Origin: Paenarthrobacter sp. JL.01a
GTDB lineage: Bacteria; Actinomycetota; Actinomycetes; Actinomycetales; Micrococcaceae
Direction: 5' to 3'
DNA: 64,000 nt
NCBI RefSeq assembly: GCF_025452095.1
Contig: NZ_CP104877.1
Coordinates: forward strand, 434,001-498,000
Shown: one piece after another, positions 1 through 64,000 of the stretch
Layout: each line of letters begins with the position of its first letter
How positions within the stretch are numbered: position 1 is the first letter of the stretch
Notes under the pieces: generated by a model
What the model was told of the DNA's origin: nothing
The model's database searches: none
What the model saw: only the letters and a program-made list of their open reading frames with translations
Position numbers and translations under genes: made by a program

Positions 1-347
1 GCCAGGTTGACTGTTTCCTTGTAGTCGTGGGCAAGGGACTCCAGGACTTCCCGGGCCTCGTGCACCACGCTGAGCCTTCCGGGTATGGAGGATGCCAGCC
101 GGAGGATGCCAAAGCCCAGCTGGTACTTGCCGCGCTCACTGTTCTGCCGGACCAGGTCCCGGCCCACAAGGGATCCGACCAACCGGGACACGGTGGATTT
201 GTGGACCCCCATTTCCTCGGCGATCTCGCTGACTCCGGCATCGCCTTCCCGGGCCAGGATTTCCAGGATCTGCAGGGCGCGGTCCACCGACTGGACGCCT
301 CCGCCCTGGGAATCCGCGTCCAAGTCCGGGTTGCTGCGTGCGGCCAT
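1..347 (-). CDS. IclR family transcriptional regulator (partial, C-terminus outside window)
   Basis: The first 115 codons of a regulator run off the left edge. The start is the ATG at 345-347 (MAARSNPDLDAD). Residues about 17-75 form an IclR-type winged helix: VQSVDRALQILEILAREGD, then SEIAEEMGVHKSTVSRLV, then the wing RGKYQLGFGILRLAS. The effector-binding domain begins near the edge (EVLESLAHDYKETVNLA). IclR proteins usually control a nearby catabolic operon. The gene is on the same strand as moeA and 76 bp downstream of it, so it may be the last gene of the C1 operon or an independent unit. The ligand cannot be inferred. Confidence 0.9.
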   Translation of the reverse strand, partial: MAARSNPDLDADSQGGGVQSVDRALQILEILAREGDAGVSEIAEEMGVHKSTVSRLVGSLVGRDLVRQNSERGKYQLGFGILRLASSIPGRLSVVHEAREVLESLAHDYKETVNL

Positions 348-423
348 GGTGCCTCGTGTGTCGTTGTCCAGGCAGGCAGCCCTGGGCTTAATAGCCCTGA
401 ACGGCCTGCACCCTCGTCCCTCC

Positions 424-1659
424 TCATCCTAGACGGACTTCTCCAAGCTGCCCGGGCGCTGTCCACGGCAGGGGCAGGACGGGAACCGGCTCGCCGGCCG
501 CTGCGCCTTCGGGCGGCACTGCCATGTATCCGGCGGCCCACGCGAGCCCGCGCATCATCCCCGGACCCGTGTGGGAGGCGGGGAATACGAGGCCATGCAC
601 AATGTTGCAGGGCAAGAGGCGTGTCTTACCGGGGCAGGGCTCGATGTCTTCGCCGGAGAGCAGGGGTGTGGCTTCCCGGAAGGCCCGGTTTCCCAGGGCC
701 GCGAGCAGCGGCTCCCCCAGGGTCATCAGTGACAACATGGCCGCCAGCGGATTGCCCGGCAGTCCGAGGATGAAGCGGCCGTCGGGAAGTTCGGCCATCA
801 CCGCAGGGTGGCCCGGACGCATGGCAAGGCCGTCCAGCAGGAGCCGCCCGCCGAGGGCTTCGACGGCCGCACGGAAGTGGTCCGTCCCGGATTTGCCGGT
901 TCCGCCGGTGGTGATGGTCACGTCAGGCCGCTGCCCGGCTCCGGCGCCGGCCAGCGCTGCCAGCCATTCTTCGTACGAGTCGCCGATCCGTGTCTGCCCC
1001 AGCGCAATCCCTCCGAGCTGTGGAATGACGGCCTTGAGCTGCGGGCCGAAGGCGTCGCGCACCTGACCTGGCGCCGGCTCACCTGAGGTGATGACTTCCG
1101 AGCCCGTCAGTACGACGGCGACCCCCGGCTTGCGCTGCACCAGGACCTGGTCGTGTCCCGCCACAGCGGCGAGGGCAAGGTGTGCCGGATTGAGTACCGT
1201 TCCGGCAGGGATGAGGATGTCCCCGGCGGTGGCTTCTTCGCCGGCCGGACGGATGTGCCGCCCGGGGCGTATTTCGCCTGGTTGTGCGTCGGGCAGCAGG
1301 GTGAGGACTCCGCCGTCGTCTATCCGTCCGCTTTCCTTGCGAAGCACGCTGGTGGCGCCTGCAGGAATCAGGCCGCCGGTGGCGATGATGCTGGCTTCGC
1401 CGGCGGACAAACAGTGCCCGGACCCGACGATCGCCCACGGGCCCACGCCGTTAATGGCCCAGCCGTCCATGGCCGACGACGCGTAGTGGGGGAGGTCCAT
1501 GCGCGCAATGACATCCTGGGCCACTGCACAGCCGACGGCCATATCCAGGCCCGTTGTCGTGGAAGGCAGCGGAACGGCGCAGCGGTAGGCGAGTTGCCGC
1601 GCTTCTTCCCAGGTGGTGGCGTGGTCCGACCGGACCGGTAACTCCTTGTGTGCAAGCAT
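424..1659 (-). CDS. moeA: Molybdopterin molybdenumtransferase MoeA
   Basis: 411 residues, close to the usual MoeA length. MoeA inserts molybdate into adenylated molybdopterin in the cytoplasm. Visible motifs are SAMDGWAI (about 61-69), LTGSEV (about 184-189), the MoCF-type loop TTGGTGKSGTDH (about 250-261) and GLPGNP (about 299-304). The start at MLAHKEL is preferred; an upstream in-frame extension lacks MoeA-like sequence and crosses a hairpin. The loop differs somewhat from the common TTGGVSVG form. Its position as a distal gene of the C1 operon fits a role in maturing the molybdoenzyme encoded at 3159-5477. Confidence 0.92.
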   Translation of the reverse strand: MLAHKELPVRSDHATTWEEARQLAYRCAVPLPSTTTGLDMAVGCAVAQDVIARMDLPHYASSAMDGWAINGVGPWAIVGSGHCLSAGEASIIATGGLIPAGATSVLRKESGRIDDGGVLTLLPDAQPGEIRPGRHIRPAGEEATAGDILIPAGTVLNPAHLALAAVAGHDQVLVQRKPGVAVVLTGSEVITSGEPAPGQVRDAFGPQLKAVIPQLGGIALGQTRIGDSYEEWLAALAGAGAGQRPDVTITTGGTGKSGTDHFRAAVEALGGRLLLDGLAMRPGHPAVMAELPDGRFILGLPGNPLAAMLSLMTLGEPLLAALGNRAFREATPLLSGEDIEPCPGKTRLLPCNIVHGLVFPASHTGPGMMRGLAWAAGYMAVPPEGAAAGEPVPVLPLPWTAPGQLGEVRLG

Positions 1660-1697
1660 GGGTGTCCGCTTCCTGGGTGGTGCTTTGTGATGGGGCA

Positions 1698-1755
1698 CAG
1701 ATGCCGGGGACTGCACGGCCTTCCCGTAATGCTGCCGCGCCGTCCCCGGCATCTG
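1698..1755. other. Intercistronic hairpin between fdhA and moeA
   Basis: Thirteen-base perfect arms, CAGATGCCGGGGA at 1698-1710 and TCCCCGGCATCTG at 1743-1755, enclose a 32-nt loop. No U-tract follows on the minus strand, so an mRNA processing or stability element is more likely than a terminator. Confidence 0.6.
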
Positions 1756-1781
1756 TTGGGTACGTACCTAAACCCGGTGTA

Positions 1782-2999
1782 CTAGTTCTTCACATAGCCG
1801 TTCGGGTTCAGTACGAACTTTGTTGCCGCGCCGGCGTCGAACTCAGCGTACCCGCGCGGTGCGTCTTCGAGCGGGATGGCTGTTGCGTTGACGGCCTTGG
1901 CGATCTGGACCTTGTCGTGGAGGATCGCCATCATGAGTTGGCGGTTGTAATTCATGACCGGGCATTGTCCGGTGGTGAACGACAGGGACTTGGCCCAGCC
2001 GGTGCCCAGGGACAGCGAGAGGGATCCGTGCTTGGCGGCTTCGTCGATTCCGCCCGGATCGCCCGTGACGTAGAGGCCGGGGATGCCCAGGGCGCCACCG
2101 GCTGCAGTGATGTCCATCAGGGAGTTCAGCACGGTGGCCGGGGCCTCATGCGAAGCGTCCTTGCCGTGTCCACGTGCTTCGAAGCCCACGGCGTCAACGC
2201 CGCAGTCCACTTCGGGCACGCCGAGGAGCTGCTCGATCTGGTCCTTGGGATCGCCCTGCGAAACGTTGACGGTTTCGCAACCGAAGGACCGTGCCTGGGC
2301 CAGGCGGTCTTCGTTCATGTCGCCCACAATCACGACGGCGGCCCCCAACAGTTGGGCGCCGACGGCGGCGGCGATACCCACGGGACCGGCTCCTGCAACG
2401 TACACGGTGGAACCGACTCCGACGCCGGCGGTGACGGCGCCATGGAAGCCGGTGGGGAAGATGTCCGAGAGCATGGTCAGGTCCATGATCTTCTCAAGGG
2501 CCTGGTCGCGGTCCGGGAAGCGCAGGAGGTTCCAGTCAGCGTAGGGGACCAGGACGTATTCTGCCTGGCCGCCCACCCAGCCGCCCATGTCCACGTAGCC
2601 ATAGGCACTTCCGGGACGGTCGGGGTTGACGTTGAGGCAGATGCCGGTCTTCTGCTCCTTGCAGTTTCGGCAGCGTCCACAGGAGATGTTGAACGGCACC
2701 GAGACGATGTCACCGACTTTGATGAATTCGACGTCGGGTCCCACCTCCACTACTTCGCCGGTGATTTCGTGGCCGAGCACCAGGTTCTTGGGCGCGGTGG
2801 TGCGCCCGCGGACCATGTGCTGGTCAGAACCACAGATGTTGGTGGTGACTGTCCGCAGAATGACACCGTGCGGGACTTTCCTGCCGACGTTGGCAGGGTT
2901 GACGCCGGGCCCATCCTTGAGCTCAAACGTTGGGTAGTCGGTGTCGATGATTTCGACGACACCGGGTTCCTTGTAGGCGACTGCTTTGTTTCCTGACAT
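1782..2999 (-). CDS. fdhA: Glutathione-independent formaldehyde dehydrogenase (zinc, NAD)
   Basis: 405 residues, close to the Pseudomonas putida-type formaldehyde dismutase/dehydrogenase (about 400). It belongs to the zinc medium-chain dehydrogenases. Catalytic zinc region: ICGSDQH with Cys56 and GHE at 76-78. Structural zinc cysteines: 107, 110, 113 and 121 (CGRCRNCKEQKTGIC). Rossmann motif GAGPVG at 203-208 with Asp227 for NAD. The start ATG at 2999 has an AGGGAG ribosome site. It should oxidise free formaldehyde released by betaine and dimethylglycine demethylation to formate, which the product of the upstream gene would oxidise further. A formaldehyde dismutase activity is the main alternative. 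Confidence 0.93.
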   Translation of the reverse strand: MSGNKAVAYKEPGVVEIIDTDYPTFELKDGPGVNPANVGRKVPHGVILRTVTTNICGSDQHMVRGRTTAPKNLVLGHEITGEVVEVGPDVEFIKVGDIVSVPFNISCGRCRNCKEQKTGICLNVNPDRPGSAYGYVDMGGWVGGQAEYVLVPYADWNLLRFPDRDQALEKIMDLTMLSDIFPTGFHGAVTAGVGVGSTVYVAGAGPVGIAAAVGAQLLGAAVVIVGDMNEDRLAQARSFGCETVNVSQGDPKDQIEQLLGVPEVDCGVDAVGFEARGHGKDASHEAPATVLNSLMDITAAGGALGIPGLYVTGDPGGIDEAAKHGSLSLSLGTGWAKSLSFTTGQCPVMNYNRQLMMAILHDKVQIAKAVNATAIPLEDAPRGYAEFDAGAATKFVLNPNGYVKN

Positions 3000-3039
3000 G
3001 GTTACTCCCTGTTCCTTGCTGTTGTTGAACTGCCCGCCC

Positions 3040-3116
3040 AACGGTCCGAAAGCGGTGCTTCGATGAGAAATACCTCCCCAGGTTTCAGGACACCGAAGCA
3101 CCATTCACGGACCGTT
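3040..3116. repeat. Long interrupted inverted repeat in the fdhF-fdhA leader
   Basis: Arms at 3040-3062 and 3094-3116 pair as 9 + 9 bases. AACGGTCCG pairs with CGGACCGTT and GGTGCTTCG pairs with CGAAGCACC; they are separated by a symmetric 5-by-5 mismatch (aaagc opposite attca). The loop is 31 nt. It fills most of the 159-bp gap upstream of fdhA and ends about 40 bases before the fdhA start codon. Confidence 0.7.
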
Positions 3117-3158
3117 GAACGATTGGTCATACGGACAAATGGACGTTTTCTATAGCAT

Positions 3159-5477
3159 TCAGGCCCTCTCCAGCCGGATGATCACGGATTTCGAGGTAGG
3201 CGTGCCGCTGGTGTCAGCGACAGAGTCCAGGGGCACCAGGACGTTGGTCTCGGGGTAGTACGCAGCGGCGCAGCCCTTCGGCGTCGAGTACGACACGATG
3301 CGGAAGTCCTCGGCCCGGCGATCGATCCCCTGGAATTCGGAGATCAGGTGGACCATGTCTCCATCGGCAAATCCGAGTTCCTGGATGTCCTCGGCGTTGA
3401 TGAGCACCACACGCCGGCCACCGTGGATTCCCCGGTAGCGGTCGTCCTTGCCATAGATGGTGGTGTTGTACTGGTCGTGGGAGCGCAGGGTCTGAAGGAC
3501 CAGCCTGCCGGGCGGGACCTTTATGTACTCAAGCTCATTGCCGGTGAAGTGGGCCTTCCCGGAGGCGGTGTGGAACTTCCTGGCGTCGCGCGGGGGATGC
3601 GGCAGTACGAAGCCGCCGGGGTGCTGGATCCGGGCCTCGAAATCCTCGAAGCCGTCAAACACCGCCTCGATGTGTTTCCTGATCAGCGTGTAGTCGTCCC
3701 TCATGGCCAACCAGGAGGCTTTGGGGGTGTTGGGCAGGCGACGGTGGCCGTCGGTGAACAGCTTGTCGGCGAGGTTGCAGACGATCGCGACTTCAGAGTG
3801 GAGGTGCTCACTGGCGGGCTTGAGCCTGCCGCGGGAAGCGTGCACCGCACTCATGGAGTCCTCAACGGTGACCCGCTGGTCGCCCGTGCGCTGGGCATCC
3901 TTTTCGGTTCGGCCGAGGGTCGGCAGGATCAACGCGCGACGGCCCGTGGACAGGTGTGAGTGGTTGAGCTTGGTGGAGATCTGCACCGTCAACCGGGTGT
4001 TGGCAAGGGCCTGTTCGGTAACCTCCGAATCAGGGGCCGCCCGGACGAAGTTGCCGCCCATTCCCATGAAGAAGCGGACGTTTCCGTCCCGCATTGCACG
4101 GATGGCGGCCACGGTGTCAAAGCCGTGTTCCCGGGGTGAGCGGAACTCGAATTCCTGATCCAGACGGTCGTGGAAGGTTTCCGGCATCTTCTCGAAGATA
4201 CCCATGGTGCGGTCGCCTTGGACGTTGGAGTGGCCGCGCACCGGACACACGCCGGCACCGGGCTTTCCGATGTTGCCTTGGAGCAGCAGCACATTCACAA
4301 CATCCCTGAGCGTGGGGACGGAGTGCTTGTGCTGGGTCAGTCCCATGGCCCAGCACACGATCGTGGTATTGGAGGCCAGAAGGCGTTCGCCGGTCGCGTG
4401 CAGCTGCTCGAGTGTGAGTCCGGTGGCTTCGACGATGTCGTCCCACTCCACCTTCTCCAGGTAGCGCAGGTATTCGTCGATGCCCACTGTGTGGTCATTG
4501 ATGAAGGCGTGGTCCAGCACGGCCTCCAGGCCGGGAGTTGCCCGGCCCTCGGTTTCGGCCTCCAGCAGGTATTTGCCCAGGCCCTGGAACAGGGCTTGGT
4601 CCCCGCCGGCGCGGATCTGCAGGAAGTCGTCGGTGAGCCTGATGCCGGAAACTACGCCCTGGACGTGCTGCGGGTTCTCAAAGTGGAGGAGCCCGGCCTC
4701 GGGAAGCGGGTTGACGGAGACAATGACCGCCCCGTTTTTCTTGGCCTTTTCCAGCGCGCTGAGCATCCGGGGGTGGTTGGTACCGGGGTTCTGTCCTGCC
4801 ACAAAGATCAACGACGCCGTTTCAAGGTCGGTCAGGCTGACGGAACCTTTTCCGATGCCTATGGTCTCCACCAGGGCGGAGCCGGAGGACTCATGGCACA
4901 TGTTGGAGCAATCCGGCAGGTTGTTCGTGCCGAGGCCACGGACCAGGAGCTGGTAGACAAAAGCGGCTTCGTTGGAGGTCCGGCCCGAGGTGTAGAACAC
5001 GGCCTGGTCAGGGCTTTCCAAGCTGCGCAGTTCCTCAGCCATCAGCTCGTAGGCTGCGTCCCATTCGATCGGGGTGTAATGGGTGGCGCCTTCTTCCAAG
5101 ACCATGGGGTGGGTCAGGCGTCCCTGCTGTCCCAGCCAGTAGTCGTCGCGGGTTTTCAGCTCTGCGACGGAGTACTTGGCGAAGAATTCGGGAGTGACGC
5201 GTCGGCGGGTGGCTTCCTCCGCGACGGCTTTGGCCCCGTTCTCGCAGAACTCCGCGGCGTTGCGCTTTTCATGCTCGGGCCAGGCACAGCCCATGCAGTC
5301 GAAACCGTCCAGCTGGTTCACGGCGAGCAGGGTCTGAACGCTGCGCACCGGACCCATCTGTTCCAGGGAGATCTTCAGCGCGTTGGCAACAGCCGGGATG
5401 CCCACGGCCTTGGTCTTGGGTTTGGTGACGGTCAGCTTTGACTCGTCGATGTTTCCGTCGGGGGCTTTCGTAGCCAT
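3159..5477 (-). CDS. FdhF/YdeP-family molybdopterin oxidoreductase, probable formate oxidase
   Basis: 772 residues of the formate-dehydrogenase-alpha-like family. The likely Mo ligand is Cys194 in SNMCHESSG. The N-terminal region has Cys61, Cys64 (CMGC) and Cys78 but not the clear four-cysteine pattern of a 4Fe-4S formate dehydrogenase, as in YdeP-type relatives. The C-terminal third carries the molybdopterin-guanine-dinucleotide-binding fold (LVLQTLRSHDQYNTT, HGGRRVVLINAEDIQELGFADGD). It lies 11 bp after folD and two genes upstream of moeA. In context the substrate is most likely formate from PurU and FdhA. No beta or gamma subunit and no fdhD is present, so the electron acceptor is unknown. 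Confidence 0.87.
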   Translation of the reverse strand: MATKAPDGNIDESKLTVTKPKTKAVGIPAVANALKISLEQMGPVRSVQTLLAVNQLDGFDCMGCAWPEHEKRNAAEFCENGAKAVAEEATRRRVTPEFFAKYSVAELKTRDDYWLGQQGRLTHPMVLEEGATHYTPIEWDAAYELMAEELRSLESPDQAVFYTSGRTSNEAAFVYQLLVRGLGTNNLPDCSNMCHESSGSALVETIGIGKGSVSLTDLETASLIFVAGQNPGTNHPRMLSALEKAKKNGAVIVSVNPLPEAGLLHFENPQHVQGVVSGIRLTDDFLQIRAGGDQALFQGLGKYLLEAETEGRATPGLEAVLDHAFINDHTVGIDEYLRYLEKVEWDDIVEATGLTLEQLHATGERLLASNTTIVCWAMGLTQHKHSVPTLRDVVNVLLLQGNIGKPGAGVCPVRGHSNVQGDRTMGIFEKMPETFHDRLDQEFEFRSPREHGFDTVAAIRAMRDGNVRFFMGMGGNFVRAAPDSEVTEQALANTRLTVQISTKLNHSHLSTGRRALILPTLGRTEKDAQRTGDQRVTVEDSMSAVHASRGRLKPASEHLHSEVAIVCNLADKLFTDGHRRLPNTPKASWLAMRDDYTLIRKHIEAVFDGFEDFEARIQHPGGFVLPHPPRDARKFHTASGKAHFTGNELEYIKVPPGRLVLQTLRSHDQYNTTIYGKDDRYRGIHGGRRVVLINAEDIQELGFADGDMVHLISEFQGIDRRAEDFRIVSYSTPKGCAAAYYPETNVLVPLDSVADTSGTPTSKSVIIRLERA

Positions 5478-5488
5478 GCGGTTTCCCT

Positions 5489-6376
5489 TCAGATCCGGGC
5501 TGCGGAAGCGGCAGCGGCCAGTTGGGCGGGTTCCTGCCGGCTCGCAGCCTCGACAGTGTGCAGGAGCAACAGGGCGGTGGTGACTGAACCAACGCCGCCG
5601 GGAACCGGCGTAAGTGCGGCGGCGACTCCGGTGACGCTGGCTTCGTCAACGTCCCCCACCAGTGAGCCGTCGGGCAGGACGTTGGTTCCGACGTCGACCA
5701 CTACAGTCTCCGGCGAGAGGTGCCCTCCCTTCAGCAGCCCGGCCCTGCCGACGGCAACCACCACGACGTCGGCGGGCTGGGTGTAGCGTTCCAGCGGCCC
5801 CGACTTGGAATGGCAGATGGTGACGGTGGCGTCCCGCTCCAGAAGGAGCAAGGACAGCGGCTTGCCCACCACTGCTGAACGCCCGACGACGGTCACGTTG
5901 CGTCCCGCTACCGGCACCTCAAAGTGATCCAAAAGCTCGACGACGGCCCGTGCTGTTGCGGGGGCAAAGGCCGGTTGCCCGACGGCCAGGCGGCCGAGGC
6001 TGAGGGGGTTGGCGCCGTCGATGTCCTTTTCGGGGGCGATGAGACCCACCACGGAATCCGTCTTCACCCCGGCAGGCAGGGGAGTCTGGAGGATGATGCC
6101 GTGGACCGAAGACTCCACGCTGAGGTCGCTGAGGACCGAGGCCAGGACCTGCTCCGTGGCGTCGTGGCCAAGATCCACGATCCTGCAACCGATGCCGGCC
6201 CGTTCGGCGGCGCGTTCGATGGACCGGACGTACCAGAGAGTCGACTCATCGTCCGTGGCCACCACAACGGCCAGGACGGGGTGGCGTCCGCTGCTTTCGA
6301 GGGCGCGGGCCTGTTCCTGGGCGCGTTGCTTGATCAAGCCCGCCAGCGGCTTTCCGGACAGCACTTCTGCGCTCAT
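5489..6376 (-). CDS. folD: FolD-type methylenetetrahydrofolate dehydrogenase, catalytic Lys of cyclohydrolase replaced by Ile
   Basis: 295 residues, full FolD length. The NADP-binding and folate motifs are intact: ILQTPLP, DIDGANPLSLGRLAVG, VVGRSAVVGKPLSLLLL and PVPGGVGSVTTALLL. The motif around the conserved lysine (E. coli Tyr50/Lys54) reads WYVRSIERA, giving Tyr49 but Ile53 at the lysine position. That lysine is required for the cyclohydrolase step in studied FolD/MTHFD1 enzymes, while dehydrogenase activity can survive its loss. This protein is therefore probably a dehydrogenase only. Its start overlaps the stop of the FchA-like cyclohydrolase gene by ATGA, so the two are translationally coupled. 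Confidence 0.93.
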   Translation of the reverse strand: MSAEVLSGKPLAGLIKQRAQEQARALESSGRHPVLAVVVATDDESTLWYVRSIERAAERAGIGCRIVDLGHDATEQVLASVLSDLSVESSVHGIILQTPLPAGVKTDSVVGLIAPEKDIDGANPLSLGRLAVGQPAFAPATARAVVELLDHFEVPVAGRNVTVVGRSAVVGKPLSLLLLERDATVTICHSKSGPLERYTQPADVVVVAVGRAGLLKGGHLSPETVVVDVGTNVLPDGSLVGDVDEASVTGVAAALTPVPGGVGSVTTALLLLHTVEAASRQEPAQLAAAASAARI

Positions 6377-6999
6377 GCGAGGATCCTTTCGCGGACGCGG
6401 CGGGACAGGGTGTCAGCGGACAGGACAACTTTCTCTTCCAGCCCGTCGGTCTGCCCGGCAAGTCCGGTCCGGACAGCATCGTCCTTGATGGCAACGAGGT
6501 TGATGTCGATGTTGATCCGCGCGGTAGTGGCAGCCGCCCGGGCCGCGTCAGCGGCAGCAGCGACGTCGCTGATGACGTTGGGGTTGGCGGCGCCAAAAAG
6601 TTCGGCAGCGAGGTCCACGATGTCGCCGGCAACCCTGATGAGCTGGGCCGGTGTTTGTGCGGCCTGGACCAAGGCAGCGTCGATCGCCGCCTTCTTCGCG
6701 GCCTTGAGCTCAGCGGTGTCGGAAGGAAGTTTGTAGGAGTCGATGACGCCCTGGAAGGCCTGCTCATCGGCGTCGGCAAGGCCCAAAGCCTCCGCTACCA
6801 GCCGGTCGGCTGCGCTGGTGATACGGGCGACCAGTCCTTCATGCTCTGCGTACTTTTCGCCGGTGGTGTACCGGGCAACCATGGCAACCAGTGCTGCACC
6901 CTGGGCTGCATGCAACGCCGCCGCCGCTCCGCCGCCTGGTGTGGGTTGGCGGGCGGCGAGCCTGGCCAGATAATCGTTGACTGTTTCTGAACTGATCAT
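6373..6999 (-). CDS. fchA: Cyclodeaminase/cyclohydrolase family protein, probable methenyl-THF cyclohydrolase
   Basis: 208 residues, the size I recall for Methylobacterium Fch of the same family (FTCD_C). Signature sequences are PTPGGGAAAALHAAQGAALVAMV near residues 19-41 and NPNVISDVAAAADAARAAA further on. The start is MISSETVNDY, where a GGAAG ribosome site precedes the ATG; an upstream in-frame ATG is less convincing. It would hydrolyse 5,10-methenyl-THF to 10-formyl-THF, the step FolD next door probably cannot catalyse. Formimino-THF cyclodeaminase (histidine or purine degradation) is the alternative, but no such genes are nearby. Confidence 0.88.
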   Translation of the reverse strand: MISSETVNDYLARLAARQPTPGGGAAAALHAAQGAALVAMVARYTTGEKYAEHEGLVARITSAADRLVAEALGLADADEQAFQGVIDSYKLPSDTAELKAAKKAAIDAALVQAAQTPAQLIRVAGDIVDLAAELFGAANPNVISDVAAAADAARAAATTARINIDINLVAIKDDAVRTGLAGQTDGLEEKVVLSADTLSRRVRERILA

Positions 7000-7033
7000 G
7001 TGTCTTCCTGGGCTGGAGAAAGATAAGGGGAAA

Positions 7034-7084
7034 GACAACGGCCCGGACCCGGTTGCGAGGGAAAGGGGGTCCGGGCCGTGTGTC
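7034..7084 (-). terminator. Hairpin after dmg, possible partial terminator
   Basis: A 13-bp perfect stem pairs 7038-7050 (ACGGCCCGGACCC) with 7067-7079. It extends by a further GACA/TGTC pairing (7034-7037 with 7081-7084) past a single bulged base, and the loop is 16 nt. On the minus strand it is followed by TTTCCCCTTATCTTTC, a moderately T-rich tract. It lies in the 116-bp gap between dmg and fchA and may attenuate the distal genes. Confidence 0.6.
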
Positions 7085-7115
7085 TTGGACGCCGCGGTTG
7101 CGGCAGCAGGACTGA

Positions 7116-9653
<2,538 letters not shown>

Positions 9654-10571
9654 TTAGCGGAAGACGACGGTGCTGGTCTGGTCCAGCAGGACGCGGTGTT
9701 CGCAGTGCCAGCGGACGGCTCGGGACAGGGCGAGGGCTTCCGCGTCCTGGCCGACGGTGGAAAGGGCCGTGGGGCCGTAGCTGTGGTCCACGCGGATGAC
9801 TTCCTGCTCGATGATCGGGCCCTCGTCCAGGTCTGCCGTCACGTAGTGGGCCGTTGCGCCTACCTGCTTCACGCCGCGGTCATAGGCCTGGTGGTAGGGG
9901 CGTGCGCCCTTGAAGCCGGGAAGGAAGGAGTGGTGGATGTTGATGGCGCGGCCTTCGAGCTTGCGGCAGAGGTCGTCCGAGAGGACCTGCATGTAGCGGG
10001 CCAGGACCACCAGGTCCGCCTGGTATTCGTCAACCAGGTCCAGGAGCTTCTGCTCTGCCTCGGCCTTGGTGTCCGGGGTGACCGGAACGTGGATGAAGGG
10101 CAGCCCGGCAGCCTCTGCCATGGCGCGGTGGGTCTCGTGGTTGGAAACCACGGCCACCAGTTCGCCGCCGAGGCTTCCGCCGCGCCAGCGGAAGATGAGG
10201 TCGTTGAGGCAGTGCCCGAACTTGGAGACCATCACCAGGACTCGTGGCTTGGTCTCGTCGTGGAAGCTGAACTTCATGTCGAAGCGTTCTGCGATCGAAG
10301 CGAACTCGTCCTCCAGCCGCTCCGGGGAGGAGCTCTGGGAACCTGAAAATGCGGTGCGCAGGTGCAGCGTCTGGCGCAGGCTGTCGTCAAACTGCTGGTG
10401 TTCTTCGATGTTGAAGCCGCGTTCGAAGAGGAAGGTGGTGACTGCCTGCACGATGCCCGGCTGTTCGACGCACGACAATGTGAGTACGAACTTCTGCGCC
10501 TGCTCGCCGTTGAGCTGGCCGCGTTCAGCTGGAAGAGTGCTGAGGTGTGAGTCTGAAGCCACGAGGGTCAT
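9654..10571 (-). CDS. purU: Formyltetrahydrofolate deformylase
   Basis: 305 residues. An ACT domain (FVLTLSCVEQPGIVQAVTTFLFERGFNI) precedes a formyltransferase fold with INIHHSFLPGFKGARPYHQAYDRGVKQVGATAHYV and DLDEGPIIEQEV, the usual Asn-His-Asp active-site region. It hydrolyses 10-formyl-THF to formate and THF, recycling THF for dimethylglycine oxidase. The start ATG has a strong AAGGAGG site. It is the first gene of the long minus-strand C1 train and is divergent from gntR. The N-terminus is about 25 residues longer than the ACT domain needs, but the ribosome site supports this start. Confidence 0.96.
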   Translation of the reverse strand: MTLVASDSHLSTLPAERGQLNGEQAQKFVLTLSCVEQPGIVQAVTTFLFERGFNIEEHQQFDDSLRQTLHLRTAFSGSQSSSPERLEDEFASIAERFDMKFSFHDETKPRVLVMVSKFGHCLNDLIFRWRGGSLGGELVAVVSNHETHRAMAEAAGLPFIHVPVTPDTKAEAEQKLLDLVDEYQADLVVLARYMQVLSDDLCRKLEGRAINIHHSFLPGFKGARPYHQAYDRGVKQVGATAHYVTADLDEGPIIEQEVIRVDHSYGPTALSTVGQDAEALALSRAVRWHCEHRVLLDQTSTVVFR

Positions 10572-10591
10572 GTGTCCTCCTTAGGTATTTG

Positions 10592-10649
10592 CCTAGATAT
10601 ATTCCTAGGATATGAACTGATATATTAGGATTGGAAATCAGCGTATACT
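10592..10649. promoter_or_regulatory. Divergent purU/gntR control region with two ATAT-centred dyads
   Basis: Dyad 1 is 10592-10609 (CCTAG-N2-ATAT-N2-CTAGG). Dyad 2 is 10617-10628 (CTGATATATTAG, two mismatched positions). A good -10 hexamer TATACT for gntR is at 10644-10649, so dyad 2 lies at its -35 position. The reverse complement of dyad 2 contains CTAATATATCA, which recurs at the pdxS promoter. These are candidate sites for the adjacent GntR protein. Confidence 0.6.
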
Positions 10650-10702
10650 GGTGTCCCGGGCAGGTCAATAGATTTCCCGGGTTTGAAGAAGGAGTTGGCG
10701 CT

Positions 10703-11383
10703 GTGGCTACTGGAACTCTTGCGAACATCGGCGATGCCACCAGGAAATCCCTGGCTGACGTGGCTTATGAACGGTTGCGCGACCGACTCCTGATGCTTGA
10801 TATCAAGCCCGGCGACATCCTCAATGACGATCAGCTTGCCAAGGAACTGGAGGTCGGGCGGACGCCTGTCCGCGAGGCACTGAAGCGCTTGGAACTCGAT
10901 CGTCTGGTCATTACCTATCCGCGGCGCGGAACGTTCGCCACCCGGGTTGAAGTGACGGACCTGGCCTTTATCTCCGAAATCCGGGCCCAACTCGAGCCGC
11001 TCGCGGCGGCCCGGGCCGCGCGGGTCGCTTCTGCCGCCACCCGGGAGCAGTTGCGGGGTGTCATGCGGGCGGTGGAGGGCTTTGACGTCAAAGCCGCCTC
11101 AGTTGTGGAGACCTTGCGCCTGGATGCCAGCGTTCACCAGGGCATCTACGCTGCGGCTGCGAACCCTCACCTCGAGGACATCCTTATCCGCTACGACAAC
11201 CTGGCTACGCGTATCTGGTGCATGGTGCTGGATCGCTTGCCGAACCTCGAACACCATGTGCGCGAGCACCTCGACCTGCTGCGTGCAGTCATCGACGGCA
11301 ATGAAGAAGAGGCCGCGGAGCTTGCCCGGGTCCACGTCAGCGGATTCGAGCAGGCGGTTCGTCAGGCGCTGTTCGCGGCCTAG
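10703..11383 (+). CDS. GntR family regulator, FCD subfamily
   Basis: 227 residues from the GTG at 10703, chosen for the GAAGAAGGAG ribosome site eight bases upstream; a longer in-frame ATG start overlaps the promoter. The N-terminal GntR winged helix (about 15-80) includes DVAYERLRDRLLMLDIKPGD and ELEVGRTPVREALKRLELDRLV. A helical FCD ligand domain follows, with Asp and His candidates for metal/acid binding (LRLDASVHQGI, HHVREHLDLLRAV). It is divergent from purU and upstream of pdxS, both of which have matching ATAT-rich sites. It may sense a glycine/C1 intermediate; this is inferred from position only. Confidence 0.9.
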   Translation: MATGTLANIGDATRKSLADVAYERLRDRLLMLDIKPGDILNDDQLAKELEVGRTPVREALKRLELDRLVITYPRRGTFATRVEVTDLAFISEIRAQLEPLAAARAARVASAATREQLRGVMRAVEGFDVKAASVVETLRLDASVHQGIYAAAANPHLEDILIRYDNLATRIWCMVLDRLPNLEHHVREHLDLLRAVIDGNEEEAAELARVHVSGFEQAVRQALFAA

Positions 11384-11415
11384 CTGACCGCTTCCCTCCG
11401 GGGTGGGCGGGGTGG

Positions 11416-11463
11416 TTGACGCCGGCGCGGGGCGATTGCATACTTGACCTCACTAATATATCA
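11416..11463 (+). promoter_or_regulatory. pdxS promoter with putative GntR operator at the start point
   Basis: A -35 TTGACG at 11416-11421 and a -10 CATACT at 11439-11444 are separated by 17 bp. The word CTAATATATCA at 11453-11463, near the expected start of transcription, is identical to the reverse complement of the gntR/purU dyad at 10617-10628 over 11 bases. A repressor bound here would block initiation. Confidence 0.55.
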
Positions 11464-11549
11464 TCCGGATATCAGGGCTTCCCTGGCAACAGGCCAGCGT
11501 CCGATCCGGCGATTTTGATGCGATCACCCCCAAGTCTCCGGAGTATCAC

Positions 11550-12464
11550 GTGACTACACGACACCCTCTTTTCGAACACATTCCGCTCACGGGCAGCAGC
11601 CGCGTTAAGCGGGGCATGGCGGAGATGCTCAAGGGCGGCGTCATCATGGACGTCGTTAACGTCGAGCAGGCCCGCATCGCCGAGGACGCCGGTGCCGTGG
11701 CTGTCATGGCGCTGGAGCGTGTTCCGGCTGATATCCGCGCCCAGGGTGGCGTGTCCCGCATGTCCGATCCGGACATGATTGATCAGATCATTGCCGCGGT
11801 GTCCATTCCGGTGATGGCCAAGGCCCGTATCGGTCACTTCGTTGAGGCCCAGGTCCTGCAATCGTTGGGTGTGGACTACATCGATGAGTCCGAGGTCCTG
11901 ACCCCGGCGGATTACATCAACCACATCGACAAGTGGAACTTCACCGTTCCCTTCGTTTGTGGTGCCACCAACCTCGGTGAGGCGCTGCGCCGCATCAACG
12001 AAGGTGCTGCGATGATCCGTTCCAAGGGCGAGGCCGGTACCGGCGATGTGTCCAACGCGACCGGTCACATGCGCAAGATCCGCGCTGAGATCGCGAAGCT
12101 TTCGGCCCTTCCCGAGGACGAGCTCTACGTTGCGGCCAAGGAGCTGCAGGCCCCGTACGAGTTGGTGAAGGAAGTCGCCGCGACGGGCAAGCTTCCGGTG
12201 GTGCTGTTCACCGCCGGTGGCATCGCGACCCCGGCTGACGCTGCGATGATGATGCAGCTCGGCGCGGACGGTGTGTTTGTCGGTTCGGGAATCTTCAAGT
12301 CCGGCAACCCGGCAGAGCGCGCCGCCGCCGTCGTCAAGGCCACTGCCTACTACGACGATCCTGACGTGATCGCCAAGGTCTCCCGCGGCCTGGGCGAAGC
12401 GATGGTCGGCATCAACGTCGACGACATCCCACAGCCGCACCGCCTCGCAGAGCGGGGGTGGTAG
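11550..12464 (+). CDS. pdxS: Pyridoxal 5'-phosphate synthase subunit PdxS
   Basis: 304 residues from a GTG start with CCGGAG upstream. It is near-identical in layout to Bacillus Pdx[33 protein letters not shown], the catalytic lysine in [10 protein letters not shown], the second lysine in [10 protein letters not shown], and [31 protein letters not shown]. It condenses ribose 5-phosphate, glyceraldehyde 3-phosphate and ammonia into PLP. The usual partner pdxT (glutaminase) is not adjacent; a small ORF of unknown function follows instead. PLP would serve glycine/serine enzymes downstream of sarcosine. The shared site with gntR suggests co-regulation with C1 metabolism. Confidence 0.96.
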
Positions 12465-12466
12465 CC

Positions 12467-12694
12467 GTGTTCGGACAGACAAAGCCGGCCAGGACCGTAG
12501 AAGGACGGGCCTTGCGCAAGGACTGGGCCCAGCTGACGGGCCACGTGGTCGAAGTGTGGTTGAAGGGTGACCGGGTCATGACCGGGGTGGTGGAGCAGGC
12601 GGCGGCCGATGACTCCGTCCTCTGGATTGCGGCTCACGGGGCGGACCGGCGGAAGCTTTTCGATCAGTCCACGGGGTACGAGGTGTGGGTGTAG
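12467..12694 (+). CDS. Small hypothetical protein following pdxS
   Basis: 75 residues from the GTG at 12467, preceded by a G-rich CGGGGGTGG; another GTG at 12458 overlapping the pdxS stop is also possible. I do not recognise a family. The core (about 20-75) alternates hydrophobic strands and turns: GHVVEVWLKGDRVMTGVV, DDSVLWIAAHGADRRKLFD, GYEVWV. This suggests a compact all-beta, SH3-like fold, which is inference only. There is no signal peptide or membrane segment. It sits three bases after the pdxS stop, so it is probably co-translated with pdxS. Confidence 0.65.
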   Translation: MFGQTKPARTVEGRALRKDWAQLTGHVVEVWLKGDRVMTGVVEQAAADDSVLWIAAHGADRRKLFDQSTGYEVWV

Positions 12695-12713
12695 CCCTGC
12701 ACGCCTGCCAAAC

Positions 12714-13646
12714 TCAGGCCTCGTCTTCCGGCCTGGCAGTGAGGATGCGTTGGGCCCTCTTCTGCAGGATTTCCAATGACTCCTTAATAAGGGGCGAAGC
12801 GATGCTGCCCCTGCGTACGGCCGCCACGATGCGGCGGGCCGGTTTTCCTTTGCCGGTTATGCGCAACCGGACCACATTTTCGGCGTTGTGCAGCGGCGCC
12901 AACCGCGGCAGCAGGCCGACGCCGAGCCCTGCCCCTACGAAGGCGATCTGGGTTTCCCACTCAACGGCCTCGTGAGCGATCCGTGGTGTCACGCCGACGG
13001 CGGTGAAGGCCGCGGTGAACAGCGAGTGGTAAGTAGACCCTGCGGCCTCCGTGATCCAAGGCTCCGACGCCAACTCTTCAAGCGTCACGGTTTGGCGTGC
13101 TGCCAAGGGGTGGTCTCCGGGAATGATGACATCCAAGGGATCGTCCAGGAGGACCGTTTGTTCGAAGCGGGGGTCGTCTTCGCCGTATGTGTCGGACTGC
13201 ATGGCAACTATGACGGCGAGGTCAATGCGCTCTGCCACCAGCAAGTCGAAGCACCGTGACGGATTTGCCTCCAGAACCTGCACCTCCAAATGAGGGCGGC
13301 TGGCGCGCAGCGTAGCGGCGAGGGGCGCGAGCAACTGGGCCGCCGCCGTCGAGAATCCACCCAGGCCGAAATGCGACTGCACCTGGTCGCCGGCTTCCAT
13401 GGCCGCTGCCCGCAGGCTCTCCCATTCGGCGATCAGGCTGTCTGAACCGTTGACCAGAAAGCGTCCCGTGGCCGTCAGCCGCACGCCCCGGCCGTCCTTG
13501 GTGAGCAGCTGCATTCCCAGCACGCGCTGGAGTTCACGAAGCTGCGCGGAGACGGCGGAAGGGGAATATCCCGTGAGTTCGGCTGTGGCCCCAACAGTGC
13601 CGCAGCGGGCGAACACGCGCAGGGTAATCAGCCTCTGATCGATCAT
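12714..13646 (-). CDS. LysR family transcriptional regulator
   Basis: 310 residues. The N-terminal winged helix is IDQRLITLRVFARCGTVGATAELTGYSPSAVSAQLRELQRVLGMQLL (about 2-48), followed by a LysR substrate domain (LDVIIPGDHPLAAR, FVGAGLGVGLLPRLAPL). MIDQRL is chosen as start because the extra five upstream residues lack family similarity. It is divergent from gbcA with a TGCAC-N5-GTGCA dyad between them, so it is the best candidate activator of gbcAB. The inducer (betaine or dimethylglycine) is inferred. Pseudomonas uses an AraC-type regulator, GbdR, for the same job. Confidence 0.92.
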   Translation of the reverse strand: MIDQRLITLRVFARCGTVGATAELTGYSPSAVSAQLRELQRVLGMQLLTKDGRGVRLTATGRFLVNGSDSLIAEWESLRAAAMEAGDQVQSHFGLGGFSTAAAQLLAPLAATLRASRPHLEVQVLEANPSRCFDLLVAERIDLAVIVAMQSDTYGEDDPRFEQTVLLDDPLDVIIPGDHPLAARQTVTLEELASEPWITEAAGSTYHSLFTAAFTAVGVTPRIAHEAVEWETQIAFVGAGLGVGLLPRLAPLHNAENVVRLRITGKGKPARRIVAAVRRGSIASPLIKESLEILQKRAQRILTARPEDEA

Positions 13647-13656
13647 GGGACCATCA

Positions 13657-13671
13657 TGCACCCAAAGTGCA
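13657..13671. promoter_or_regulatory. LysR-type dyad upstream of gbcA
   Basis: TGCAC-CCAAA-GTGCA is a perfect 5-bp-arm dyad 10 bp from the LysR start codon and about 145 bp from gbcA. It suits autoregulation and activation of the divergent operon. Confidence 0.5.
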
Positions 13672-13815
13672 GGGTTATCTCCTAAATATTGCGCTTTTGT
13701 TGCAGTTCAATCGTCCCTAATCTCTTACTACGAAGACTTCGATAACGCCGCTTGCGACGATGCATCCGCGGTCCCCAAGAATCAGACATTTACCCAGCCT
13801 CCCGGGAGGAAACCC

Positions 13816-15120
13816 ATGACTGCTCAAGTGAACGCGCCCCTGAATTCACGCGGAAAACTCGCCTCGACATTGCCTGCGGAGCAGCTGGCCGAGATCAGCG
13901 CACTGTTCGAGTTCCGGCGCACCGGCTACTCCCTCGACGCCCCCTTCTACACGGACCCCACGATCTTCAAGATCGACATGGAAGCCATCTTCGGCCAGCA
14001 CTGGATCTTCGCCGGAAGCGTTGCCGAACTGCCGGAGCCGGGAGACTACATCACGGTGGACTACGGCCCGTACTCGCTGATCGTCCTCCGCAACGACGAC
14101 GGCGACGTCAACGTCCTGCACAACGTATGCCGCCACCGCGGTGCCCGCGTCCTTACCGAAGCCGCCGGTTCCACCGGAAACCTGGTCTGTGGCTACCACT
14201 CCTGGACCTACTCGCCGGAAGGCAACCTGATCCACGCTTCCGCCCCGGGAGAAGCCAAGTTCGACAAGAACTGCTTCGCCCTCAAGCGCGCCCACAGCCG
14301 TGAGGTTGCCGGCCTCATCTTTGTCTGCATCGCGGACGAGCCACCCACCGACTTCGACGAGACCTCCAAGATCTTCGAGCCCTACCTGGCACCCCACGAT
14401 CTCGCCAAGACGAAGATTGCCTACCAGCAAAACATCATCGAAGAGGGCAACTGGAAGCTCGTCATGGAGAACAACCGTGAGTGCTACCACTGTGACGGGC
14501 ACCCGGAGCTCGCTTGTTCCCTCTTCCCCACCTGGGGCCTGACCGAGGGACTCATCCCGACCCACCTTGAAGAGGTGTGGGACCGCAACAAGGAAGCCCA
14601 GTCCTCCCTGGAAGAGCGCTGCCGCCGCTACGGCCTTCCTTACGAGGTGGTCGAGGAGCTCGATACCCGCATCGCCGGAATCCGTATCTCGCGCGAATCC
14701 CTGGACGGCGAGGGCGAATCGTTCTCCGCCGATGGCCGCCGCCTTTCCAAGAAGCTGCTGGGCGACCTGCCCGACTTCCGCCTCGGCCGTTGCTCGATGC
14801 ACCTGCAGCCCAACAGCTGGTTCCACTTCCTGGGAGACCACGTCATCACCTTCGGCGTCTTCCCCATCAACGAACACCAGTCCCTGGTCCGCACCACCTG
14901 GCTCGTTGCCGATGACGCAGTTGAAGGCGTGGACTACGACCTCGACAAGCTCACCTACACCTGGAAGCAGACCAACATCCAGGACAAGGCATTCGTCGAA
15001 CTGTGCCAGACCGGCGCGGGCAGCCCTGCCTACGAGCCCGGCCCCTACATGAAGAGCGAATACCAGGTTGAGGCCTTCATCAACTGGTACGTGCAGCGCG
15101 TGCAGGAGCACTTGGCATGA
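13816..15120 (+). CDS. gbcA: Glycine betaine demethylase oxygenase subunit (Rieske)
   Basis: 434 residues from ATG 13816, which has a strong GGGAGGAAA site; longer in-frame starts run into the promoter. The Rieske 2Fe-2S ligands are Cys105, His107, Cys125 and His128 (CRHRG, CGYHSW). The mononuclear iron site is in NRECYHCDGHPEL with His225 and His229. Residues 30-75 and the C-terminus match GbcA/stachydrine-type oxygenases. It converts glycine betaine to dimethylglycine and formaldehyde using electrons from GbcB. Its stop overlaps the gbcB start by ATGA. Carnitine or stachydrine are alternative substrates, but the adjacent dmg train favours betaine. Confidence 0.92.
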   Translation: MTAQVNAPLNSRGKLASTLPAEQLAEISALFEFRRTGYSLDAPFYTDPTIFKIDMEAIFGQHWIFAGSVAELPEPGDYITVDYGPYSLIVLRNDDGDVNVLHNVCRHRGARVLTEAAGSTGNLVCGYHSWTYSPEGNLIHASAPGEAKFDKNCFALKRAHSREVAGLIFVCIADEPPTDFDETSKIFEPYLAPHDLAKTKIAYQQNIIEEGNWKLVMENNRECYHCDGHPELACSLFPTWGLTEGLIPTHLEEVWDRNKEAQSSLEERCRRYGLPYEVVEELDTRIAGIRISRESLDGEGESFSADGRRLSKKLLGDLPDFRLGRCSMHLQPNSWFHFLGDHVITFGVFPINEHQSLVRTTWLVADDAVEGVDYDLDKLTYTWKQTNIQDKAFVELCQTGAGSPAYEPGPYMKSEYQVEAFINWYVQRVQEHLA

Positions 15121-16535
15121 TTGAACTCCTCACTGAAACGGCCATTCAGGAGCCACAGCGGATCCGCGGCCTTGAGATGCCATGGAACCGGGTCATGGGC
15201 AGCACCGAGGCACCCGCCCGCGCTGCCCGCGCCCTGGGCCCGTGGCACCCGCAGGAGTTCATGGCCGAGTGCGTGGAAACCGTACCCGAAGCAGGCGGGC
15301 TCATGACGTTCGTGTTCCGCCGCTGCGACGGAGCTCCCCTTGCGTTCCGTGCAGGGCAGTACGTCAACATCGCCTTCCCAGTGAACGGCGAGGACCAGGA
15401 CCCGGTGGACCGCAGCTACTCGCTGTCCAGCTCGCCCACTGAACCCTGGACCTTCAGCATCAGCGTCAAGCGCGACGCCGGCGGCCTGGTGTCGCCGTGG
15501 GTACATGAGAACGTCAAGCCCGGTACGGTCCTGGAGATGCTCGGGCCGGTGGGAGCCTTCCACCTGCCCGACGCCGACCGGCGCGCGCGGTACCTCCTGC
15601 TGGCTGCCGGCGCGGGCATTACGCCCATCATGTCCATGGTGCGGACCATCCACTCACTGCCCGGGCATGCCGACGTCGTAGTCCTCTACCACGGGGCGGA
15701 GGCAGGCGGCTTCGCCTTCCACCGCGAGCTGGCCTACATCGCCTCCGTGGATTCGCGGATCCGGGTGTTCTACTCCCTGGGTGACCGCAACAAGCCCGAA
15801 GATTGGGAAGGTCTCAGCGGCCGCCTGACCTCAGCCATGATCGATGAAGTGGCCCCCGACGCCAACGGACGACAGGTGTACGCCTGCGGTCCCGAGGGCT
15901 ACCTGAACACGGCCGCGGAGCTCCTGAAAAAGGTGGGAGTGGACGACACCTCCATCTACATGGAGTTCTTCACGGGTGACCGCCAGACTCTCCTCGAATA
16001 CGCAGCCGAAGTGGCCCTGGCCGCAGACATCGCAGAGGAAATTGCCGAGGAAATCGCCGACTCGGCGGAGGACTACTTCGAAAGCCAGCCCGCGGCTTTC
16101 GGGCTGTACGAGCCCGGCTACGACGCCGACGGAACCTTGGAAGCCACAGGACTGCCGCTCGAAGCGCTCGACGCCGAACCGTCAGGTTCCGCTGCCGACG
16201 CCGGCCCGGTCGCCTCGCCGGAGCCAGAGGCCGCAACTCCTGATGCCTCGAGTTTCGACACCGTGGGAACAGGCAGCCTCACCCTTTCCTTCCTGCGCAC
16301 CGGCGTTAATGTGCGGATCGACCCCAGCGAGCACATCCTGGAGGTGGCCCAGCGGGCCGGCGTCCGGATCGGTGCCAACTGCAAGGAAGGGATGTGCGGG
16401 TCCTGCAAGGTGGTCAAGCTGTCAGGCGAGGTTGAGATGAACCACCAAGGCGGTATCCGGAAAAGGGAAATCGACGCCGGCAAGTTCCTGCCGTGCTGCT
16501 CCACGGCAACCACGGACATGGTGATCGACGCCTAA
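15117..16535 (+). CDS. gbcB: Glycine betaine demethylase reductase with C-terminal ferredoxin
   Basis: 472 residues. The FAD domain includes RSYS (99-102); the NAD domain includes LLLAAGAGITPIMSMV (about 160-175) and YACGPEGYL (255-262). The C-terminal plant-type ferredoxin (about 386-472) has Cys422, Cys427, Cys430 and Cys460. Between them lies a segment of about 95 residues (290-385) rich in Glu, Asp, Ala and Pro (AEEIAEEIADSAEDYFE), longer than I expect for GbcB (about 366 residues in Pseudomonas). It passes electrons from NAD(P)H to the GbcA Rieske centre. It is translationally coupled to gbcA. Confidence 0.92.
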   Translation: MIELLTETAIQEPQRIRGLEMPWNRVMGSTEAPARAARALGPWHPQEFMAECVETVPEAGGLMTFVFRRCDGAPLAFRAGQYVNIAFPVNGEDQDPVDRSYSLSSSPTEPWTFSISVKRDAGGLVSPWVHENVKPGTVLEMLGPVGAFHLPDADRRARYLLLAAGAGITPIMSMVRTIHSLPGHADVVVLYHGAEAGGFAFHRELAYIASVDSRIRVFYSLGDRNKPEDWEGLSGRLTSAMIDEVAPDANGRQVYACGPEGYLNTAAELLKKVGVDDTSIYMEFFTGDRQTLLEYAAEVALAADIAEEIAEEIADSAEDYFESQPAAFGLYEPGYDADGTLEATGLPLEALDAEPSGSAADAGPVASPEPEAATPDASSFDTVGTGSLTLSFLRTGVNVRIDPSEHILEVAQRAGVRIGANCKEGMCGSCKVVKLSGEVEMNHQGGIRKREIDAGKFLPCCSTATTDMVIDA

Positions 16536-16549
16536 AGCCCTCGGTTGGG

Positions 16550-17815
16550 TTACCGGAGTCCCGCACTGTGGGCCAGAGCAATGGCCTCAGTGCGGGACCG
16601 GACGTTTAACTTCCGGAAGAGGTTCCGGAGATGGAATTTCACCGTGTTTTCGCTGATGCTCAGTTCCGCAGCGATGGCACGGTTCCGTTGCCCTGCGGCC
16701 AGGAACTGAAGGACTTCCAGTTCCCTTGCGGCCAGGCCCCACTCTGCAACGTCTCCCGCAGGCGCAGCTGGCGGATCCAGCGGCAGCACCACGGAGATGT
16801 CGGCTCCCCACCCCTGCATGACATCCACGCTCATCTTGCCGTTGAGGGCCTGCACCTTCTGGCGGAGCCGTTCCATGTTGGGAGCCTCGGCTGACAATTC
16901 GCCGCGTCCGTCATCCCGCACGTTGATCAGCAGGTTCTCCCCGTCGCAGTCCCATTGGGCCCGGACACGGTGAACGTCAGGTTGTTCGGCGATCGCCAGG
17001 ACCAGGCCGCGAACCACCGCCCTGGCTGCATGGGCGACTTCCCCAGGGAGCGCACGCCCGTTGGCGGGTGGTTCGATGAACTGGATATCGATGTTGCTGA
17101 AGTGCATCAGCGGACGGAGGTCTTCGCGAAGCCTTTCGAAGGCCGAGCTGACAGGTTCTTCCACCAGATCGCTTGTGCGGTCGTTCAGGGTCCGGAGGCT
17201 GATCAGCGCCTTGACGGTCAGGTCCGTCACGAAGGACCGGGCTGCGTGGTCATCCATGGAGTTGGACCGCAATGCTGCAAGCACTGTTTCGAGGGTGGTG
17301 GAGTGCTGGTCCACCAATTCGGCCGTCACGCGGATCCGTTCCGCTGACGCGGCCCGGGATTCCAAAAGATACGACGGCGGTGCGTCACTGACCTTCTCTT
17401 GGATTCGGGCCGCTGTGAGTTCCCAAAGGTAGGTGAGGACCCGCAGCGCTTCGTCGTCCAGCGTGGGCTGGGGATCCGTTAAAACCAAGAGGGCGTTGCT
17501 GGGCGGGTAGGTGAGGGCCAGGATGTCGCGTTCCTGTCCGGCGATCACGGAGCGCGTACGCCACGGCCCCTTCCCGTCCATGACCGCCCGGACATCGTCC
17601 ATTTCGGGGATGGAGACCCTGCTGACGATTTCTTCGTCGCCGGCCTTCTTTTGAGGCCGGCCCGTGCAGTCTTCGGTGAAGATCACCAGTGCGCTGGTGC
17701 TGGCGTATGGCGAAAGAGCAGTCCGCAGGCTGTCGGCTATTCGTGACAGTGGTGCTTGGGAGAGCCCGGCTATGGCGTCCAGAAGCTGCCAGGGAATGGT
17801 GGAGAGCTGCGACAT
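16550..17815 (-). CDS. LuxR-type regulator fused to a degenerate histidine-kinase core
   Basis: 421 residues. The N-terminus (about 20-140) looks GAF-like. Residues 159-185 ([21 protein letters not shown]) match the HisKA_3 pattern ER-R-x-EL-H-D, but the phospho-acceptor His is Val168. Residues about 255-345 resemble an HATPase domain ([28 protein letters not shown] with DGRG at 302-305). The C-terminus (357-418) is a LuxR/NarL helix-turn-helix ([43 protein letters not shown]). No receiver domain is present. It is divergent from hxlBA and follows gbcAB, so it probably controls formaldehyde fixation or betaine use. Confidence 0.85.
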
Positions 17816-17964
17816 GTATCCAGCCTAGAGGGCGGGTGGCATCCATGCCTACCCAAAGGGGTGGTTAAGACTGCTCCTTTTCGGCGTTACCCCTACCCTT
17901 CCCAGTCGGAAGAATTGTTGTATCGCCTCAGTGTCCAGCATCGCCTACCGCAAAGGAGTGAGAC

Positions 17965-18555
17965 GTGCACGTCATCGCAGAACAAACGGCAACCTCGAGT
18001 GACAGCGTCGCCGGCAACTCGTCCCTGATCCTCGATGAGCTTGCCCGCATCGCTTCCGGCCTGGACTTCGGACAGCTCGCACGACTTGCGGACAAAGTCA
18101 GCGGAGCCGAACGGGTCTTCCTGGCAGGCGCGGGCCGGAGTGGGCTTGTGCTTCGCATGGCGGCGATGCGGCTGATGCACCTGGGCTTGACGGTCCACGT
18201 GGCAGGCGACACCACAACCCCCGCCATCACAGAAGGTGACCTGCTGCTGGTGGCCTCGGGTTCCGGGACCACGTCCGGGGTGGTCAAAGCAGCCGAGACC
18301 GCACTCGCGGCCGGGGCCGGGGTAGCTGCAGTGACCACCAACCCCTCGTCCGCCCTGGCAGGGCTGGCCGATGCGCTTGTGGTTATTCCGGCTGCGCAAA
18401 AGACCGACCACGGTTCGGCTGTCTCGCGGCAATACTCCGGCAGCCTCTTTGAACAGTCCCTTTTCCTGGTGACCGAGTCGGTTTTCCAAACCCTCTGGGA
18501 AGCCACGGCCGAGCCGGCCGAGAAGCTTTGGTTGCGTCATGCCAACCTCGAGTAA
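17965..18555 (+). CDS. hxlB: 6-phospho-3-hexuloisomerase
   Basis: 196 residues from a GTG start with AAAGGAGTG upstream. A single SIS domain carries VFLAGAGRSGLVLRMAAMRLMHLG, LLLVASGSGTTSGVV and VVIPAAQKTDHGSAVSRQYSGSLFEQSLF. It isomerises hexulose 6-phosphate to fructose 6-phosphate, the second step of ribulose-monophosphate formaldehyde fixation. hxlA follows 50 bp downstream. The pair lies beside gbcAB, whose reaction releases formaldehyde. Gene order is phi then hps. Confidence 0.93.
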   Translation: MHVIAEQTATSSDSVAGNSSLILDELARIASGLDFGQLARLADKVSGAERVFLAGAGRSGLVLRMAAMRLMHLGLTVHVAGDTTTPAITEGDLLLVASGSGTTSGVVKAAETALAAGAGVAAVTTNPSSALAGLADALVVIPAAQKTDHGSAVSRQYSGSLFEQSLFLVTESVFQTLWEATAEPAEKLWLRHANLE

Positions 18556-18605
18556 GCGCCCTTGATCTTTCCCCCAAGCCACACCACAAAAGAAAGTAGA
18601 ACACC

Positions 18606-19229
18606 ATGAAACTGCAGGTTGCACTGGATCTCCTGACCATCGACGATGCCCTGGAACTGGCCGGCAAGGTGGCCGAGCACGTGGACATCATCGAGCTGGG
18701 GACGCCCCTGATCAAGGCTGAGGGCCTGGCCGCCGTCACTGCCATCAAGGAAGCCCACCCCGGCAAGATCGTGTTCGCGGACATGAAGACCATGGACGCC
18801 GGTGAACTCGAAGCGGACATCGCCTTCAAGGCCGGCGCCGATCTGGTCTCTGTCCTGGGAACTGCTGACGACTCCACGATTGCCGGTGCGGTCAAGGCTG
18901 CACAATCCCACAACAAGGGCATCGTGGTGGACCTGATCGGCGTGGCCGACAAGGTTTACCGTGCCAAGGAAGCCAGGGCGCTGGGGGCCAAGTTCATCGA
19001 ATTCCATGCCGGCCTGGACGAGCAAGCACAGCCGGGATACGACCTTCGCGGACTCCTCAACGCCGGGGAAGAAGCCCGCGTGCCGTTCTCCGTTGCCGGT
19101 GGCGTCAACGCATCCACCATTCCCGCGGTGCAGTTGGCCGGAGCCGACGTAGCTGTAGCAGGCAGTGCGATTTACGGTGCCTCGGATCCGGAGCTGGCAG
19201 CAAAGGAACTCAAGGCCGCCATCCAGTAA
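18606..19229 (+). CDS. hxlA: 3-hexulose-6-phosphate synthase
   Basis: 207 residues, the normal length for the orotidine-decarboxylase superfamily enzyme. The metal/catalytic motif is FADMKTMDAGE with Asp59, Lys61 and Asp64; other conserved parts are LQVALDLL, IELGTPLIKAEG and FSVAGGVNASTIP. It condenses formaldehyde with ribulose 5-phosphate to give hexulose 6-phosphate. With hxlB it provides a formaldehyde sink besides FdhA and the THF route. The ribosome site is weak (AAAGAAAG), so it may depend on coupling to hxlB. Confidence 0.95.
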   Translation: MKLQVALDLLTIDDALELAGKVAEHVDIIELGTPLIKAEGLAAVTAIKEAHPGKIVFADMKTMDAGELEADIAFKAGADLVSVLGTADDSTIAGAVKAAQSHNKGIVVDLIGVADKVYRAKEARALGAKFIEFHAGLDEQAQPGYDLRGLLNAGEEARVPFSVAGGVNASTIPAVQLAGADVAVAGSAIYGASDPELAAKELKAAIQ

Positions 19230-19251
19230 CTGCCGGCTCCCAACGGCAGAT

Positions 19252-19291
19252 AGCCCGGGAAAGGGTCCTCACGACGGCGCTTTTCCGGGCT
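19252..19291. terminator. Hairpin between convergent hxlA and glucosidase genes
   Basis: AGCCCGGGAAAG (19252-19263) pairs with CTTTTCCGGGCT (19280-19291) with one G-T pair and a 16-nt loop. The right arm overlaps the 3' end of the minus-strand glucosidase gene. A smaller CTGCCG/CGGCAG hairpin precedes it at 19230-19249. It is probably a bidirectional terminator, though no long T-tract follows. Confidence 0.5.
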
Positions 19292-21440
19292 CCTTGCTGT
19301 GATGCGCCCGCTCGACCAACTCCGACATCCACGGACGTTGCCCGTGGTGGACTGTCAGGCCCTCGGGGATGCCTTGGACCGAGGCTTCGGTACCGGAGGC
19401 GTCAATCGTGATCCGGGCATTGCCCATGGGCGCGTTCCGGATGTGCAAATCCCCGAACGACGCCGGCAGCACGGGATCGAGCCAGATGCCGCCCAACGAG
19501 ATGTGGGTGTCATAGCGCATCAGGCTCATGACAAGGTGGATGGGTGTGGTGGCGGCCCATGCCTGGGGCGAACAGGCCGTTGGATAGGGCACAGGCTCGC
19601 GGAACTGCGAGCGGTCAAAACCGCAAAAAAGCTCGGGCAAGCGGTCGCCGGAGATCTCCGCCGCTTCAAGCATCGCCGTGGCAATCCGCTGTGCTTCCTC
19701 CACGAAGCCGTACCGCAGCAGTCCCGAAACAATGAGGGCGTTGTCGTGCGGCCACACAGAACCGTTGTGGTAGCTCGCGGGGTTATAGGCGCCCATGTCC
19801 TTGGCCAGGGTGCGGACACCCCAGCCACTGAACATTTCAGGGGACATCAGCCGCTCCACCACAGCAGGCGCCTTTTCCTCGTCGATCAAACCAAACCACA
19901 AACAGTGGCCCATGTTGGAGGCGCACGCGTCCACCGGCCTCTTGTCCCGGTCGAGGGCCACCGCATAGTAGCCCTTGTCCGGCAACCAGAACTGCTCGTT
20001 GAATTTTCTCTTCAAGTCCTCCGCGCGTTGCCGCAGGCTTTCCGCCAAGGCGAGGTCGCCGTCGTCGTACGCCATCCAGGCGCGCGCCACATAGGCGCCG
20101 TGCACGTAGGCCTGGACTTCGCAGAGCGCCAGCGGTGGTTGGGCTAGCGTGCCGTCAGCGAAGTTGATGCCGTCCCAGGAGTCCTTCCAGCCTTGGTTGA
20201 TGAGCCCGTGTTCGTTGGGCCGGCCGTACTCCACGAAGCCGTCGCCGTCGCGGTCCCCGTAGTCCTGGATCCACTGCAGGGCGCGGTCGGCGTGGGGGAG
20301 CAGGGACGCAATGGCGTCCTTGCCGAAGCCCCAGCGGCTGACCGAGCCCAGCACCACCACAAACAGTGGCGTGGCGTCCACGCTGCCGTAGTACGCTGAC
20401 TTGCCGCCCAGCGCCAGGCCTCCGGAGACCCCCAACCGGACTTCGTGCAGGATCTTGCCGGGTTCTTCCTCGGTGGCCTCATCCACCACCGTGCCTTGGC
20501 GGTCGGCCAAGGTGCGAAGGGTGCCCAACGCCAGGGAAGGGTCCACGGGGAGTGCCATTTCGGAGGCCCACAGGGAATCCCGGCCGAACAAGGTCATAAA
20601 CCACGGGGCGCCGGCGGCTACAACCACCCGCTCGGGGTGGTCCGGGTCCTGAATCCGGAGAGCGCCCAGGTCCTCGTAGCTGCGGCGCAGGGTGTCTTCG
20701 ATCGAGCGGTTGCTCAGTTGCACAACAGGGATCCGGTCCACCCAGTCCTGCCGGCGCTGGTCGCTGGGCGAGAGTCCGCCCTGGTCCTGGTGTGTGAAGG
20801 TGGCCCCGGCTCCGGTGCCTTGCGGTTTCGGCACCACGCTGGCGCGGGTACTCCAGCTTCCGTAGGCAGGAATTTTCGCCGTAAAACCCAATGCTTTTGC
20901 CCCGGCGCCGGCACCGTCGGCACGAATGACGACGCTTTTCCGGATGTCCTCCCATTTTCCCCGGATTTCAATGGAGTCACCGTCGGGCAGGTGTGTTTCG
21001 GTCCATTGGCGGGTAATCCGTGCTTCTTTGACTTCAAAAAGGTCGGCAAAATCCGAGTCCGCGGAGAGCAGGATGCGGCATTGAGCCACTTGGTTTGAGT
21101 AATTCCGCACGGTAATTTCTTCGCGGATCCCATTTCCCACTTCCCGCAGCCTCTCCACCAGTAAAGGGCTGTCCGCGTGGCCGTCGGGGCGGGGTACCCG
21201 GCCCACAAAGAAGGCGCGGTAGGGCTCCCTTGTCTCTGCTGCCAGGGGCTCGATTACTTGTCCATTGACGGTGAGTTCCCACGTGGACAAGATCCGGGTA
21301 TCCAGGTGGAAGACGCCCTGAGGTACGTCGGAGTGGATGTCCCCGTTTGCCGCGGAAATACAGAAGGATGAGCCTTCAACCAAAGTGACCGTGCCTGAGC
21401 CGAGGGGGCCGGCTGCCGTGTCAGCATTCCATCCAGCCAC
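19269..21440 (-). CDS. Glycogen-debranching-type amylo-alpha-1,6-glucosidase
   Basis: 723 residues from a GTG at 21440 with an AAGGAG site; longer in-frame extension is not family-like. The N-terminal beta-sandwich (about 10-230) has VEGSSFCISAANGDIHSDVPQGVFHLDTRILSTWEL, typical of the GDE_N_bis domain. The C-terminal alpha/alpha barrel (about 280-690) has WFMTLFGRDSLWASEMALP, GFVEYGRPNEHGLINQGWKDSWDG, YNPASYHNGSVWPHDNALI and ACSPQAWAATTP. Relatives act on alpha-1,6 glucan branches or similar oligosaccharides in the cytoplasm. No signal peptide is seen. It has no functional link to its C1 neighbours and is divergent from a small hypothetical gene. Confidence 0.85.
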   Translation of the reverse strand: MAGWNADTAAGPLGSGTVTLVEGSSFCISAANGDIHSDVPQGVFHLDTRILSTWELTVNGQVIEPLAAETREPYRAFFVGRVPRPDGHADSPLLVERLREVGNGIREEITVRNYSNQVAQCRILLSADSDFADLFEVKEARITRQWTETHLPDGDSIEIRGKWEDIRKSVVIRADGAGAGAKALGFTAKIPAYGSWSTRASVVPKPQGTGAGATFTHQDQGGLSPSDQRRQDWVDRIPVVQLSNRSIEDTLRRSYEDLGALRIQDPDHPERVVVAAGAPWFMTLFGRDSLWASEMALPVDPSLALGTLRTLADRQGTVVDEATEEEPGKILHEVRLGVSGGLALGGKSAYYGSVDATPLFVVVLGSVSRWGFGKDAIASLLPHADRALQWIQDYGDRDGDGFVEYGRPNEHGLINQGWKDSWDGINFADGTLAQPPLALCEVQAYVHGAYVARAWMAYDDGDLALAESLRQRAEDLKRKFNEQFWLPDKGYYAVALDRDKRPVDACASNMGHCLWFGLIDEEKAPAVVERLMSPEMFSGWGVRTLAKDMGAYNPASYHNGSVWPHDNALIVSGLLRYGFVEEAQRIATAMLEAAEISGDRLPELFCGFDRSQFREPVPYPTACSPQAWAATTPIHLVMSLMRYDTHISLGGIWLDPVLPASFGDLHIRNAPMGNARITIDASGTEASVQGIPEGLTVHHGQRPWMSELVERAHHSKEPGKAPS

Positions 21441-21683
21441 GTGATGCTCCTTATCCCTGAGCCTGAGCCGTGCCGGACGCCGGGCGTCCGTCCACCAGTG
21501 GGGATGGATACGACGGTACGCCCGCGGAGATACGGACGCCAGAGCCGGCAAGGCAACCGGCGGCCTTTGAGAGTTAACCTCGTTTCCTCTTCCGGGAACC
21601 CCAAAGGGGTCTATAGTGAGTAAATAGGACATTCGCTGATGCAGCCCGGCGGCCCTGACTTCTGTAAGAAGAGGCCCCAAAAA

Positions 21684-22028
21684 ATGACCGACACCCAAAT
21701 CAGCTCTTTTCTGCGTGACTCCGTGGTGTTCGAGGACGACACTGAGAAGGGCCTGGACTTTGACACTCTCTACGGCTTGTACATCAGTTGGTGCGTTCTT
21801 GGCCGCAAAGTCCCCGTCCCCGATTCCGCTTTCAAAACTGCCCTGACCTTGCACGGTCTGAAGCCCACCAAGGAAAACGGCCTGCGGATCTATCCCGGCA
21901 TGTCCATGGTGGGACCGGCCGCCAGGGACTACGTTGTCAACAACGTCCCCATGTGGACCGGATCCGCCAACGCCACCGCCGCGGAGCTCTTGGGCGATGA
22001 CGAGGAAGCAGTCGCTGCCATCGCCTGA
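21684..22028 (+). CDS. Hypothetical protein, 114 residues
   Basis: I do not recognise a family. The start MTDTQISSFLRD is chosen because sequence before it is not protein-like, although the ribosome site (AGAAGAGG, 10 bases away) is modest. The segment LDFDTLYGLYISWCVLGRKVPVPDSAFKTALTLHGLKPTKENGLRIYPGMSMVGPAARDYVV is compatible with a small winged-helix fold, which is inference. The C-terminus is acidic (LLGDDEEAVAAIA). It is followed at once by a strong terminator, so it is a single-gene unit. A possible -10 TATAGT lies at 21612-21617. Confidence 0.7.
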   Translation: MTDTQISSFLRDSVVFEDDTEKGLDFDTLYGLYISWCVLGRKVPVPDSAFKTALTLHGLKPTKENGLRIYPGMSMVGPAARDYVVNNVPMWTGSANATAAELLGDDEEAVAAIA

Positions 22029-22048
22029 CCACAGGCAATAACAGCTTT

Positions 22049-22098
22049 ACAGCCCATGCCCCTAGGATTTGAAGAGGGGCATGGGCTGTTCCTGTTTT
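22049..22098 (+). terminator. Rho-independent terminator
   Basis: A 15-bp perfect stem, 22049-22063 (ACAGCCCATGCCCCT) with 22075-22089, has an 11-nt loop and is followed by TCCTGTTTT. It ends the hypothetical gene and argues against the upstream alternative start of the photolyase gene, which would lie inside the stem. Confidence 0.85.
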
Positions 22099-22125
22099 CC
22101 GGGGTCGTCGTCTGAGAGGGGTTAC

Positions 22126-23517
22126 GTGAAGCCGTCCGTTGTGTGGTTCCGGGACGATCTGCGGGTTGCCGACAATCCGGCTTTGCGTGCCGCCGTGGAT
22201 GACGGCGCCGCCGTCGCCCTGTACGTCCTGGACGAGGAATCGCCCGGGATCCGCCCCCACGGCGGAGCTTCCCGCTGGTGGCTGCACCATTCCCTGGCCG
22301 CACTCCGCGAAGACCTCGCCGCGCTCGGTATCCCCCTGCTGTTGCGGCGCGGCGATGCCGCCTCCGTTGTCCGGAAGACTACGACGACGCTAGGAGCGGG
22401 CGCGCTGTACTGGAACCGGCGGTACGGTGCGGCTGAGCGGACGGTCGACGCCGGGATCAAGGCCTGGGCGGGCGAGGCGGGTTTGCATGTTTCCAGTTTC
22501 CAGGCGTCCCTGCTGCACGAGCCTTGGGAAGTCACCACCAAGACCGGCGGCCAGTACAAGGTTTTCACGCCGTTCTGGCGGGCAGTGTCAGCGCAGGAAT
22601 TCCGGGAACCCCTGGCCGTACCGGAAAAGGGGCATGGCTTCACCGGTAAGCTGCCGGCCTACGATGAGCTGGACTCCTGGGATCTGCTGCCCAGCAAGCC
22701 GGACTGGTCCGGGGGACTGGCGGAGAGCTGGACACCAGGCTCCGCGGCAGGCCACAAGGTGCTGGCGAAGTTCGTGGCGGACGGACTGTCCAATTACAGC
22801 GAGGGCAGGAATCGGCCGGACACCGAGGGCAGCAGCCGGCTTTCGCCCTATCTTCGGTGGGGAGAGCTGAGCCCGTTCGAGGTGTGGCATGCCTTGGGTT
22901 CCAGGCAATCCGAAAGTTCCAGCATCTTCGCCTCGGAGCTGGGTTGGCGGGAGTTCTGCTGGCATCAGTACTTCCATAACCCGAACCTGGCCACCGCGAA
23001 TCTTCGGACGGAGTTTGACCGCTTTCCGTGGGCTTGGCCCGGCAGCAACGGGAACAATGGCCAGCATCCGGGCCACGAATCCGCCCCCGAAGAACTGCGT
23101 GCCTGGCAGAAGGGCAACACCGGGTTCCCCATGGTGGACGCAGGCCAGCGCCAGCTGTGGCATTCAGGTTGGATGCACAACCGTGTGCGAATGGTTGCCG
23201 CCAGTTTCCTGGTAAAGAACCTTGGCATTCATTGGCAGCTGGGCGAGCAATGGTTTTGGGACACGCTCGTGGACGCTGATCCGGCATCAAATCCGGCCAA
23301 CTGGCAGTGGGTGGCCGGGTCCGGGGCCGATGCCTCGCCGTTCTTCAGGATCTTCAACCCGGAGGCCCAGCGCGTGAAGTTCGATCCGCAGGGGAAGTAC
23401 ATCGCCCACTGGATTCCTGAGTTCGGAACTCCCGATTACCCGGAGGAGATCGTTGACCTCAAGACCACCCGTGCCGAGGCGTTGGAAGCGTACAAGGGGA
23501 TGAGAGAGGTTCACTGA
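22126..23517 (+). CDS. phrB: Deoxyribodipyrimidine photolyase
   Basis: 463 residues from the GTG at 22126 with GAGAGGGG upstream. The N-terminal alpha/beta photolyase domain starts KPSVVWFRDDLRVADNPALRAA and continues with LYWNRRY and SLLHEPWEV. The C-terminal FAD-binding helical domain has SRLSPYLRWGELSP, ELGWREFCWHQYF, TGFPMVDAGQRQLWHSGWMHNRVRMVAASFLVKNL and DADPASNPANWQWVAGSGADASPFFRIFNPEAQ. It is a CPD-type photolyase that repairs cyclobutane pyrimidine dimers with blue light. Cryptochrome-like function is unlikely given the complete motif set. Confidence 0.95.
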   Translation: MKPSVVWFRDDLRVADNPALRAAVDDGAAVALYVLDEESPGIRPHGGASRWWLHHSLAALREDLAALGIPLLLRRGDAASVVRKTTTTLGAGALYWNRRYGAAERTVDAGIKAWAGEAGLHVSSFQASLLHEPWEVTTKTGGQYKVFTPFWRAVSAQEFREPLAVPEKGHGFTGKLPAYDELDSWDLLPSKPDWSGGLAESWTPGSAAGHKVLAKFVADGLSNYSEGRNRPDTEGSSRLSPYLRWGELSPFEVWHALGSRQSESSSIFASELGWREFCWHQYFHNPNLATANLRTEFDRFPWAWPGSNGNNGQHPGHESAPEELRAWQKGNTGFPMVDAGQRQLWHSGWMHNRVRMVAASFLVKNLGIHWQLGEQWFWDTLVDADPASNPANWQWVAGSGADASPFFRIFNPEAQRVKFDPQGKYIAHWIPEFGTPDYPEEIVDLKTTRAEALEAYKGMREVH

Positions 23518-23548
23518 CGCCCCTCTGGACCAACTATAGGCTGGGTTC

Positions 23549-24127
23549 ATGTCGACGGAGTCCATCCTGAAAGTCCTCATCATGGCGTTCGCGGCCATGT
23601 TCATCGCGGCGGTCGCCTGGTGGGCCCGCAAGCACCCCAACAGGTCCAAGGAGTACCCGGAACGGGTTCGGATGCCGAAGGTCGTGCCCGGGGTGGGCTG
23701 GCTTTTCATTGCGGTGGGCTTGCTCATGGGGCTTGTCGCCTTCACCTCCGACCATGCGCGGGATCCGCTGCCCTTCCGCATCGCCTCCGTAGCGATCGTG
23801 GTGGCTGGCGTGGTCTTCGTGCTCACGTATCGCAACTTCTATGTGGCCCCCCGCGACTTTGAGGTGGCCTTCCGCAGCGTGTTCGGCAAAGAACACCTTC
23901 TTTGCTACAGCGACATTGCGCGCTACAGCTTCCAGACATTGAAGGGGCAGCCGTACTTGACGGTCAAGTGGGTAAACGGCGTCAGGCTGAGCCTGAATAT
24001 CAGGGCCTATGACATGACACCGCTCTTGCGCGCAATCGACTTTCATCAGGTCACCGGGCACTGGCCTGCCCGGACAGGCGGGGTGTCCGGGGATGTCCGC
24101 CCCGGAAAACGCCCCTCTGGAAATTAG
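23549..24127 (+). CDS. Membrane protein of unknown function
   Basis: 192 residues. Three hydrophobic segments are visible at about 8-25 (VLIMAFAAMFIAAVAWWA), 47-65 (VGWLFIAVGLLMGLVAFTS) and 77-95 (IASVAIVVAGVVFVLTY). A soluble C-terminal part of about 90 residues (NFYVAPRDFEVAFRSVFGKEHLLCYSDIARYSFQTLKGQPYLTVKW) resembles bacterial PH-like domains. I cannot assign a family. It is 31 bp after phrB on the same strand and may be co-transcribed. Confidence 0.75.
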   Translation: MSTESILKVLIMAFAAMFIAAVAWWARKHPNRSKEYPERVRMPKVVPGVGWLFIAVGLLMGLVAFTSDHARDPLPFRIASVAIVVAGVVFVLTYRNFYVAPRDFEVAFRSVFGKEHLLCYSDIARYSFQTLKGQPYLTVKWVNGVRLSLNIRAYDMTPLLRAIDFHQVTGHWPARTGGVSGDVRPGKRPSGN

Positions 24128-24135
24128 TAGGAAGT

Positions 24136-24149
24136 CCGAGTATATTCGG
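24136..24149. promoter_or_regulatory. Dyad upstream of the valine-degradation operon
   Basis: CCGAGTATATTCGG is a CCGA-N-TATA-N-TCGG dyad about 100 bp before mmsA. It is a candidate operator for an unidentified regulator. Confidence 0.4.
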
Positions 24150-24248
24150 GTCTAGAGATGACCTGGATCACAGTTCCTTACGTGTTCCCGCCGATTCCCA
24201 GGACTCCGGGAAGGTCAGTCATTCACGATGCAAAGGAGCATTTCCACC

Positions 24249-25748
24249 ATGGTGCGCGAGCTTTCACACTACGTAGACGGCCAAAGGGTTGAGGGTACAT
24301 CCGGCCGCTTCAGCGACGTCTATGATCCCTGCACGGGCGAAGTCCAGGCCAGGCTTCCCTTGGCCAGCGCGGACGAGGTCCGCAACGCCGTCGCCAACGC
24401 CGAGAAGGGGCAGCTCGAATGGGCGGCCATGAACCCGCAGCGCCGGGGACGGATCCTTCTCAAGTTCGTGGACCTGGTCAACGAGAACATGGATGAACTT
24501 GCCAAGCTGTTATCTTCCGAGCACGGCAAGACCTTCGCCGATGCCAAGGGCGACATCCAGCGCGGCATTGAGGTGGTCGAGTTCTCCGCAGGAGCGCCGC
24601 ACCTGCTCAAAGGCGAGTTCTCGGACAACGCCGGTGCCGGCATAGATGTTCATTCCCTCCGCCAGCCTTTGGGTGTGGTCGCGGGCATCACCCCGTTCAA
24701 CTTCCCGGCCATGATCCCGCTCTGGAAATCAGGCCCTGCGCTCGCCGCCGGGAACGCGTTCATCCTCAAGCCGTCAGAACGCGACCCTTCCGTCCCGCTC
24801 CGGCTCGCCGAGCTCTACAGCGAAGCAGGCGTGCCCAACGGCGTCTTCAACGTCGTCAACGGCGACAAAGAAGCCGTGGATGCCCTGCTGGAGGACCCGC
24901 GCGTCAAGGCGATCGGCTTCGTCGGTTCAACTCCTATCGCCCAGTACATCTACGCCACCGCAGCGGCGCACGGCAAGCGTGCCCAGTGCTTTGGCAGTGC
25001 CAAGAACCACATGGTGATCATGCCCGACGCCGATCTGGACATGGCCGCCGACGCCCTGATTGGTGCCGGGTACGGTTCCGCAGGCGAACGCTGCATGGCT
25101 ATCTCAGTGGCTGTGCCGGTGGGCCAGGAAACCGCAGACGCCTTGGTGGCCAAGCTGACAGAGCGAGTCAAGGAACTCAAAGTCGGTCACAGTCTCGACA
25201 CGGACTCGGATTTCGGTCCTGTCGTGGCGCAGTCCGCGAAGGAGCGCATCGAGGGCTACATCCAGTCCGGCGTGGACGAGGGCGCAACGCTGGTCACTGA
25301 CGGCCGCGGGCTGACCGTGGAGGGCTACGACGGCGGCTTCTGGGTGGGTCCCACGCTCTTCGACAACGTCACCAAGGACATGAAGATCTACAAGGAAGAG
25401 ATCTTCGGTCCCGTCCTCAGTGTCCTGCGCGCGGCCGACTACGACGAAGCGCTCAGGCTCTGCAGCGAGCACGAGTTTGGCAACGGCGTCGCAATTTTCA
25501 CCCGCGACGGTGACTCTGCCCGCGACTTCGCCAGCCGCGTCGAAGTGGGCATGGTGGGCATCAACGTCCCGATTCCCGTGCCGATCGCGTATTACACCTT
25601 CGGCGGCTGGAAGGCCTCCGGTTTCGGTGATCTCAACCAGCACGGTGCCGATGCTTTCCGCTTCTACACCAAGACCAAGACCGTCACCTCGCGGTGGCCC
25701 TCCGGCATCCGCCAGGGCGCCAGCTTCGTGATGCCGGCGGGCAGCTGA
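24249..25748 (+). CDS. mmsA: CoA-acylating methylmalonate-semialdehyde dehydrogenase
   Basis: 499 residues from ATG 24249; AAAGGAG lies 10 bases upstream. An ATG at 24228 is possible but has no site. ALDH superfamily motifs are ITPFNFPAMIPLW, LKPSERDPSVP, GFVGSTPIAQYIY and the catalytic Cys282 in GSAGERCMAIS. The MMSDH-specific AKNHMVIMPDADLDMA is present. It converts methylmalonate semialdehyde plus CoA and NAD to propionyl-CoA in valine breakdown (malonate semialdehyde to acetyl-CoA also). It overlaps the next gene by one base (TGATG). Confidence 0.95.
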   Translation: MVRELSHYVDGQRVEGTSGRFSDVYDPCTGEVQARLPLASADEVRNAVANAEKGQLEWAAMNPQRRGRILLKFVDLVNENMDELAKLLSSEHGKTFADAKGDIQRGIEVVEFSAGAPHLLKGEFSDNAGAGIDVHSLRQPLGVVAGITPFNFPAMIPLWKSGPALAAGNAFILKPSERDPSVPLRLAELYSEAGVPNGVFNVVNGDKEAVDALLEDPRVKAIGFVGSTPIAQYIYATAAAHGKRAQCFGSAKNHMVIMPDADLDMAADALIGAGYGSAGERCMAISVAVPVGQETADALVAKLTERVKELKVGHSLDTDSDFGPVVAQSAKERIEGYIQSGVDEGATLVTDGRGLTVEGYDGGFWVGPTLFDNVTKDMKIYKEEIFGPVLSVLRAADYDEALRLCSEHEFGNGVAIFTRDGDSARDFASRVEVGMVGINVPIPVPIAYYTFGGWKASGFGDLNQHGADAFRFYTKTKTVTSRWPSGIRQGASFVMPAGS

Positions 25749-26818
25749 TGGGGGCTTTGGACACAGCAGACGTTCTTTTCGAGCGCCGCGGCCACCTGGG
25801 TATCGTGACGCTCAATCGACCGAAGGCGGTTAACGCCCTGAACGCGGGGATGGTCACGGCCATGCTCGAACAGTTGCTTGCCTGGGCGGACGACGAGTCC
25901 GTGGACACCGTGCTGGTGCGGGGCGCCGGGGACCGGGGCCTGTGTGCCGGTGGCGATATCGTGGCCATCTACAAGGACATGCTCCACGGTGGCTCGGAGA
26001 CCGCGGATTTCTGGGCGGACGAGTACCGGCTCAACGCCTTGATCGCCAACTATCCCAAGCCCTACGTCGCTTTCATGGACGGCCTGGTGCTGGGCGGTGG
26101 AGTGGGCATTTCCGCGCACGGTTCCCACCGGGTAGTCACTGAACGGACCCGCAGCGGGATGCCCGAAACGACCATCGGTTTCGTACCCGACGTCGGTGGC
26201 ACGCTGTTGCTGTCCCGCGCACCCGGGGAGGCCGGCACCCACGCCGCGCTGACGGGCGCACACCTCGGTGGTGCGGACGCCCTCTACCTCGGGCTCGCGG
26301 ACTACTACGTCCCGTCCGAAAGCCTCCCCGCGCTGGCGGAAGCGCTGGAAAGCTCGACGGCGGAGGCCGCCGTCGAGCGTTTTGCCCAAGCCGCACCGGA
26401 CTCGGCTTTGGCGGCGCAGCGGGAGTGGATCGACGACTGCTACGCGGGCAATGACGCGGAAGAGATTGTGCGGAGCTTGCGTGCCGCTGGCGCTGAGGCG
26501 GTCGCGGCGGCAGAGACGATCGAAGCGAAATCGCCTACGTCGGTCAAGGTCACCTTGGAGTCCCTGCGGCGGGTCAGGGGGTTGTCCCTCGAGGAAGCGC
26601 TGGACCAGGAATACCGGGTGGGGCTCCGATGCTTGTCCGGGCCCGACTTCCGCGAGGGGATCCGCGCGCAGGTGGTGGACAAGGACCGCAACCCGCAGTG
26701 GAAGCCCGCCACGCTCGCCGAGGTGACGGAGTCCGACGTCGAGGGCTACTTTGCGCCGCTGGGCGAGCGCGAACTGGGCCTTTCGGCAAACCGAGTCGAG
26801 TTGAAGGAGACGACATGA
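25748..26818 (+). CDS. 3-hydroxyisobutyryl-CoA hydrolase (crotonase family)
   Basis: 356 residues. The crotonase fold has GIVTLNRPKAVNALN, the oxyanion-hole segment GAGDRGLCAGGDIVAIYKDM, MDGLVLGGGVGISAHGSHRVVTERTRSGMPETTIGFVPDVGGTLLLSRAPG and the long C-terminal extension typical of HIBCH (AKSPTSVKVTLESLRRVRGLSLEEALDQEYRVGLRCLSGPDFREGIRAQVVDKDRNPQW). It releases 3-hydroxyisobutyrate, the substrate of MmsB encoded next. Both ends overlap neighbouring genes, so translation is coupled across the operon. Confidence 0.93.
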   Translation: MGALDTADVLFERRGHLGIVTLNRPKAVNALNAGMVTAMLEQLLAWADDESVDTVLVRGAGDRGLCAGGDIVAIYKDMLHGGSETADFWADEYRLNALIANYPKPYVAFMDGLVLGGGVGISAHGSHRVVTERTRSGMPETTIGFVPDVGGTLLLSRAPGEAGTHAALTGAHLGGADALYLGLADYYVPSESLPALAEALESSTAEAAVERFAQAAPDSALAAQREWIDDCYAGNDAEEIVRSLRAAGAEAVAAAETIEAKSPTSVKVTLESLRRVRGLSLEEALDQEYRVGLRCLSGPDFREGIRAQVVDKDRNPQWKPATLAEVTESDVEGYFAPLGERELGLSANRVELKETT

Positions 26819-27738
26819 CAGAGAACGCAGCATCGGCAACGGGGCTCATCGCTTTCCTCGGCCTGGGCCATATGGGTGGGCCCATGGCCGCCAACCTGAT
26901 CAAGGCCGGCCACGAGGTGATCGGCTACGATCCCGTTCCTGCAGCCGTGGAGGCCGCCAAAGCCCACGGGATTCCCATGGCGTCATCGGCGCACGAGGCT
27001 GCCGCGGAGGCCGCCGTCGTGCTGACCATGCTGCCCAGCGGCAAGCATGTGCTGGACGCGTACCGGGGCGTGGACGGGCCGGGCTTGCTCGCCGTAGCCA
27101 AGCCGGACACCTTGTTCCTGGACTGCTCCACGATCAATGTGGACGAGGCCCGTCAAGCGGCGGAGATTGCGTTGGAAGCCGGCCACCGGTCCGTGGACGC
27201 GCCGGTTTCCGGCGGCGTGGTGGGGGCCGAAGCGGGCACGCTCACGTTCATGGTGGGTGCGCTGCCGGAAGACTTCGAGACCGTCCAGCCGATCCTTGAG
27301 CTGATGGGCAAGCGGATTGTCCACTGCGGCGACCACGGTGCCGGGCAGGCGGCGAAGGTCTGCAACAACATGATCCTGGGTGTTTCCATGATCGCCGTTG
27401 CGGAGGCCTTCGTTCTCGGCGAGAAGCTGGGGCTGACGCATCAGGCGCTGTTCGACGTCGCGTCCAATGCTTCCGGCCAGTGCTGGGCGCTGACCACCAA
27501 CTGTCCTGTTCCCGGGCCGGTCCCCACCAGCCCGGCGAACCGTGACTACCAGCCCGGCTTTGCAGGAGCCTTGATGGCCAAGGACCTGCGGTTGGCCGTG
27601 AATGCGCTGGAGAGCGCGGGCGTCGCTGCGGAGATGGGGCCATTGGCGTCCAGGATCTACGATGCTTTTGCCGCCGGCGAAGGTGCCGGACGGGACTTCT
27701 CCGGCATCATCACGGACATCCGCGATAAATCGCTGTGA
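26815..27738 (+). CDS. mmsB: 3-hydroxyisobutyrate dehydrogenase
   Basis: 307 residues from ATG 26815 (ATGA overlap with the hydrolase stop). The N-terminal NAD domain has IAFLGLGHMGGPMAANLIKAGHEVIGYDP, followed by FLDCSTINVDEARQAAE and VDAPVSGGVVGAEAGTLTFMVG. The catalytic lysine region is GAGQAAKVCNNMILGVSMIAVAEAFVLGEKLGL. It oxidises 3-hydroxyisobutyrate to methylmalonate semialdehyde, feeding MmsA. Close relatives act on other beta-hydroxyacids, but the operon fixes the assignment. Confidence 0.95.
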   Translation: MTENAASATGLIAFLGLGHMGGPMAANLIKAGHEVIGYDPVPAAVEAAKAHGIPMASSAHEAAAEAAVVLTMLPSGKHVLDAYRGVDGPGLLAVAKPDTLFLDCSTINVDEARQAAEIALEAGHRSVDAPVSGGVVGAEAGTLTFMVGALPEDFETVQPILELMGKRIVHCGDHGAGQAAKVCNNMILGVSMIAVAEAFVLGEKLGLTHQALFDVASNASGQCWALTTNCPVPGPVPTSPANRDYQPGFAGALMAKDLRLAVNALESAGVAAEMGPLASRIYDAFAAGEGAGRDFSGIITDIRDKSL

Positions 27739-27783
27739 GAGGTTGTAACTGAACTGATGACGAGCTTGGTGGAGAGGGAGAAC

Positions 27784-28563
27784 ATGACGGAGCAGTACAA
27801 CAACATTCTGGTGGAACGGCGTGGGCGGGTTGGCTTGGTGACCCTGAACCGGCCGTCGGCGTTGAATGCGCTCAATACTGCCCTGATGAACGAACTCGTT
27901 GACGCCGTGCGGGCCATGGATACCGATCCGGAAGTTGGAGCCGTGGTGATCACCGGCTCTGCCAAGGCATTCGCGGCCGGTGCGGACATCAAGGAAATGT
28001 CGTCCAACAGCTACATGGAGATGTACGCGGCGGACTGGTTCCGGCACTGGGAGGACCTGACCCGTCTACGGATCCCCGTGATCGCCGCGGTGTCAGGATT
28101 TGCCCTGGGCGGTGGGTGTGAGCTGGCGATGATGGCCGACTTCATCATTGCCGGGGACAACGCAAAATTCGGCCAGCCAGAAATCAACCTGGGCGTCATC
28201 CCCGGCATGGGCGGCTCGCAGCGCCTCACCCGGGCTGTGGGTAAATCCAAGGCCATGGACATGGTGCTCACCGGCCGTTTTATGGATGCCGAAGAGGCCG
28301 AGCGCGCCGGTCTGGTCTCCCGGGTTGTGCCCGCGGCAGAGGTCATCGACGAAGCCATCAAAGCCGCCGAAGTTATTGCCTCCAAGTCCAAGCCCGTGGC
28401 GATGATGGCCAAGGAAGCCGTCAACGCTGCCTTCGAAACCGGCCTGGCGCAGGGTGTGCTCTTTGAACGCCGTATCTTCCACTCGCTCTTCGCCACAGAG
28501 GACCAGAAGGAAGGCATGGCCGCGTTCAGCGAGAAGCGCCAGCCGGAGTTCAAGCACCGGTAG
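27784..28563 (+). CDS. Enoyl-CoA hydratase
   Basis: 259 residues from ATG 27784 with GAGAGGGAGA upstream. It shows [79 protein letters not shown] (both catalytic glutamates present) and a standard short-chain enoyl-CoA hydratase C-terminus ([22 protein letters not shown] type). In this operon it should hydrate methacrylyl-CoA to 3-hydroxyisobutyryl-CoA. The acyl-CoA dehydrogenase that makes methacrylyl-CoA is not in the operon. Confidence 0.93.
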
Positions 28564-28586
28564 TGCCGAGGGTTAGGCATTGGGGC

Positions 28587-29783
28587 CTAGCTCACTGTCA
28601 GGCCCTCACGGGTACGCTTCTGGATTTTCTTGCTTGCACGGTTCGCGAGAGCAATTAGTGCCAGGCCTGCAAGCGTGAGGGCGGCACAGGCAAAGAAGAT
28701 CCCTCGTTGGCCCAAGATTGTCATTGACCCGATCGCGATAATGGGTCCTGAAACGATCGCCCCGAGTCTTCTGGTGTTCATGTAGAGCCCGGTGGACAAC
28801 CCTGGTCTGGGGATCATGTCTTGAAAAAGAGTCATGCCAATCCCGGCGATGCCTGCGAATGACCAAGCATTGAAAATTTGGATGGCCAAGAGACCGATGG
28901 GGTCAGTAACCAGCATCAATGCTGAAAAGTAGGCTATCCCGGCGATGCAGCTGGTGGTGATCAGGCCGAGCGCGGAAAACCGTTCGCTTAGTCGGCCGCA
29001 TAGCAGTAAAGCCGGGATTTCGAGTGCTGCGGCAACTCCGAGGGCGATGCCTGCCCAGATGACATCCAGCCCCAGGGTTTGGGGAACGAAGAGAGTCATG
29101 ATTGTCATGGCCGTGGCGTTTGTGGCCTGCAGGAGGACGAACGCGAAAGTAACTGGTACAACCATCCGGAGCCCCACCGGAGTTTCCCCGGGGGCGGAAG
29201 ACTGCGGTGTGGTTTGAGGGTCTGTGTCAGCGTTGGTGCTGGTTGCTGTGCGTTGCCGTATCAAGAGCGCTGTGGTGATGATGTTCAAGACGGCAATCGC
29301 GGCGACGGCCAAGAGGATGGCACGGGTGCCAAGTGAGCCGATGATGAAGGTCGCCAGCGGGGGACCGGCAACCCATGCCACGGAAACGATGGCGCGGGCA
29401 TTGATGACATCGGAGGGCCGGCCACCGGAGTGGCGGAGATGCGCGAACAGCAGCGTGCTGCCGACCCCTGCTGGACCTCCCAGCACCACGAGGGCGACGG
29501 TGGCCATGGGCAGGGCCGTAACTGCCGAGAGGACGCCCGCCAGCAGTATCGTCAGGCCGCCGCACACCAGCATTGGTACCAGGTAGTCCTTTGTCTTGTC
29601 GGCGCGTGCCGGTATCAGCAACGCCGCGAGGAACCCGCCTGCGTTATAGATCCCGAGGACCCATCCGAGGTCAGCTGTGGTGGCACCGTAGAGGTTGACG
29701 AGAATCAGCGCCAGAGCAGGACTCAGAAAGGCCAGCTGCAGGCCCCAGAGCAGCGCAGATCCGGGCAAGAGAAGGTTTTTCAT
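28587..29783 (-). CDS. MFS transporter
   Basis: 398 residues with about 12 hydrophobic segments, from ALLWGLQLAFLSPALALILVNL at the N-terminus to CAALTLAGLALIALANRAS near the C-terminus. The loop between segments 2 and 3 carries IPARADKTKDYLVP, and the central loop is polar and Thr/Pro-rich (TATSTNADTDPQTTPQSSAPGETP). It resembles sugar-efflux/SotB-like members but the substrate is unknown. It starts 7 bp after the XRE regulator stop on the same strand, so the two form an operon. One hand-counted line here is 55% GC, lower than most neighbours. Confidence 0.88.
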   Translation of the reverse strand: MKNLLLPGSALLWGLQLAFLSPALALILVNLYGATTADLGWVLGIYNAGGFLAALLIPARADKTKDYLVPMLVCGGLTILLAGVLSAVTALPMATVALVVLGGPAGVGSTLLFAHLRHSGGRPSDVINARAIVSVAWVAGPPLATFIIGSLGTRAILLAVAAIAVLNIITTALLIRQRTATSTNADTDPQTTPQSSAPGETPVGLRMVVPVTFAFVLLQATNATAMTIMTLFVPQTLGLDVIWAGIALGVAAALEIPALLLCGRLSERFSALGLITTSCIAGIAYFSALMLVTDPIGLLAIQIFNAWSFAGIAGIGMTLFQDMIPRPGLSTGLYMNTRRLGAIVSGPIIAIGSMTILGQRGIFFACAALTLAGLALIALANRASKKIQKRTREGLTVS

Positions 29784-29790
29784 TCGGTCC

Positions 29791-30690
29791 TCAAGGTGAC
29801 TGTCGTTCCGCTGCGGGCGGGCTGGCGGGTGCGTGGATCTCAGTGCTTTTGTCGCTCGTGGCCCAACTCGCGAGGAAGTCCAACTGGTCCTGGGCGTGGC
29901 TGCCAGGTTCGGCGGAGTAGGCGATCAGTGTCAGGCCTTCGCCGGGGAGTTCCAGGGCGTCGCCGGTGAGCTCGATCTCACCGACGAGTGGGTTCCGCAA
30001 AGATTTGCGTGCTGTGCGGTGGAAGCGGACGTTGTGACGTGCCCACCGGGTGGAGAATTCGGTGCTGCCGGCGGCCAAGTCGCCTATAAGGCTGTTGAGG
30101 GCACGGTCTCGTGGATTACTGCCGGACTCAGTGCGCATGGCCGCGGCGAAGTCATCGGCGAGCTTATCCCAGCCGACGAAGAAGTCCTTGGACCGCGGAT
30201 CCAGGAACATGAAGCGTGCAAGGTTCACCGGAAGCGTCTCGGGACTGAGAATCCCGGCGTAGAGGGCGAAACACAGGCTGTTGGCGGCGAGCACATCAGT
30301 GCGGGAATTTCGAACATAGGCCGGTGTTCCGGTCATTCCGGCCAATACTCTTTCGATGCTGGGGCGCACGTCAGCCCGGGCACGCCGTGGCCCGGACGCG
30401 GGGGCAGGTGCGGCGGCTTTTGCCAGGTCAAACAGGTGGGCCCGTTCTGCCTCGTCGAGCTGCAAGGCCCCGGCAAGGGAGTCCAAAACGGAATCGGAGA
30501 CACCCCGGAGGTTACCGCGTTCCAAGCGTGCATAGTACTCGGTGCTGACGCCGGTCAGCATTGCGACTTCCTCGCGCTTGAGGCCCGCTACCCGCCGAGT
30601 TCCACCATAGACAGGCAGCCCTGCCTGCGCCGGGGTGATTCGTGACCGTCGGCTCATGAGGAACTCGCGGACGTCGTTCGTGTTGTCCAT
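29791..30690 (-). CDS. XRE family regulator with MmyB-like ligand domain
   Basis: 299 residues. The helix-turn-helix (about 5-85) contains REFLMSRRSRITPAQAGLP, RRVAGLKREEVAMLTGVSTEYYARLERGNLRGVSDSVLDSLAGALQLDEAERAHLFDLA, the classic MmyB-type start. The C-terminal domain (about 105-280) has TPAYVRNSRTDVLAANSLCFALY and HHxT-like NVRFHRTARKSLRNPLVGEIELTGDALELP. Such proteins often repress adjacent oxidoreductase genes. It is divergent from the cupin/AKR/CMD operon, with a perfect palindrome just upstream of its start. Confidence 0.92.
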   Translation of the reverse strand: MDNTNDVREFLMSRRSRITPAQAGLPVYGGTRRVAGLKREEVAMLTGVSTEYYARLERGNLRGVSDSVLDSLAGALQLDEAERAHLFDLAKAAAPAPASGPRRARADVRPSIERVLAGMTGTPAYVRNSRTDVLAANSLCFALYAGILSPETLPVNLARFMFLDPRSKDFFVGWDKLADDFAAAMRTESGSNPRDRALNSLIGDLAAGSTEFSTRWARHNVRFHRTARKSLRNPLVGEIELTGDALELPGEGLTLIAYSAEPGSHAQDQLDFLASWATSDKSTEIHAPASPPAAERQSP

Positions 30691-30727
30691 GGCTTCAAGG
30701 CTACGGCCGGGTGGGGTCGTCTAACAG

Positions 30728-30740
30728 GTACTGCCAGTAC
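30728..30740. promoter_or_regulatory. Palindromic operator between XRE gene and cupin operon
   Basis: GTACTG-C-CAGTAC is a perfect 6-bp-arm palindrome, 37 bp upstream of the XRE start codon and about 150 bp from the cupin gene. It is the likely XRE binding site. Confidence 0.55.
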
Positions 30741-30887
30741 ACCGCACAACAGACACTCCCGCGCCGAAGTGAGGCCTGATTTTCTTGAAGAAGTTCTTCT
30801 TCTCCATTTCCAAAGGGGCACCATGTCCGTGTCTACCGCCGGCGGATAACCGCATAACCAAACCACATCGGAATGAAAGGAACAGGC

Positions 30888-31334
30888 ATGCGCCTCGTTG
30901 TTCCAGGCCCAACGACAAAGGGACCGGCTGAAAAGTTCTCCGGCGACGTGTACCTCAACCCATTGCACTCAGCTGAGAGCCCCTCCCGGCTTGGGTTCGC
31001 GATGGTCCGGTTCACCGCCGGGGCACGGACCCACTGGCACTCCCACCCGCTGGGCCAAACGCTGCACTGCACCGACGGAACAGGACTGGTTGCTACGCGG
31101 GACGGGGCAGTCATCCTCATGCGTGCCGGAGACACCGTGCACACCCCCGCAGGAGAAGAACATTGGCACGGCGCTGCCCCGGACTCGCTGATGTGCCATC
31201 TGGCCCTGGTCGAACATGACAAAGGACACACCGCAACCTGGCTCGAACCCGTAAGCGACCAGGACTACCACGCCGCCTACTCCAAGACCCACTCACAAGC
31301 CACAGCAGAACAACGCCAAGGAAAGAATTCATGA
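30888..31334 (+). CDS. Cupin domain protein
   Basis: 148 residues from ATG 30888, with AAAGGAA five bases upstream; an ATG 15 bases earlier lacks a site. The single cupin barrel has metal-binding candidates in [20 protein letters not shown] (His-x-His) and a second motif [20 protein letters not shown]. The active role is unknown; small cupins of this kind accompany aldo-keto reductases and CMD proteins in stress-type loci. It overlaps the next gene by ATGA. Confidence 0.87.
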
Positions 31335-32188
31335 AGAACGTCACCCTCAACAACGGCATTAGGATGCCGATCCTCGGCTTCGGTGTCTTCCAGATCCCCG
31401 AAGAGGAAACCCAAGCCGCCGTCGAAGCAGCCCTCGCCACTGGCTACCGCCACTTGGACACTGCCGCTTCCTACGGCAACGAGACAGCCGTGGGGGCCGC
31501 CATCAAAGCCAGCGGCATCAACCGCGAAGAACTGTTCGTCACCACCAAGCTCTGGATCCAGCACGCCCCCACCGGCAACGTCTACAACGACACCAAGCAG
31601 TCCTTCCAGAACTCCCTGAACCGACTCGGCCTGGACTACCTTGATCTCTACCTGATCCACCAGCCACTCGGGGACTACTACAGCGAATGGCGCGCCATGC
31701 AGGATCTGAATAAGGAAGGCCTTACCCGGGCCATCGGCGTTTCGAACTTCCACCCGGATCGTCTCGTGGACCTCATCGACCACACCGAAATCGTCCCGGC
31801 CGTAAACCAGATCGAAACCCACCCGTTGCACCAGCGCAGCGCCGACCAGGAACTCATGCGTGAACGCGGCGTGCAGATCGAATCCTGGGGACCGTTCGCC
31901 GAAGGGAAAAACAACCTCTTCACCGACCCGGTCCTCAGCGCCATCGGCGACGCCCACGGCAAGTCCGTCGCCCAGGTCGTGCTCCGCTGGCTCATCCAGC
32001 GCGACGTAGTCGTGATCCCCAAATCTGTCCGGCCCGAGCGCATGGCCCAGAACCTGGACGTTTTCGGCTTCACCCTCACCGAGGAGCAAATGACCCGGAT
32101 CGCCGCCCTGGACACCGGCGCCAGCCTCTTCTTCGACCACCGCGACCCCGCCATGGTCAGCTGGCTCGGCAACCGTCGTTACAGCTAA
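31331..32188 (+). CDS. Aldo/keto reductase
   Basis: 285 residues. The catalytic tetrad is visible: Asp43 and Tyr48 ([14 protein letters not shown]), Lys73 (VTTKLW) and His110 (LYLIHQP). The NADPH-binding C-terminal region is [28 protein letters not shown]. It resembles 2,5-diketo-D-gluconate reductase/prostaglandin-F-synthase-like members of the family. It should reduce an aldehyde or ketone in the cytoplasm; the substrate is not evident. It is translationally coupled to the cupin gene. Confidence 0.93.
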
Positions 32189-32244
32189 GCACCAAGAGAA
32201 TAGCAGTTGGAACGGCACATCAATTCCATGTGAAAGGACTGCTC

Positions 32245-32568
32245 ATGAGCAATCCACGTCAGACCCGGGCCGAGCAACTCATCGGTGAGTTCGCTCCGAA
32301 GCTCGTCGAACTTACAGACAGCGTTCTCTTCGGCGATGTCTGGGAGCGCGAAGAACTCTCCGCCCGCGATCGCAGCCTCATCACCGTCGCGAGCCTCCTC
32401 ACCAGCGGGAGTACCGACCAACTCCGCGGTCACCTCGCACGAGCACGGACCAACGGCCTGACAGAGGTTGAACTCAAAGAAGCGATCGTTCACCTGGCCT
32501 TCTACGCCGGATGGCCCAAGGCTATGTCCGCAATCACCATTGCCAAGGAAATCTTCACGTCAAAGTAA
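32245..32568 (+). CDS. Carboxymuconolactone decarboxylase family protein
   Basis: 107 residues from ATG 32245 with AAAGGA upstream. The CMD signature is ARDRSLITVASLLTSGSTDQLRGHLARARTNGLTEVELKEAIVHLAFYAGWPKAMSA. No CxxC pair is present, so it is not an AhpD-type peroxidase. It completes the cupin-AKR-CMD trio. The reaction is unknown; gamma-carboxymuconolactone decarboxylation is unlikely because no protocatechuate genes are nearby. Confidence 0.9.
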   Translation: MSNPRQTRAEQLIGEFAPKLVELTDSVLFGDVWEREELSARDRSLITVASLLTSGSTDQLRGHLARARTNGLTEVELKEAIVHLAFYAGWPKAMSAITIAKEIFTSK

Positions 32569-32600
32569 AGCGGTTGGATTGGAGGGGTGAACTTTCGGCT

Positions 32601-33293
32601 TTATCGGGTGCCGAGATCCCGCCGCTCGGAGGCCGGGATGGCCGACGGGTCCAGGGCGGCATCAAAGAACGCACGTTCCAGCCGGACAGCCTCGCGGAAC
32701 GTCTCCGTGATGCGGGCTCGGACTTCCGGCGATCCGGGCTCGACGGCGTTGAACTCCTCCCGGAGCCACGTCACCCAGGCGTTGTATTCGGGATTGTTGT
32801 GGAGACGGATCCATTCCGAGTGTTTCGGCGCGGCCGGCCATGTTCCAGGATCGCCTGCCCGTGCCGCCCAGTCTCCGTAGAGCCACTCGGCAACGAGGAG
32901 GACAGCCAGGACGTCGGGGTAGGAGCGGCTGGCCAAGGCACTGCGCATGAGGGCGTCGAAGTCGCGAGTCACACTTCCGAGCGCCGGCTGAGTCCGGTCG
33001 GCCTCAGGAATGTCCAGTTCGTCGAAGCAGTCCTGGAAGTAGGTGTTTTCATCCGAAGCGAAGGCGCCCAGGACCCGCGCGAACACCAACCGCGAGGACA
33101 GCGACGGAGCGGACGCGACCGCTTGTCCAAGAAGCGCTGTGAAGGCATCGCAGAACTGATAATCCTGGACGAGGTAATGGCGCAGGTGGTCATCGGAAAG
33201 GCACCCGTCCAACAACTGGGTCACGAACAGATGGTTGACCGCGGCATCCCAGTTGTTGATGCACTCGTGCTTTAGTTCTTCGGCAAAGCCCAC
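32601..33293 (-). CDS. TenA/thiaminase-II-like family protein
   Basis: 230 residues, all-helical TenA fold: HLFVTQLLDGCLSDDHLRHYLVQDYQFCDAFTALLGQAVA near the N-terminus and VLAVLLVAEWLYGDWA in the middle. The position of the nucleophilic cysteine of classical TenA_C proteins (a Cys in the leucine-rich mid-helix) has no Cys here, so it belongs with the TenA_E-like group. Family members salvage thiamin pyrimidine precursors. No thiamin gene or TPP riboswitch is nearby, so the substrate is uncertain. It is convergent with the CMD gene. Confidence 0.82.
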   Translation of the reverse strand: MGFAEELKHECINNWDAAVNHLFVTQLLDGCLSDDHLRHYLVQDYQFCDAFTALLGQAVASAPSLSSRLVFARVLGAFASDENTYFQDCFDELDIPEADRTQPALGSVTRDFDALMRSALASRSYPDVLAVLLVAEWLYGDWAARAGDPGTWPAAPKHSEWIRLHNNPEYNAWVTWLREEFNAVEPGSPEVRARITETFREAVRLERAFFDAALDPSAIPASERRDLGTR

Positions 33294-33408
33294 GTGTTTC
33301 CTCCTCAGTTATCTGCATTCGGAGCCTAGCAGCGTACTCCGACCGCCGCCGAGGCAGCCATCGGTCCACGGGCGTTATATTGTCAGTGCCTCCTGCCAGA
33401 GTTAGGTC

Positions 33409-34744
33409 ATGGAGCTATTGGCGGAGAGGCAAACGGGGGCAGAAGTGGCGCTTGGGCGCCCTCCGGTTGCCACGGATTCCGTTCACTCCAGTAGTGGTTC
33501 AGCCAGCACCGTCAGCGCGGACCTCATCGAGCGGCTGCGTGTTTTGGAGGAGATGAAGTCGGCCATCTGCGGTTTACAGGCGCGGGTTGCTGTCGCTTTC
33601 GATCTTGCCCAGCGCGCCGAACAAGGCGAAGCCGGTATCCCTGCATCGGAGCGTGGCAAGGGCGTCGGTGCACAGGTTGCGTTGGCGCGTCGTGAATCGC
33701 CCAACCGTGGATCACGACTGCTTGGTTTGGCGAAAGCCCTGGTCATGGAGATGCCGCGAACCTTGGCAGCGTTGAACTCCGGCCAGCTGAACGAATGGCG
33801 GGCCACGCTGCTCGTCAAGGAGACAGCCTGCCTCAGTGTGGAGGATCGGGCCGCGGTGGATGAGGAACTCGCGCCGGACATCTGGACCTTTGAAGGCAAA
33901 GGAGATAGGGCAGTCATCGCGGCGGCAAAAGCTGCCGCGTACCGTCGGGATCCGCGGTCGGTCGTTGGACGTGCCAGTCGCGCTGCCTCCGAGCGGACCG
34001 TCAGCCTGCGACCGGCGCCGGACACAATGACCTACCTGACCGCCCTGCTACCTGTCGCCCAAGGAGTGGCGGTGTACGCCGGGCTGAACCGCGCGGCAGA
34101 TTCGGCCCGTTCCACCGGGACGGTGGAGTCTGGCGGGGTTGTCCCCACTCGCGGTCAGATCATGGCTGACACGCTCGTTGAACGCGTCACGGGAACACCG
34201 GGCGGGTACACGGGGATCAACCTGGACCTCGTCATGACGGATCGTTCCTTGTTCCAGGGCGATAGCGAACCCGCGCGTCTCAAGGGCTATGGCATCGTCC
34301 CAAGCGAATGGGCCAGGACAATGTTCGCCGGGAAGCAGGGCCATGTTGCTTCGAACCAGAATGAAGAGTTCCCGGTCTGGCTTCGCCGCCTCTACACCGC
34401 ACCTGCCACCGGGGAGCTCCTGGCCACTGATTCCAAGGCCCGGCTCTTTACCGGGCGGCTCCGTCACTTCATCGAGACCCGGGACCATACCTGCCGGACG
34501 CCCTATTGCGACGCGCCCATCCGGCATATCGACCACATTGTGCCCTGGCGTTCCGGGGGGCAAAACCAACTCCGCAAATGGTGCAGGACTGTGTGAGGCA
34601 TGCAACCACACCAAGGAACAGCCGGGGTGGGCCACCCGAGCTGTACACGCTGACGTACACACCCTCGAAATCAGGACCCCCACCGGGCATAGCTACCTGT
34701 CAAAGGCCCCGCCCCTTCCCGGGGACCGCCCCTCCAGAACGTAA
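33409..34744 (+). pseudogene. DUF222/HNH endonuclease gene with +1 frameshift in a G6 run
   Basis: The DUF222 region (about residues 35-330) is intact. The HNH region starts [23 protein letters not shown], then the frame breaks at the six-G run 34555-34560 and stops at 34596. Removing one G restores [28 protein letters not shown], the normal HNH zinc end, and carries on to the stop at 34744 (about 444 residues total). The unshifted product lacks the second cysteine pair. This is a sequencing error, a recent mutation or a slippage site. DUF222-HNH genes are multi-copy in Arthrobacter-like genomes and of unknown role. Confidence 0.85.
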
Positions 34745-34761
34745 AACGATCGCCCAACGTC

Positions 34762-35268
34762 TCAGTCCTCGAAGTCCCCGGCATCCCTGCGGAAGGCACC
34801 CAATACGCGGATGAGGTGATCGACGTCGTCGTCCTTGAAACCCGACTTGCCGAAAACCTCGGTGTTCAGCGCCGCCGTCGCCTTTTTTGCCACGGTGCGG
34901 CCCTCGGGCGTGAGCTCGATCAGGGTGGTGCGGCCATCGGTAGGGTGCGGGGAGCGGGCCACGAGGGCGGCTCTTTCCAAGCGGTCGACGGCGTTGGTCA
35001 CTGAGGTGGGATGCACCTGCAGGAGCGCACTGGCTTTGTTCATGGGCAGCGCGCCGCTGCGGGCGAAGCTCAGCAGGGCCAGGAGTTCGTAGCGGGCGAA
35101 GGTGAGGCCGAAGGGCTTGAGCACCGTTTCGATGCGGGCCAGCAGGATCTGCTGTGTGCGCATGATTGCCGTGATGGCGGCCATGGGCGCCGCGGCGTCT
35201 CCCCATCCGTGCCGCTCCCAATTGCGCTGGGCGTCGGCGATGGGATCGCGGGGGAGTGGGGTGCCCAT
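34762..35268 (-). CDS. MarR family regulator
   Basis: 168 residues. The winged helix spans about 50-135: LKPFGLTFARYELLALLSFARSGALPMNKASALLQVHPTSVTNAVDRLERAALVARSPHPTDGRTTLIELTPEGR, a textbook MarR pattern with the Asp-x-Arg wing. The start ATG has AGGAGG upstream. It lies 38 bp downstream of the acyl-CoA synthetase gene on the same strand. It probably represses that gene and the divergent acyl-CoA dehydrogenase, sensing a CoA thioester or the free acid; this is inference. Confidence 0.92.
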   Translation of the reverse strand: MGTPLPRDPIADAQRNWERHGWGDAAAPMAAITAIMRTQQILLARIETVLKPFGLTFARYELLALLSFARSGALPMNKASALLQVHPTSVTNAVDRLERAALVARSPHPTDGRTTLIELTPEGRTVAKKATAALNTEVFGKSGFKDDDVDHLIRVLGAFRRDAGDFED

Positions 35269-35306
35269 GGGCCTCCTAGTGGTGGGGTGCCGGCTGCTCG
35301 ACGTGC

Positions 35307-37025
35307 CTAGTCTTTCAGATTCGGGAACTCTTCTTCGGTATATTCCACGCCCAAACCCGAAGGCAGTGGACCGTCTCCATGCCGCTGGACTTCAGATCCC
35401 CGGAGCTCAACCCGTCGGATCTTGCCCGAAATGGTCTTGGGCAGCTCGCCGAATTCGAGCCTCCGGATCCGCTTGAACGGTGCCAGGTGTTCGCGGCAGT
35501 ATCGCAGGATGTCTTCCGCCACCGCAGGACCGGCTTCGTAGCCGGCGGCCAGCACCACGAAGGCCTTCGGAACCGACAGCTTCACCGCGTCAGGGGACGG
35601 TACGACGGCGGCCTCCGCCACTGCGGGGTGCTCGATCAGTACGCTTTCGAGCTCGAAAGGCGACAAGCGGTAATCCGAGGACTTGAAAACGTCGTCGTCA
35701 CGGCCAACGTAAGTGATCACGCCGTCGGGGTCCCGGCTGGCCATGTCGCCTGTGTGGTAGTAGCCATTCCGGAAGGCATCGGCGGTTTTCGCCTCGTCGC
35801 CAAAGTAGCTCTTCATGAGCCCCACGGGCCGGGGGTCCAAGCGCAAGCAGAGTTCGCCGTCGTCGGCTTCTTCACCGGTGAGCGGGTCCACCAGGACGAC
35901 GTCGTACCCGGGGAGTGGGCGCCCCATCGAGCCGATTTTCACCGGCTGCGCGGGCGTGTTGGCTATCTGGACCGTGGACTCGGTCTGGCCGAAGCCGTCC
36001 CGGATTGTCACGCCCCAGGCTTCCTCCACTTGGCCGATGACCTCCGCGTTCAGCGGCTCTCCTGCCGAAACCACTTTCCGGGGAGGGCTTGTCAGCTGCT
36101 TCAGGTCAGCCTGGATGAGCATGCGCCACACGGTGGGCGGGGCGCAGAAGCTGGTGACGCCTTCGCGGCCCATCTGTGCCATGAGGGCGGCTGCGTCGAA
36201 GCGGTCGTAGTTGTAAATGAAGACGGTTGCCTCGGCGATCCACGGCGTGAAGACGTTGGACCACGCATGCTTGGCCCAACCCGGGGAGGCCACATTCAGG
36301 TGGACATCGCCCGGTTCCAGACCGATCCAGTACATGGTGGACAGGTGGCCCACGGGGTAGGACGTGTGAGTGTGCTCCACCAGCTTGGCACGGGAGGTGG
36401 TACCGGAGGTGAAGTAGAGCAGGAGCGTCTCATCCGCGCGCGTGGGGGCGTCGGGCGTGAAGTCCGTGCCGGCGTCGTAAGAATCTGTGTAGTGTTTGGC
36501 ATCCGGTCTGGTGCGTTCCGCACCCACCTCAATGAGTTGGTAGTCACCCTCGACGGCGGCAAACTTGCCGATGTTTGCACTGCCGACGGCCACCCAAGCC
36601 GCGCCGCCGCGCTCAACCCGGTCCTGCAGATCCCGGGCGCCCATGAGGGTGGTGGTGGGGATCATGACGATGCCCAGCTTGATGCCGGCCAGCATGAGCT
36701 CCCAGAGCTCCACCTGGTTGCCGAGCATGATGATCATGTGGTCGCCGCGTTTGACGCCCTGTTCCCGCAACCAGTTGCCGAGCTGGGAGGACCGCTCAGA
36801 GAGTTCCTTGAACGTGCGCCGCGTGGAGCTGCCGTCCTGTTCGACGATTACGAGGGCGGGCTGCCCGCCCCTGCCAGGATCGGCGGCCAGCTGGTCGAAC
36901 CAGTCGAGGGCGAAGTTGAACTCCTCGAACCGTGGCCATTGGAATTCCTTGTGGGCCGTTGCGTAGTCTTCGCGCAGTTCCAGCAGCCGGTCACGGGCCG
37001 CACGGAAGTCCTCTGTGACTGTCAT
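35307..37025 (-). CDS. AMP-dependent acyl-CoA synthetase
   Basis: 572 residues of the acyl-adenylating superfamily. The P-loop-like motif is LLLYFTSGTTSRAKLVEHTH, the A5 motif RDGFGQTESTVQIAN, then YYHTGDMASRDPDGVITYVGRDDDVFKSSDYRLSPFELESVL and a C-terminal KTISGKIRRVELR with the catalytic lysine. It activates a carboxylic acid to its CoA ester with ATP. Its length and motifs suit the acetyl/medium-chain (ACSM-like) group. The divergent acyl-CoA dehydrogenase would take the product. Confidence 0.92.
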   Translation of the reverse strand: MTVTEDFRAARDRLLELREDYATAHKEFQWPRFEEFNFALDWFDQLAADPGRGGQPALVIVEQDGSSTRRTFKELSERSSQLGNWLREQGVKRGDHMIIMLGNQVELWELMLAGIKLGIVMIPTTTLMGARDLQDRVERGGAAWVAVGSANIGKFAAVEGDYQLIEVGAERTRPDAKHYTDSYDAGTDFTPDAPTRADETLLLYFTSGTTSRAKLVEHTHTSYPVGHLSTMYWIGLEPGDVHLNVASPGWAKHAWSNVFTPWIAEATVFIYNYDRFDAAALMAQMGREGVTSFCAPPTVWRMLIQADLKQLTSPPRKVVSAGEPLNAEVIGQVEEAWGVTIRDGFGQTESTVQIANTPAQPVKIGSMGRPLPGYDVVLVDPLTGEEADDGELCLRLDPRPVGLMKSYFGDEAKTADAFRNGYYHTGDMASRDPDGVITYVGRDDDVFKSSDYRLSPFELESVLIEHPAVAEAAVVPSPDAVKLSVPKAFVVLAAGYEAGPAVAEDILRYCREHLAPFKRIRRLEFGELPKTISGKIRRVELRGSEVQRHGDGPLPSGLGVEYTEEEFPNLKD

Positions 37026-37075
37026 AGTCCGCCTTTCGCCTTCGGGTTGCCCGGCATCGTTGCCTTGGCATCCCG

Positions 37076-37109
37076 CCTAGTGATCCACATCACCTTGCAA
37101 TATACTAGG
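37076..37109. promoter_or_regulatory. Divergent operator region between acyl-CoA synthetase and dehydrogenase
   Basis: CCTAGT (37076-37081) and ACTAGG (37104-37109) form an inverted pair. Inside lies GTGAT-CCAC-ATCAC (37080-37093), a 14-bp palindrome that fits the GTGA-N6-TCAC core of Crp/Fnr-type sites. It is a candidate MarR and/or Crp control region. Confidence 0.45.
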
Positions 37110-37157
37110 ACATCCAAGGGTTTGGAAGAGCCTCCCGGGACATGACGAAGGGGTCCA

Positions 37158-38375
37158 ATGCTCGATCAAAAAGCTGCCGCCACCGTTACCAGCGGTCCAG
37201 CGTCGGAACGCGTCCTCCCTCCTTACCCGGAGGCGGACCTCATGCACGTGATTGATCTGCTGCCCGAGGGTGAGCGCGAGCGGTATCTGCGCACCAGGGA
37301 CTTCCTGCAGGAGCGGATCCGCGGAGCCAGCATCGAATACTGGAACCGGGAGGAATTTCCCTTTGGGTTGCTCGCTGAAATGGCCGGGTACGGGCTGGGT
37401 GGGCTGCAAACCGACGGCTCTTCCCAGCTGTTCAAGGGCCTGATGTACACCGAGGTGGCCCGGGCCGACGTCTCGCTTTCGGCCTTGGTGGGTATCCACA
37501 ATGAACTCATCGTCGGCATGATCCACGAGCTCGGCTCCCCGGAACAAAAGCGCACCTGGCTGCCCGGCCTGGAGGCGTTCACGCAGCTGGGAGCGTTCGC
37601 GTTGACCGAACCGGACCACGGTTCGGACATCGCGGGAGGACTTTCGACGACGGCGCGGCGCGACGGCGGCGAATGGGTCATCAACGGTGCCAAGCGCTGG
37701 ATAGGGGCCGCCACAATTGCCGACTTCGCCCTGGTGTGGGCCCGGGATCTCTCCGATGGCCACATCAAGGGCTTCATCGTGGAATCCGACCGCCCCGGCT
37801 ACTCCGCCACGAAGATCTCAAACAAGATCGGCCTGCGCATCATGCAGAACGCGGACATCGTCCTGGACGAGGTCCGCATCCCGGCGTCGAACCTGCTGCC
37901 CGGCGCAAGCGAGTTCTCCCGCGCCAATGACCTTCTGCGGGATTCCCGTGCCTGGGTGGGCTGGCAGGCTGCCGGCATCCAGTTGGCTGCCTTTGATATA
38001 GCCCGGGCCTACGCCTTGGAGCGGAAGCAGTTCGGTAAGGAACTCGCGCGGTTCCAGCTGGTGCAGCAGCAGCTCGCCGACATCCTGGGCAACGCCAATG
38101 CGTCCTTGTCGATGATGGTTGAATTGGGGCGCATCCAGCAGGCAGGCAAGCTTGAGATGGTCCAGGCCGCCATGTGCAAGGCCACCACCACCCGCTTGGC
38201 GCGCTCCTCCGTGGCGATGGGCCGCTCCCTCCTTGGGGGAAACGGGATCACCACAGATTATGAGATGGGCAAGCTCTTCGGAGACGCCGAAATCCTCTAC
38301 ACCTATGAGGGCAGCTACGAGATCAATTCGATGATCGTGGCTCGCGCCGTGACGGGAAAGTCGGCGTTCGTCTAA
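37158..38375 (+). CDS. Acyl-CoA dehydrogenase
   Basis: 405 residues with AAGGGG before the ATG. FAD/substrate motifs are GAFALTEPDHGSDIAGG, NGAKRWIGAATIADFALVWAR, ALERKQFGKELARFQLVQQQLADI and LLGGNGITTDYEMGKLFGDAEILYTYEGSYEINSMIVARAVTG. The Glu of the YTYEGSYEIN motif is at the usual catalytic-base position. The pattern is closest to glutaryl-CoA-dehydrogenase-like members. It is divergent from the acyl-CoA synthetase gene, so the two probably act in sequence on the same unknown acid. Its stop overlaps the SDR stop (CTAA). Confidence 0.92.
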   Translation: MLDQKAAATVTSGPASERVLPPYPEADLMHVIDLLPEGERERYLRTRDFLQERIRGASIEYWNREEFPFGLLAEMAGYGLGGLQTDGSSQLFKGLMYTEVARADVSLSALVGIHNELIVGMIHELGSPEQKRTWLPGLEAFTQLGAFALTEPDHGSDIAGGLSTTARRDGGEWVINGAKRWIGAATIADFALVWARDLSDGHIKGFIVESDRPGYSATKISNKIGLRIMQNADIVLDEVRIPASNLLPGASEFSRANDLLRDSRAWVGWQAAGIQLAAFDIARAYALERKQFGKELARFQLVQQQLADILGNANASLSMMVELGRIQQAGKLEMVQAAMCKATTTRLARSSVAMGRSLLGGNGITTDYEMGKLFGDAEILYTYEGSYEINSMIVARAVTGKSAFV

Positions 38376-39205
38376 GAGGTGGGCACGCCGACGGCCCGGC
38401 TGATGACCGCATCGAATTGACGGTCGGTCAGCAGCCCCCGGGCGGCGATGAGCGGCTTGGCTCCGAACCCGACGGCGTACCTTGTCTTCGGCTTCGACGC
38501 CGTCACTGCATTGGCAACGGCATCGGCGACCACCGACGGCGGAGAGTTGCGGTTGGCGTTCGCCTCCGACCTCAGCGACTTGGCAACCGCGTGTGCCTGG
38601 GCGGAATAGGCGCCGTTTCCGGAGGTCTCTTCCACGAAGTCCGCGGCGATCCCGCCCCATTCCGTCGCGATGCCGCCGGGCTCGATGACGACGACGTCGA
38701 TGCCGAAGGGCTTGACCTCCAGTCGAAGGCAGTCGCTCAGTGCTTCGAGGGCGAATTTGGTGCCGTGGTACCAGCCACCCAATGGCGTGTAGATCTTTCC
38801 GCCCATGGACGTGATGTTCACAATGGTCCCCGAGCGTTGGGCGCGCATGTGGGGCAGGGCCAGCTGGGCCAGTCGCATGGCTCCGAAAACGTTCACCTCG
38901 AACTGGCGGCGACCTTCATCGATGTCGACGTCTTCCAAGGCACCGTAGGAGCCGTAGCCGGCGTTGTTCACCAGGACATCGATCCGTCCGGCGTCGGCGA
39001 TGATGTGGTCGATGCCGGCCCGCATGGAGGCGTCATCGGTGACGTCCATGGCCAGCGTACGGTTGCCGTCGGCGGCCAGGCTCTGGAGGCGATCGGTGCG
39101 CCGTGCAGCGCCGTAAACGGTAAAACCCAGGGCTTGGAGTTTTCGGGCGGTAGCTTCCCCGATTCCGGACGAAGCTCCGGTGACGAGCGCGGTTTTGGTG
39201 GTCAT
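38372..39205 (-). CDS. Short-chain dehydrogenase/reductase
   Basis: 277 residues from MTTKTALVTG; an upstream in-frame extension crosses the TetR operator. Classical SDR features: VTGASSGIGEATARKLQ (cofactor loop), LAMDVTDD, NNAGYGSYG, the catalytic Ser in NITSMGGK and YHGTKFALEALSD (Tyr-x3-Lys). Arg after the second beta strand (GAARRTDRL) suggests NADP. The substrate is unknown. It is divergent from a TetR gene with a large shared dyad, so TetR probably represses it. Confidence 0.93.
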   Translation of the reverse strand: MTTKTALVTGASSGIGEATARKLQALGFTVYGAARRTDRLQSLAADGNRTLAMDVTDDASMRAGIDHIIADAGRIDVLVNNAGYGSYGALEDVDIDEGRRQFEVNVFGAMRLAQLALPHMRAQRSGTIVNITSMGGKIYTPLGGWYHGTKFALEALSDCLRLEVKPFGIDVVVIEPGGIATEWGGIAADFVEETSGNGAYSAQAHAVAKSLRSEANANRNSPPSVVADAVANAVTASKPKTRYAVGFGAKPLIAARGLLTDRQFDAVISRAVGVPTS

Positions 39206-39226
39206 GGCTGTTCTCCTGCCGTAAGA

Positions 39227-39263
39227 TGAATCATGGTTCACTTAAATAATGAACCCGCATTCA
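39227..39263. promoter_or_regulatory. 37-bp double dyad between SDR and TetR genes
   Basis: Nested symmetric arms: TGAAT at 39227-39231 pairs with ATTCA at 39259-39263, and GGTTCA at 39235-39240 pairs with TGAACC at 39250-39255, around a 9-bp AT-rich centre. It sits 21 bp from the SDR start and about 35 bp from the TetR start. This fits binding of a TetR dimer pair. Confidence 0.7.
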
Positions 39264-39297
39264 CTTTCGTGCAAGTCGTGGCAGGAGAAATTTTTTG

Positions 39298-39870
39298 GTG
39301 ACTAACCAGCGCCCCATGCGCGCCGATGCGATCCGGAACCGGGCGAAGATCCTTGAAGCGGCCCGGACGGAAATCGCGGAACACGGACCTGACGTGGGGA
39401 TGGAGGTTATCGCAGGTACTGCCGGTGTTGCCGTCGGTACTTTGTACCGGCATTTTCCGACGAAGACAGATCTCGTGGGTGCCGTGCTGGCTGAGTATGT
39501 CGAGCGAATAACTGTTGAGGCTGAGTCGGCCCGGGACCATGCCAGGGAAGGGCGTGGATCTCCTTTGACGGTTTTGGTCTCGTTCCTGCGCGAGGTCATT
39601 CGGATTTCTGCACTGAATGCCGCCGCGAAATCTGCGGCTCCTGCCCTCGGTGCGGCCGCGGACATTGACGAAACACGCGCGGCGGCGGCGTTGTCGGAGC
39701 TCATCGACATGGGCATAGCAGCCGGACAGGTCCGTCGGGATCTCAGCGTCACTGATATCTACATGCTCATTTCGGCGGCGCCCCTGGACCAGCCGGAGCC
39801 TGTACGGGAGCGATGGGCCGCGCTGGTTCTGCCATGCCTTACCGTCGACGCCGCACGATCTTTTCCTTAA
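39298..39870 (+). CDS. TetR family regulator
   Basis: 190 residues from GTG 39298; a TTG at 39295 is equally spaced from the GGAG site at 39284-39287. The helix-turn-helix (about 8-55) is RADAIRNRAKILEAARTEIAEHGPDVGMEVIAGTAGVAVGTLYRHFPTKTDLVGAVL. The C-terminal domain (SAAPALGAAADIDETRAAAALSELIDMGIAAGQVRRDLSVTDIYMLI) fits the SbtR-like group. It is divergent from the SDR gene and flanks a 37-bp dyad, so it probably controls both. Confidence 0.92.
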   Translation: MTNQRPMRADAIRNRAKILEAARTEIAEHGPDVGMEVIAGTAGVAVGTLYRHFPTKTDLVGAVLAEYVERITVEAESARDHAREGRGSPLTVLVSFLREVIRISALNAAAKSAAPALGAAADIDETRAAAALSELIDMGIAAGQVRRDLSVTDIYMLISAAPLDQPEPVRERWAALVLPCLTVDAARSFP

Positions 39871-39952
39871 ATGGCTGAGGGCATCCCCGCGCCGGTAGTG
39901 CGTTGGCGGGAGGATACCCTCAATGGTTGTGCCTGTACCCGAAGGGCCTTCG

Positions 39953-41578
39953 CTAGGAAATTCGGGCCGCAGACAGGGCGGAACCGGATGGCCCTGGTTC
40001 CGAGGGGCTGGGGTCGGCCGGTTCCGCGGTGGCGGACGGAGCCGGTGCTGCAGCGTGTTCGGCGAGCACTCCTGTGTTGTGCCTGATGCGCAGGCGGTAG
40101 AGCAGCGTGCCACCCACCACGACGGCGGCAACAAAGATCACGCCACCCCACTGCAGGTACCACTCGAACGGCGGGACGGAGTTGTAGATCTCCGGCCGTG
40201 GCCACACCAGGTTCAGTGTCATGGCTCCGCCCCAGAGGACCGCAAGGATGTTGATGGGCAGGCCCCACTTGCCAAGGCTGAATCCGGCTTCGGAGCCGTC
40301 GTCCTTCAGGGGCCACTTCTTGAGGAACCGGCGCCGCAGCATCGGTACCGTGACCAGCAGGTAGGAGAGGTAGATCAACACGATGCTGATGCTGGAGAGG
40401 ATGGTGAAGATTGCAGGCTGGGAGATGTTGACGATGAGTGGAATGACAGCGACGACGCCGATGACGATTGCGGCCACCGTGGGGGTTTTCCGGGTGGGGT
40501 GCACTTTGCTGAGCTGGCGGCTGAAAGGAAGGTTGTTGTCCCTCGCCATGGCAAACATCATGCGGATGGCGGCCGCGTGGACGGCCAGGGTGCAGACGAC
40601 GACGGCCACCACGATGCAGGCCAGGAAGGCCTTGCCGAAGGGTCCGCCGAGTACGGAGAGCACGATGTACTGGAGGCCGCCGTCGGCAGCTCCGATTTTG
40701 GGATCGGACAGGTCCGGAGCCGCCAGGATTCCGCCCAGCAGGAGCAGGCCGCCCAGCAGGAAGGATGCTGTCACCGCACGCAGGATCGCCTTGGGAGCTG
40801 TGCGCTTGGGGTCCTTGGTTTCTTCCCCCAGTGAGCTTGCGGTGTCGAACCCGTACATGACGTAACCGGACGCCATGGCGGCGATAAGGAAGACCCCGAA
40901 GAAGCCGAGCGGGTGTCCTTCGCCGAAGCCCGCAGTGTCCAGGAGGACTTCCGGTCCGCGCACTGCGTGCCAGAGGAGGGCGACGATCAGCAGGACGGCG
41001 GCAACGAGTTCCACGAACACGCCCACGCTGTTGATCATGGTCATGAGCTTCACGCCGAACGCGTTGATGAGAGTGGAGATGGCGATCATGATGCTGGCCA
41101 GGATGACGCCGTTGACGGCGAAGTCGTATGGACCAGTTCCATCGCCAACCATTTGGAAGCCGCTCCAAATCTGCGGCAGGGTGATCTGGAGGGCCAGGGC
41201 CACGGAGCCCAGGGCCATGATGGAGGACAGCAGCAACAGCCATCCCGCCAGCCATGCCCACGTTCCCGTGGAGAGTCTCTTGGCCCAGTTGTAGACCGAA
41301 CCGGCCACCGGGTAGCGTCCTGCGAGTTCCGCAAAACACAGCGCGACCATCAGCTGGCCGACAAAGACAATGGGCCAGGACCACGCATACGCAGGGCCGG
41401 CCGTGGAGAAGCCGAAGTAGAACAGTTGAAAAACGCCGGTGAGGATGGAGATGTAGCTGACGCCGGCCGCGAAGCTGGCAAACTTACCGATGCTGCGGTC
41501 GAGGGTTTGGGCATAGCCAAACTCGTCCATTCCGCTCGTATCGCTCTTGCTGGGTCCTGTTTTGCTGGGTTCTGACAT
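39953..41578 (-). CDS. APC superfamily amino acid/amine permease
   Basis: 541 residues from MSEPSKTG with AGGAG five bases upstream. Twelve hydrophobic segments run from VSYISILTGVFQLFYFGF to WGGVIFVAAVVVGGTLLY. The N-terminal APC signature is FAELAGRYPVAGSVYNWAKRLSTGTWAWLAGWLLL, and GYDTASSLGEETKDPKRTAPKAI-type sequence is present. The C-terminal tail is Ala/Pro/Ser-rich. It follows betBA on the same strand and its upstream region carries a copy of the betB control element, so choline, ethanolamine or a related amine is a reasonable cargo; this is inferred. Confidence 0.9.
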   Translation of the reverse strand: MSEPSKTGPSKSDTSGMDEFGYAQTLDRSIGKFASFAAGVSYISILTGVFQLFYFGFSTAGPAYAWSWPIVFVGQLMVALCFAELAGRYPVAGSVYNWAKRLSTGTWAWLAGWLLLLSSIMALGSVALALQITLPQIWSGFQMVGDGTGPYDFAVNGVILASIMIAISTLINAFGVKLMTMINSVGVFVELVAAVLLIVALLWHAVRGPEVLLDTAGFGEGHPLGFFGVFLIAAMASGYVMYGFDTASSLGEETKDPKRTAPKAILRAVTASFLLGGLLLLGGILAAPDLSDPKIGAADGGLQYIVLSVLGGPFGKAFLACIVVAVVVCTLAVHAAAIRMMFAMARDNNLPFSRQLSKVHPTRKTPTVAAIVIGVVAVIPLIVNISQPAIFTILSSISIVLIYLSYLLVTVPMLRRRFLKKWPLKDDGSEAGFSLGKWGLPINILAVLWGGAMTLNLVWPRPEIYNSVPPFEWYLQWGGVIFVAAVVVGGTLLYRLRIRHNTGVLAEHAAAPAPSATAEPADPSPSEPGPSGSALSAARIS

Positions 41579-41643
41579 TCGAACTCCTAACTCAGACATG
41601 CACGAATGGTGATGACTTGCGGCCACCATTGGTCGCAGTCGAA

Positions 41644-41778
41644 TCAAAAGGCCGGGCACCACGGTGTGCCTCCGGCTGTTTCCCCCGTTGATGTTGCGTG
41701 GCTGGCCGGGCGCTCGATGTAGTCGGCGCCCGGGCCAGGTCCGCCAGGCCAGCACCCTGTAGGTGTGGCGTGGGTCAT
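41644..41778 (-). CDS. Small ORF (44 codons) under the duplicated bet element
   Basis: ATG at 41776-41778, stop at 41644-41646, product begins MTHATPTGCW. The start sits at exactly the same distance from the TTGAAC-N4-GTTCAA boxes as the betB start does, and its first codons resemble betB (MTQAT versus MTHAT). The rest is Gly/Pro-rich with no recognisable domain. It may be a leader peptide for the permease or a leftover from duplication of the betB promoter. No independent coding evidence is available. Confidence 0.35.
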   Translation of the reverse strand: MTHATPTGCWPGGPGPGADYIERPASHATSTGETAGGTPWCPAF

Positions 41779-41839
41779 GAAAAGCAGGTTAGTTCAGTTT
41801 GAACAGTCGTTCAAGAGTTTGCATGAACAAATGTTCAAA
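41764..41839. promoter_or_regulatory. bet control element, copy 1 (upstream of permease)
   Basis: Two dyads are present: TTGAACAGTCGTTCAA at 41799-41814 and TGAACAAATGTTCA at 41824-41837, with centres 24 bp apart. By hand count 57 of 76 positions match copy 2 (44996-45071) without gaps. The match includes an extra AGTTCA half-site, the AAGCAG ribosome-site region and the start codon context. Confidence 0.75.
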
Positions 41840-41857
41840 AGATTCCGGTGTTACGAC

Positions 41858-43498
41858 TCAGGCAAGCGACAGGCTGAAGTCCGCATCCGCCGTCGTGGTT
41901 TCTTCCGTACGGCTGGCGCGGATGAGGTCGGCGCAACGCTCACCAATCATCATGACGGTGATGTTCGGGTTGACCGTGACATGCTCCGGCATGACGGACG
42001 CATCGGCGACCCGCAGGCCGGTGACTCCCTTGACCCGCAACTCCGGATCCAAAGGCGACATCTCGTCGTCGTAAGCTCCCAACCTGACTGTTCCCACCGG
42101 GTGGTAGACCGTGTTGTGGGTCTTGCGGATGTACTCCCGCAATTCCTCGTCGGTCTGAGCCTCGACGCCGGGGGAGAGCTCGCGGCCCGTCCACTCGGCC
42201 ATTGCTGGCTGCGCGGCGATCTCGCGGGCTTTGCGGATGCCTGCCACCATGACGCGCATGTCGTGGCCCTCCGGATCCGTGAAGTAGCGCGGGTCCACCA
42301 TGGGCTTGTCGCGGAAGTCCCGGCTGCGCAGGCGCACGGTGCCGCGGGAGCGTGCGTGCGTGACATTCGGGGTGAGACTGAAGCCGTTCTCGGTGGTGGG
42401 GTAGCCGTGCCGGAGCGTGTTCATGTCGAAGGGAACCGAACCGTAGTGCATCATCAGGTCCGGACGGTCCAGTCCGTCCTCGGTGGGCGTGAAGATGCCG
42501 ATCTCCCACCACTGGGTGGAGGACTGGACCATGGGCTGCTTCGCCTCGAACTGCACCACACCCTCAGGGTGGTCCTGCAGGTTCTCACCCACGCCGGGGG
42601 AGTCCACAAGTGCCTCGATGCCATGCTCCGCGAGGTGCGCTGCCGGGCCGATGCCGGAAAGCATAAGCAGCTTCGGCGAATCGATGGCGCCCGTGGAGAG
42701 GATGACCTCGTGGCGGGCGGACAGGCGGTGGGTGCGGCCGAACGCCGAATCGACGACGTCGACGCCGGTGCAGCGCTTGTCGGCGTCGAACACCAGTTGG
42801 CGGGCCCTCAGGCCCGTCAGGAGCGTGAAGTTCGGGCGGTCAACGATGGGGTGGATATAGGACACCGAGCTGGAGGAACGGGTTCCGTCGGCGCGGCGGT
42901 TGATCTGGAAGAAGTTCGCGCCATTGACCACAGTGGTGCCGGTGTTGAACTTCGCCCGCGGAATGCCCGACTGTTCGCAGGCGTCCAGAAGTGCGACGCC
43001 GGCGGGGTCGGCCGGGGGCACGTTCATGAGGTGCACGGGACCCGAGTCTCCGTGGTGAGGAGCGTCCGGTCCGGCGTCCTCGTTCGTCTCAAGGCGCTTG
43101 TACAGCGGCCAGGCGGCATCGGCGTTCCATCCTGCTGCACCGTACTTTGATTCCCACTCGTCGAGGTCCTCACGGGGCGCCCAGAAGGCAATGCAGGAGT
43201 TGTGGCTGGAGCAGCCGCCCATGACTTTTGCCCGGGCGTGGCGCATGAAGGAGTTGCCGTTTTCCTGCGGTTCGATCGGGTAGTCCCAGTCGTAGCCGGA
43301 TTCCAGGAGTTCCATCCAGCGGTCCAACTGCAGGATTTCGGGCAGGTTGCGGTCATCCGGGCCTGCTTCAACGAGCGCGACCGTGGCGTCCGGATCCTCG
43401 CTCAGCCGGGCGGCTACAGCTGCGCCCGCTGACCCGCCGCCGATGACGACGTAGTCGAAGACGCGCTCGCCGAGGTCCTCAATGTTGTCGAAGTGCAT
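41858..43498 (-). CDS. betA: Choline dehydrogenase (GMC oxidoreductase)
   Basis: 546 residues. FAD motif YVVIGGGSAGAAVAARLSEDP (about 16-36), KVMGGCSSHNSCIAFWAPREDLDEW, ILSTGAIDSPKLLMLSGIGP, and the C-terminal active-site His in THNTVYHPVGTVRLGA followed by PNITVMMIGERCADLI. It oxidises choline to betaine aldehyde. It starts directly after the betB stop codon (no gap), so the order is betB-betA in one transcript. Its product feeds betaine to GbcAB encoded at 13.8 kb. Other GMC alcohol oxidases look similar; the betB neighbour supports the call. Confidence 0.92.
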   Translation of the reverse strand: MHFDNIEDLGERVFDYVVIGGGSAGAAVAARLSEDPDATVALVEAGPDDRNLPEILQLDRWMELLESGYDWDYPIEPQENGNSFMRHARAKVMGGCSSHNSCIAFWAPREDLDEWESKYGAAGWNADAAWPLYKRLETNEDAGPDAPHHGDSGPVHLMNVPPADPAGVALLDACEQSGIPRAKFNTGTTVVNGANFFQINRRADGTRSSSSVSYIHPIVDRPNFTLLTGLRARQLVFDADKRCTGVDVVDSAFGRTHRLSARHEVILSTGAIDSPKLLMLSGIGPAAHLAEHGIEALVDSPGVGENLQDHPEGVVQFEAKQPMVQSSTQWWEIGIFTPTEDGLDRPDLMMHYGSVPFDMNTLRHGYPTTENGFSLTPNVTHARSRGTVRLRSRDFRDKPMVDPRYFTDPEGHDMRVMVAGIRKAREIAAQPAMAEWTGRELSPGVEAQTDEELREYIRKTHNTVYHPVGTVRLGAYDDEMSPLDPELRVKGVTGLRVADASVMPEHVTVNPNITVMMIGERCADLIRASRTEETTTADADFSLSLA

Positions 43499-45010
43499 CT
43501 AGTTCTCCTTGCCGCGGTCAGCGAACCAGCCAGTGACCTGGGGGTTGGTGTTCTGGTAGATGTGCTTGGCTTCCTGGTACTCGGCCAGTCCGGTGGGGCC
43601 GAGCTCCCGGCCCACTCCCGATGCGCCGAACCCGCCCCACTCCGCCTGCGGGAGGTAGGGGTGGTAGTCGTTGATCCAGATGGTGCCGTGGCGGAGCCGG
43701 CCCGCCACGCGCTGTGCCTTGCCCGCGTCCTGGGTCCAGACAGCTCCGGCCAGGCCGTAGATGGTGTCGTTCGCAATGGCCACGGCTTCGTCCTCGGTGC
43801 TGAACGTTTCCACCGTCACCACCGGACCGAAGGCCTCGTCGGTGACCACGGACATCCCGCGGGTGACGCGGTCCAGGATGGTCGGCTGGTAGTAGAAGCC
43901 GGCGTCGTACTTTCCGCCTTCAGGTGCCGAACCGCCGGTCCGCAGCCGCGCGCCTTCGGCGATGCCGCGCTGGACGTACTCGTGGACCTTGGCGCGGTGC
44001 TCTGCGGAGATCAGCGGGCCGGTCTCGGCGTCTTCATCGAAGGGGCCGCCCAGGCGGATGGCTTCGGCGCGGCGGACCAGCTCGTCAACGAAGCGCTCGG
44101 CGATGGACTCCTCCACCACGAGGCGGGCGCCTGCCGAGCAGACCTGGCCGGAGTGGAGGAAGGCGCCGTTGAGGGCGTTGTCGACGGCGGCATCGAAGTC
44201 GGCGTCCGCGAAGATGACGTTGGGGTTCTTGCCGCCCAGTTCGAGCGCTACCTTCTTGACCGTGGCGGCGGCGGCCGCGGCGATGCTCTTGCCGGTTTCC
44301 AGGCCACCGGTGAAGGAGACGAGGTCGACGTCGGGATGTTCCGTGAGCGGTGCGCCCACCTTCCGGCCGGGTCCGGTCAGAAGGTTCGCGACGCCGTCGG
44401 GGAGGCCCAGATCCTTCAGCAGCTGCATGGCGAGGATGGCCGTCGAGGGCGTGAGTTCCGCCGGCTTGAGGACGAAGGAGCAACCTGCGGCCAGTGCGGG
44501 GGCGATCTTCCAGGCTGCCTGCAGCAGCGGGTAGTTCCACGGGGTGATGAGCCCGCAAACACCTACGGGTTCGTAGACGATCCGGCTGACGACGTCAGGG
44601 TTTCCGGCGTCGACGACGCGGCCCGGTTGCTGGCCTGCGAGCCTGCCGAAGTATTCGAAGCAGGCGGCGATGTCGTCGATGTCGATCCGGCTTTCGACGA
44701 TGCGCTTGCCGGTGTCGAGGGATTCTGCGCGGGCGAACTTCTCGCGGCGTTCGCGCAGGCCGGCGGCAACCTTGAGCAGGAATGCGCCGCGCTCAGGTGC
44801 CGGCACGGAGGACCATACGCCGGAATCGAAGGCTGCGCGGGCTGCGGCGATGGCGCGTTCTGCGTCGTCGGGGCCGGCCTCGGACACAGTGGCGACCACC
44901 TCGCCGTCGGCGGGGTTGTGGATGTGGCGGACCGTGCCGGACGCGGATGGCTCCCAGGAGCCGTTGATGAAAAGCGTGGCAGCGGAGTCGGAAAATGTGG
45001 CTTGGGTCAT
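43499..45010 (-). CDS. betB: Betaine aldehyde dehydrogenase
   Basis: 503 residues of the ALDH superfamily: GLITPWNYPLLQAAWKIAPALAAGCSFVLKPAELTP, VSFTGGLETGKSIA, ALELGGKNPNVIFADADFDAAVDNAL and the catalytic Cys in FLHSGQVCSAGARLVV. It oxidises betaine aldehyde to glycine betaine with NAD(P). The start ATG lies in the 76-bp control element with two TTGAAC-N4-GTTCAA-type boxes 20-60 bp upstream. It is divergent from a sulfite-oxidase-fold gene. The bet regulator is not evident in this window. Confidence 0.93.
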   Translation of the reverse strand: MTQATFSDSAATLFINGSWEPSASGTVRHIHNPADGEVVATVSEAGPDDAERAIAAARAAFDSGVWSSVPAPERGAFLLKVAAGLRERREKFARAESLDTGKRIVESRIDIDDIAACFEYFGRLAGQQPGRVVDAGNPDVVSRIVYEPVGVCGLITPWNYPLLQAAWKIAPALAAGCSFVLKPAELTPSTAILAMQLLKDLGLPDGVANLLTGPGRKVGAPLTEHPDVDLVSFTGGLETGKSIAAAAAATVKKVALELGGKNPNVIFADADFDAAVDNALNGAFLHSGQVCSAGARLVVEESIAERFVDELVRRAEAIRLGGPFDEDAETGPLISAEHRAKVHEYVQRGIAEGARLRTGGSAPEGGKYDAGFYYQPTILDRVTRGMSVVTDEAFGPVVTVETFSTEDEAVAIANDTIYGLAGAVWTQDAGKAQRVAGRLRHGTIWINDYHPYLPQAEWGGFGASGVGRELGPTGLAEYQEAKHIYQNTNPQVTGWFADRGKEN

Positions 45011-45071
45011 ACGAAGCAGAGTAGTTCATCTTGAACATCTGTTCAAGGAAAATTATGAACAGATGTTCAAA
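44996..45071. promoter_or_regulatory. bet control element, copy 2 (upstream of betB)
   Basis: Dyads TTGAACATCTGTTCAA (45031-45046) and TGAACAGATGTTCA (45056-45069) have centres 24 bp apart, the same spacing as copy 1. An extra AGTTCA half-site lies at 45023-45028. It could also act on the divergent molybdoenzyme gene. Confidence 0.8.
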
Positions 45072-45174
45072 TCTCGGTTTTATGTGGCGGAGGTGTGGCA
45101 CCCATCCCTGCTCCCGGCGGCTCCGAATCATTTGCATGGAAAAGCTTGGATCCCGGACAAGAGGTACCCACAGC

Positions 45175-46737
45175 ATGGCTGCGCTGGCAGGAGTGGTGTC
45201 GGCAGGCGTCGTGCTCGCCGTCGCGGAGCTGATCGGCGCGTTCTTCACCGCCAGGGCAACGCCCTTTTTTGCGCTGGGATCGACGTTCATCGACTTCACG
45301 CCGCCGTGGCTGAAGGACTTTGCGATCGCGACGTTCGGTACCAACGACAAAGCTGCCCTGTTTGTCGGGATGGGCGTGACGATCGCCGTTCTTGCCTGCG
45401 TACTGGGCATCGTGGCCTACCGCAAATGGGCTTTGGGCGTGCTGGGGGTGCTCTTCATGGGGGCGGTGATTGTGGCCTGCGTCCTGACCCGTGCCGGCGT
45501 GGGACCCCTTAACGCCATCCCTTCCATTCTGGGAACCCTGGCCGGCTTGTTCGTACTGCGCCGCCTGATGGTTCCGTTGTGGGGGCTGAAGCCGTGGCCT
45601 GAGGCTCCCGCCGATCAAGCGGCCGACGCCGGCGACCACCTCGGGAGCGCCCGCGCCGGAACTGTTGGTACCAGCCGCCGTCGTTTTTTCGCTGCCGCCG
45701 GGATCACCGCCGTTGCTGCCGGAATCGCGGCAACCGGCGGGAGGCTGCTGAGTTCCGCGCGAAACAACGTGGCTCAGGCCAGGGATGCGCTCCGGCTGCC
45801 GTCACCTATGAAGGCCGCGCCGCCTGTGCCTGCAGGTGTTCAATCCCCGGTCCCGGGCGTCTTTCCCTGGCTGACGCCGAACAGCGAGTTCTACCGCATT
45901 GACACGGCCCTCAGCGTCCCCGAGATCAATGTCCAAGACTGGGAACTACGCGTGCACGGCATGGTTGAGCAGGAAGTCACCATGAACTTCCAGGATCTTC
46001 TCGACGCCGAGCTGATCGAGTCGCACGTGACCCTCACCTGCGTGTCCAACCCGGTGGGCGGAAAATTGGCGGGCAACGCCAAGTGGCTGGGCCTGCCCAT
46101 CCGGGAAGTCCTTGCCAGGGCCAAGCCGAAGGAGGGGGCCGACATGGTGCTCTCCAAGTCCATCGACGGCTTCAGTGCCTCCACCCCTCTGGAGGTCCTG
46201 CAGGATGACCGGGACGCCATGTTGGCCATCGGCATGAACGGCGAGCCACTTCCGGTGGAGCACGGCTACCCGGTGCGGATGGTGGTCCCGGGGCTTTATG
46301 GGTTCGTCTCAGCTACCAAGTGGGTGGTGGAGCTGGAAGTCACCCGGTTCGCGGACGCAAAGGCCTACTGGACTGAACGCGGCTGGTCCGAACGCGGCCC
46401 CATCAAGACCATGGCGCGTGTGGATGTGCCGAAATCCTTCGCGAAGTTCCCTCCGGGGAAGGTTGCCGTCGGTGGCACCGCTTGGGCGCAAACGCGGGGC
46501 ATCACCAAGGTGGAAGTCCAGATCGACGACGGCGAATGGATGGAAGCAACGCTCTCCGACGAAGCATCCACCATCACGTGGCGCCAGTGGTCATTTGAGT
46601 GGGACGCCACGCCCGGCATCCACTACGTCAAGGCCAGGGCCACTGATGGCACCGGCGAAGTCCAAACGGAAAAGCGGGCCGATCCGGTGCCGGATGGTGC
46701 CTCGGGCTGGCCGTCGGTGATGGTGACGGTGGAGTAA
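45175..46737 (+). CDS. Membrane-anchored sulfite-oxidase-fold molybdopterin oxidoreductase
   Basis: 520 residues from ATG 45175 (AAGAGG 10 bases upstream); ATG 45136 is an alternative. Four hydrophobic segments (about 2-23, 62-81, 86-104, 113-130) precede a Tat-like SRRRFFAAAGITAVAAGIAA (167-186). The catalytic domain (about 230-410) has the Mo-ligand Cys289 in TLTCVSNPVGGKLAGNAKWLGLPI and EHGYPVRMVVPGLYGFVSATKWVV. A C-terminal Mo-co dimerisation domain follows (EVQIDDGEWMEA). The domain outside the membrane probably oxidises or reduces a small compound; the substrate is unknown. moeA at the left end could serve its cofactor. Confidence 0.87.
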   Translation: MAALAGVVSAGVVLAVAELIGAFFTARATPFFALGSTFIDFTPPWLKDFAIATFGTNDKAALFVGMGVTIAVLACVLGIVAYRKWALGVLGVLFMGAVIVACVLTRAGVGPLNAIPSILGTLAGLFVLRRLMVPLWGLKPWPEAPADQAADAGDHLGSARAGTVGTSRRRFFAAAGITAVAAGIAATGGRLLSSARNNVAQARDALRLPSPMKAAPPVPAGVQSPVPGVFPWLTPNSEFYRIDTALSVPEINVQDWELRVHGMVEQEVTMNFQDLLDAELIESHVTLTCVSNPVGGKLAGNAKWLGLPIREVLARAKPKEGADMVLSKSIDGFSASTPLEVLQDDRDAMLAIGMNGEPLPVEHGYPVRMVVPGLYGFVSATKWVVELEVTRFADAKAYWTERGWSERGPIKTMARVDVPKSFAKFPPGKVAVGGTAWAQTRGITKVEVQIDDGEWMEATLSDEASTITWRQWSFEWDATPGIHYVKARATDGTGEVQTEKRADPVPDGASGWPSVMVTVE

Positions 46738-46748
46738 ATAGGCCGACG

Positions 46749-47354
46749 CTACTTGATGAGCAGGCCGACAACCAACGCCATGACCAAGGCCGCGAGGACA
46801 GCAGCCGTGAAGTACTTCATGGCCTTCATGGAACTCTTCTCTACGGAGGCCCCGGCCAAAGGCAGGGTTTCCTGCCACGCCTTGACTGCTTCCAGACCCC
46901 GGAAGTAGGCGTACTCCATGGCGATACCTCCGGCCGCTCCTGCAGCTGTTCCGATGCCGTCCACCGCGCTGAGCGCTGCACCTGAGGAACCCAGCCGCGT
47001 AGCTGTTCCGTCGTTGCCAGCGTTCCCTGACCGCCCTGCGGCAAGTTCATCCAACTGCTCTGGGGAGGGGCTGGGGGACAGTGATGCGCCGACGCCGACG
47101 ATGTCGTGCTGCCGGCCTTGGGCCTGAACCACCATTGTTCCCCAGCTGGTGAAGCGGACTGCGACCTGACTCACAGGCGCTGCGAAAACCAGCTCCAGCC
47201 CGACATCCTTCATGCTCAGTATTCCGGAGGGATCGAGAGCCAGGATTACCGGGACGGTCGCAGCTCCGTTGACCTTGCTTTTGCGCCAGTAAAGCAGCGA
47301 CTTGACGGGTTGAACCGGCGAATGTGCCAAGGGACTGTCCATGGTGTCCAGCAT
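46749..47354 (-). CDS. Hypothetical tail-anchored protein
   Basis: 201 residues, no family recognised. The N-terminal half (about 20-95) is beta-rich (VPVILALDPSGILSMKDVGLELVFAAPVSQVAVRFTSWGTMVVQAQGRQHDIVGVG), compatible with a small PH-like or sandwich domain. A Gly/Ala/Ser linker follows, then one membrane helix at the very C-terminus (YFTAAVLAALVMALVVGLLIK), giving a tail-anchored layout. An ATG four codons in (MDSPLAH) is an alternative start. It is convergent with the molybdoenzyme gene and shows no operon partner. Confidence 0.7.
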   Translation of the reverse strand: MLDTMDSPLAHSPVQPVKSLLYWRKSKVNGAATVPVILALDPSGILSMKDVGLELVFAAPVSQVAVRFTSWGTMVVQAQGRQHDIVGVGASLSPSPSPEQLDELAAGRSGNAGNDGTATRLGSSGAALSAVDGIGTAAGAAGGIAMEYAYFRGLEAVKAWQETLPLAGASVEKSSMKAMKYFTAAVLAALVMALVVGLLIK

Positions 47355-47412
47355 AGGCTCAGCCGGTGCCTGAGGGCCGGGGCTTCAGAAGGCAGTGGTG
47401 ATTAAGCTAGCC

Positions 47413-48009
47413 TCAGATCTCCGGTGTCTGGCCAAACGCAATCTGTTCCGTACGGGCGATACCCCTCTCGATGGCTGCCTTGTCGATGCCCAGCAGGGTG
47501 GTGAGCCACATGCCGTTTTGCACCACCACGACGTCGGCCGCCCGATCCTTGCACTCTTCGGGCGAGAGCCCAGGGACGGCATTCCCGATCAGCGCCGCGA
47601 GTCCCTGAAGGTACCGGTCAAAGGCTGCGGCATTGATTTCTGCGAATTCCTCATTTGCCTGAGCCAGGGCCCACAAATGGAGGCGAAGGGAGAGGTACGG
47701 GGTGGTCAGGAGGCCGGGGTCGGCGACGCGCCGCAGGGATTCCCGGAGTCGTTCGTCGGGACCCATGGAGGGGGACGGCTCCACCAGCAGGAGGTCATGC
47801 TCTTCGATTTGGTGCAGCACCGCGCGGATCAGGCTGGGTTTGTCTTCGTAGTAGTAGTTCACGAGCCCCAGTGCAACGCCGGCTTCACGGGCCACTGCAC
47901 GCATATTGATGCCCGAGATTCCGTGGCGGGACAGAAGTTCCAGGGCCGCTTCGAGAATGCGTGTTTGCCTGTCAGCCTGTTCGCCGGTTTTAGCGGTGCT
48001 TGTACCCAT
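47413..48009 (-). CDS. TetR family regulator
   Basis: 198 residues. The helix-turn-helix (about 12-60) is RQTRILEAALELLSRHGISGINMRAVAREAGVALGLVNYYYEDKPSLIRAVL, and the C-terminal domain (YLSLRLHLWALAQANEEFAEINAAAFDRYLQGLAALI) is of the BetI/TetR_C_6-like kind. A TTTGGC-N9-GCCAAA dyad overlaps its start, suggesting autoregulation. That sequence differs from the bet boxes, so BetI identity is not supported. The target is unknown. Confidence 0.9.
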   Translation of the reverse strand: MGTSTAKTGEQADRQTRILEAALELLSRHGISGINMRAVAREAGVALGLVNYYYEDKPSLIRAVLHQIEEHDLLLVEPSPSMGPDERLRESLRRVADPGLLTTPYLSLRLHLWALAQANEEFAEINAAAFDRYLQGLAALIGNAVPGLSPEECKDRAADVVVVQNGMWLTTLLGIDKAAIERGIARTEQIAFGQTPEI

Positions 48010-48029
48010 TTGGCCAGACTATTGCCAAA
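48009..48029. promoter_or_regulatory. Dyad at the TetR start
   Basis: TTTGGC (48009-48014) and GCCAAA (48024-48029) flank a 9-bp spacer. It overlaps the start codon region of the TetR gene and is a likely autoregulatory site. Confidence 0.6.
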
Positions 48030-48053
48030 CCAAGGCCAGCGCATCTTGACTGC

Positions 48054-48812
48054 CTAGAGGTTTCCTTCCGCGTAGATCCTTAGGGCGTCGCGCACAAAGG
48101 TGGCCCCTGATTCCCCGCCGTAATTCGCGGCGAAGCGCGGGTCCGCCACGTACATGTCGCCGAGTCCCGTGACGTAACCTTTGACGTCCCCGCCAGGTGC
48201 CGCCGTCGGCGTTCCCGGGATGCCGCGGAGCCACTCGACGTGACGTTTCGCGAGGTCCTGCGCCTCGGCGCTGTCAGGGGCGGCGCCGGATTCTGCGGCC
48301 GCGGTCCAGTCGGCGCCCAGCTTCTGGACGCGTTCCTTCCATTGCTGCTTTTCTTCGGCGCTCATGCCGCGCCACCAGGAGTCGCCGGCGGCGTAGGCGT
48401 CCTTGCCCCAGCGCTCCTCGACCTCGTCCTTGTACTGCGTATGGTCGAAGCCATCGAACATGTCCTGTGCCATGTACTTTCCATCCCCTTGCATTGTGTC
48501 GATTGTTTGCCGAACAGAGGCGATTTGCCGGGCCAGCCGGTCCTGTTCATGCGCAAGCCACTCCAAGTGGCTTTTCAGGGCTTTGACGGTGTCGGTCTCG
48601 CGGTGGAGCACCTCGCCAATGGCCGGGAGGCCGAGCCCCAGTTCGCGGAGCAGGAGGATGCGCTGGAGCTGAACCAAAGCCGGACCGTCATAGTAGCGAT
48701 AGCCGTTGTGGCCGGTCCGGCTCGGTTTGAGCAGCCCAATGTCGTCGTAGTGACGCAGTGTGCGGCTGGTGGTTCCCGCGATCCTTGCGATTTCCTGGAT
48801 TGACCAGTCCAT
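48054..48812 (-). CDS. MerR family regulator with TipAS domain
   Basis: 252 residues. The MerR winged helix (1-70) is DWSIQEIARIAGTTSRTLRHYDDIGLLKPSRTGHNGYRYYDGPALVQLQRILLLRELGLGLPAIGEVL. A dimerisation helix runs to about 110. The C-terminal domain (about 115-250) has FDGFDHTQYKDEVEERWGKDAYAAGDSWWRGMSAEEKQQW and YVADPRFAANYGGESGATFVRDALRIYA, the TipAS antibiotic-sensing fold. Such proteins activate multidrug-response genes. The upstream promoter has the 19-bp spacer expected for a MerR target. Confidence 0.94.
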   Translation of the reverse strand: MDWSIQEIARIAGTTSRTLRHYDDIGLLKPSRTGHNGYRYYDGPALVQLQRILLLRELGLGLPAIGEVLHRETDTVKALKSHLEWLAHEQDRLARQIASVRQTIDTMQGDGKYMAQDMFDGFDHTQYKDEVEERWGKDAYAAGDSWWRGMSAEEKQQWKERVQKLGADWTAAAESGAAPDSAEAQDLAKRHVEWLRGIPGTPTAAPGGDVKGYVTGLGDMYVADPRFAANYGGESGATFVRDALRIYAEGNL

Positions 48813-48841
48813 CCGTCCTCCGTCCCTTTGCTTGTTCTTCG

Positions 48842-48872
48842 ACAGTAAAGGTTGACGTTACGTCAAGGTCAA
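48842..48872 (-). promoter_or_regulatory. MerR-type promoter with 19-bp spacer
   Basis: On the minus strand a -35 TTGACC (48867-48872) and a -10 TACTGT (48842-48847) are separated by 19 bp. The spacer contains the dyad TTGACGTAACGTCAA (48852-48866). This is the classic geometry of a MerR-activated promoter, so the gene is probably autoregulated. Confidence 0.8.
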
Positions 48873-48889
48873 GGGAAAGGCGGGAGCCA

Positions 48890-49537
48890 TTAGTCGGCCA
48901 GGATCAGGTAGAGCGCGCGGCGTGTCTCGTCGAGCTTCTCGATGGCGGCCCGGCGTTGTTCGTCGGTTGCCGCGCCACGGAACTGGTGGATCACGCCCAT
49001 CAGCTTGCCGATGCTTTGGTGGAATTCCTGCATGTTTCCGTCAGCCTCGGTGTTCCAGGCGTTGGCGAGTTCCTCTTCATGCTCAGCCACGTAGGTGCGG
49101 CCGTCGTCGGTCAGTGTGAATTCCGTGCGACGTCCTTCTCCCACGGCTGTGATGAGTTCTTCGTCAACCAGCTGCTGCAGGGTGGGGTAAACGGATCCGG
49201 GGCTGGGCCGCCATGCGCCGGAGGTCTTCTCCGCGATGGTCTTGATCAGTCCATAGCCGTTTGATGGAGCTTCGGCGAGCAGCGAGAGGATCGCCGCGCG
49301 GACATCGCCGCGGTTGCGGCGCGGACCGCCGGGGCCGAAGCCGCGGGGACCGAATCCGCCAGGGCCAAAGCCGCCGGGGCCGAATCCCGGGCCGAAGCCT
49401 GGGCCGCGGCCCGGTCCGAATCCGCCGTGTCCGCCGGGACCACGCCGGCCTTTGCCTCGGTTGAAGCGGCCGTGAGCGTGGGGTCCTTCGCTGTGTTCCG
49501 GGAAGGGGTGTTCTTCGTGATTGTGGATGCCTTTCAT
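48890..49537 (-). CDS. PadR family regulator with Gly/Pro/Phe-rich N-terminus
   Basis: 215 residues. The first 75 are low complexity, His- and Gly-rich, with about six GFGPG-like repeats. The PadR winged helix (about 77-150) is DVRAAILSLLAEAPSNGYGLIKTIAEKTSGAWRPSPGSVYPTLQQLVDEELITAVGEGRRTEFTLTDDGRTYV. A C-terminal helical part is followed by ALYLILAD. PadR proteins repress stress or efflux genes. Upstream is an array of TATCG half-sites. No transporter is adjacent, so the target may lie elsewhere. Confidence 0.92.
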   Translation of the reverse strand: MKGIHNHEEHPFPEHSEGPHAHGRFNRGKGRRGPGGHGGFGPGRGPGFGPGFGPGGFGPGGFGPRGFGPGGPRRNRGDVRAAILSLLAEAPSNGYGLIKTIAEKTSGAWRPSPGSVYPTLQQLVDEELITAVGEGRRTEFTLTDDGRTYVAEHEEELANAWNTEADGNMQEFHQSIGKLMGVIHQFRGAATDEQRRAAIEKLDETRRALYLILAD

Positions 49538-49553
49538 AACAGCATCGTCCTTT

Positions 49554-49610
49554 CGATATTTTTCACCAATGGAGTATCGGCGATACTTAACGATATATCG
49601 GTGAATATCG
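49554..49610. promoter_or_regulatory. TATCG half-site array upstream of padR gene
   Basis: CGATATT (49554-49560), GTATCGGCGATAC (49574-49586, palindromic), CGATATATCG (49591-49600, palindromic) and AATATCG (49604-49610) are arranged symmetrically. CACC and GGTG lie just inside the outer pair. They are likely PadR autoregulatory sites. Confidence 0.65.
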
Positions 49611-49643
49611 AAGCGTCAAGGGGATGTGAGTGAGGGTTAAAGC

Positions 49644-49689
49644 ACGACGGCGGGTGCGGACTTATCGCTAAGTCCGCACCCGCCGTCGT
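49644..49689. terminator. Strong hairpin, terminator of nadE
   Basis: A 21-bp perfect stem, 49644-49664 with 49669-49689, has a TCGC tetraloop. It lies between the nadE stop and the padR promoter. On the minus strand GCTTTAACC follows; a short T-tract also flanks the other side, so it may act in both directions. Confidence 0.8.
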
Positions 49690-49716
49690 TAAAGGCGTTG
49701 CCCTAAGGAGTGGGCG

Positions 49717-50538
49717 CTACTTCCACCACGTATCGAAGATCGTGACCGGGACCGTGCGCTTGTGGCGGGTGCGCAGGAACTTCTGTTCGATGGTCTCGGC
49801 GACTCCTTCGGGTACCTCGCGGCCCTCAAGGTAGTCGTCGATCTGGTCGTAGGTGATGCCGAGTTCGTCTTCGTCGGTGCGGCCGGGCTTGTCGTCCAGG
49901 AGGTCGGCTGTCGGAACCTTCTTCCACAGGCGCTCGGGCGCGCCCAGCTTTGCCAGGACTTGCCGGTTTTGGCGCTTGTCGAGGCCGAACAGCGGGAGGA
50001 TGTCCGCACCGCCGTCGCCGTATTTCGTGAAGAAGCCGGTGACGGACTCGGCGCCGTGGTCGGTGCCGATCACCAGGTAGTTGTGTTCCCCGGCCAGGGC
50101 GTACTGCGCGATCATGCGGGCGCGGGCCTTGGTGTTGCCCTTGTGGAAGTCTGAAATTTCGGCGCCGGTGGTCTTGAGGAACTCGTCTTCGAAGCCGTCG
50201 ACGGCGCGGGAGATGTTGAAGGTCCATTCGGTCTTGGCCCGGATGAAGTCCAGGGCTGCCTGGGCGTCCTCTTCGTCGTGCTGGACGCCGTAGGGGAGGC
50301 GGACCGCCACGAAGTTGGCGTCCACGCCGTCGGCCTCCAGTTCCTCAACCGCCAACTGCGCCAGTCGGCCCGCGAGCGTGGAGTCAAGACCGCCCGAGAT
50401 GCCCAGCACGAAGCCTTTGGTCCCTGTCGCCTTCAAGTAATCCTTCAGGAAGGCCACCCGCTTGCGGATCTCCTCCGCAGGATCGATCCGGGGCTGGACG
50501 CCCATTTCCTCAATGATCTTGGCTTGGAGTTCGCGCAT
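49717..50538 (-). CDS. nadE: NH3-dependent NAD synthetase
   Basis: 273 residues from ATG 50538, aligned with the E. coli start ([35 protein letters not shown]); a GTG nine codons upstream is possible and neither has a clear ribosome site. The ATP pyrophosphatase loop is [18 protein letters not shown], followed by [34 protein letters not shown] and [27 protein letters not shown]. It adenylates and amidates nicotinate adenine dinucleotide to NAD using ammonia. There is no glutaminase domain. It is a single-gene unit. Confidence 0.96.
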
Positions 50539-50608
50539 GTGTTCAACAGTAGTCAGCCGCGTCACGAACGCTCAACCATATTGCGTGGTGATTCAGCTAT
50601 TCGGGACG

Positions 50609-51622
50609 TTATTCGGGTGCCGGGCCGGTTGAACCGCGCACTGTCAGGTGGGTGGGCATGACGGCGAGGCGGCGGCTGGACCCGGCGTTCAGCGGGTCCA
50701 GCTGTGCCAGCAGCATGGAAACCGCCACCCGTCCGGCCTGCTCGATCGGGGAGGCCATGGTGGTCAGGGGCGGGTTGCAGAAGTCGGCGCCGAAGATGTC
50801 GTCGCACCCCACGATGCTCATGTCCTCGGGGACGCGGATGCCGCGCTCGCGGAGTCGCTGCAGCATGCCGATCGCCAGGAGGTCGTTGAAAACGATGCAC
50901 GCCGTTGCCCCGGTTCGTGCTGCGGCGTCGGCGGCAGCTGCTCCGGATGTGGTCTTGGGCGTGAAGGGACCCACGCGGGAGGTCGTTAGTCCACGGTCGC
51001 GGCTTTCCTCCTCAAAGGTCTTCCAGCGTTTGGCGTTCGACCAGGAGGAAGCCGGCCCGCCGACGTAACAGATCCTGGAGTGGCCCAGCGACGTCAGGTG
51101 TTCCAGTGCCTGGACAACGGCGCCCGGGGTGTCGATGACCACGGTGGGAGCGTTGGCCGAGGAGCGGTTGATGGTGACGATTGCCTGCGACGATGCCGCC
51201 TCGAGAATCTGTGTGTCGGTGAGGCGGGAAGCGGCGAGGATGAAGCCGTCGGCCGTTCGTTGCATCTTCTGCAGGGCATCGGCCTCCATCTCGGCCGACT
51301 CTTCGGTGTCCACCAGCAACTGGGTATAGCCGGCTGCCTTCAGCTGGTTCTGGGTGCCCCTGATGATGTCGAAGTAGAACGGGTTGGTGACGTCGGGGAC
51401 CAGGAGCGCAATGGCATTGGTCCGGCCGGAGCTGAGGCTGCGGGCCTGCGAACTGGGGACGTAGTTGAGCTCGGCGGCCACTTTCTCGATGCGTTCACGG
51501 GTTGCCCTGTTCACGCGGTCCGGGTTGGAAAGGGCCCTGGAGACAGTGGATGTGGCCACTCCCGCCAAGGCGGCAACGTCCTTGATTGTGGGTGCGGATC
51601 CCCGCCCGTTTGTCTCAGCCAT
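50609..51622 (-). CDS. LacI family regulator of the sugar-acid operon
   Basis: 336 residues from MAETNG; an in-frame upstream ATG gives a less typical start. The helix-turn-helix is TIKDVAALAGVATSTVSRALSNPDRVNRATRERIEKVAAELNYVPSSQARSLSSGRTN (about 9-65), followed by a periplasmic-binding-like sensor (IALLVPDVTNPFYFDIIRGTQNQL, VGCDDIFGADFCNPPLTTMASPIEQAGRVAVSMLL). It is divergent from the ABC transporter/uxaC operon with a GGCAA/TTGCC operator between them. It probably represses the operon and is released by a sugar acid or its metabolite. Confidence 0.94.
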   Translation of the reverse strand: MAETNGRGSAPTIKDVAALAGVATSTVSRALSNPDRVNRATRERIEKVAAELNYVPSSQARSLSSGRTNAIALLVPDVTNPFYFDIIRGTQNQLKAAGYTQLLVDTEESAEMEADALQKMQRTADGFILAASRLTDTQILEAASSQAIVTINRSSANAPTVVIDTPGAVVQALEHLTSLGHSRICYVGGPASSWSNAKRWKTFEEESRDRGLTTSRVGPFTPKTTSGAAAADAAARTGATACIVFNDLLAIGMLQRLRERGIRVPEDMSIVGCDDIFGADFCNPPLTTMASPIEQAGRVAVSMLLAQLDPLNAGSSRRLAVMPTHLTVRGSTGPAPE

Positions 51623-51653
51623 AAAAAGATTGCACCATCTCATGGCAACTTTT

Positions 51654-51667
51654 GGCAACCGCTTGCC
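51654..51667. promoter_or_regulatory. LacI-type operator
   Basis: GGCAACCGCTTGCC is a 14-bp dyad centred on CG, the usual LacI-family form. Further GGCAAC/GTTGCC half-sites occur at about 51643, 51673 and 51695, so several dimers may bind across the divergent promoter. Confidence 0.7.
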
Positions 51668-51751
51668 GCACAGTTGCCGGACTCGTAGACTCGTTGCCGA
51701 AAGCCCCTGTGACGTAGACCACTACCGGGCTGGGTATCCAAGGAGGAAACA

Positions 51752-53116
51752 ATGAGGTTTGCACCATCTGCCAAGCTTGCCGCCGTCGCTTTGACTGCTG
51801 CACTGGCATTGACGGCCTGTGGGGGGAGCGGCAACAGCGGCACATCAGCCAGCTCCGGGGGTGCCGTCGATGGAACAGGCAAGACACTGAATGTACTGAC
51901 CGGCGTCAACAACCAGTACCCGGAAGAGCAGAAGAAGTGGCAGAGCGACATTGCCGCCAAGTTCAAGGCAAAGACCGGGGCGGAAGTGAAGTTCGAGACC
52001 TTCGCCTCAGCCAACGATGAACTGACCCGCATCCAGACTTCCGTTGTTTCCGGCCAGGGCCCGGACGTCTACAGCCTGGGCACTACGTTCACGCCCACCG
52101 CCTACGCCACCAAGGCCTTCGTGACCCTTTCCGACGACGATTGGAAGAAAATCGGCGGGAAGGACCGGTTCAACCCGGCCGCGCTGGGAATCTCCGGCCC
52201 CGACGCCGAGCACCAGGCGGGCATCCCGTTCGTAAGCCGCCCGTTCGTCATGGCCTACAACAAGGACATCCTGGCTGCCGCGGGCATCGACAAGCCCGCC
52301 ACCACCTGGGATGAGCTCGCCGAGCAGGCCAAGAAGATGACCAACGCCGGCACGGGTACCTACGGCCTTGCCACGGGCTACAAGGACAACTTCGATCCCT
52401 GGAAGTTCATTTGGGCCATGTCCGTGCAGGCAGGCAACCCGCTGGTTGACGGCAACAAGCTGAAGCTGGACGATCCCACGGTCAAGAAGGCCTACGACAC
52501 CTACTTCGGCTGGCTCACCAAGGACAAGGTGGTGGACCCTGCAGCGATCGGCTGGAGCAACAGCAACGCAGTGGCAGCCTTCGCTTCCGGCAAGGCCGGA
52601 TACCTGATGATGACCACGTCAAGCTCCATTCCCACCCTGGACAAGTCAGCCATTGCCGGCAAGTACGAGTACGCCCTCATGCCCACCACGGCTCCGGGTG
52701 AATCTTCCCCCAAGGGCGACGGCGACAAGGCCGCCAGCATCCTCTCCGGCGACAACGTCGTGGTCGCGGACTACTCCCAGCAGAAGGATCTGGCCTTCGC
52801 CTACATCGAGCTGATCACGTCCAAGGACGAGCAGCTGAACTACCAGAAGATCTTCGGTGAGCTTCCGGCAAACGCCGAGGCGCTCGCCTCCCTGACAGAT
52901 CCGAAGCTGAAGCCGATCGCCGATGCTGCCGGCAAGTCGAAGGCAACTCCGTTCACCGGCGCCTGGGGCGACATCCAGCTGGGCCTGTTGAACGTGACCG
53001 TCCAGTCCATCCCGGACCTGGCCAAGGGATCGGTTGACGAGAGCGCCCTGGAATCACGGCTGAAGGACGCCCAGTCCAAGGGCCAGGCTTCCCTCGACCG
53101 GGCTGCGAAGTCCTAG
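51752..53116 (+). CDS. ABC transporter sugar-binding lipoprotein
   Basis: 454 residues with a strong AAGGAGGAAACA site. The signal peptide and lipobox are KLAAVALTAALALTACGG (Cys24 is the lipidated residue), followed by a Gly/Ser linker. The mature part is a family-1 extracellular solute-binding protein (WQSDIAAKFKAKTGAEVKFETFAS, RIQTSVVSGQGPDVYSLGTTFTP, AGIPFVSRPFVMAYNKDILAAAGIDKPATTWDELAEQAKKM). It captures a sugar or uronoside outside the membrane. It is the first gene of a ten-gene operon; the ATPase is absent and probably shared (MsiK-like) from elsewhere. Confidence 0.95.
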   Translation: MRFAPSAKLAAVALTAALALTACGGSGNSGTSASSGGAVDGTGKTLNVLTGVNNQYPEEQKKWQSDIAAKFKAKTGAEVKFETFASANDELTRIQTSVVSGQGPDVYSLGTTFTPTAYATKAFVTLSDDDWKKIGGKDRFNPAALGISGPDAEHQAGIPFVSRPFVMAYNKDILAAAGIDKPATTWDELAEQAKKMTNAGTGTYGLATGYKDNFDPWKFIWAMSVQAGNPLVDGNKLKLDDPTVKKAYDTYFGWLTKDKVVDPAAIGWSNSNAVAAFASGKAGYLMMTTSSSIPTLDKSAIAGKYEYALMPTTAPGESSPKGDGDKAASILSGDNVVVADYSQQKDLAFAYIELITSKDEQLNYQKIFGELPANAEALASLTDPKLKPIADAAGKSKATPFTGAWGDIQLGLLNVTVQSIPDLAKGSVDESALESRLKDAQSKGQASLDRAAKS

Positions 53117-53128
53117 GCAGGGTCTCCC

Positions 53129-54190
53129 ATGTCCACTGATTCCTTCAGGGAAATGAAACCCGTGTCCGGTCCGGCTGCCCGCGGGCAGCTGGCCCGGTCC
53201 GGGTCGACAGAGCCAGCGCTCGACGCCGGTGCCTCACCGGCCGCGGGCACAGGAACCCTCCAGCCGGGCGGCGGTGGCAGGAAACCTGTCCGCCGCAAGG
53301 GCTTGAGCGAGCGGAACCGTCCACTGTGGATGCTGATCCCCGGCGGACTCCTGATGTTCATCATCATCGTGGTCCCGCTGTTCCTTGGCATCTACATGTC
53401 AACGCTCAACCTCGACCAGTACTCGCTGCGCAAGTGGGTCAGCGCACCGTTCATCGGCGTCGAGAACTTCGTGGAGGCCCTGACTGACTCGCCTCTGCTG
53501 CACTCGGTGTGGCTGAGTGTGAGCTACTCGCTGATCGCCATGGTCGTGACCTTGCCATTGGGCATCGCAGCGGCTGTTGCCACGCAGAATGCTTTCAAGG
53601 GCCGGGCGCTGATCCGCTCGATTTTCCTGATCCCGTACGTGCTGCCGTCTTTCGTGGTGGCAACCGTATGGAGGACCATGTTCCAGCCTGACGGAGTCGT
53701 CAACTCGGCCCTGGGTGTCTTCGGAGTGGACGGTGGACTGTGGCTGAACGGACCCCAAACGTACTGGACGCTGATCCTGGTCCAGATCTGGGCTTCCTGG
53801 CCGTTCATCTACCTGCTGGCACTTTCGGGCCTGCAGTCGGTGGACCACGAAGTCCATGAGGCCTCGGCCCTGGACGGGGCACTGTGGTGGAACAAGCTTC
53901 GCTACGTCATCTTCCCGTACCTCAAGGGTCCGTTGTCGCTGGCTTTCCTGATCGGCATGCTTCACCACATCAACAACTTCACCCTCCCGTTCGTGCTGTT
54001 CGGCGTTCCGGCCCCGTCCGACGTCGAAGTGCTTCCGATCCTCACCTACGTCACCAGCTTTCAGAGCTTCCGCTTCGGCCTCAGCGCCGCCATGGCCTTC
54101 GTGTCCCTGGTGTTGATCGCCATTCCGCTGTTCATCTACCTTCGCGCCGTCAAGCTGGACGACGCCGATACGCCGGGAGGCAAGAAGTGA
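53129..54190 (+). CDS. Sugar ABC transporter permease 1
   Basis: 353 residues. A polar N-terminal tail of about 65 residues (Gly/Pro/Arg-rich) precedes six membrane segments, starting PLWMLIPGGLLMFIIIVVPLFLGIY. The EAA loop that contacts the ATPase is EVHEASALDGALWWNKLRYVIFPYLKGPL. It belongs to the MalF/UgpA-type sugar permeases. Its stop overlaps the GTG start of permease 2. Confidence 0.95.
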   Translation: MSTDSFREMKPVSGPAARGQLARSGSTEPALDAGASPAAGTGTLQPGGGGRKPVRRKGLSERNRPLWMLIPGGLLMFIIIVVPLFLGIYMSTLNLDQYSLRKWVSAPFIGVENFVEALTDSPLLHSVWLSVSYSLIAMVVTLPLGIAAAVATQNAFKGRALIRSIFLIPYVLPSFVVATVWRTMFQPDGVVNSALGVFGVDGGLWLNGPQTYWTLILVQIWASWPFIYLLALSGLQSVDHEVHEASALDGALWWNKLRYVIFPYLKGPLSLAFLIGMLHHINNFTLPFVLFGVPAPSDVEVLPILTYVTSFQSFRFGLSAAMAFVSLVLIAIPLFIYLRAVKLDDADTPGGKK

Positions 54191-55122
54191 GCGCATCAAC
54201 CACCTCGGTCCGCGGCACGTCCCGCCCAGACCCGTCGGGAACCACGTTCCGGCCCGGCTCAAAGCGGCAGCACGAGGTCACGCGGCTCCTCCCGGGCCCG
54301 ATGCTGGCCATCATCTTGACGGTCCTGAGCGCCATCGTCCTGATCCCGGTTGCCTACATTTTTCTGGCCTCGGTGAATTCCGACATCGGCGTGGCCAACG
54401 GCGAGTTTTGGCCCTCCAGCTTCTCGCTGGAGAACTACACCAAAATCTGGTCCAGCGTTGGCCTGGCGAAGGGCCTTGCAAACAGCGTCTTGGTAGCGGG
54501 TGCCACCGCCGTGGTGTCGGCAGCCATGTCCATATCCATCGCCTACGTCCTGGTCCGCTACCAATTCCGCGGGCGGCTGACCATCCTTCGCGGGCTCCTG
54601 GCGCTGCAGTCCGTGCCGGGTACCCTGATGGTCCTTCCGGTGTTCGTGCTCTTCTCTTCGGCCGCCAGCTACCTCGGCGTCCAGGTGATCGGAACGCAGT
54701 GGGGTCTCTTCGTCACCTACCTGACCTTCGCGATGCCCTTCTCCACCTGGGTCATGGTCACCTATCTGCGTGGCCTCCCGCGTGAGCTGGAAGAGGCGGC
54801 AAGGATCGACGGCGCCAGCAACGTGGGCGTCCTGGTCCGGATCATCCTTCCGCTCAGCTGGCCAGGCATCGTGGTCTCGGGCATTTTCGCTTTCCTCCTG
54901 GGCTGGAACGATGTCCTCTTTGCTTCGGTGATGACCCGGCCGGAGAGCCAGACCGCAGCCGTAGCCTTGCAGATCTTCGGAGCCTCGCAGGAAGGTGGGG
55001 CAATTCCCCTGTACGGCCAGATGATGGCGGCTTCGCTGGTTTGCGCGGCGCCCGTCGTGATTCTCTACCTGATTTTCCAACGTTACCTAGTGGGCGGTCT
55101 CACCGCCGGAGGAGTTAAGTAG
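54187..55122 (+). CDS. Sugar ABC transporter permease 2
   Basis: 311 residues from GTG 54187 (GTGA overlap). Six membrane segments start LLPGPMLAIILTVLSAIVLIPVAYIFLA. The EAA loop is ELEEAARIDGASNVGVLVRIILPLSWPGIV. It is a MalG/UgpE-type partner of permease 1. No ATP-binding subunit is encoded in this operon. Confidence 0.95.
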   Translation: MSASTTSVRGTSRPDPSGTTFRPGSKRQHEVTRLLPGPMLAIILTVLSAIVLIPVAYIFLASVNSDIGVANGEFWPSSFSLENYTKIWSSVGLAKGLANSVLVAGATAVVSAAMSISIAYVLVRYQFRGRLTILRGLLALQSVPGTLMVLPVFVLFSSAASYLGVQVIGTQWGLFVTYLTFAMPFSTWVMVTYLRGLPRELEEAARIDGASNVGVLVRIILPLSWPGIVVSGIFAFLLGWNDVLFASVMTRPESQTAAVALQIFGASQEGGAIPLYGQMMAASLVCAAPVVILYLIFQRYLVGGLTAGGVK

Positions 55123-55124
55123 CA

Positions 55125-55973
55125 ATGACCGGTCCAGCAACAGTCCAGTGGACGCTTTCGGGCTTCGGAGACGAGATCGACGACGACCCGGTCCTGCAGA
55201 TCGCAGTCCTCCAGGCCCTGGGGGCGAACCACATCGAAGTCCGCAGTGCCTGGGGAACCAACATCGTTGACCTGACCTCCGAGCAGCTGACGGAACTGAA
55301 GAAGCTGCTGGACGCGGCGGACATGGGCGTTTCAGCCATCGCCTCGCCCATTGGCAAAGTGGATGTCACGCTGCCGGTGGAACACGAGGTTGAGCGCCTC
55401 CGCAGGGCTGCCAACGCCGCCCAGGTCCTTGGTGCCCGTTACATCCGCATCTTCTCCTTCTACTACGGCGAAGGCGTGGCAGTGGACAGTATCCGGGACG
55501 ACGTGATTGAGCGCATGCGTGCCCTGGCCGAGGTTGCCGAACAGTCCGGCGTAGTGCTGCTCCACGAGAACGAAAAGGACATTTTCGGAGACACTCCCGA
55601 CCGCGTGCTGGACATCATCGAGTCCGTGAACTCGCCGGCTCTGAAAGTCGCCTGGGATCCGGCCAACTTCGTCCAGGTGGGCGTGAAGCCCTTCGACGAG
55701 GGCTACGCAAAACTCCGTCCCCACCTCGAATACCTGCAGGTCAAGGACGCTCGGTTCGCCGACGGCGTCGTGGTTCCTGCCGGTGAGGGCGACGGCGATC
55801 TGCTCCGCACGGTTGAGGCGCTCAAAGCCGACGGTTTCGTGGGCTTCGCAAGCCTTGAACCGCATCTGGCGGGCGCCCATGGCCTGGGAGGATTCTCCGG
55901 GCCGACCGCATTCGGGATGGCAGCCCGTGCCTTTGCCAAAGTCGTAAACGAAGCAGGAGTGGAAACCAAGTGA
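55125..55973 (+). CDS. Sugar phosphate isomerase/epimerase-like TIM-barrel protein 1
   Basis: 282 residues with GGAGG upstream. The xylose-isomerase-like (AP_endonuc_2) barrel has likely metal-site residues in LLHENEKDIFGDTPDR, KVAWDPANFVQ and GFASLEPHLAG; the position often held by His before KD is Gln (YLQVKDARFADG). Family members are epimerases, isomerases, dehydratases or 3-keto-glycoside lyases/hydrolases. It overlaps the Gfo/Idh gene start (GTGA). Its role in this operon may be to act on the oxidised sugar made by that enzyme, which is inference. Confidence 0.88.
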   Translation: MTGPATVQWTLSGFGDEIDDDPVLQIAVLQALGANHIEVRSAWGTNIVDLTSEQLTELKKLLDAADMGVSAIASPIGKVDVTLPVEHEVERLRRAANAAQVLGARYIRIFSFYYGEGVAVDSIRDDVIERMRALAEVAEQSGVVLLHENEKDIFGDTPDRVLDIIESVNSPALKVAWDPANFVQVGVKPFDEGYAKLRPHLEYLQVKDARFADGVVVPAGEGDGDLLRTVEALKADGFVGFASLEPHLAGAHGLGGFSGPTAFGMAARAFAKVVNEAGVETK

Positions 55974-57166
55974 GCACCGAAACGTCCAAGCCCATCATCA
56001 ACGTCGCCATCGCCGGATGCGGCACCATCGGACGCACCCATGCGGCCTCTGTTGCCGAGATCGAGGACCTGCAGGTCACGGCGCTGGTGGATGAGATCAC
56101 CGAAGCCGCAGATGCCCTGGCCCAGCACATCGAAGCCCAGGGCGCCGCCCGGCCGGCCACCTTCCGGAGCCTGGAAGAAGCGTTCGCAGGTGCCGACGTC
56201 GACCTTGTCGTCATTGCCACCCCCAGCGGACTGCACATCGAGCAGGCCCTGGAGGTACTCAACGCGGGCAAGCACGTGGTGATCGAAAAGCCGCTGGACG
56301 TGAACCTGAACCGCACGGACGAGATCATGGCGGCAGCCAAAGCGGCAGAAGCGAAGGGCCTGGTGGCCAGTGTCATCAGCCAGCACCGCTTCGATCCTGC
56401 GTCCATTGTGGTGGACGAGGCCCGGCGCGCCGGGCGCTTTGGCAAGCTGACCTCGGCGATCGCCTCGGTGAGCTGGTACCGCAGCCAGGGCTACTACGAC
56501 TCCGGAGCGTGGCGCGGCACCTGGGCCATGGACGGTGGCGGGGCGGTGATGAACCAAGGCGTCCACACCGTAGACCTTCTTCTGTGGTTCCTTGGCACCC
56601 CGGTGGAAATCAGTGCCAAGACCGCCCTCCTGGCACATACAGGAGTCGAGGTGGAGGACACCGCCGTGGCCACCGTGACGTTCGAATCAGGTGCCCTGGC
56701 AGTCCTCCACGCCACCACCGCCGCCTATCCCGGGCTCAGCGTCAGGCTGCAGGTCATGGGAAGCAAGGGCTCAGCAGTAATCGACAGTGACAACCTCCAG
56801 TTCTTCCACGCTGCAGCCTCCGAGGAAGAGACGCAGAGCGGACCGATGGGCATGCCCGGTGCCAGCAACCAGGCTGAGGAGGAACTGGCCAAGTTCGCTG
56901 AACCGGCGCCGCAATCCAACCTGGACCCCACCGTCTATCCCGCCGGCCACATCCGCCAATACCGGGACGTCGTGGACGCCATCCGCAGCGGCCGGCCTGC
57001 AGGCGTCACCATCGAGGACGCCGTGCGGGCGTTGGCGACCGTGCGGGCCCTGTACGTTTCGGCCACGCTTGGCAGCCCCGTGCTCATAGCCGACGTGGTT
57101 GCGGGCAAGTACAACGACGTTGAGGTGCGCACCGGCAACGGCAACTTTGAGGAGGTCTCCGCATGA
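55970..57166 (+). CDS. Gfo/Idh/MocA family oxidoreductase
   Basis: 398 residues from GTG 55970. The Rossmann domain has VAIAGCGTIGRTHAASVAEI, then VVIEKPLDVNLNRTDEIM (EKP motif) and the C-terminal sugar-binding domain with MNQGVHTVDLLLWFLG (catalytic Asp/His motif). It oxidises or reduces a sugar hydroxyl with a tightly used NAD(P). It is overlapped at both ends by genes for TIM-barrel proteins, so the three are translationally coupled and probably act together. Confidence 0.93.
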   Translation: MSTETSKPIINVAIAGCGTIGRTHAASVAEIEDLQVTALVDEITEAADALAQHIEAQGAARPATFRSLEEAFAGADVDLVVIATPSGLHIEQALEVLNAGKHVVIEKPLDVNLNRTDEIMAAAKAAEAKGLVASVISQHRFDPASIVVDEARRAGRFGKLTSAIASVSWYRSQGYYDSGAWRGTWAMDGGGAVMNQGVHTVDLLLWFLGTPVEISAKTALLAHTGVEVEDTAVATVTFESGALAVLHATTAAYPGLSVRLQVMGSKGSAVIDSDNLQFFHAAASEEETQSGPMGMPGASNQAEEELAKFAEPAPQSNLDPTVYPAGHIRQYRDVVDAIRSGRPAGVTIEDAVRALATVRALYVSATLGSPVLIADVVAGKYNDVEVRTGNGNFEEVSA

Positions 57167-58095
57167 AATTCTCGGTCTTCACGGCCTCGACGCCCGACTG
57201 GACGCCGCAGGAAGCCGCCACTGAGCTTGCCGCACAGGGTTGGCACGGCATCGAATGGCGCGTCACCGACCAGGCCGAATCGCCGGAGCCCGGCTTTTGG
57301 GCGGGAAACAAGGCAACCTGGCCGATGACCGGTCTTGAGGATTCACTGCCTGGGATTGCCCGGCTCACAGCCGACGCCGGCTTGGAATACTCAGGCCTTG
57401 GCGGGTACGCCCGCTGCGACAACCACGACGACGTCGAGCGCGTCCTGGCTGCGACCGCCGCCTTGGGTGCCCGCCAGGTCAGGGTCAACGTCCTGCCGTT
57501 GGGCAACTCCACCATGGGAGGCGGGGAACCCAGCGGACTGTCCTACCCCGAATTGTTTGCTGCCACCCGCGAACACTACGAATGGGTTGCCTCCCGAGCG
57601 GCCCACCATGGAGTCAAGGCACTCGTTGAGCTGCACCACGGGACGGTCACCTCATCGGCCTCAGCTGCCCGCCGCCTTCTGGAGGGCCTGGATCCCCAGC
57701 ACGTGGGCGTCATCCACGACCTCGGCAACCTGTTGATCGAAGGCTGGGAGTCTCCGCTGCCCGCCCTCGAACTCCTGGGACCATATCTGGCGCACGTCCA
57801 CGTGAAGAATGCGCGCTGGGTCCTGACGGGGGAGCGGGACGAGTCCGGAGCCGCAGCGTGGGTCAACGAGTGGGCACCGCTGGCTGAAGGCCAGGGGAGC
57901 GTCCTGGCGTACTTCAAGGCGCTCGCCGAGGTCGGTTACGACGACTGGGTGACCGTGGAGGACTTCTCCACCGACCTTCCGTTGGCCGAGCGTACAGCAG
58001 GCAACCTTCAGTACTTGCGCCGGGTGGCCGAGCTGGCAGGACTGACGGTTCCTGCCAGCGCCGATCTCTCCGCCGGTTCCATCCCGAAAGGCTGA
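57163..58095 (+). CDS. Sugar phosphate isomerase/epimerase-like TIM-barrel protein 2
   Basis: 310 residues. The full set of likely metal ligands is visible: Glu in ALVELHHGTVTSS, Asp in VGVIHDLGNLLIEG, His in LAHVHVKNARWV and Glu in WVTVEDFSTDLPL. The start MKFSVFTASTPDWTPQEAATELAAQGWHGIEWRV is typical of the family. It overlaps the Gfo/Idh stop by ATGA. It differs in sequence from TIM-barrel protein 1, so the pair is not a recent duplication. Confidence 0.88.
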   Translation: MKFSVFTASTPDWTPQEAATELAAQGWHGIEWRVTDQAESPEPGFWAGNKATWPMTGLEDSLPGIARLTADAGLEYSGLGGYARCDNHDDVERVLAATAALGARQVRVNVLPLGNSTMGGGEPSGLSYPELFAATREHYEWVASRAAHHGVKALVELHHGTVTSSASAARRLLEGLDPQHVGVIHDLGNLLIEGWESPLPALELLGPYLAHVHVKNARWVLTGERDESGAAAWVNEWAPLAEGQGSVLAYFKALAEVGYDDWVTVEDFSTDLPLAERTAGNLQYLRRVAELAGLTVPASADLSAGSIPKG

Positions 58096-58098
58096 TCC

Positions 58099-59493
58099 AT
58101 GTCCGAATCCCTTGCTACCCACCCCGACCGCCTGCTCCCGGCGGATCCGGGGACGCGCAGCATCGCGCGTGCCTTGTTGGAGCGGGTCCAGGACCTGCCC
58201 ATCATTTCCCCGCACGGCCATGTGGACGCGGCCGTCATAGAGCAGAACACGCCCTTCCCGGATCCGGCCGCCTTGCTGGTCACCCCCGACCACTACGTCA
58301 CCAGGCTGATCCACGCTTCCGGAGTTCCGCTGGACAAGCTCCAGCCCCAGGCAGGGGCGCGCAACATCTGGCGGTCCTTCTGCGAGGCCTGGCCGTTGTT
58401 CGACGGCACCGCGTCCGGGTACTGGCTGCGGACCCAGTTCGAGTCGGTGTTTGGGTGGCAGGGTGAGTTGTCGGCAGAAACTGCTGACGCGAGCTTCGAC
58501 GCTATTTCGGCGAAGCTCGCGGAACCCGGTTTCCGCCCCCGTGAGCTGTTCAAGGATTTCAACATCGAGGTCCTTGCCACCACCGACGATCCCCTGGACA
58601 GCCTGGACAGCCACCGGGCGCTCGCTGCCGACCCGTCATTCCACGGCCGCGTACTGCCCACCTTCCGCCCGGACGCGTACATCAACATCGCCCACCCGGC
58701 GTGGCAAGCCAACGTAGAGCGGCTCACCGCAGAAGCGTCCGACGGCGGCACGGGCTACCGCGGGTACCTCACCGCCCTGGAAAACCGCCGCCGCTACTTC
58801 GTGGACCACGGGGCGGTGTCCGCGGACCACGGCGTGAGGACCCCCGCGACCCTCAAGCTGGACGAGGCCGACGCCGCGGCCTTGTTCGAGAAGGCAGTTT
58901 CGGGACAGGCAAACGCCCAGGACCGGGACGCGTTCGAGGCCCACATGATGTACCAGATGGCCCGGATGTCGGTGGAAGACGGCCTGGTGATGACCATCCA
59001 TCCGGGCTCCTACCGCAACCACCACCAGCCCACCTTCGAAGCCTTCGGAGCAGACACGGGCCACGACATTCCGTTCGCCGTCAACTACACCGAGGCCGTC
59101 CGGCCGTTGCTGCAGGACTTCGGCACGGCCAAGGACTTCCACCTGGTGCTCTTCACCCTGGACGAGACTGTCTTTTCCCGTGAACTCGCACCGCTCGCGG
59201 GTTTCTATCCCTCGGTCTACATCGGGGCCCCGTGGTGGTTCCTGGACGCGCCGGACGCCATGCTGCGCTTCCGCTCGGCCGTCACGGAAACCGCTGGCTT
59301 CTCCCGTTCTTCCGGGTTCATCGATGACACGCGGGCCTTCTGCTCCATCCCGGCCCGGCACGATGCTTCCCGCAGGATCGAAGCCTCGTTCCTGGCGCGG
59401 CTTGTTGCCGAGCACCGCATCAGCGAGGACCGCGCGCATGAGCTGATTGTCGACGTCGTCGATTCTTCCCCGCGAAGGGTTTTCAAGCTATGA
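58099..59493 (+). CDS. uxaC: Glucuronate isomerase
   Basis: 464 residues, the usual UxaC length. The metal site of the amidohydrolase-like barrel is LPIISPHGHVDAAVIEQN (His-x-His), and later parts include FCEAWPLFDGTASGYWL, DFNIEVLATTDDPLDSL, TIHPGSYRNHHQPTFEAFGADTGHDIP and GAPWWFLDAPDAMLRFRSAVTETAG. It converts D-glucuronate to D-fructuronate (or galacturonate to tagaturonate). UxuB, encoded next with an ATGA overlap, takes the product. Confidence 0.96.
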   Translation: MSESLATHPDRLLPADPGTRSIARALLERVQDLPIISPHGHVDAAVIEQNTPFPDPAALLVTPDHYVTRLIHASGVPLDKLQPQAGARNIWRSFCEAWPLFDGTASGYWLRTQFESVFGWQGELSAETADASFDAISAKLAEPGFRPRELFKDFNIEVLATTDDPLDSLDSHRALAADPSFHGRVLPTFRPDAYINIAHPAWQANVERLTAEASDGGTGYRGYLTALENRRRYFVDHGAVSADHGVRTPATLKLDEADAAALFEKAVSGQANAQDRDAFEAHMMYQMARMSVEDGLVMTIHPGSYRNHHQPTFEAFGADTGHDIPFAVNYTEAVRPLLQDFGTAKDFHLVLFTLDETVFSRELAPLAGFYPSVYIGAPWWFLDAPDAMLRFRSAVTETAGFSRSSGFIDDTRAFCSIPARHDASRRIEASFLARLVAEHRISEDRAHELIVDVVDSSPRRVFKL

Positions 59494-60818
59494 GTGCCGG
59501 CCAGGGACGGCCCCGGCTCACCCGGGCCGCCGCGTTTCCGGGGCAGGCCGCGCCCCCTGTCCGGATGGTGCATTTGGGCCTCGGGGCTTTCCACCGCTCC
59601 CACCAGGCCTGGTACACCCAGCATGCCGGAGACGCGGCCGACTGGGGTATTGCGGCGTTCACCGGACGCCGGCCCGACGCCGCGGAGGTCCTGGCCGAAC
59701 AGGACGGGGTGTTCACGGTAGTGGAGAGGTCCGGCGCGGGAGATACGTTTGAAGTCGTCGGCAGCATTGTGGAAGCGGTGGATGGTGCCAACGTCGAGCG
59801 GCTCGCCGAGCTCGTGGCAGCACCCGCGACGGCGGTCGTCACGCTGACCATCACGGAAGCCGCTTATGCGGCGACGGGCGGGCACACCCCGCTGGCCCGT
59901 TTGGTCACGGCGCTGGCCGCCCGCAAGGACGCCGGTGCCGGTCCGATCGCCGTCGTCAGTTGCGACAACCTGGCAGACAACGGCGCAGTTGCCCGCAAGG
60001 CTGTGCTGGCCATCGCCGAAGCGGTGGAGCCGGCCCTGGCTGAATGGATCAGTGCACAGGTGAGCTTCGTTGGCACCTCGGTGGACCGGATCACGCCGCG
60101 GACCACGCCTGACGACCTGATGGAAGTAGCCGAACAGTGCGGCTACCGGGACGATGCCGCCGTCGTGGCTGAGCCCTTCAGCAACTGGGTCCTCAGCGGT
60201 GACTTCCCGGGCGGGCGTCCGCGCTGGGAAGATGCCGGCGCGGTTTTCGTGGACGACATCGAGCCCTACGAGAACCGCAAACTCTGGCTGCTCAACGGAG
60301 CGCACTCGATCCTCGCGTACGCGGGCTTGGTCAGGGGCCACTCGACCGTGGCGGAAGCCCTGTCCGACGACGTCTGCCGGTCCGCCGTCGAGACCTTTTG
60401 GGATGAGGCTGCCCGGCACCTGCCGGACGAAGGCCTGGACATTCCGGGATACCGGCAAGCCCTGCTGGATCGGTTCGGCAATTCGCGGATTGCCCACCAT
60501 TTGACCCAGATTGCCATGGACGGAACCACCAAGCTGCGCATGCGCGCCCTGCCCGTGCTGGCCGCTGAGCGCGCCGATGGCCGTCCCGGAGACGGCGCCG
60601 CCCGCATGATCGCAGCCTGGATTGCGTATATGTCCGCCACGGACGACTTCCAGGACCCTCTGGCCGAGGACATCCGGACCGCAAAAACGCACGACGGCGA
60701 ACACCGCACCGCTGCTCTCCTGGCCCTTATCAGCCCTGACCTTGCCGGGGACAATGCCCTGGTTACCCACCTTCACCGGCAGCAGGACGGCATTGCCGCT
60801 GCCAGCACCCACGCCTGA
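59490..60818 (+). CDS. uxuB: Fructuronate reductase (mannitol dehydrogenase family)
   Basis: 442 residues. The N-terminal dehydrogenase domain has PPVRMVHLGLGAFHRSHQAWYTQ and IAAFTGRRPDAAEVLAEQDG; the C-terminal domain has VSCDNLADNGAVARKAVLAIAEA, SFVGTSVDRITPRTT and the catalytic Lys/Asn/His region YENRKLWLLNGAHSILAYAGLVRGHSTVAEAL. It reduces D-fructuronate to D-mannonate with NADH. Mannitol or tagaturonate reductase activity is less likely given uxaC and manD on either side. Confidence 0.93.
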   Translation: MSAGQGRPRLTRAAAFPGQAAPPVRMVHLGLGAFHRSHQAWYTQHAGDAADWGIAAFTGRRPDAAEVLAEQDGVFTVVERSGAGDTFEVVGSIVEAVDGANVERLAELVAAPATAVVTLTITEAAYAATGGHTPLARLVTALAARKDAGAGPIAVVSCDNLADNGAVARKAVLAIAEAVEPALAEWISAQVSFVGTSVDRITPRTTPDDLMEVAEQCGYRDDAAVVAEPFSNWVLSGDFPGGRPRWEDAGAVFVDDIEPYENRKLWLLNGAHSILAYAGLVRGHSTVAEALSDDVCRSAVETFWDEAARHLPDEGLDIPGYRQALLDRFGNSRIAHHLTQIAMDGTTKLRMRALPVLAAERADGRPGDGAARMIAAWIAYMSATDDFQDPLAEDIRTAKTHDGEHRTAALLALISPDLAGDNALVTHLHRQQDGIAAASTHA

Positions 60819-60842
60819 ACCCTTGGAAGGAAAGCCACACCC

Positions 60843-62072
60843 ATGAAAATCATTGCCGCTGAAGTCTTCGTGACCAGCCCTACCCGCAACTTCGTCACGC
60901 TCCGCATCACCACCGAAGACGGTGTGACGGGCATCGGCGACGCTACGCTCAATGGCCGGGAACTGGCTGTGGCCGCCTACCTGAAGGAGCACGTGGCGCA
61001 GCTGCTGATCGGCAAGGACCCGCACCGGATTGAGGACACGTGGCAGTTCCTCTACCGCAGCTCCTACTGGCGCCGTGGTCCGGTCACGATGGCGGCGATT
61101 GCCGCCGTCGACATGGCGTTGTGGGACATCAAGGGCAAGGTCGCCGGGCTGCCGGTGTACCAGTTGCTGGGTGGAGCTTCCAGGAACGGGCTGCGCGCTT
61201 ACGGACACGCATCCGGTTCTGACATTCCGTCCCTCTTTGACTCGGTACGCGAGCACCTGGAGCTGGGCTACAAGTCCATCCGTATCCAAACCGCGATTCC
61301 CGGCATCAAGGCGGTGTACGGTGTTGCCGCGCAGGCCCAGGCCTCGGGGGAGCGGTACGACTACGAACCCGCCGGCCGTGGCGCGTTCCCCCTCGAGGAG
61401 GACTGGGACACCCGCGCCTACCTCCGCCACCTGCCCACAGTGTTCGAAGCCGTGCGCAACGAGTTCGGCCCCGAGATCCCGCTGCTGCACGACGGCCACC
61501 ACCGCATGACGCCCATCCAGGCCGCCAAGCTGGGCAAGGCCCTGGAGCCGTACGACCTCTTCTGGCTCGAGGACTGCACGCCGGCCGAGAACCAGGAGGG
61601 ACTGCGTCTGGTCCGCCAGCACACCACCACCCCTCTGGCCATCGGTGAAATCTTCAACACCGTGTTCGATTTCCAGACCCTCATCAAGGAACAGCTGATC
61701 GACTACGTCCGTGCAGCCTCCACGCACTTCGGCGGCATCTCGCCGTTGAAGAAGGTCATGGACTTCGCCGCGCAATACCAGATCAAGTCGGGCTTCCACG
61801 GACCCACGGACATCTCCCCGGTGGGCTTCGCCGCCCAGCTGCACGTCGGCCTGGCGATCCACAACTACGGCATCCAGGAGTACATGCAGCACTCGGACAA
61901 GACCAACGAGGTCTTCGAGCAGTCCATGACCTTCACCGACGGCTACCTGCACCCGGGCGACAACCCGGGCCTCAGCGTCGAATTCAACGAGGAAGCTGCC
62001 GCGGCCTACCCGTACCAGCAGGCCTACCTGCCCTACAACCGGCTTGTGGATGGCACTGTCCATGACTGGTAA
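60843..62072 (+). CDS. manD: D-mannonate dehydratase (enolase superfamily, ManD)
   Basis: 409 residues, ribosome site GGAAGGAAAG. Enolase-superfamily ManD/RspA pattern: [54 protein letters not shown], metal ligands in [25 protein letters not shown] and LAIGEIFN, then [18 protein letters not shown] and [17 protein letters not shown]. It dehydrates D-mannonate to 2-keto-3-deoxygluconate; some ManD proteins also use D-gluconate. The KDG kinase and aldolase are not in the window. Confidence 0.94.
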
Positions 62073-62577
62073 AACGCATCACATCGTGGTCATGGGGGTG
62101 GCCGGCTGTGGCAAGAGCACGGTCGGCGCCGCTCTCGCCGAACGGCTCGGCGCCGAATTTCTTGACGGCGATGCGCTGCACCCGCAGTCGAACATCGACA
62201 AGATGGCCGCCGGCACTCCGCTTAACGACGGCGACCGGGCACCATGGCTGGCCGAAATCGGCAGGCGCTTTCCGGCGTCGGACGCTTCCCTGGTGATCGC
62301 GTGCAGCGCGCTCAAACGCGCTTACCGGGACATCATCCGCAGCGGTGACCCGTCCGTGGTGTTCGTGCATCTGCACGGCCCTCGGGAGGTTCTCAACGAG
62401 CGCATGAACTCCCGGCCGGGGCACTTCATGCCGGCTACCTTGCTCGATTCCCAACTGGCCACCCTCGAACCCCTGCAGGAGGACGAAGCCGGAACTGCCG
62501 CGGACATTACCTCTCCGGTGGAGGTCATCGTCAGCGACGTGCAGGCATCCTTGGCGGGGTCCCTGCTCCAGGCCTAG
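62062..62577 (+). CDS. gntK: Gluconokinase
   Basis: 171 residues from ATG 62062, overlapping manD by 11 bases; ATG 62050 and TTG 62044 are alternatives. The P-loop is GVAGCGKST (12-20), then [46 protein letters not shown] and [36 protein letters not shown], all typical of GntK. It phosphorylates gluconate to 6-phosphogluconate. Its presence suggests the operon also handles gluconate or an aldonate, besides glucuronate. Confidence 0.95.
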
Positions 62578-62583
62578 GGGCCG

Positions 62584-62624
62584 AAAGCCCGGCACTGCCA
62601 CGACGGCGGTGCCGGGCTTTTCTG
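62584..62624 (+). terminator. Rho-independent terminator of the sugar-acid operon
   Basis: AAAGCCCGGCAC (62584-62595) pairs with GTGCCGGGCTTT (62609-62620). The stem extends inward by a T-G pair and GCC/GGC, and TCTG follows the T-run. It lies immediately after the gntK stop. Confidence 0.9.
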
Positions 62625-62802
62625 CGCGTGCGATTGCTGGGTGTCGCTCTGTGCCACGTCCCTCCGAATTCCTGCATGGAACTTCGCTGTAGGTAGTCTT
62701 GCTTCGCTTTTCCCGAATTATGCATCGTTTGTTCCGATGGTAAATTTCTTCCCAATTATCGATTTCCAGTTGAAGCTGTTTAAGAAATCAACATGTACTT
62801 AT

Positions 62803-63735
62803 TCAACTTCTCCTTGAAAGGACGCCATGGGCGGTCCTGTTTATGAAGCGATGCAGAAGGGTGGCAAGGTCCCGAACGTAGGGGTCCAGCGAGTCAGGTC
62901 CTTGTGGTTTCGAAGAATGCCGCCAGCTGAGGTTGATGGTGCAGCTGAAGTCTCTATCGAGTACCTTGACGGATTTGACCTGATCGGCGGCAACCAGGCT
63001 GCGAATCGCAATCTCGGGCAACAGGGCGCAACCGAGTCCTTCGCTTACGCAGCTGGCCAGCGTGCCAATGTTCTGTACGACCATTCCTGGCTGAGGCGTG
63101 TCGGCAAGGTGCCCCAAATGGTCATCGTACATTTCTCGAAATCCGCAACCCTGCTCCGTAACGATGAACTGCTCACTTTGCAGGGTTTCCAGCGACACGC
63201 CTTCGGCGTCGGCCAGGGGATGGCTCGTGGGGACGATGACCACGAGTGTGTCCTCCGCGATGACTTTGGTCTGCAGGTCAAATCTCTCGGGTGGCCGACC
63301 GAAGGTGATGCTTGCATCCAGCCTGCCCGATCTCACTAATCCATAGAGCTGTCCGCGGTTGCCGTTTCTGACCTCGATACGGGTCCCAGGATGCCTCTCC
63401 TGAAACTCGCGAAGAACAGACGGCAGGAGGTTGGCGCTTAGCGCTTCAAGCGATCCAATTTGGAGCGTTTTAGCAGGCTGCTTGCCAGTAACGATTTGCT
63501 CAATTTCGTCGACCCACAGAATGAGGTTTTGAGAGTGTTGGAACAATTGTGTACCGGCCTCGGTAAGCGTCAATCCATGTCGATTGCGGGTAAACAACTG
63601 AACGCCCAGTGTCTTTTCGAGGGCGCTGATTTGTTCGCTGACCGTCGATTGAGCGAAGTGAAGTTCGGCGGCTGCGGCCTTGATGCTGCGATGATAGGCC
63701 GCTGCATTGAAAGTACGAACCTGGCGAAATTCCAA
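62803..63735 (-). CDS. LysR family transcriptional regulator
   Basis: 310 residues. The winged helix is EFRQVRTFNAAAYHRSIKAAAAELHFAQSTVSEQISALEKTLGVQLFTRNRHGLTLTEAG (1-60), then a substrate domain (LQIGSLEALSANLLPSVLREFQERHPGTRIEVRNGN, VIVPTSHPLADAEGV, SEGLGCALLPEIAIRSLV). GC is low: the hand-counted line 63481-63540 is 45%, against the mid-60s in the operon to its left. The last residues (RTAHGVLSRRS) overlap a sequence with a ribosome site on the other strand. It is divergent from a gene that starts at 63961 and probably controls it. Confidence 0.9.
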   Translation of the reverse strand: MEFRQVRTFNAAAYHRSIKAAAAELHFAQSTVSEQISALEKTLGVQLFTRNRHGLTLTEAGTQLFQHSQNLILWVDEIEQIVTGKQPAKTLQIGSLEALSANLLPSVLREFQERHPGTRIEVRNGNRGQLYGLVRSGRLDASITFGRPPERFDLQTKVIAEDTLVVIVPTSHPLADAEGVSLETLQSEQFIVTEQGCGFREMYDDHLGHLADTPQPGMVVQNIGTLASCVSEGLGCALLPEIAIRSLVAADQVKSVKVLDRDFSCTINLSWRHSSKPQGPDSLDPYVRDLATLLHRFINRTAHGVLSRRS

Positions 63736-63960
63736 TATCTCAGGATCCTTTCATATCGGAAGGTTCAATCATCGACGCATGCATGCCTTGAGCACTGTGC
63801 GGTAGCGGTTGATCGGTCGAAGACCTCCGGCGTGTGGTCTCAGCATGCGCGAGTTGTCTGCACCCGTCAAAACGTAGGCCCGCGTAGTCCGCGAATTACT
63901 TCTCCGCGTGATGCGCGTCACGACATCGAAGTAGAGACCAGAACTAAAAAGAGGAGATTC

Positions 63961-64000
63961 ATGACCGTGTCCACCAAGCAGCCGATTGCAAAACAACGGC
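63961..64000 (+). CDS. Start of an unidentified gene (partial)
   Basis: ATG at 63961 with a strong GAGGAG site seven bases upstream; the visible product is MTVSTKQPIAKQR and runs off the right edge. Too short to identify. It is divergent from the LysR gene with a 225-bp gap, in which GTGATGCGCGTCAC (about 63907-63920) is a near-palindrome and candidate LysR or other operator site. Confidence 0.6.
   Translation, partial: MTVSTKQPIAKQR

Follow-up and report, generated by a model that had tools for sequence, protein, structure and literature searches.

In Methylobacterium, the dehydrogenase and the cyclohydrolase of tetrahydrofolate (THF)-linked C1 metabolism are two proteins, MtdA and Fch; Fch is of the FchA kind and MtdA is not known to belong to the FolD family. 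The locus analyzed here resembles this system in its two-protein split of C1 reactions, but its dehydrogenase is instead a FolD. Aluri et al. are said to have described in 2016 a FolD-family protein of Clostridium perfringens that is only a dehydrogenase and a separate FchA that acts as the cyclohydrolase; this would be the same split, but in another phylum and an anaerobic organism, where it reportedly occurs together with formate–THF ligase (Fhs). Yeast MTD1 is presumably a single-function member of the same superfamily without a linked FchA; it is eukaryotic and distant in sequence from our FolD (1edz, E = 0.00027). It is mentioned in PMC11064299.

The closest described locus is a C1 cluster of Arthrobacter sp. 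31Y, reported in 2015, which contains an additional FolD (sharing 32% identity with the first) and a non-homologous methenyl-THF cyclohydrolase along with PurU, formaldehyde dehydrogenase, an aminomethyltransferase and a molybdenum oxidoreductase, and which its authors call unique (PMC5023230). Judging by this description, it is apparently the same cluster as the one analyzed here; its description does not, as far as we could see, mention the catalytic lysine of FolD, a single origin or the spread of the pair. For Arthrobacter, Meskys et al. reported a dmg region in 2001 (as cited in PMC3534580), and in the pAO1 nicotine operon the folate-dependent demethylating oxidase MABO, FolD and PurU are found together (PMC6214936). 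The split into FolD and FchA and the Arthrobacter cluster themselves have therefore been reported; what is new, as far as our searches of open PMC papers show, is that the lysine loss is conserved, arose once and is linked with an adjacent FchA, and that some lineages have no other FolD.

We analyzed a stretch of 64,000 nucleotides of the soil actinobacterium Paenarthrobacter sp. JL.01a (the window). The genes of interest are encoded on the minus strand in the transcription order PurU, a formyl-THF deformylase (9654–10571; TIGR00655, 324 bits, above the cut-off); a dimethylglycine-oxidase-type protein with an FAD oxidase and a GcvT-like folate domain (7116–9608; DAO, FAO_M, GCV_T and GCV_T_C), whose putative name is based on family knowledge and on PMC3534580; FchA (6373–6999); FolD (5489–6376); a molybdopterin oxidoreductase of the FdhF/YdeP family, a candidate for formate oxidation (3159–5477; TIGR01701, 948.8 bits, above the cut-off); a glutathione-independent formaldehyde dehydrogenase (1782–3104; TIGR02819, 750.2 bits, above the cut-off); and a MoeA-type molybdenum cofactor protein (424–1752; MoeA_N, MoCF_biosynth and MoeA_C). 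A divergent GntR/FCD regulator on the plus strand (10631–11383; PF00392 and PF07729) may, from its position, control the cluster, whose genes are presumably co-transcribed. A scan for promoters and terminators yielded no matches above the chance level. The stop codon of FchA and the start codon of FolD overlap in ATGA (6376–6373), as the initial annotation had stated for the cyclodeaminase/cyclohydrolase-family gene preceding FolD; the overlap suggests translational coupling, and spacing of this type is the commonest (63 of 90 forward-oriented FchA–FolD pairs, as measured from the FolD alignment start to the FchA stop).

FolD (295 aa) matches both domains of its family, PF00763 with 91.7 bits (gathering threshold 32.8) and PF02882 with 185.9 bits (gathering threshold 27). 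No Pfam domains other than those of the FolD family were found up to an E-value of 0.001, so the predicted dehydrogenase of this pair is a FolD and not a member of the MtdA family. In the alignment with FolD of E. coli MG1655, the catalytic Lys54 corresponds to Ile53 (codon ATC, 6218–6220, minus strand) and Tyr50 to Tyr49 (codon TAC, 6230–6232, minus strand), both codons being also visible by eye; Gln98 and Asp121 are kept as Gln97 and Asp120, and Leu99 is replaced by Thr98. The initial annotation had thus read the motif correctly, with the lysine replaced and the tyrosine retained. Its claim that the lysine is needed for the cyclohydrolase while the dehydrogenase can persist agrees with data for E. 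coli FolD K54N, which retains about 19% of the dehydrogenase and has undetectable cyclohydrolase activity (PMC5688156). Among the best 25 of 30 NCBIfam bifunctional-FolD models, none reached its cut-off (the top score was 263.2 bits vs. 421 for the subfamily model NF010786), although this is a weak test, as a large share of the models seem to be tailored to particular lineages and the comparison covered the Ile53 copy only.

Isoleucine occupies this position in all 65 relatives from named genomes, which excludes a sequencing error; two of the relatives (L067 and L069) are frame-broken copies. The two Arthrobacter Hiyo assemblies (L030 and L069) show frame breaks in several cluster genes, which are likely sequencing errors. 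The dN/dS ratios calculated against five relatives are 0.10–0.16 for FolD, 0.10–0.21 for FchA and 0.02–0.09 for the dimethylglycine oxidase encoded with them. Purifying selection thus acts on both FolD and FchA, though less strongly than on the oxidase; the FolD ratios, well below one, make decay of FolD unlikely.

The genome of the window (one contig, 100% complete) encodes Fhs and two FolDs. A search for a second folD, a canonical one, identified it at G000:C1:1271796; it keeps the lysine in the motif YVGGK, follows a gene that reads by eye as serine hydroxymethyltransferase, and shares 36% identity with the Ile53 copy. Besides FchA, this genome encodes one more FTCD_C protein, a solitary one of 257 aa that is weakly FchA-like (L004, 1348–2121; 59.1 bits).

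FchA (208 aa, from the ATG at 6999 to 6373 including the stop, minus strand) matches PF04961 with 170.7 bits against a threshold of 24.5 and is predicted to be a 5,10-methenyl-THF cyclohydrolase. It scores 139.2 bits against the NCBIfam equivalog NF045657, below the cut-off of 275, and we therefore keep the label "FchA-type". In profile comparisons the nearest structure is the methenyltetrahydrofolate cyclohydrolase 7vg4 (182.7 bits), followed by the cyclodeaminase entries 1o5h (114.3) and 1tt9 (113.1). The PGGG motif and Asn139, Asp145, Asn163 and Asn167 are kept in at least 98% of 105 FolD-adjacent FchA matches, a few of which are one gene counted in overlapping loci.

Among the 65 relatives, FchA lies immediately upstream of FolD in 64 loci, and 59 have PurU and the dimethylglycine oxidase in front of the pair, the others being L018 (at a contig end), L042, L060, L064, L065 and L068. 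At L060, the exception to the first count, there is a weak match with 33% identity. The lysine-less FolD at this locus of Arthrobacter sp. UNC362MFTsu5.1 (8001–8837) is an extra copy that lacks an intact FchA; the complete cluster surrounds the other copy of the same organism (L049). Further FolDs were sought in the genomes belonging to 43 of the 65 loci: 42 have at least two, and all 30 further copies that were read keep the lysine. The exception (G296, Candidatus Saccharimonadales) has a single FolD, which is lysine-less and lies beside FchA. In this 0.8-Mb genome the gene (L068, 8001–8822) looks acquired, and misassignment of the contig is possible. A trait common to the phylum Saccharimonadota was rejected, as FTCD_C was found in this genome only, out of 192, which makes a single acquisition likelier.

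The wider sample was taken almost wholly from Actinomycetes, with E. coli folD as the one chromosomal gene from Firmicutes and Proteobacteria, and ORFs in high-GC loci were called by GC3 scoring. In the class-wide sample of 296 genomes, FolD was found in 291 and FTCD_C in 52. Forty of the 59 FTCD_C places were read; 32 have an adjacent FolD, which carries isoleucine (30) or leucine (2) and never lysine. The remaining eight comprise five loci (L070–L072, L080 and L082) where FTCD_C is just 34–38% identical to our FchA, two (L092 and L104) with FolD elsewhere in the genome, and one contig end (L107).

A pool of 200 distinct FolDs contains 108 lysine-less ones (Ile or Leu), 99 of them adjacent to FchA, and 92 lysine-bearing ones, none of them adjacent. 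Here, FchA counts as adjacent if its match lies no more than 300 bases away and on the same strand as FolD; adjacency was visible within the retrieved flanks, mostly 1.5 kb for the lysine-bearing loci, and the pool includes the E. coli protein and two distant paralogues. These paralogues (L156 in G232 and L157 in G101) are very divergent FolD-like proteins whose PF00763 scores are 42 and 38 bits. One of the alignments places histidine and alanine of L157 at the active-site tyrosine and lysine positions, so that its lysine call depends on the alignment. The nine lysine-less FolDs without an adjoining FchA are L060, L139–L145 and L205: L144 and L145 come from genomes with FchA elsewhere, and L139–L143 from genomes without FchA that also have a lysine-bearing FolD. 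L205 (9001–9882) follows an amino acid permease gene on the Paenarthrobacter plasmid pYJN5-2, typed as conjugative. A search of a plasmid collection gave no sign that plasmids bring FchA to other phyla: the four records with a match are all actinobacterial.

Among the genomes whose FolDs were read, six with FTCD_C (G020, G024, G042, G043, G061 and G090; seven further genomes with weaker FTCD_C matches are outside this count) show only lysine-bearing FolD. In five of these, FTCD_C is 34–38% identical to our FchA and lies away from FolD; the G090 protein shares 47% identity with it and is encoded at a contig end. Hence an FTCD_C gene alone does not predict lysine loss, and adjacency does. In G090 (C186, 7686–9832), an FTCD_C gene directly adjoins Fhs on the same strand; the sole FolD found in that genome keeps the lysine. 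The only annotated lysine-less relative that we encountered is labeled bifunctional, an annotation against which one residue and a neighboring FchA would predict.

The lysine-less FolDs form one clade with a single state change (bootstrap 100 and SH-aLRT 99 with 97 rows in a careful analysis; SH-aLRT 99 with 129 rows in a quick one). In this sample, the lysine was lost once, anciently and before the dmg operon arose. The suggestion that the change from lysine to isoleucine might be specific to dmg-linked copies was not upheld, as lysine-less FolDs are widespread beyond this operon and the change is older. As the loss is one event, the association of 99 to 0 does not represent 99 independent cases, and the support stems from gene content across lineages and not from repeated losses. 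The unlinked lysine-less FolDs are nested among the FchA-linked ones, which fits an ancestral pair separated later; the lysine was probably lost in an actinobacterial FolD already paired with FchA. The loss is accompanied by the replacement of Leu99 by threonine in 107 of 108 sequences (alanine in L021). In aligned rows, the lysine-less proteins have PATA or PATS vs. PCTP in six of seven lysine-bearing ones, and GPVT or GSVT vs. GPMT, again in six of seven. The active-site tyrosine, glutamine and aspartate, the GGVG loop and the nucleotide-binding glycines are conserved across the aligned rows of the clade; two members of the FchA-less group outside that alignment (L141 and L143) have phenylalanine at the tyrosine position.

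In ten actinobacterial genomes (G017, G056, G072, G142, G172, G260, G284, G249, G031 and G107), the lysine-less FolD is the only FolD. They belong to three families that are apart in the tree (f24, f46 and f10), and nine are at least 92% complete (87% for G260). All ten have PurH, which implies that they need 10-formyl-THF, and all ten have FchA, which in G031 and G107 lies apart from FolD; none has Fhs above the cut-off (G172 has a sub-threshold match). In the five examined genomes where a lysine-less FolD occurs and FchA is absent (G038, G088, G100, G111 and G132, with L139–L143), there is always a lysine-bearing FolD as well. In 18 genomes searched from two genera of this group, the profile of our FchA had no match and each genome has at least two FolDs; the lysine-less FolDs of this group may be drifting or may have acquired a different function. 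Counter-examples were sought among 15 FchA-less genomes whose only FolD scores weakly against PF00763, and all 15 keep the lysine. The proposal that a bifunctional enzyme was split into a dehydrogenase-only FolD and a cyclohydrolase, with FchA predicted to supply the missing step, thus gains support from linkage (99 of 108 vs. none of 92) and from the gene contents of these ten and five genomes.

The lysine loss as a consequence of a dissimilatory role was considered and rejected. Five of the genomes carrying a lysine-less FolD locus contain, in addition, a cluster of PurU, a demethylase and FolD of the MABO–FolD–PurU layout (L212–L215 and L218), and there the lysine is kept and FchA is missing; a function in a demethylation pathway alone does not, therefore, remove the lysine. 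It is also kept in L216, L220 and L221, where PurU lies beside FolD with weak oxidase matches.

The retained tyrosine, glutamine and aspartate could mean that the lysine-less FolD is still bifunctional, with another residue (for example, the threonine after Gln98) replacing the lysine and FchA adding capacity; the nearly universal change of Leu99 to threonine and the five genomes that retain such a FolD without any FchA are in line with this. We consider it unlikely, as those five genomes also own a lysine-bearing FolD, the ten with a sole lysine-less FolD all have FchA, and threonine is poorly able to do the chemistry of lysine; moreover, E. coli FolD K54N has lost detectable cyclohydrolase activity (PMC5688156). 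A FolD without either activity, retained in a structural or regulatory role, could explain the divergence from the canonical copy (36% identity) and the faster evolution compared to the oxidase of the operon, but it is the least probable reading of all, given the conservation of the catalytic residues, the GGVG loop and the nucleotide-binding glycines, the purifying selection and the ten genomes where this is the sole FolD.

The loss might also have been selected by a carolacton-like inhibitor of FolD, FchA permitting it or repairing it later, since in E. coli selection for carolacton resistance yields K54 mutants, whose remaining dehydrogenase activity does not respond to the compound (PMC5688156). 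This is very unlikely, as there was one ancient event with no repeated losses, and 42 of 43 carrier genomes have another FolD, presumably inhibitor-sensitive because it is lysine-bearing in the 30 read. Still more doubtful is a role of the FchA-like protein as a formimino-THF cyclodeaminase, or in some other function, formyl-THF being formed by spontaneous hydrolysis. Its score below the NCBIfam FchA cut-off and the Pfam family shared with cyclodeaminase would allow this, but among proteins of solved structure a cyclohydrolase is its closer relative, ahead of the cyclodeaminases, it is tied to FolD, and the formiminotransferase domain PF07837 was absent from all 20 genomes searched, including that of the window, while being detected in the Thermotoga maritima control; we therefore disfavor a cyclodeaminase.

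The sequence evidence makes it very likely that the pair consists of a dehydrogenase-only FolD and FchA as a separate cyclohydrolase, which Micrococcaceae recruited into an operon for the oxidation of dimethylglycine to CO2. In this operon, the dimethylglycine oxidase would provide 5,10-methylene-THF, which FolD would oxidize to 5,10-methenyl-THF, probably with NADP+; its GRS and CHS motifs resemble those of human MTHFD1, which uses NADP+. As the catalytic lysine is gone, we propose that FolD no longer hydrolyzes methenyl-THF; FchA would convert it to 10-formyl-THF, PurU would release formate and THF, and the molybdopterin enzyme would oxidize formate to CO2. With flux in this direction, the operon would be a complete THF-linked route by which the methyl group of dimethylglycine reaches CO2 independently of the lysine-bearing FolD of the genome, and suggests dedicated enzymes for this route in Micrococcaceae. 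The pair need not be essential here, because Fhs and a canonical FolD are present. FchA may also speed up its step rather than be essential, since the E. coli K54N strain survives, which its authors credit to spontaneous hydrolysis of methenyl-THF (PMC5688156).

On the broader scale, we think it likely that one ancient lysine loss gave rise to FolDs that act only as dehydrogenases and are tied to FchA, a family now widespread in actinobacteria, and that the pair later became the only FolD system in several lineages, displacing the bifunctional FolD in at least three separate actinobacterial ones. There, it would be the only route to 10-formyl-THF that was found, perhaps also in the one Saccharimonadota genome. 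If so, cells of these lineages should be unable, or barely able, to do without either gene, and carolacton-type inhibitors should naturally have no effect on their FolD; the genomes with a sole lysine-less FolD, for which an insensitive FolD and an important FchA are predicted, are natural experiments on why both reactions usually share one protein.

Two further gene groups lie on the plus strand of the window. A Rieske oxygenase and its reductase (13645–16535) have as best NCBIfam matches GbcA and GbcB (glycine betaine monooxygenase), both below the cut-off, and such proteins would supply dimethylglycine for the operon. HxlB and HxlA, the formaldehyde-fixation pair of the RuMP pathway (17965–19229), are both above the NCBIfam cut-offs. 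Together, these genes fit the breakdown of glycine betaine with formaldehyde as a by-product.
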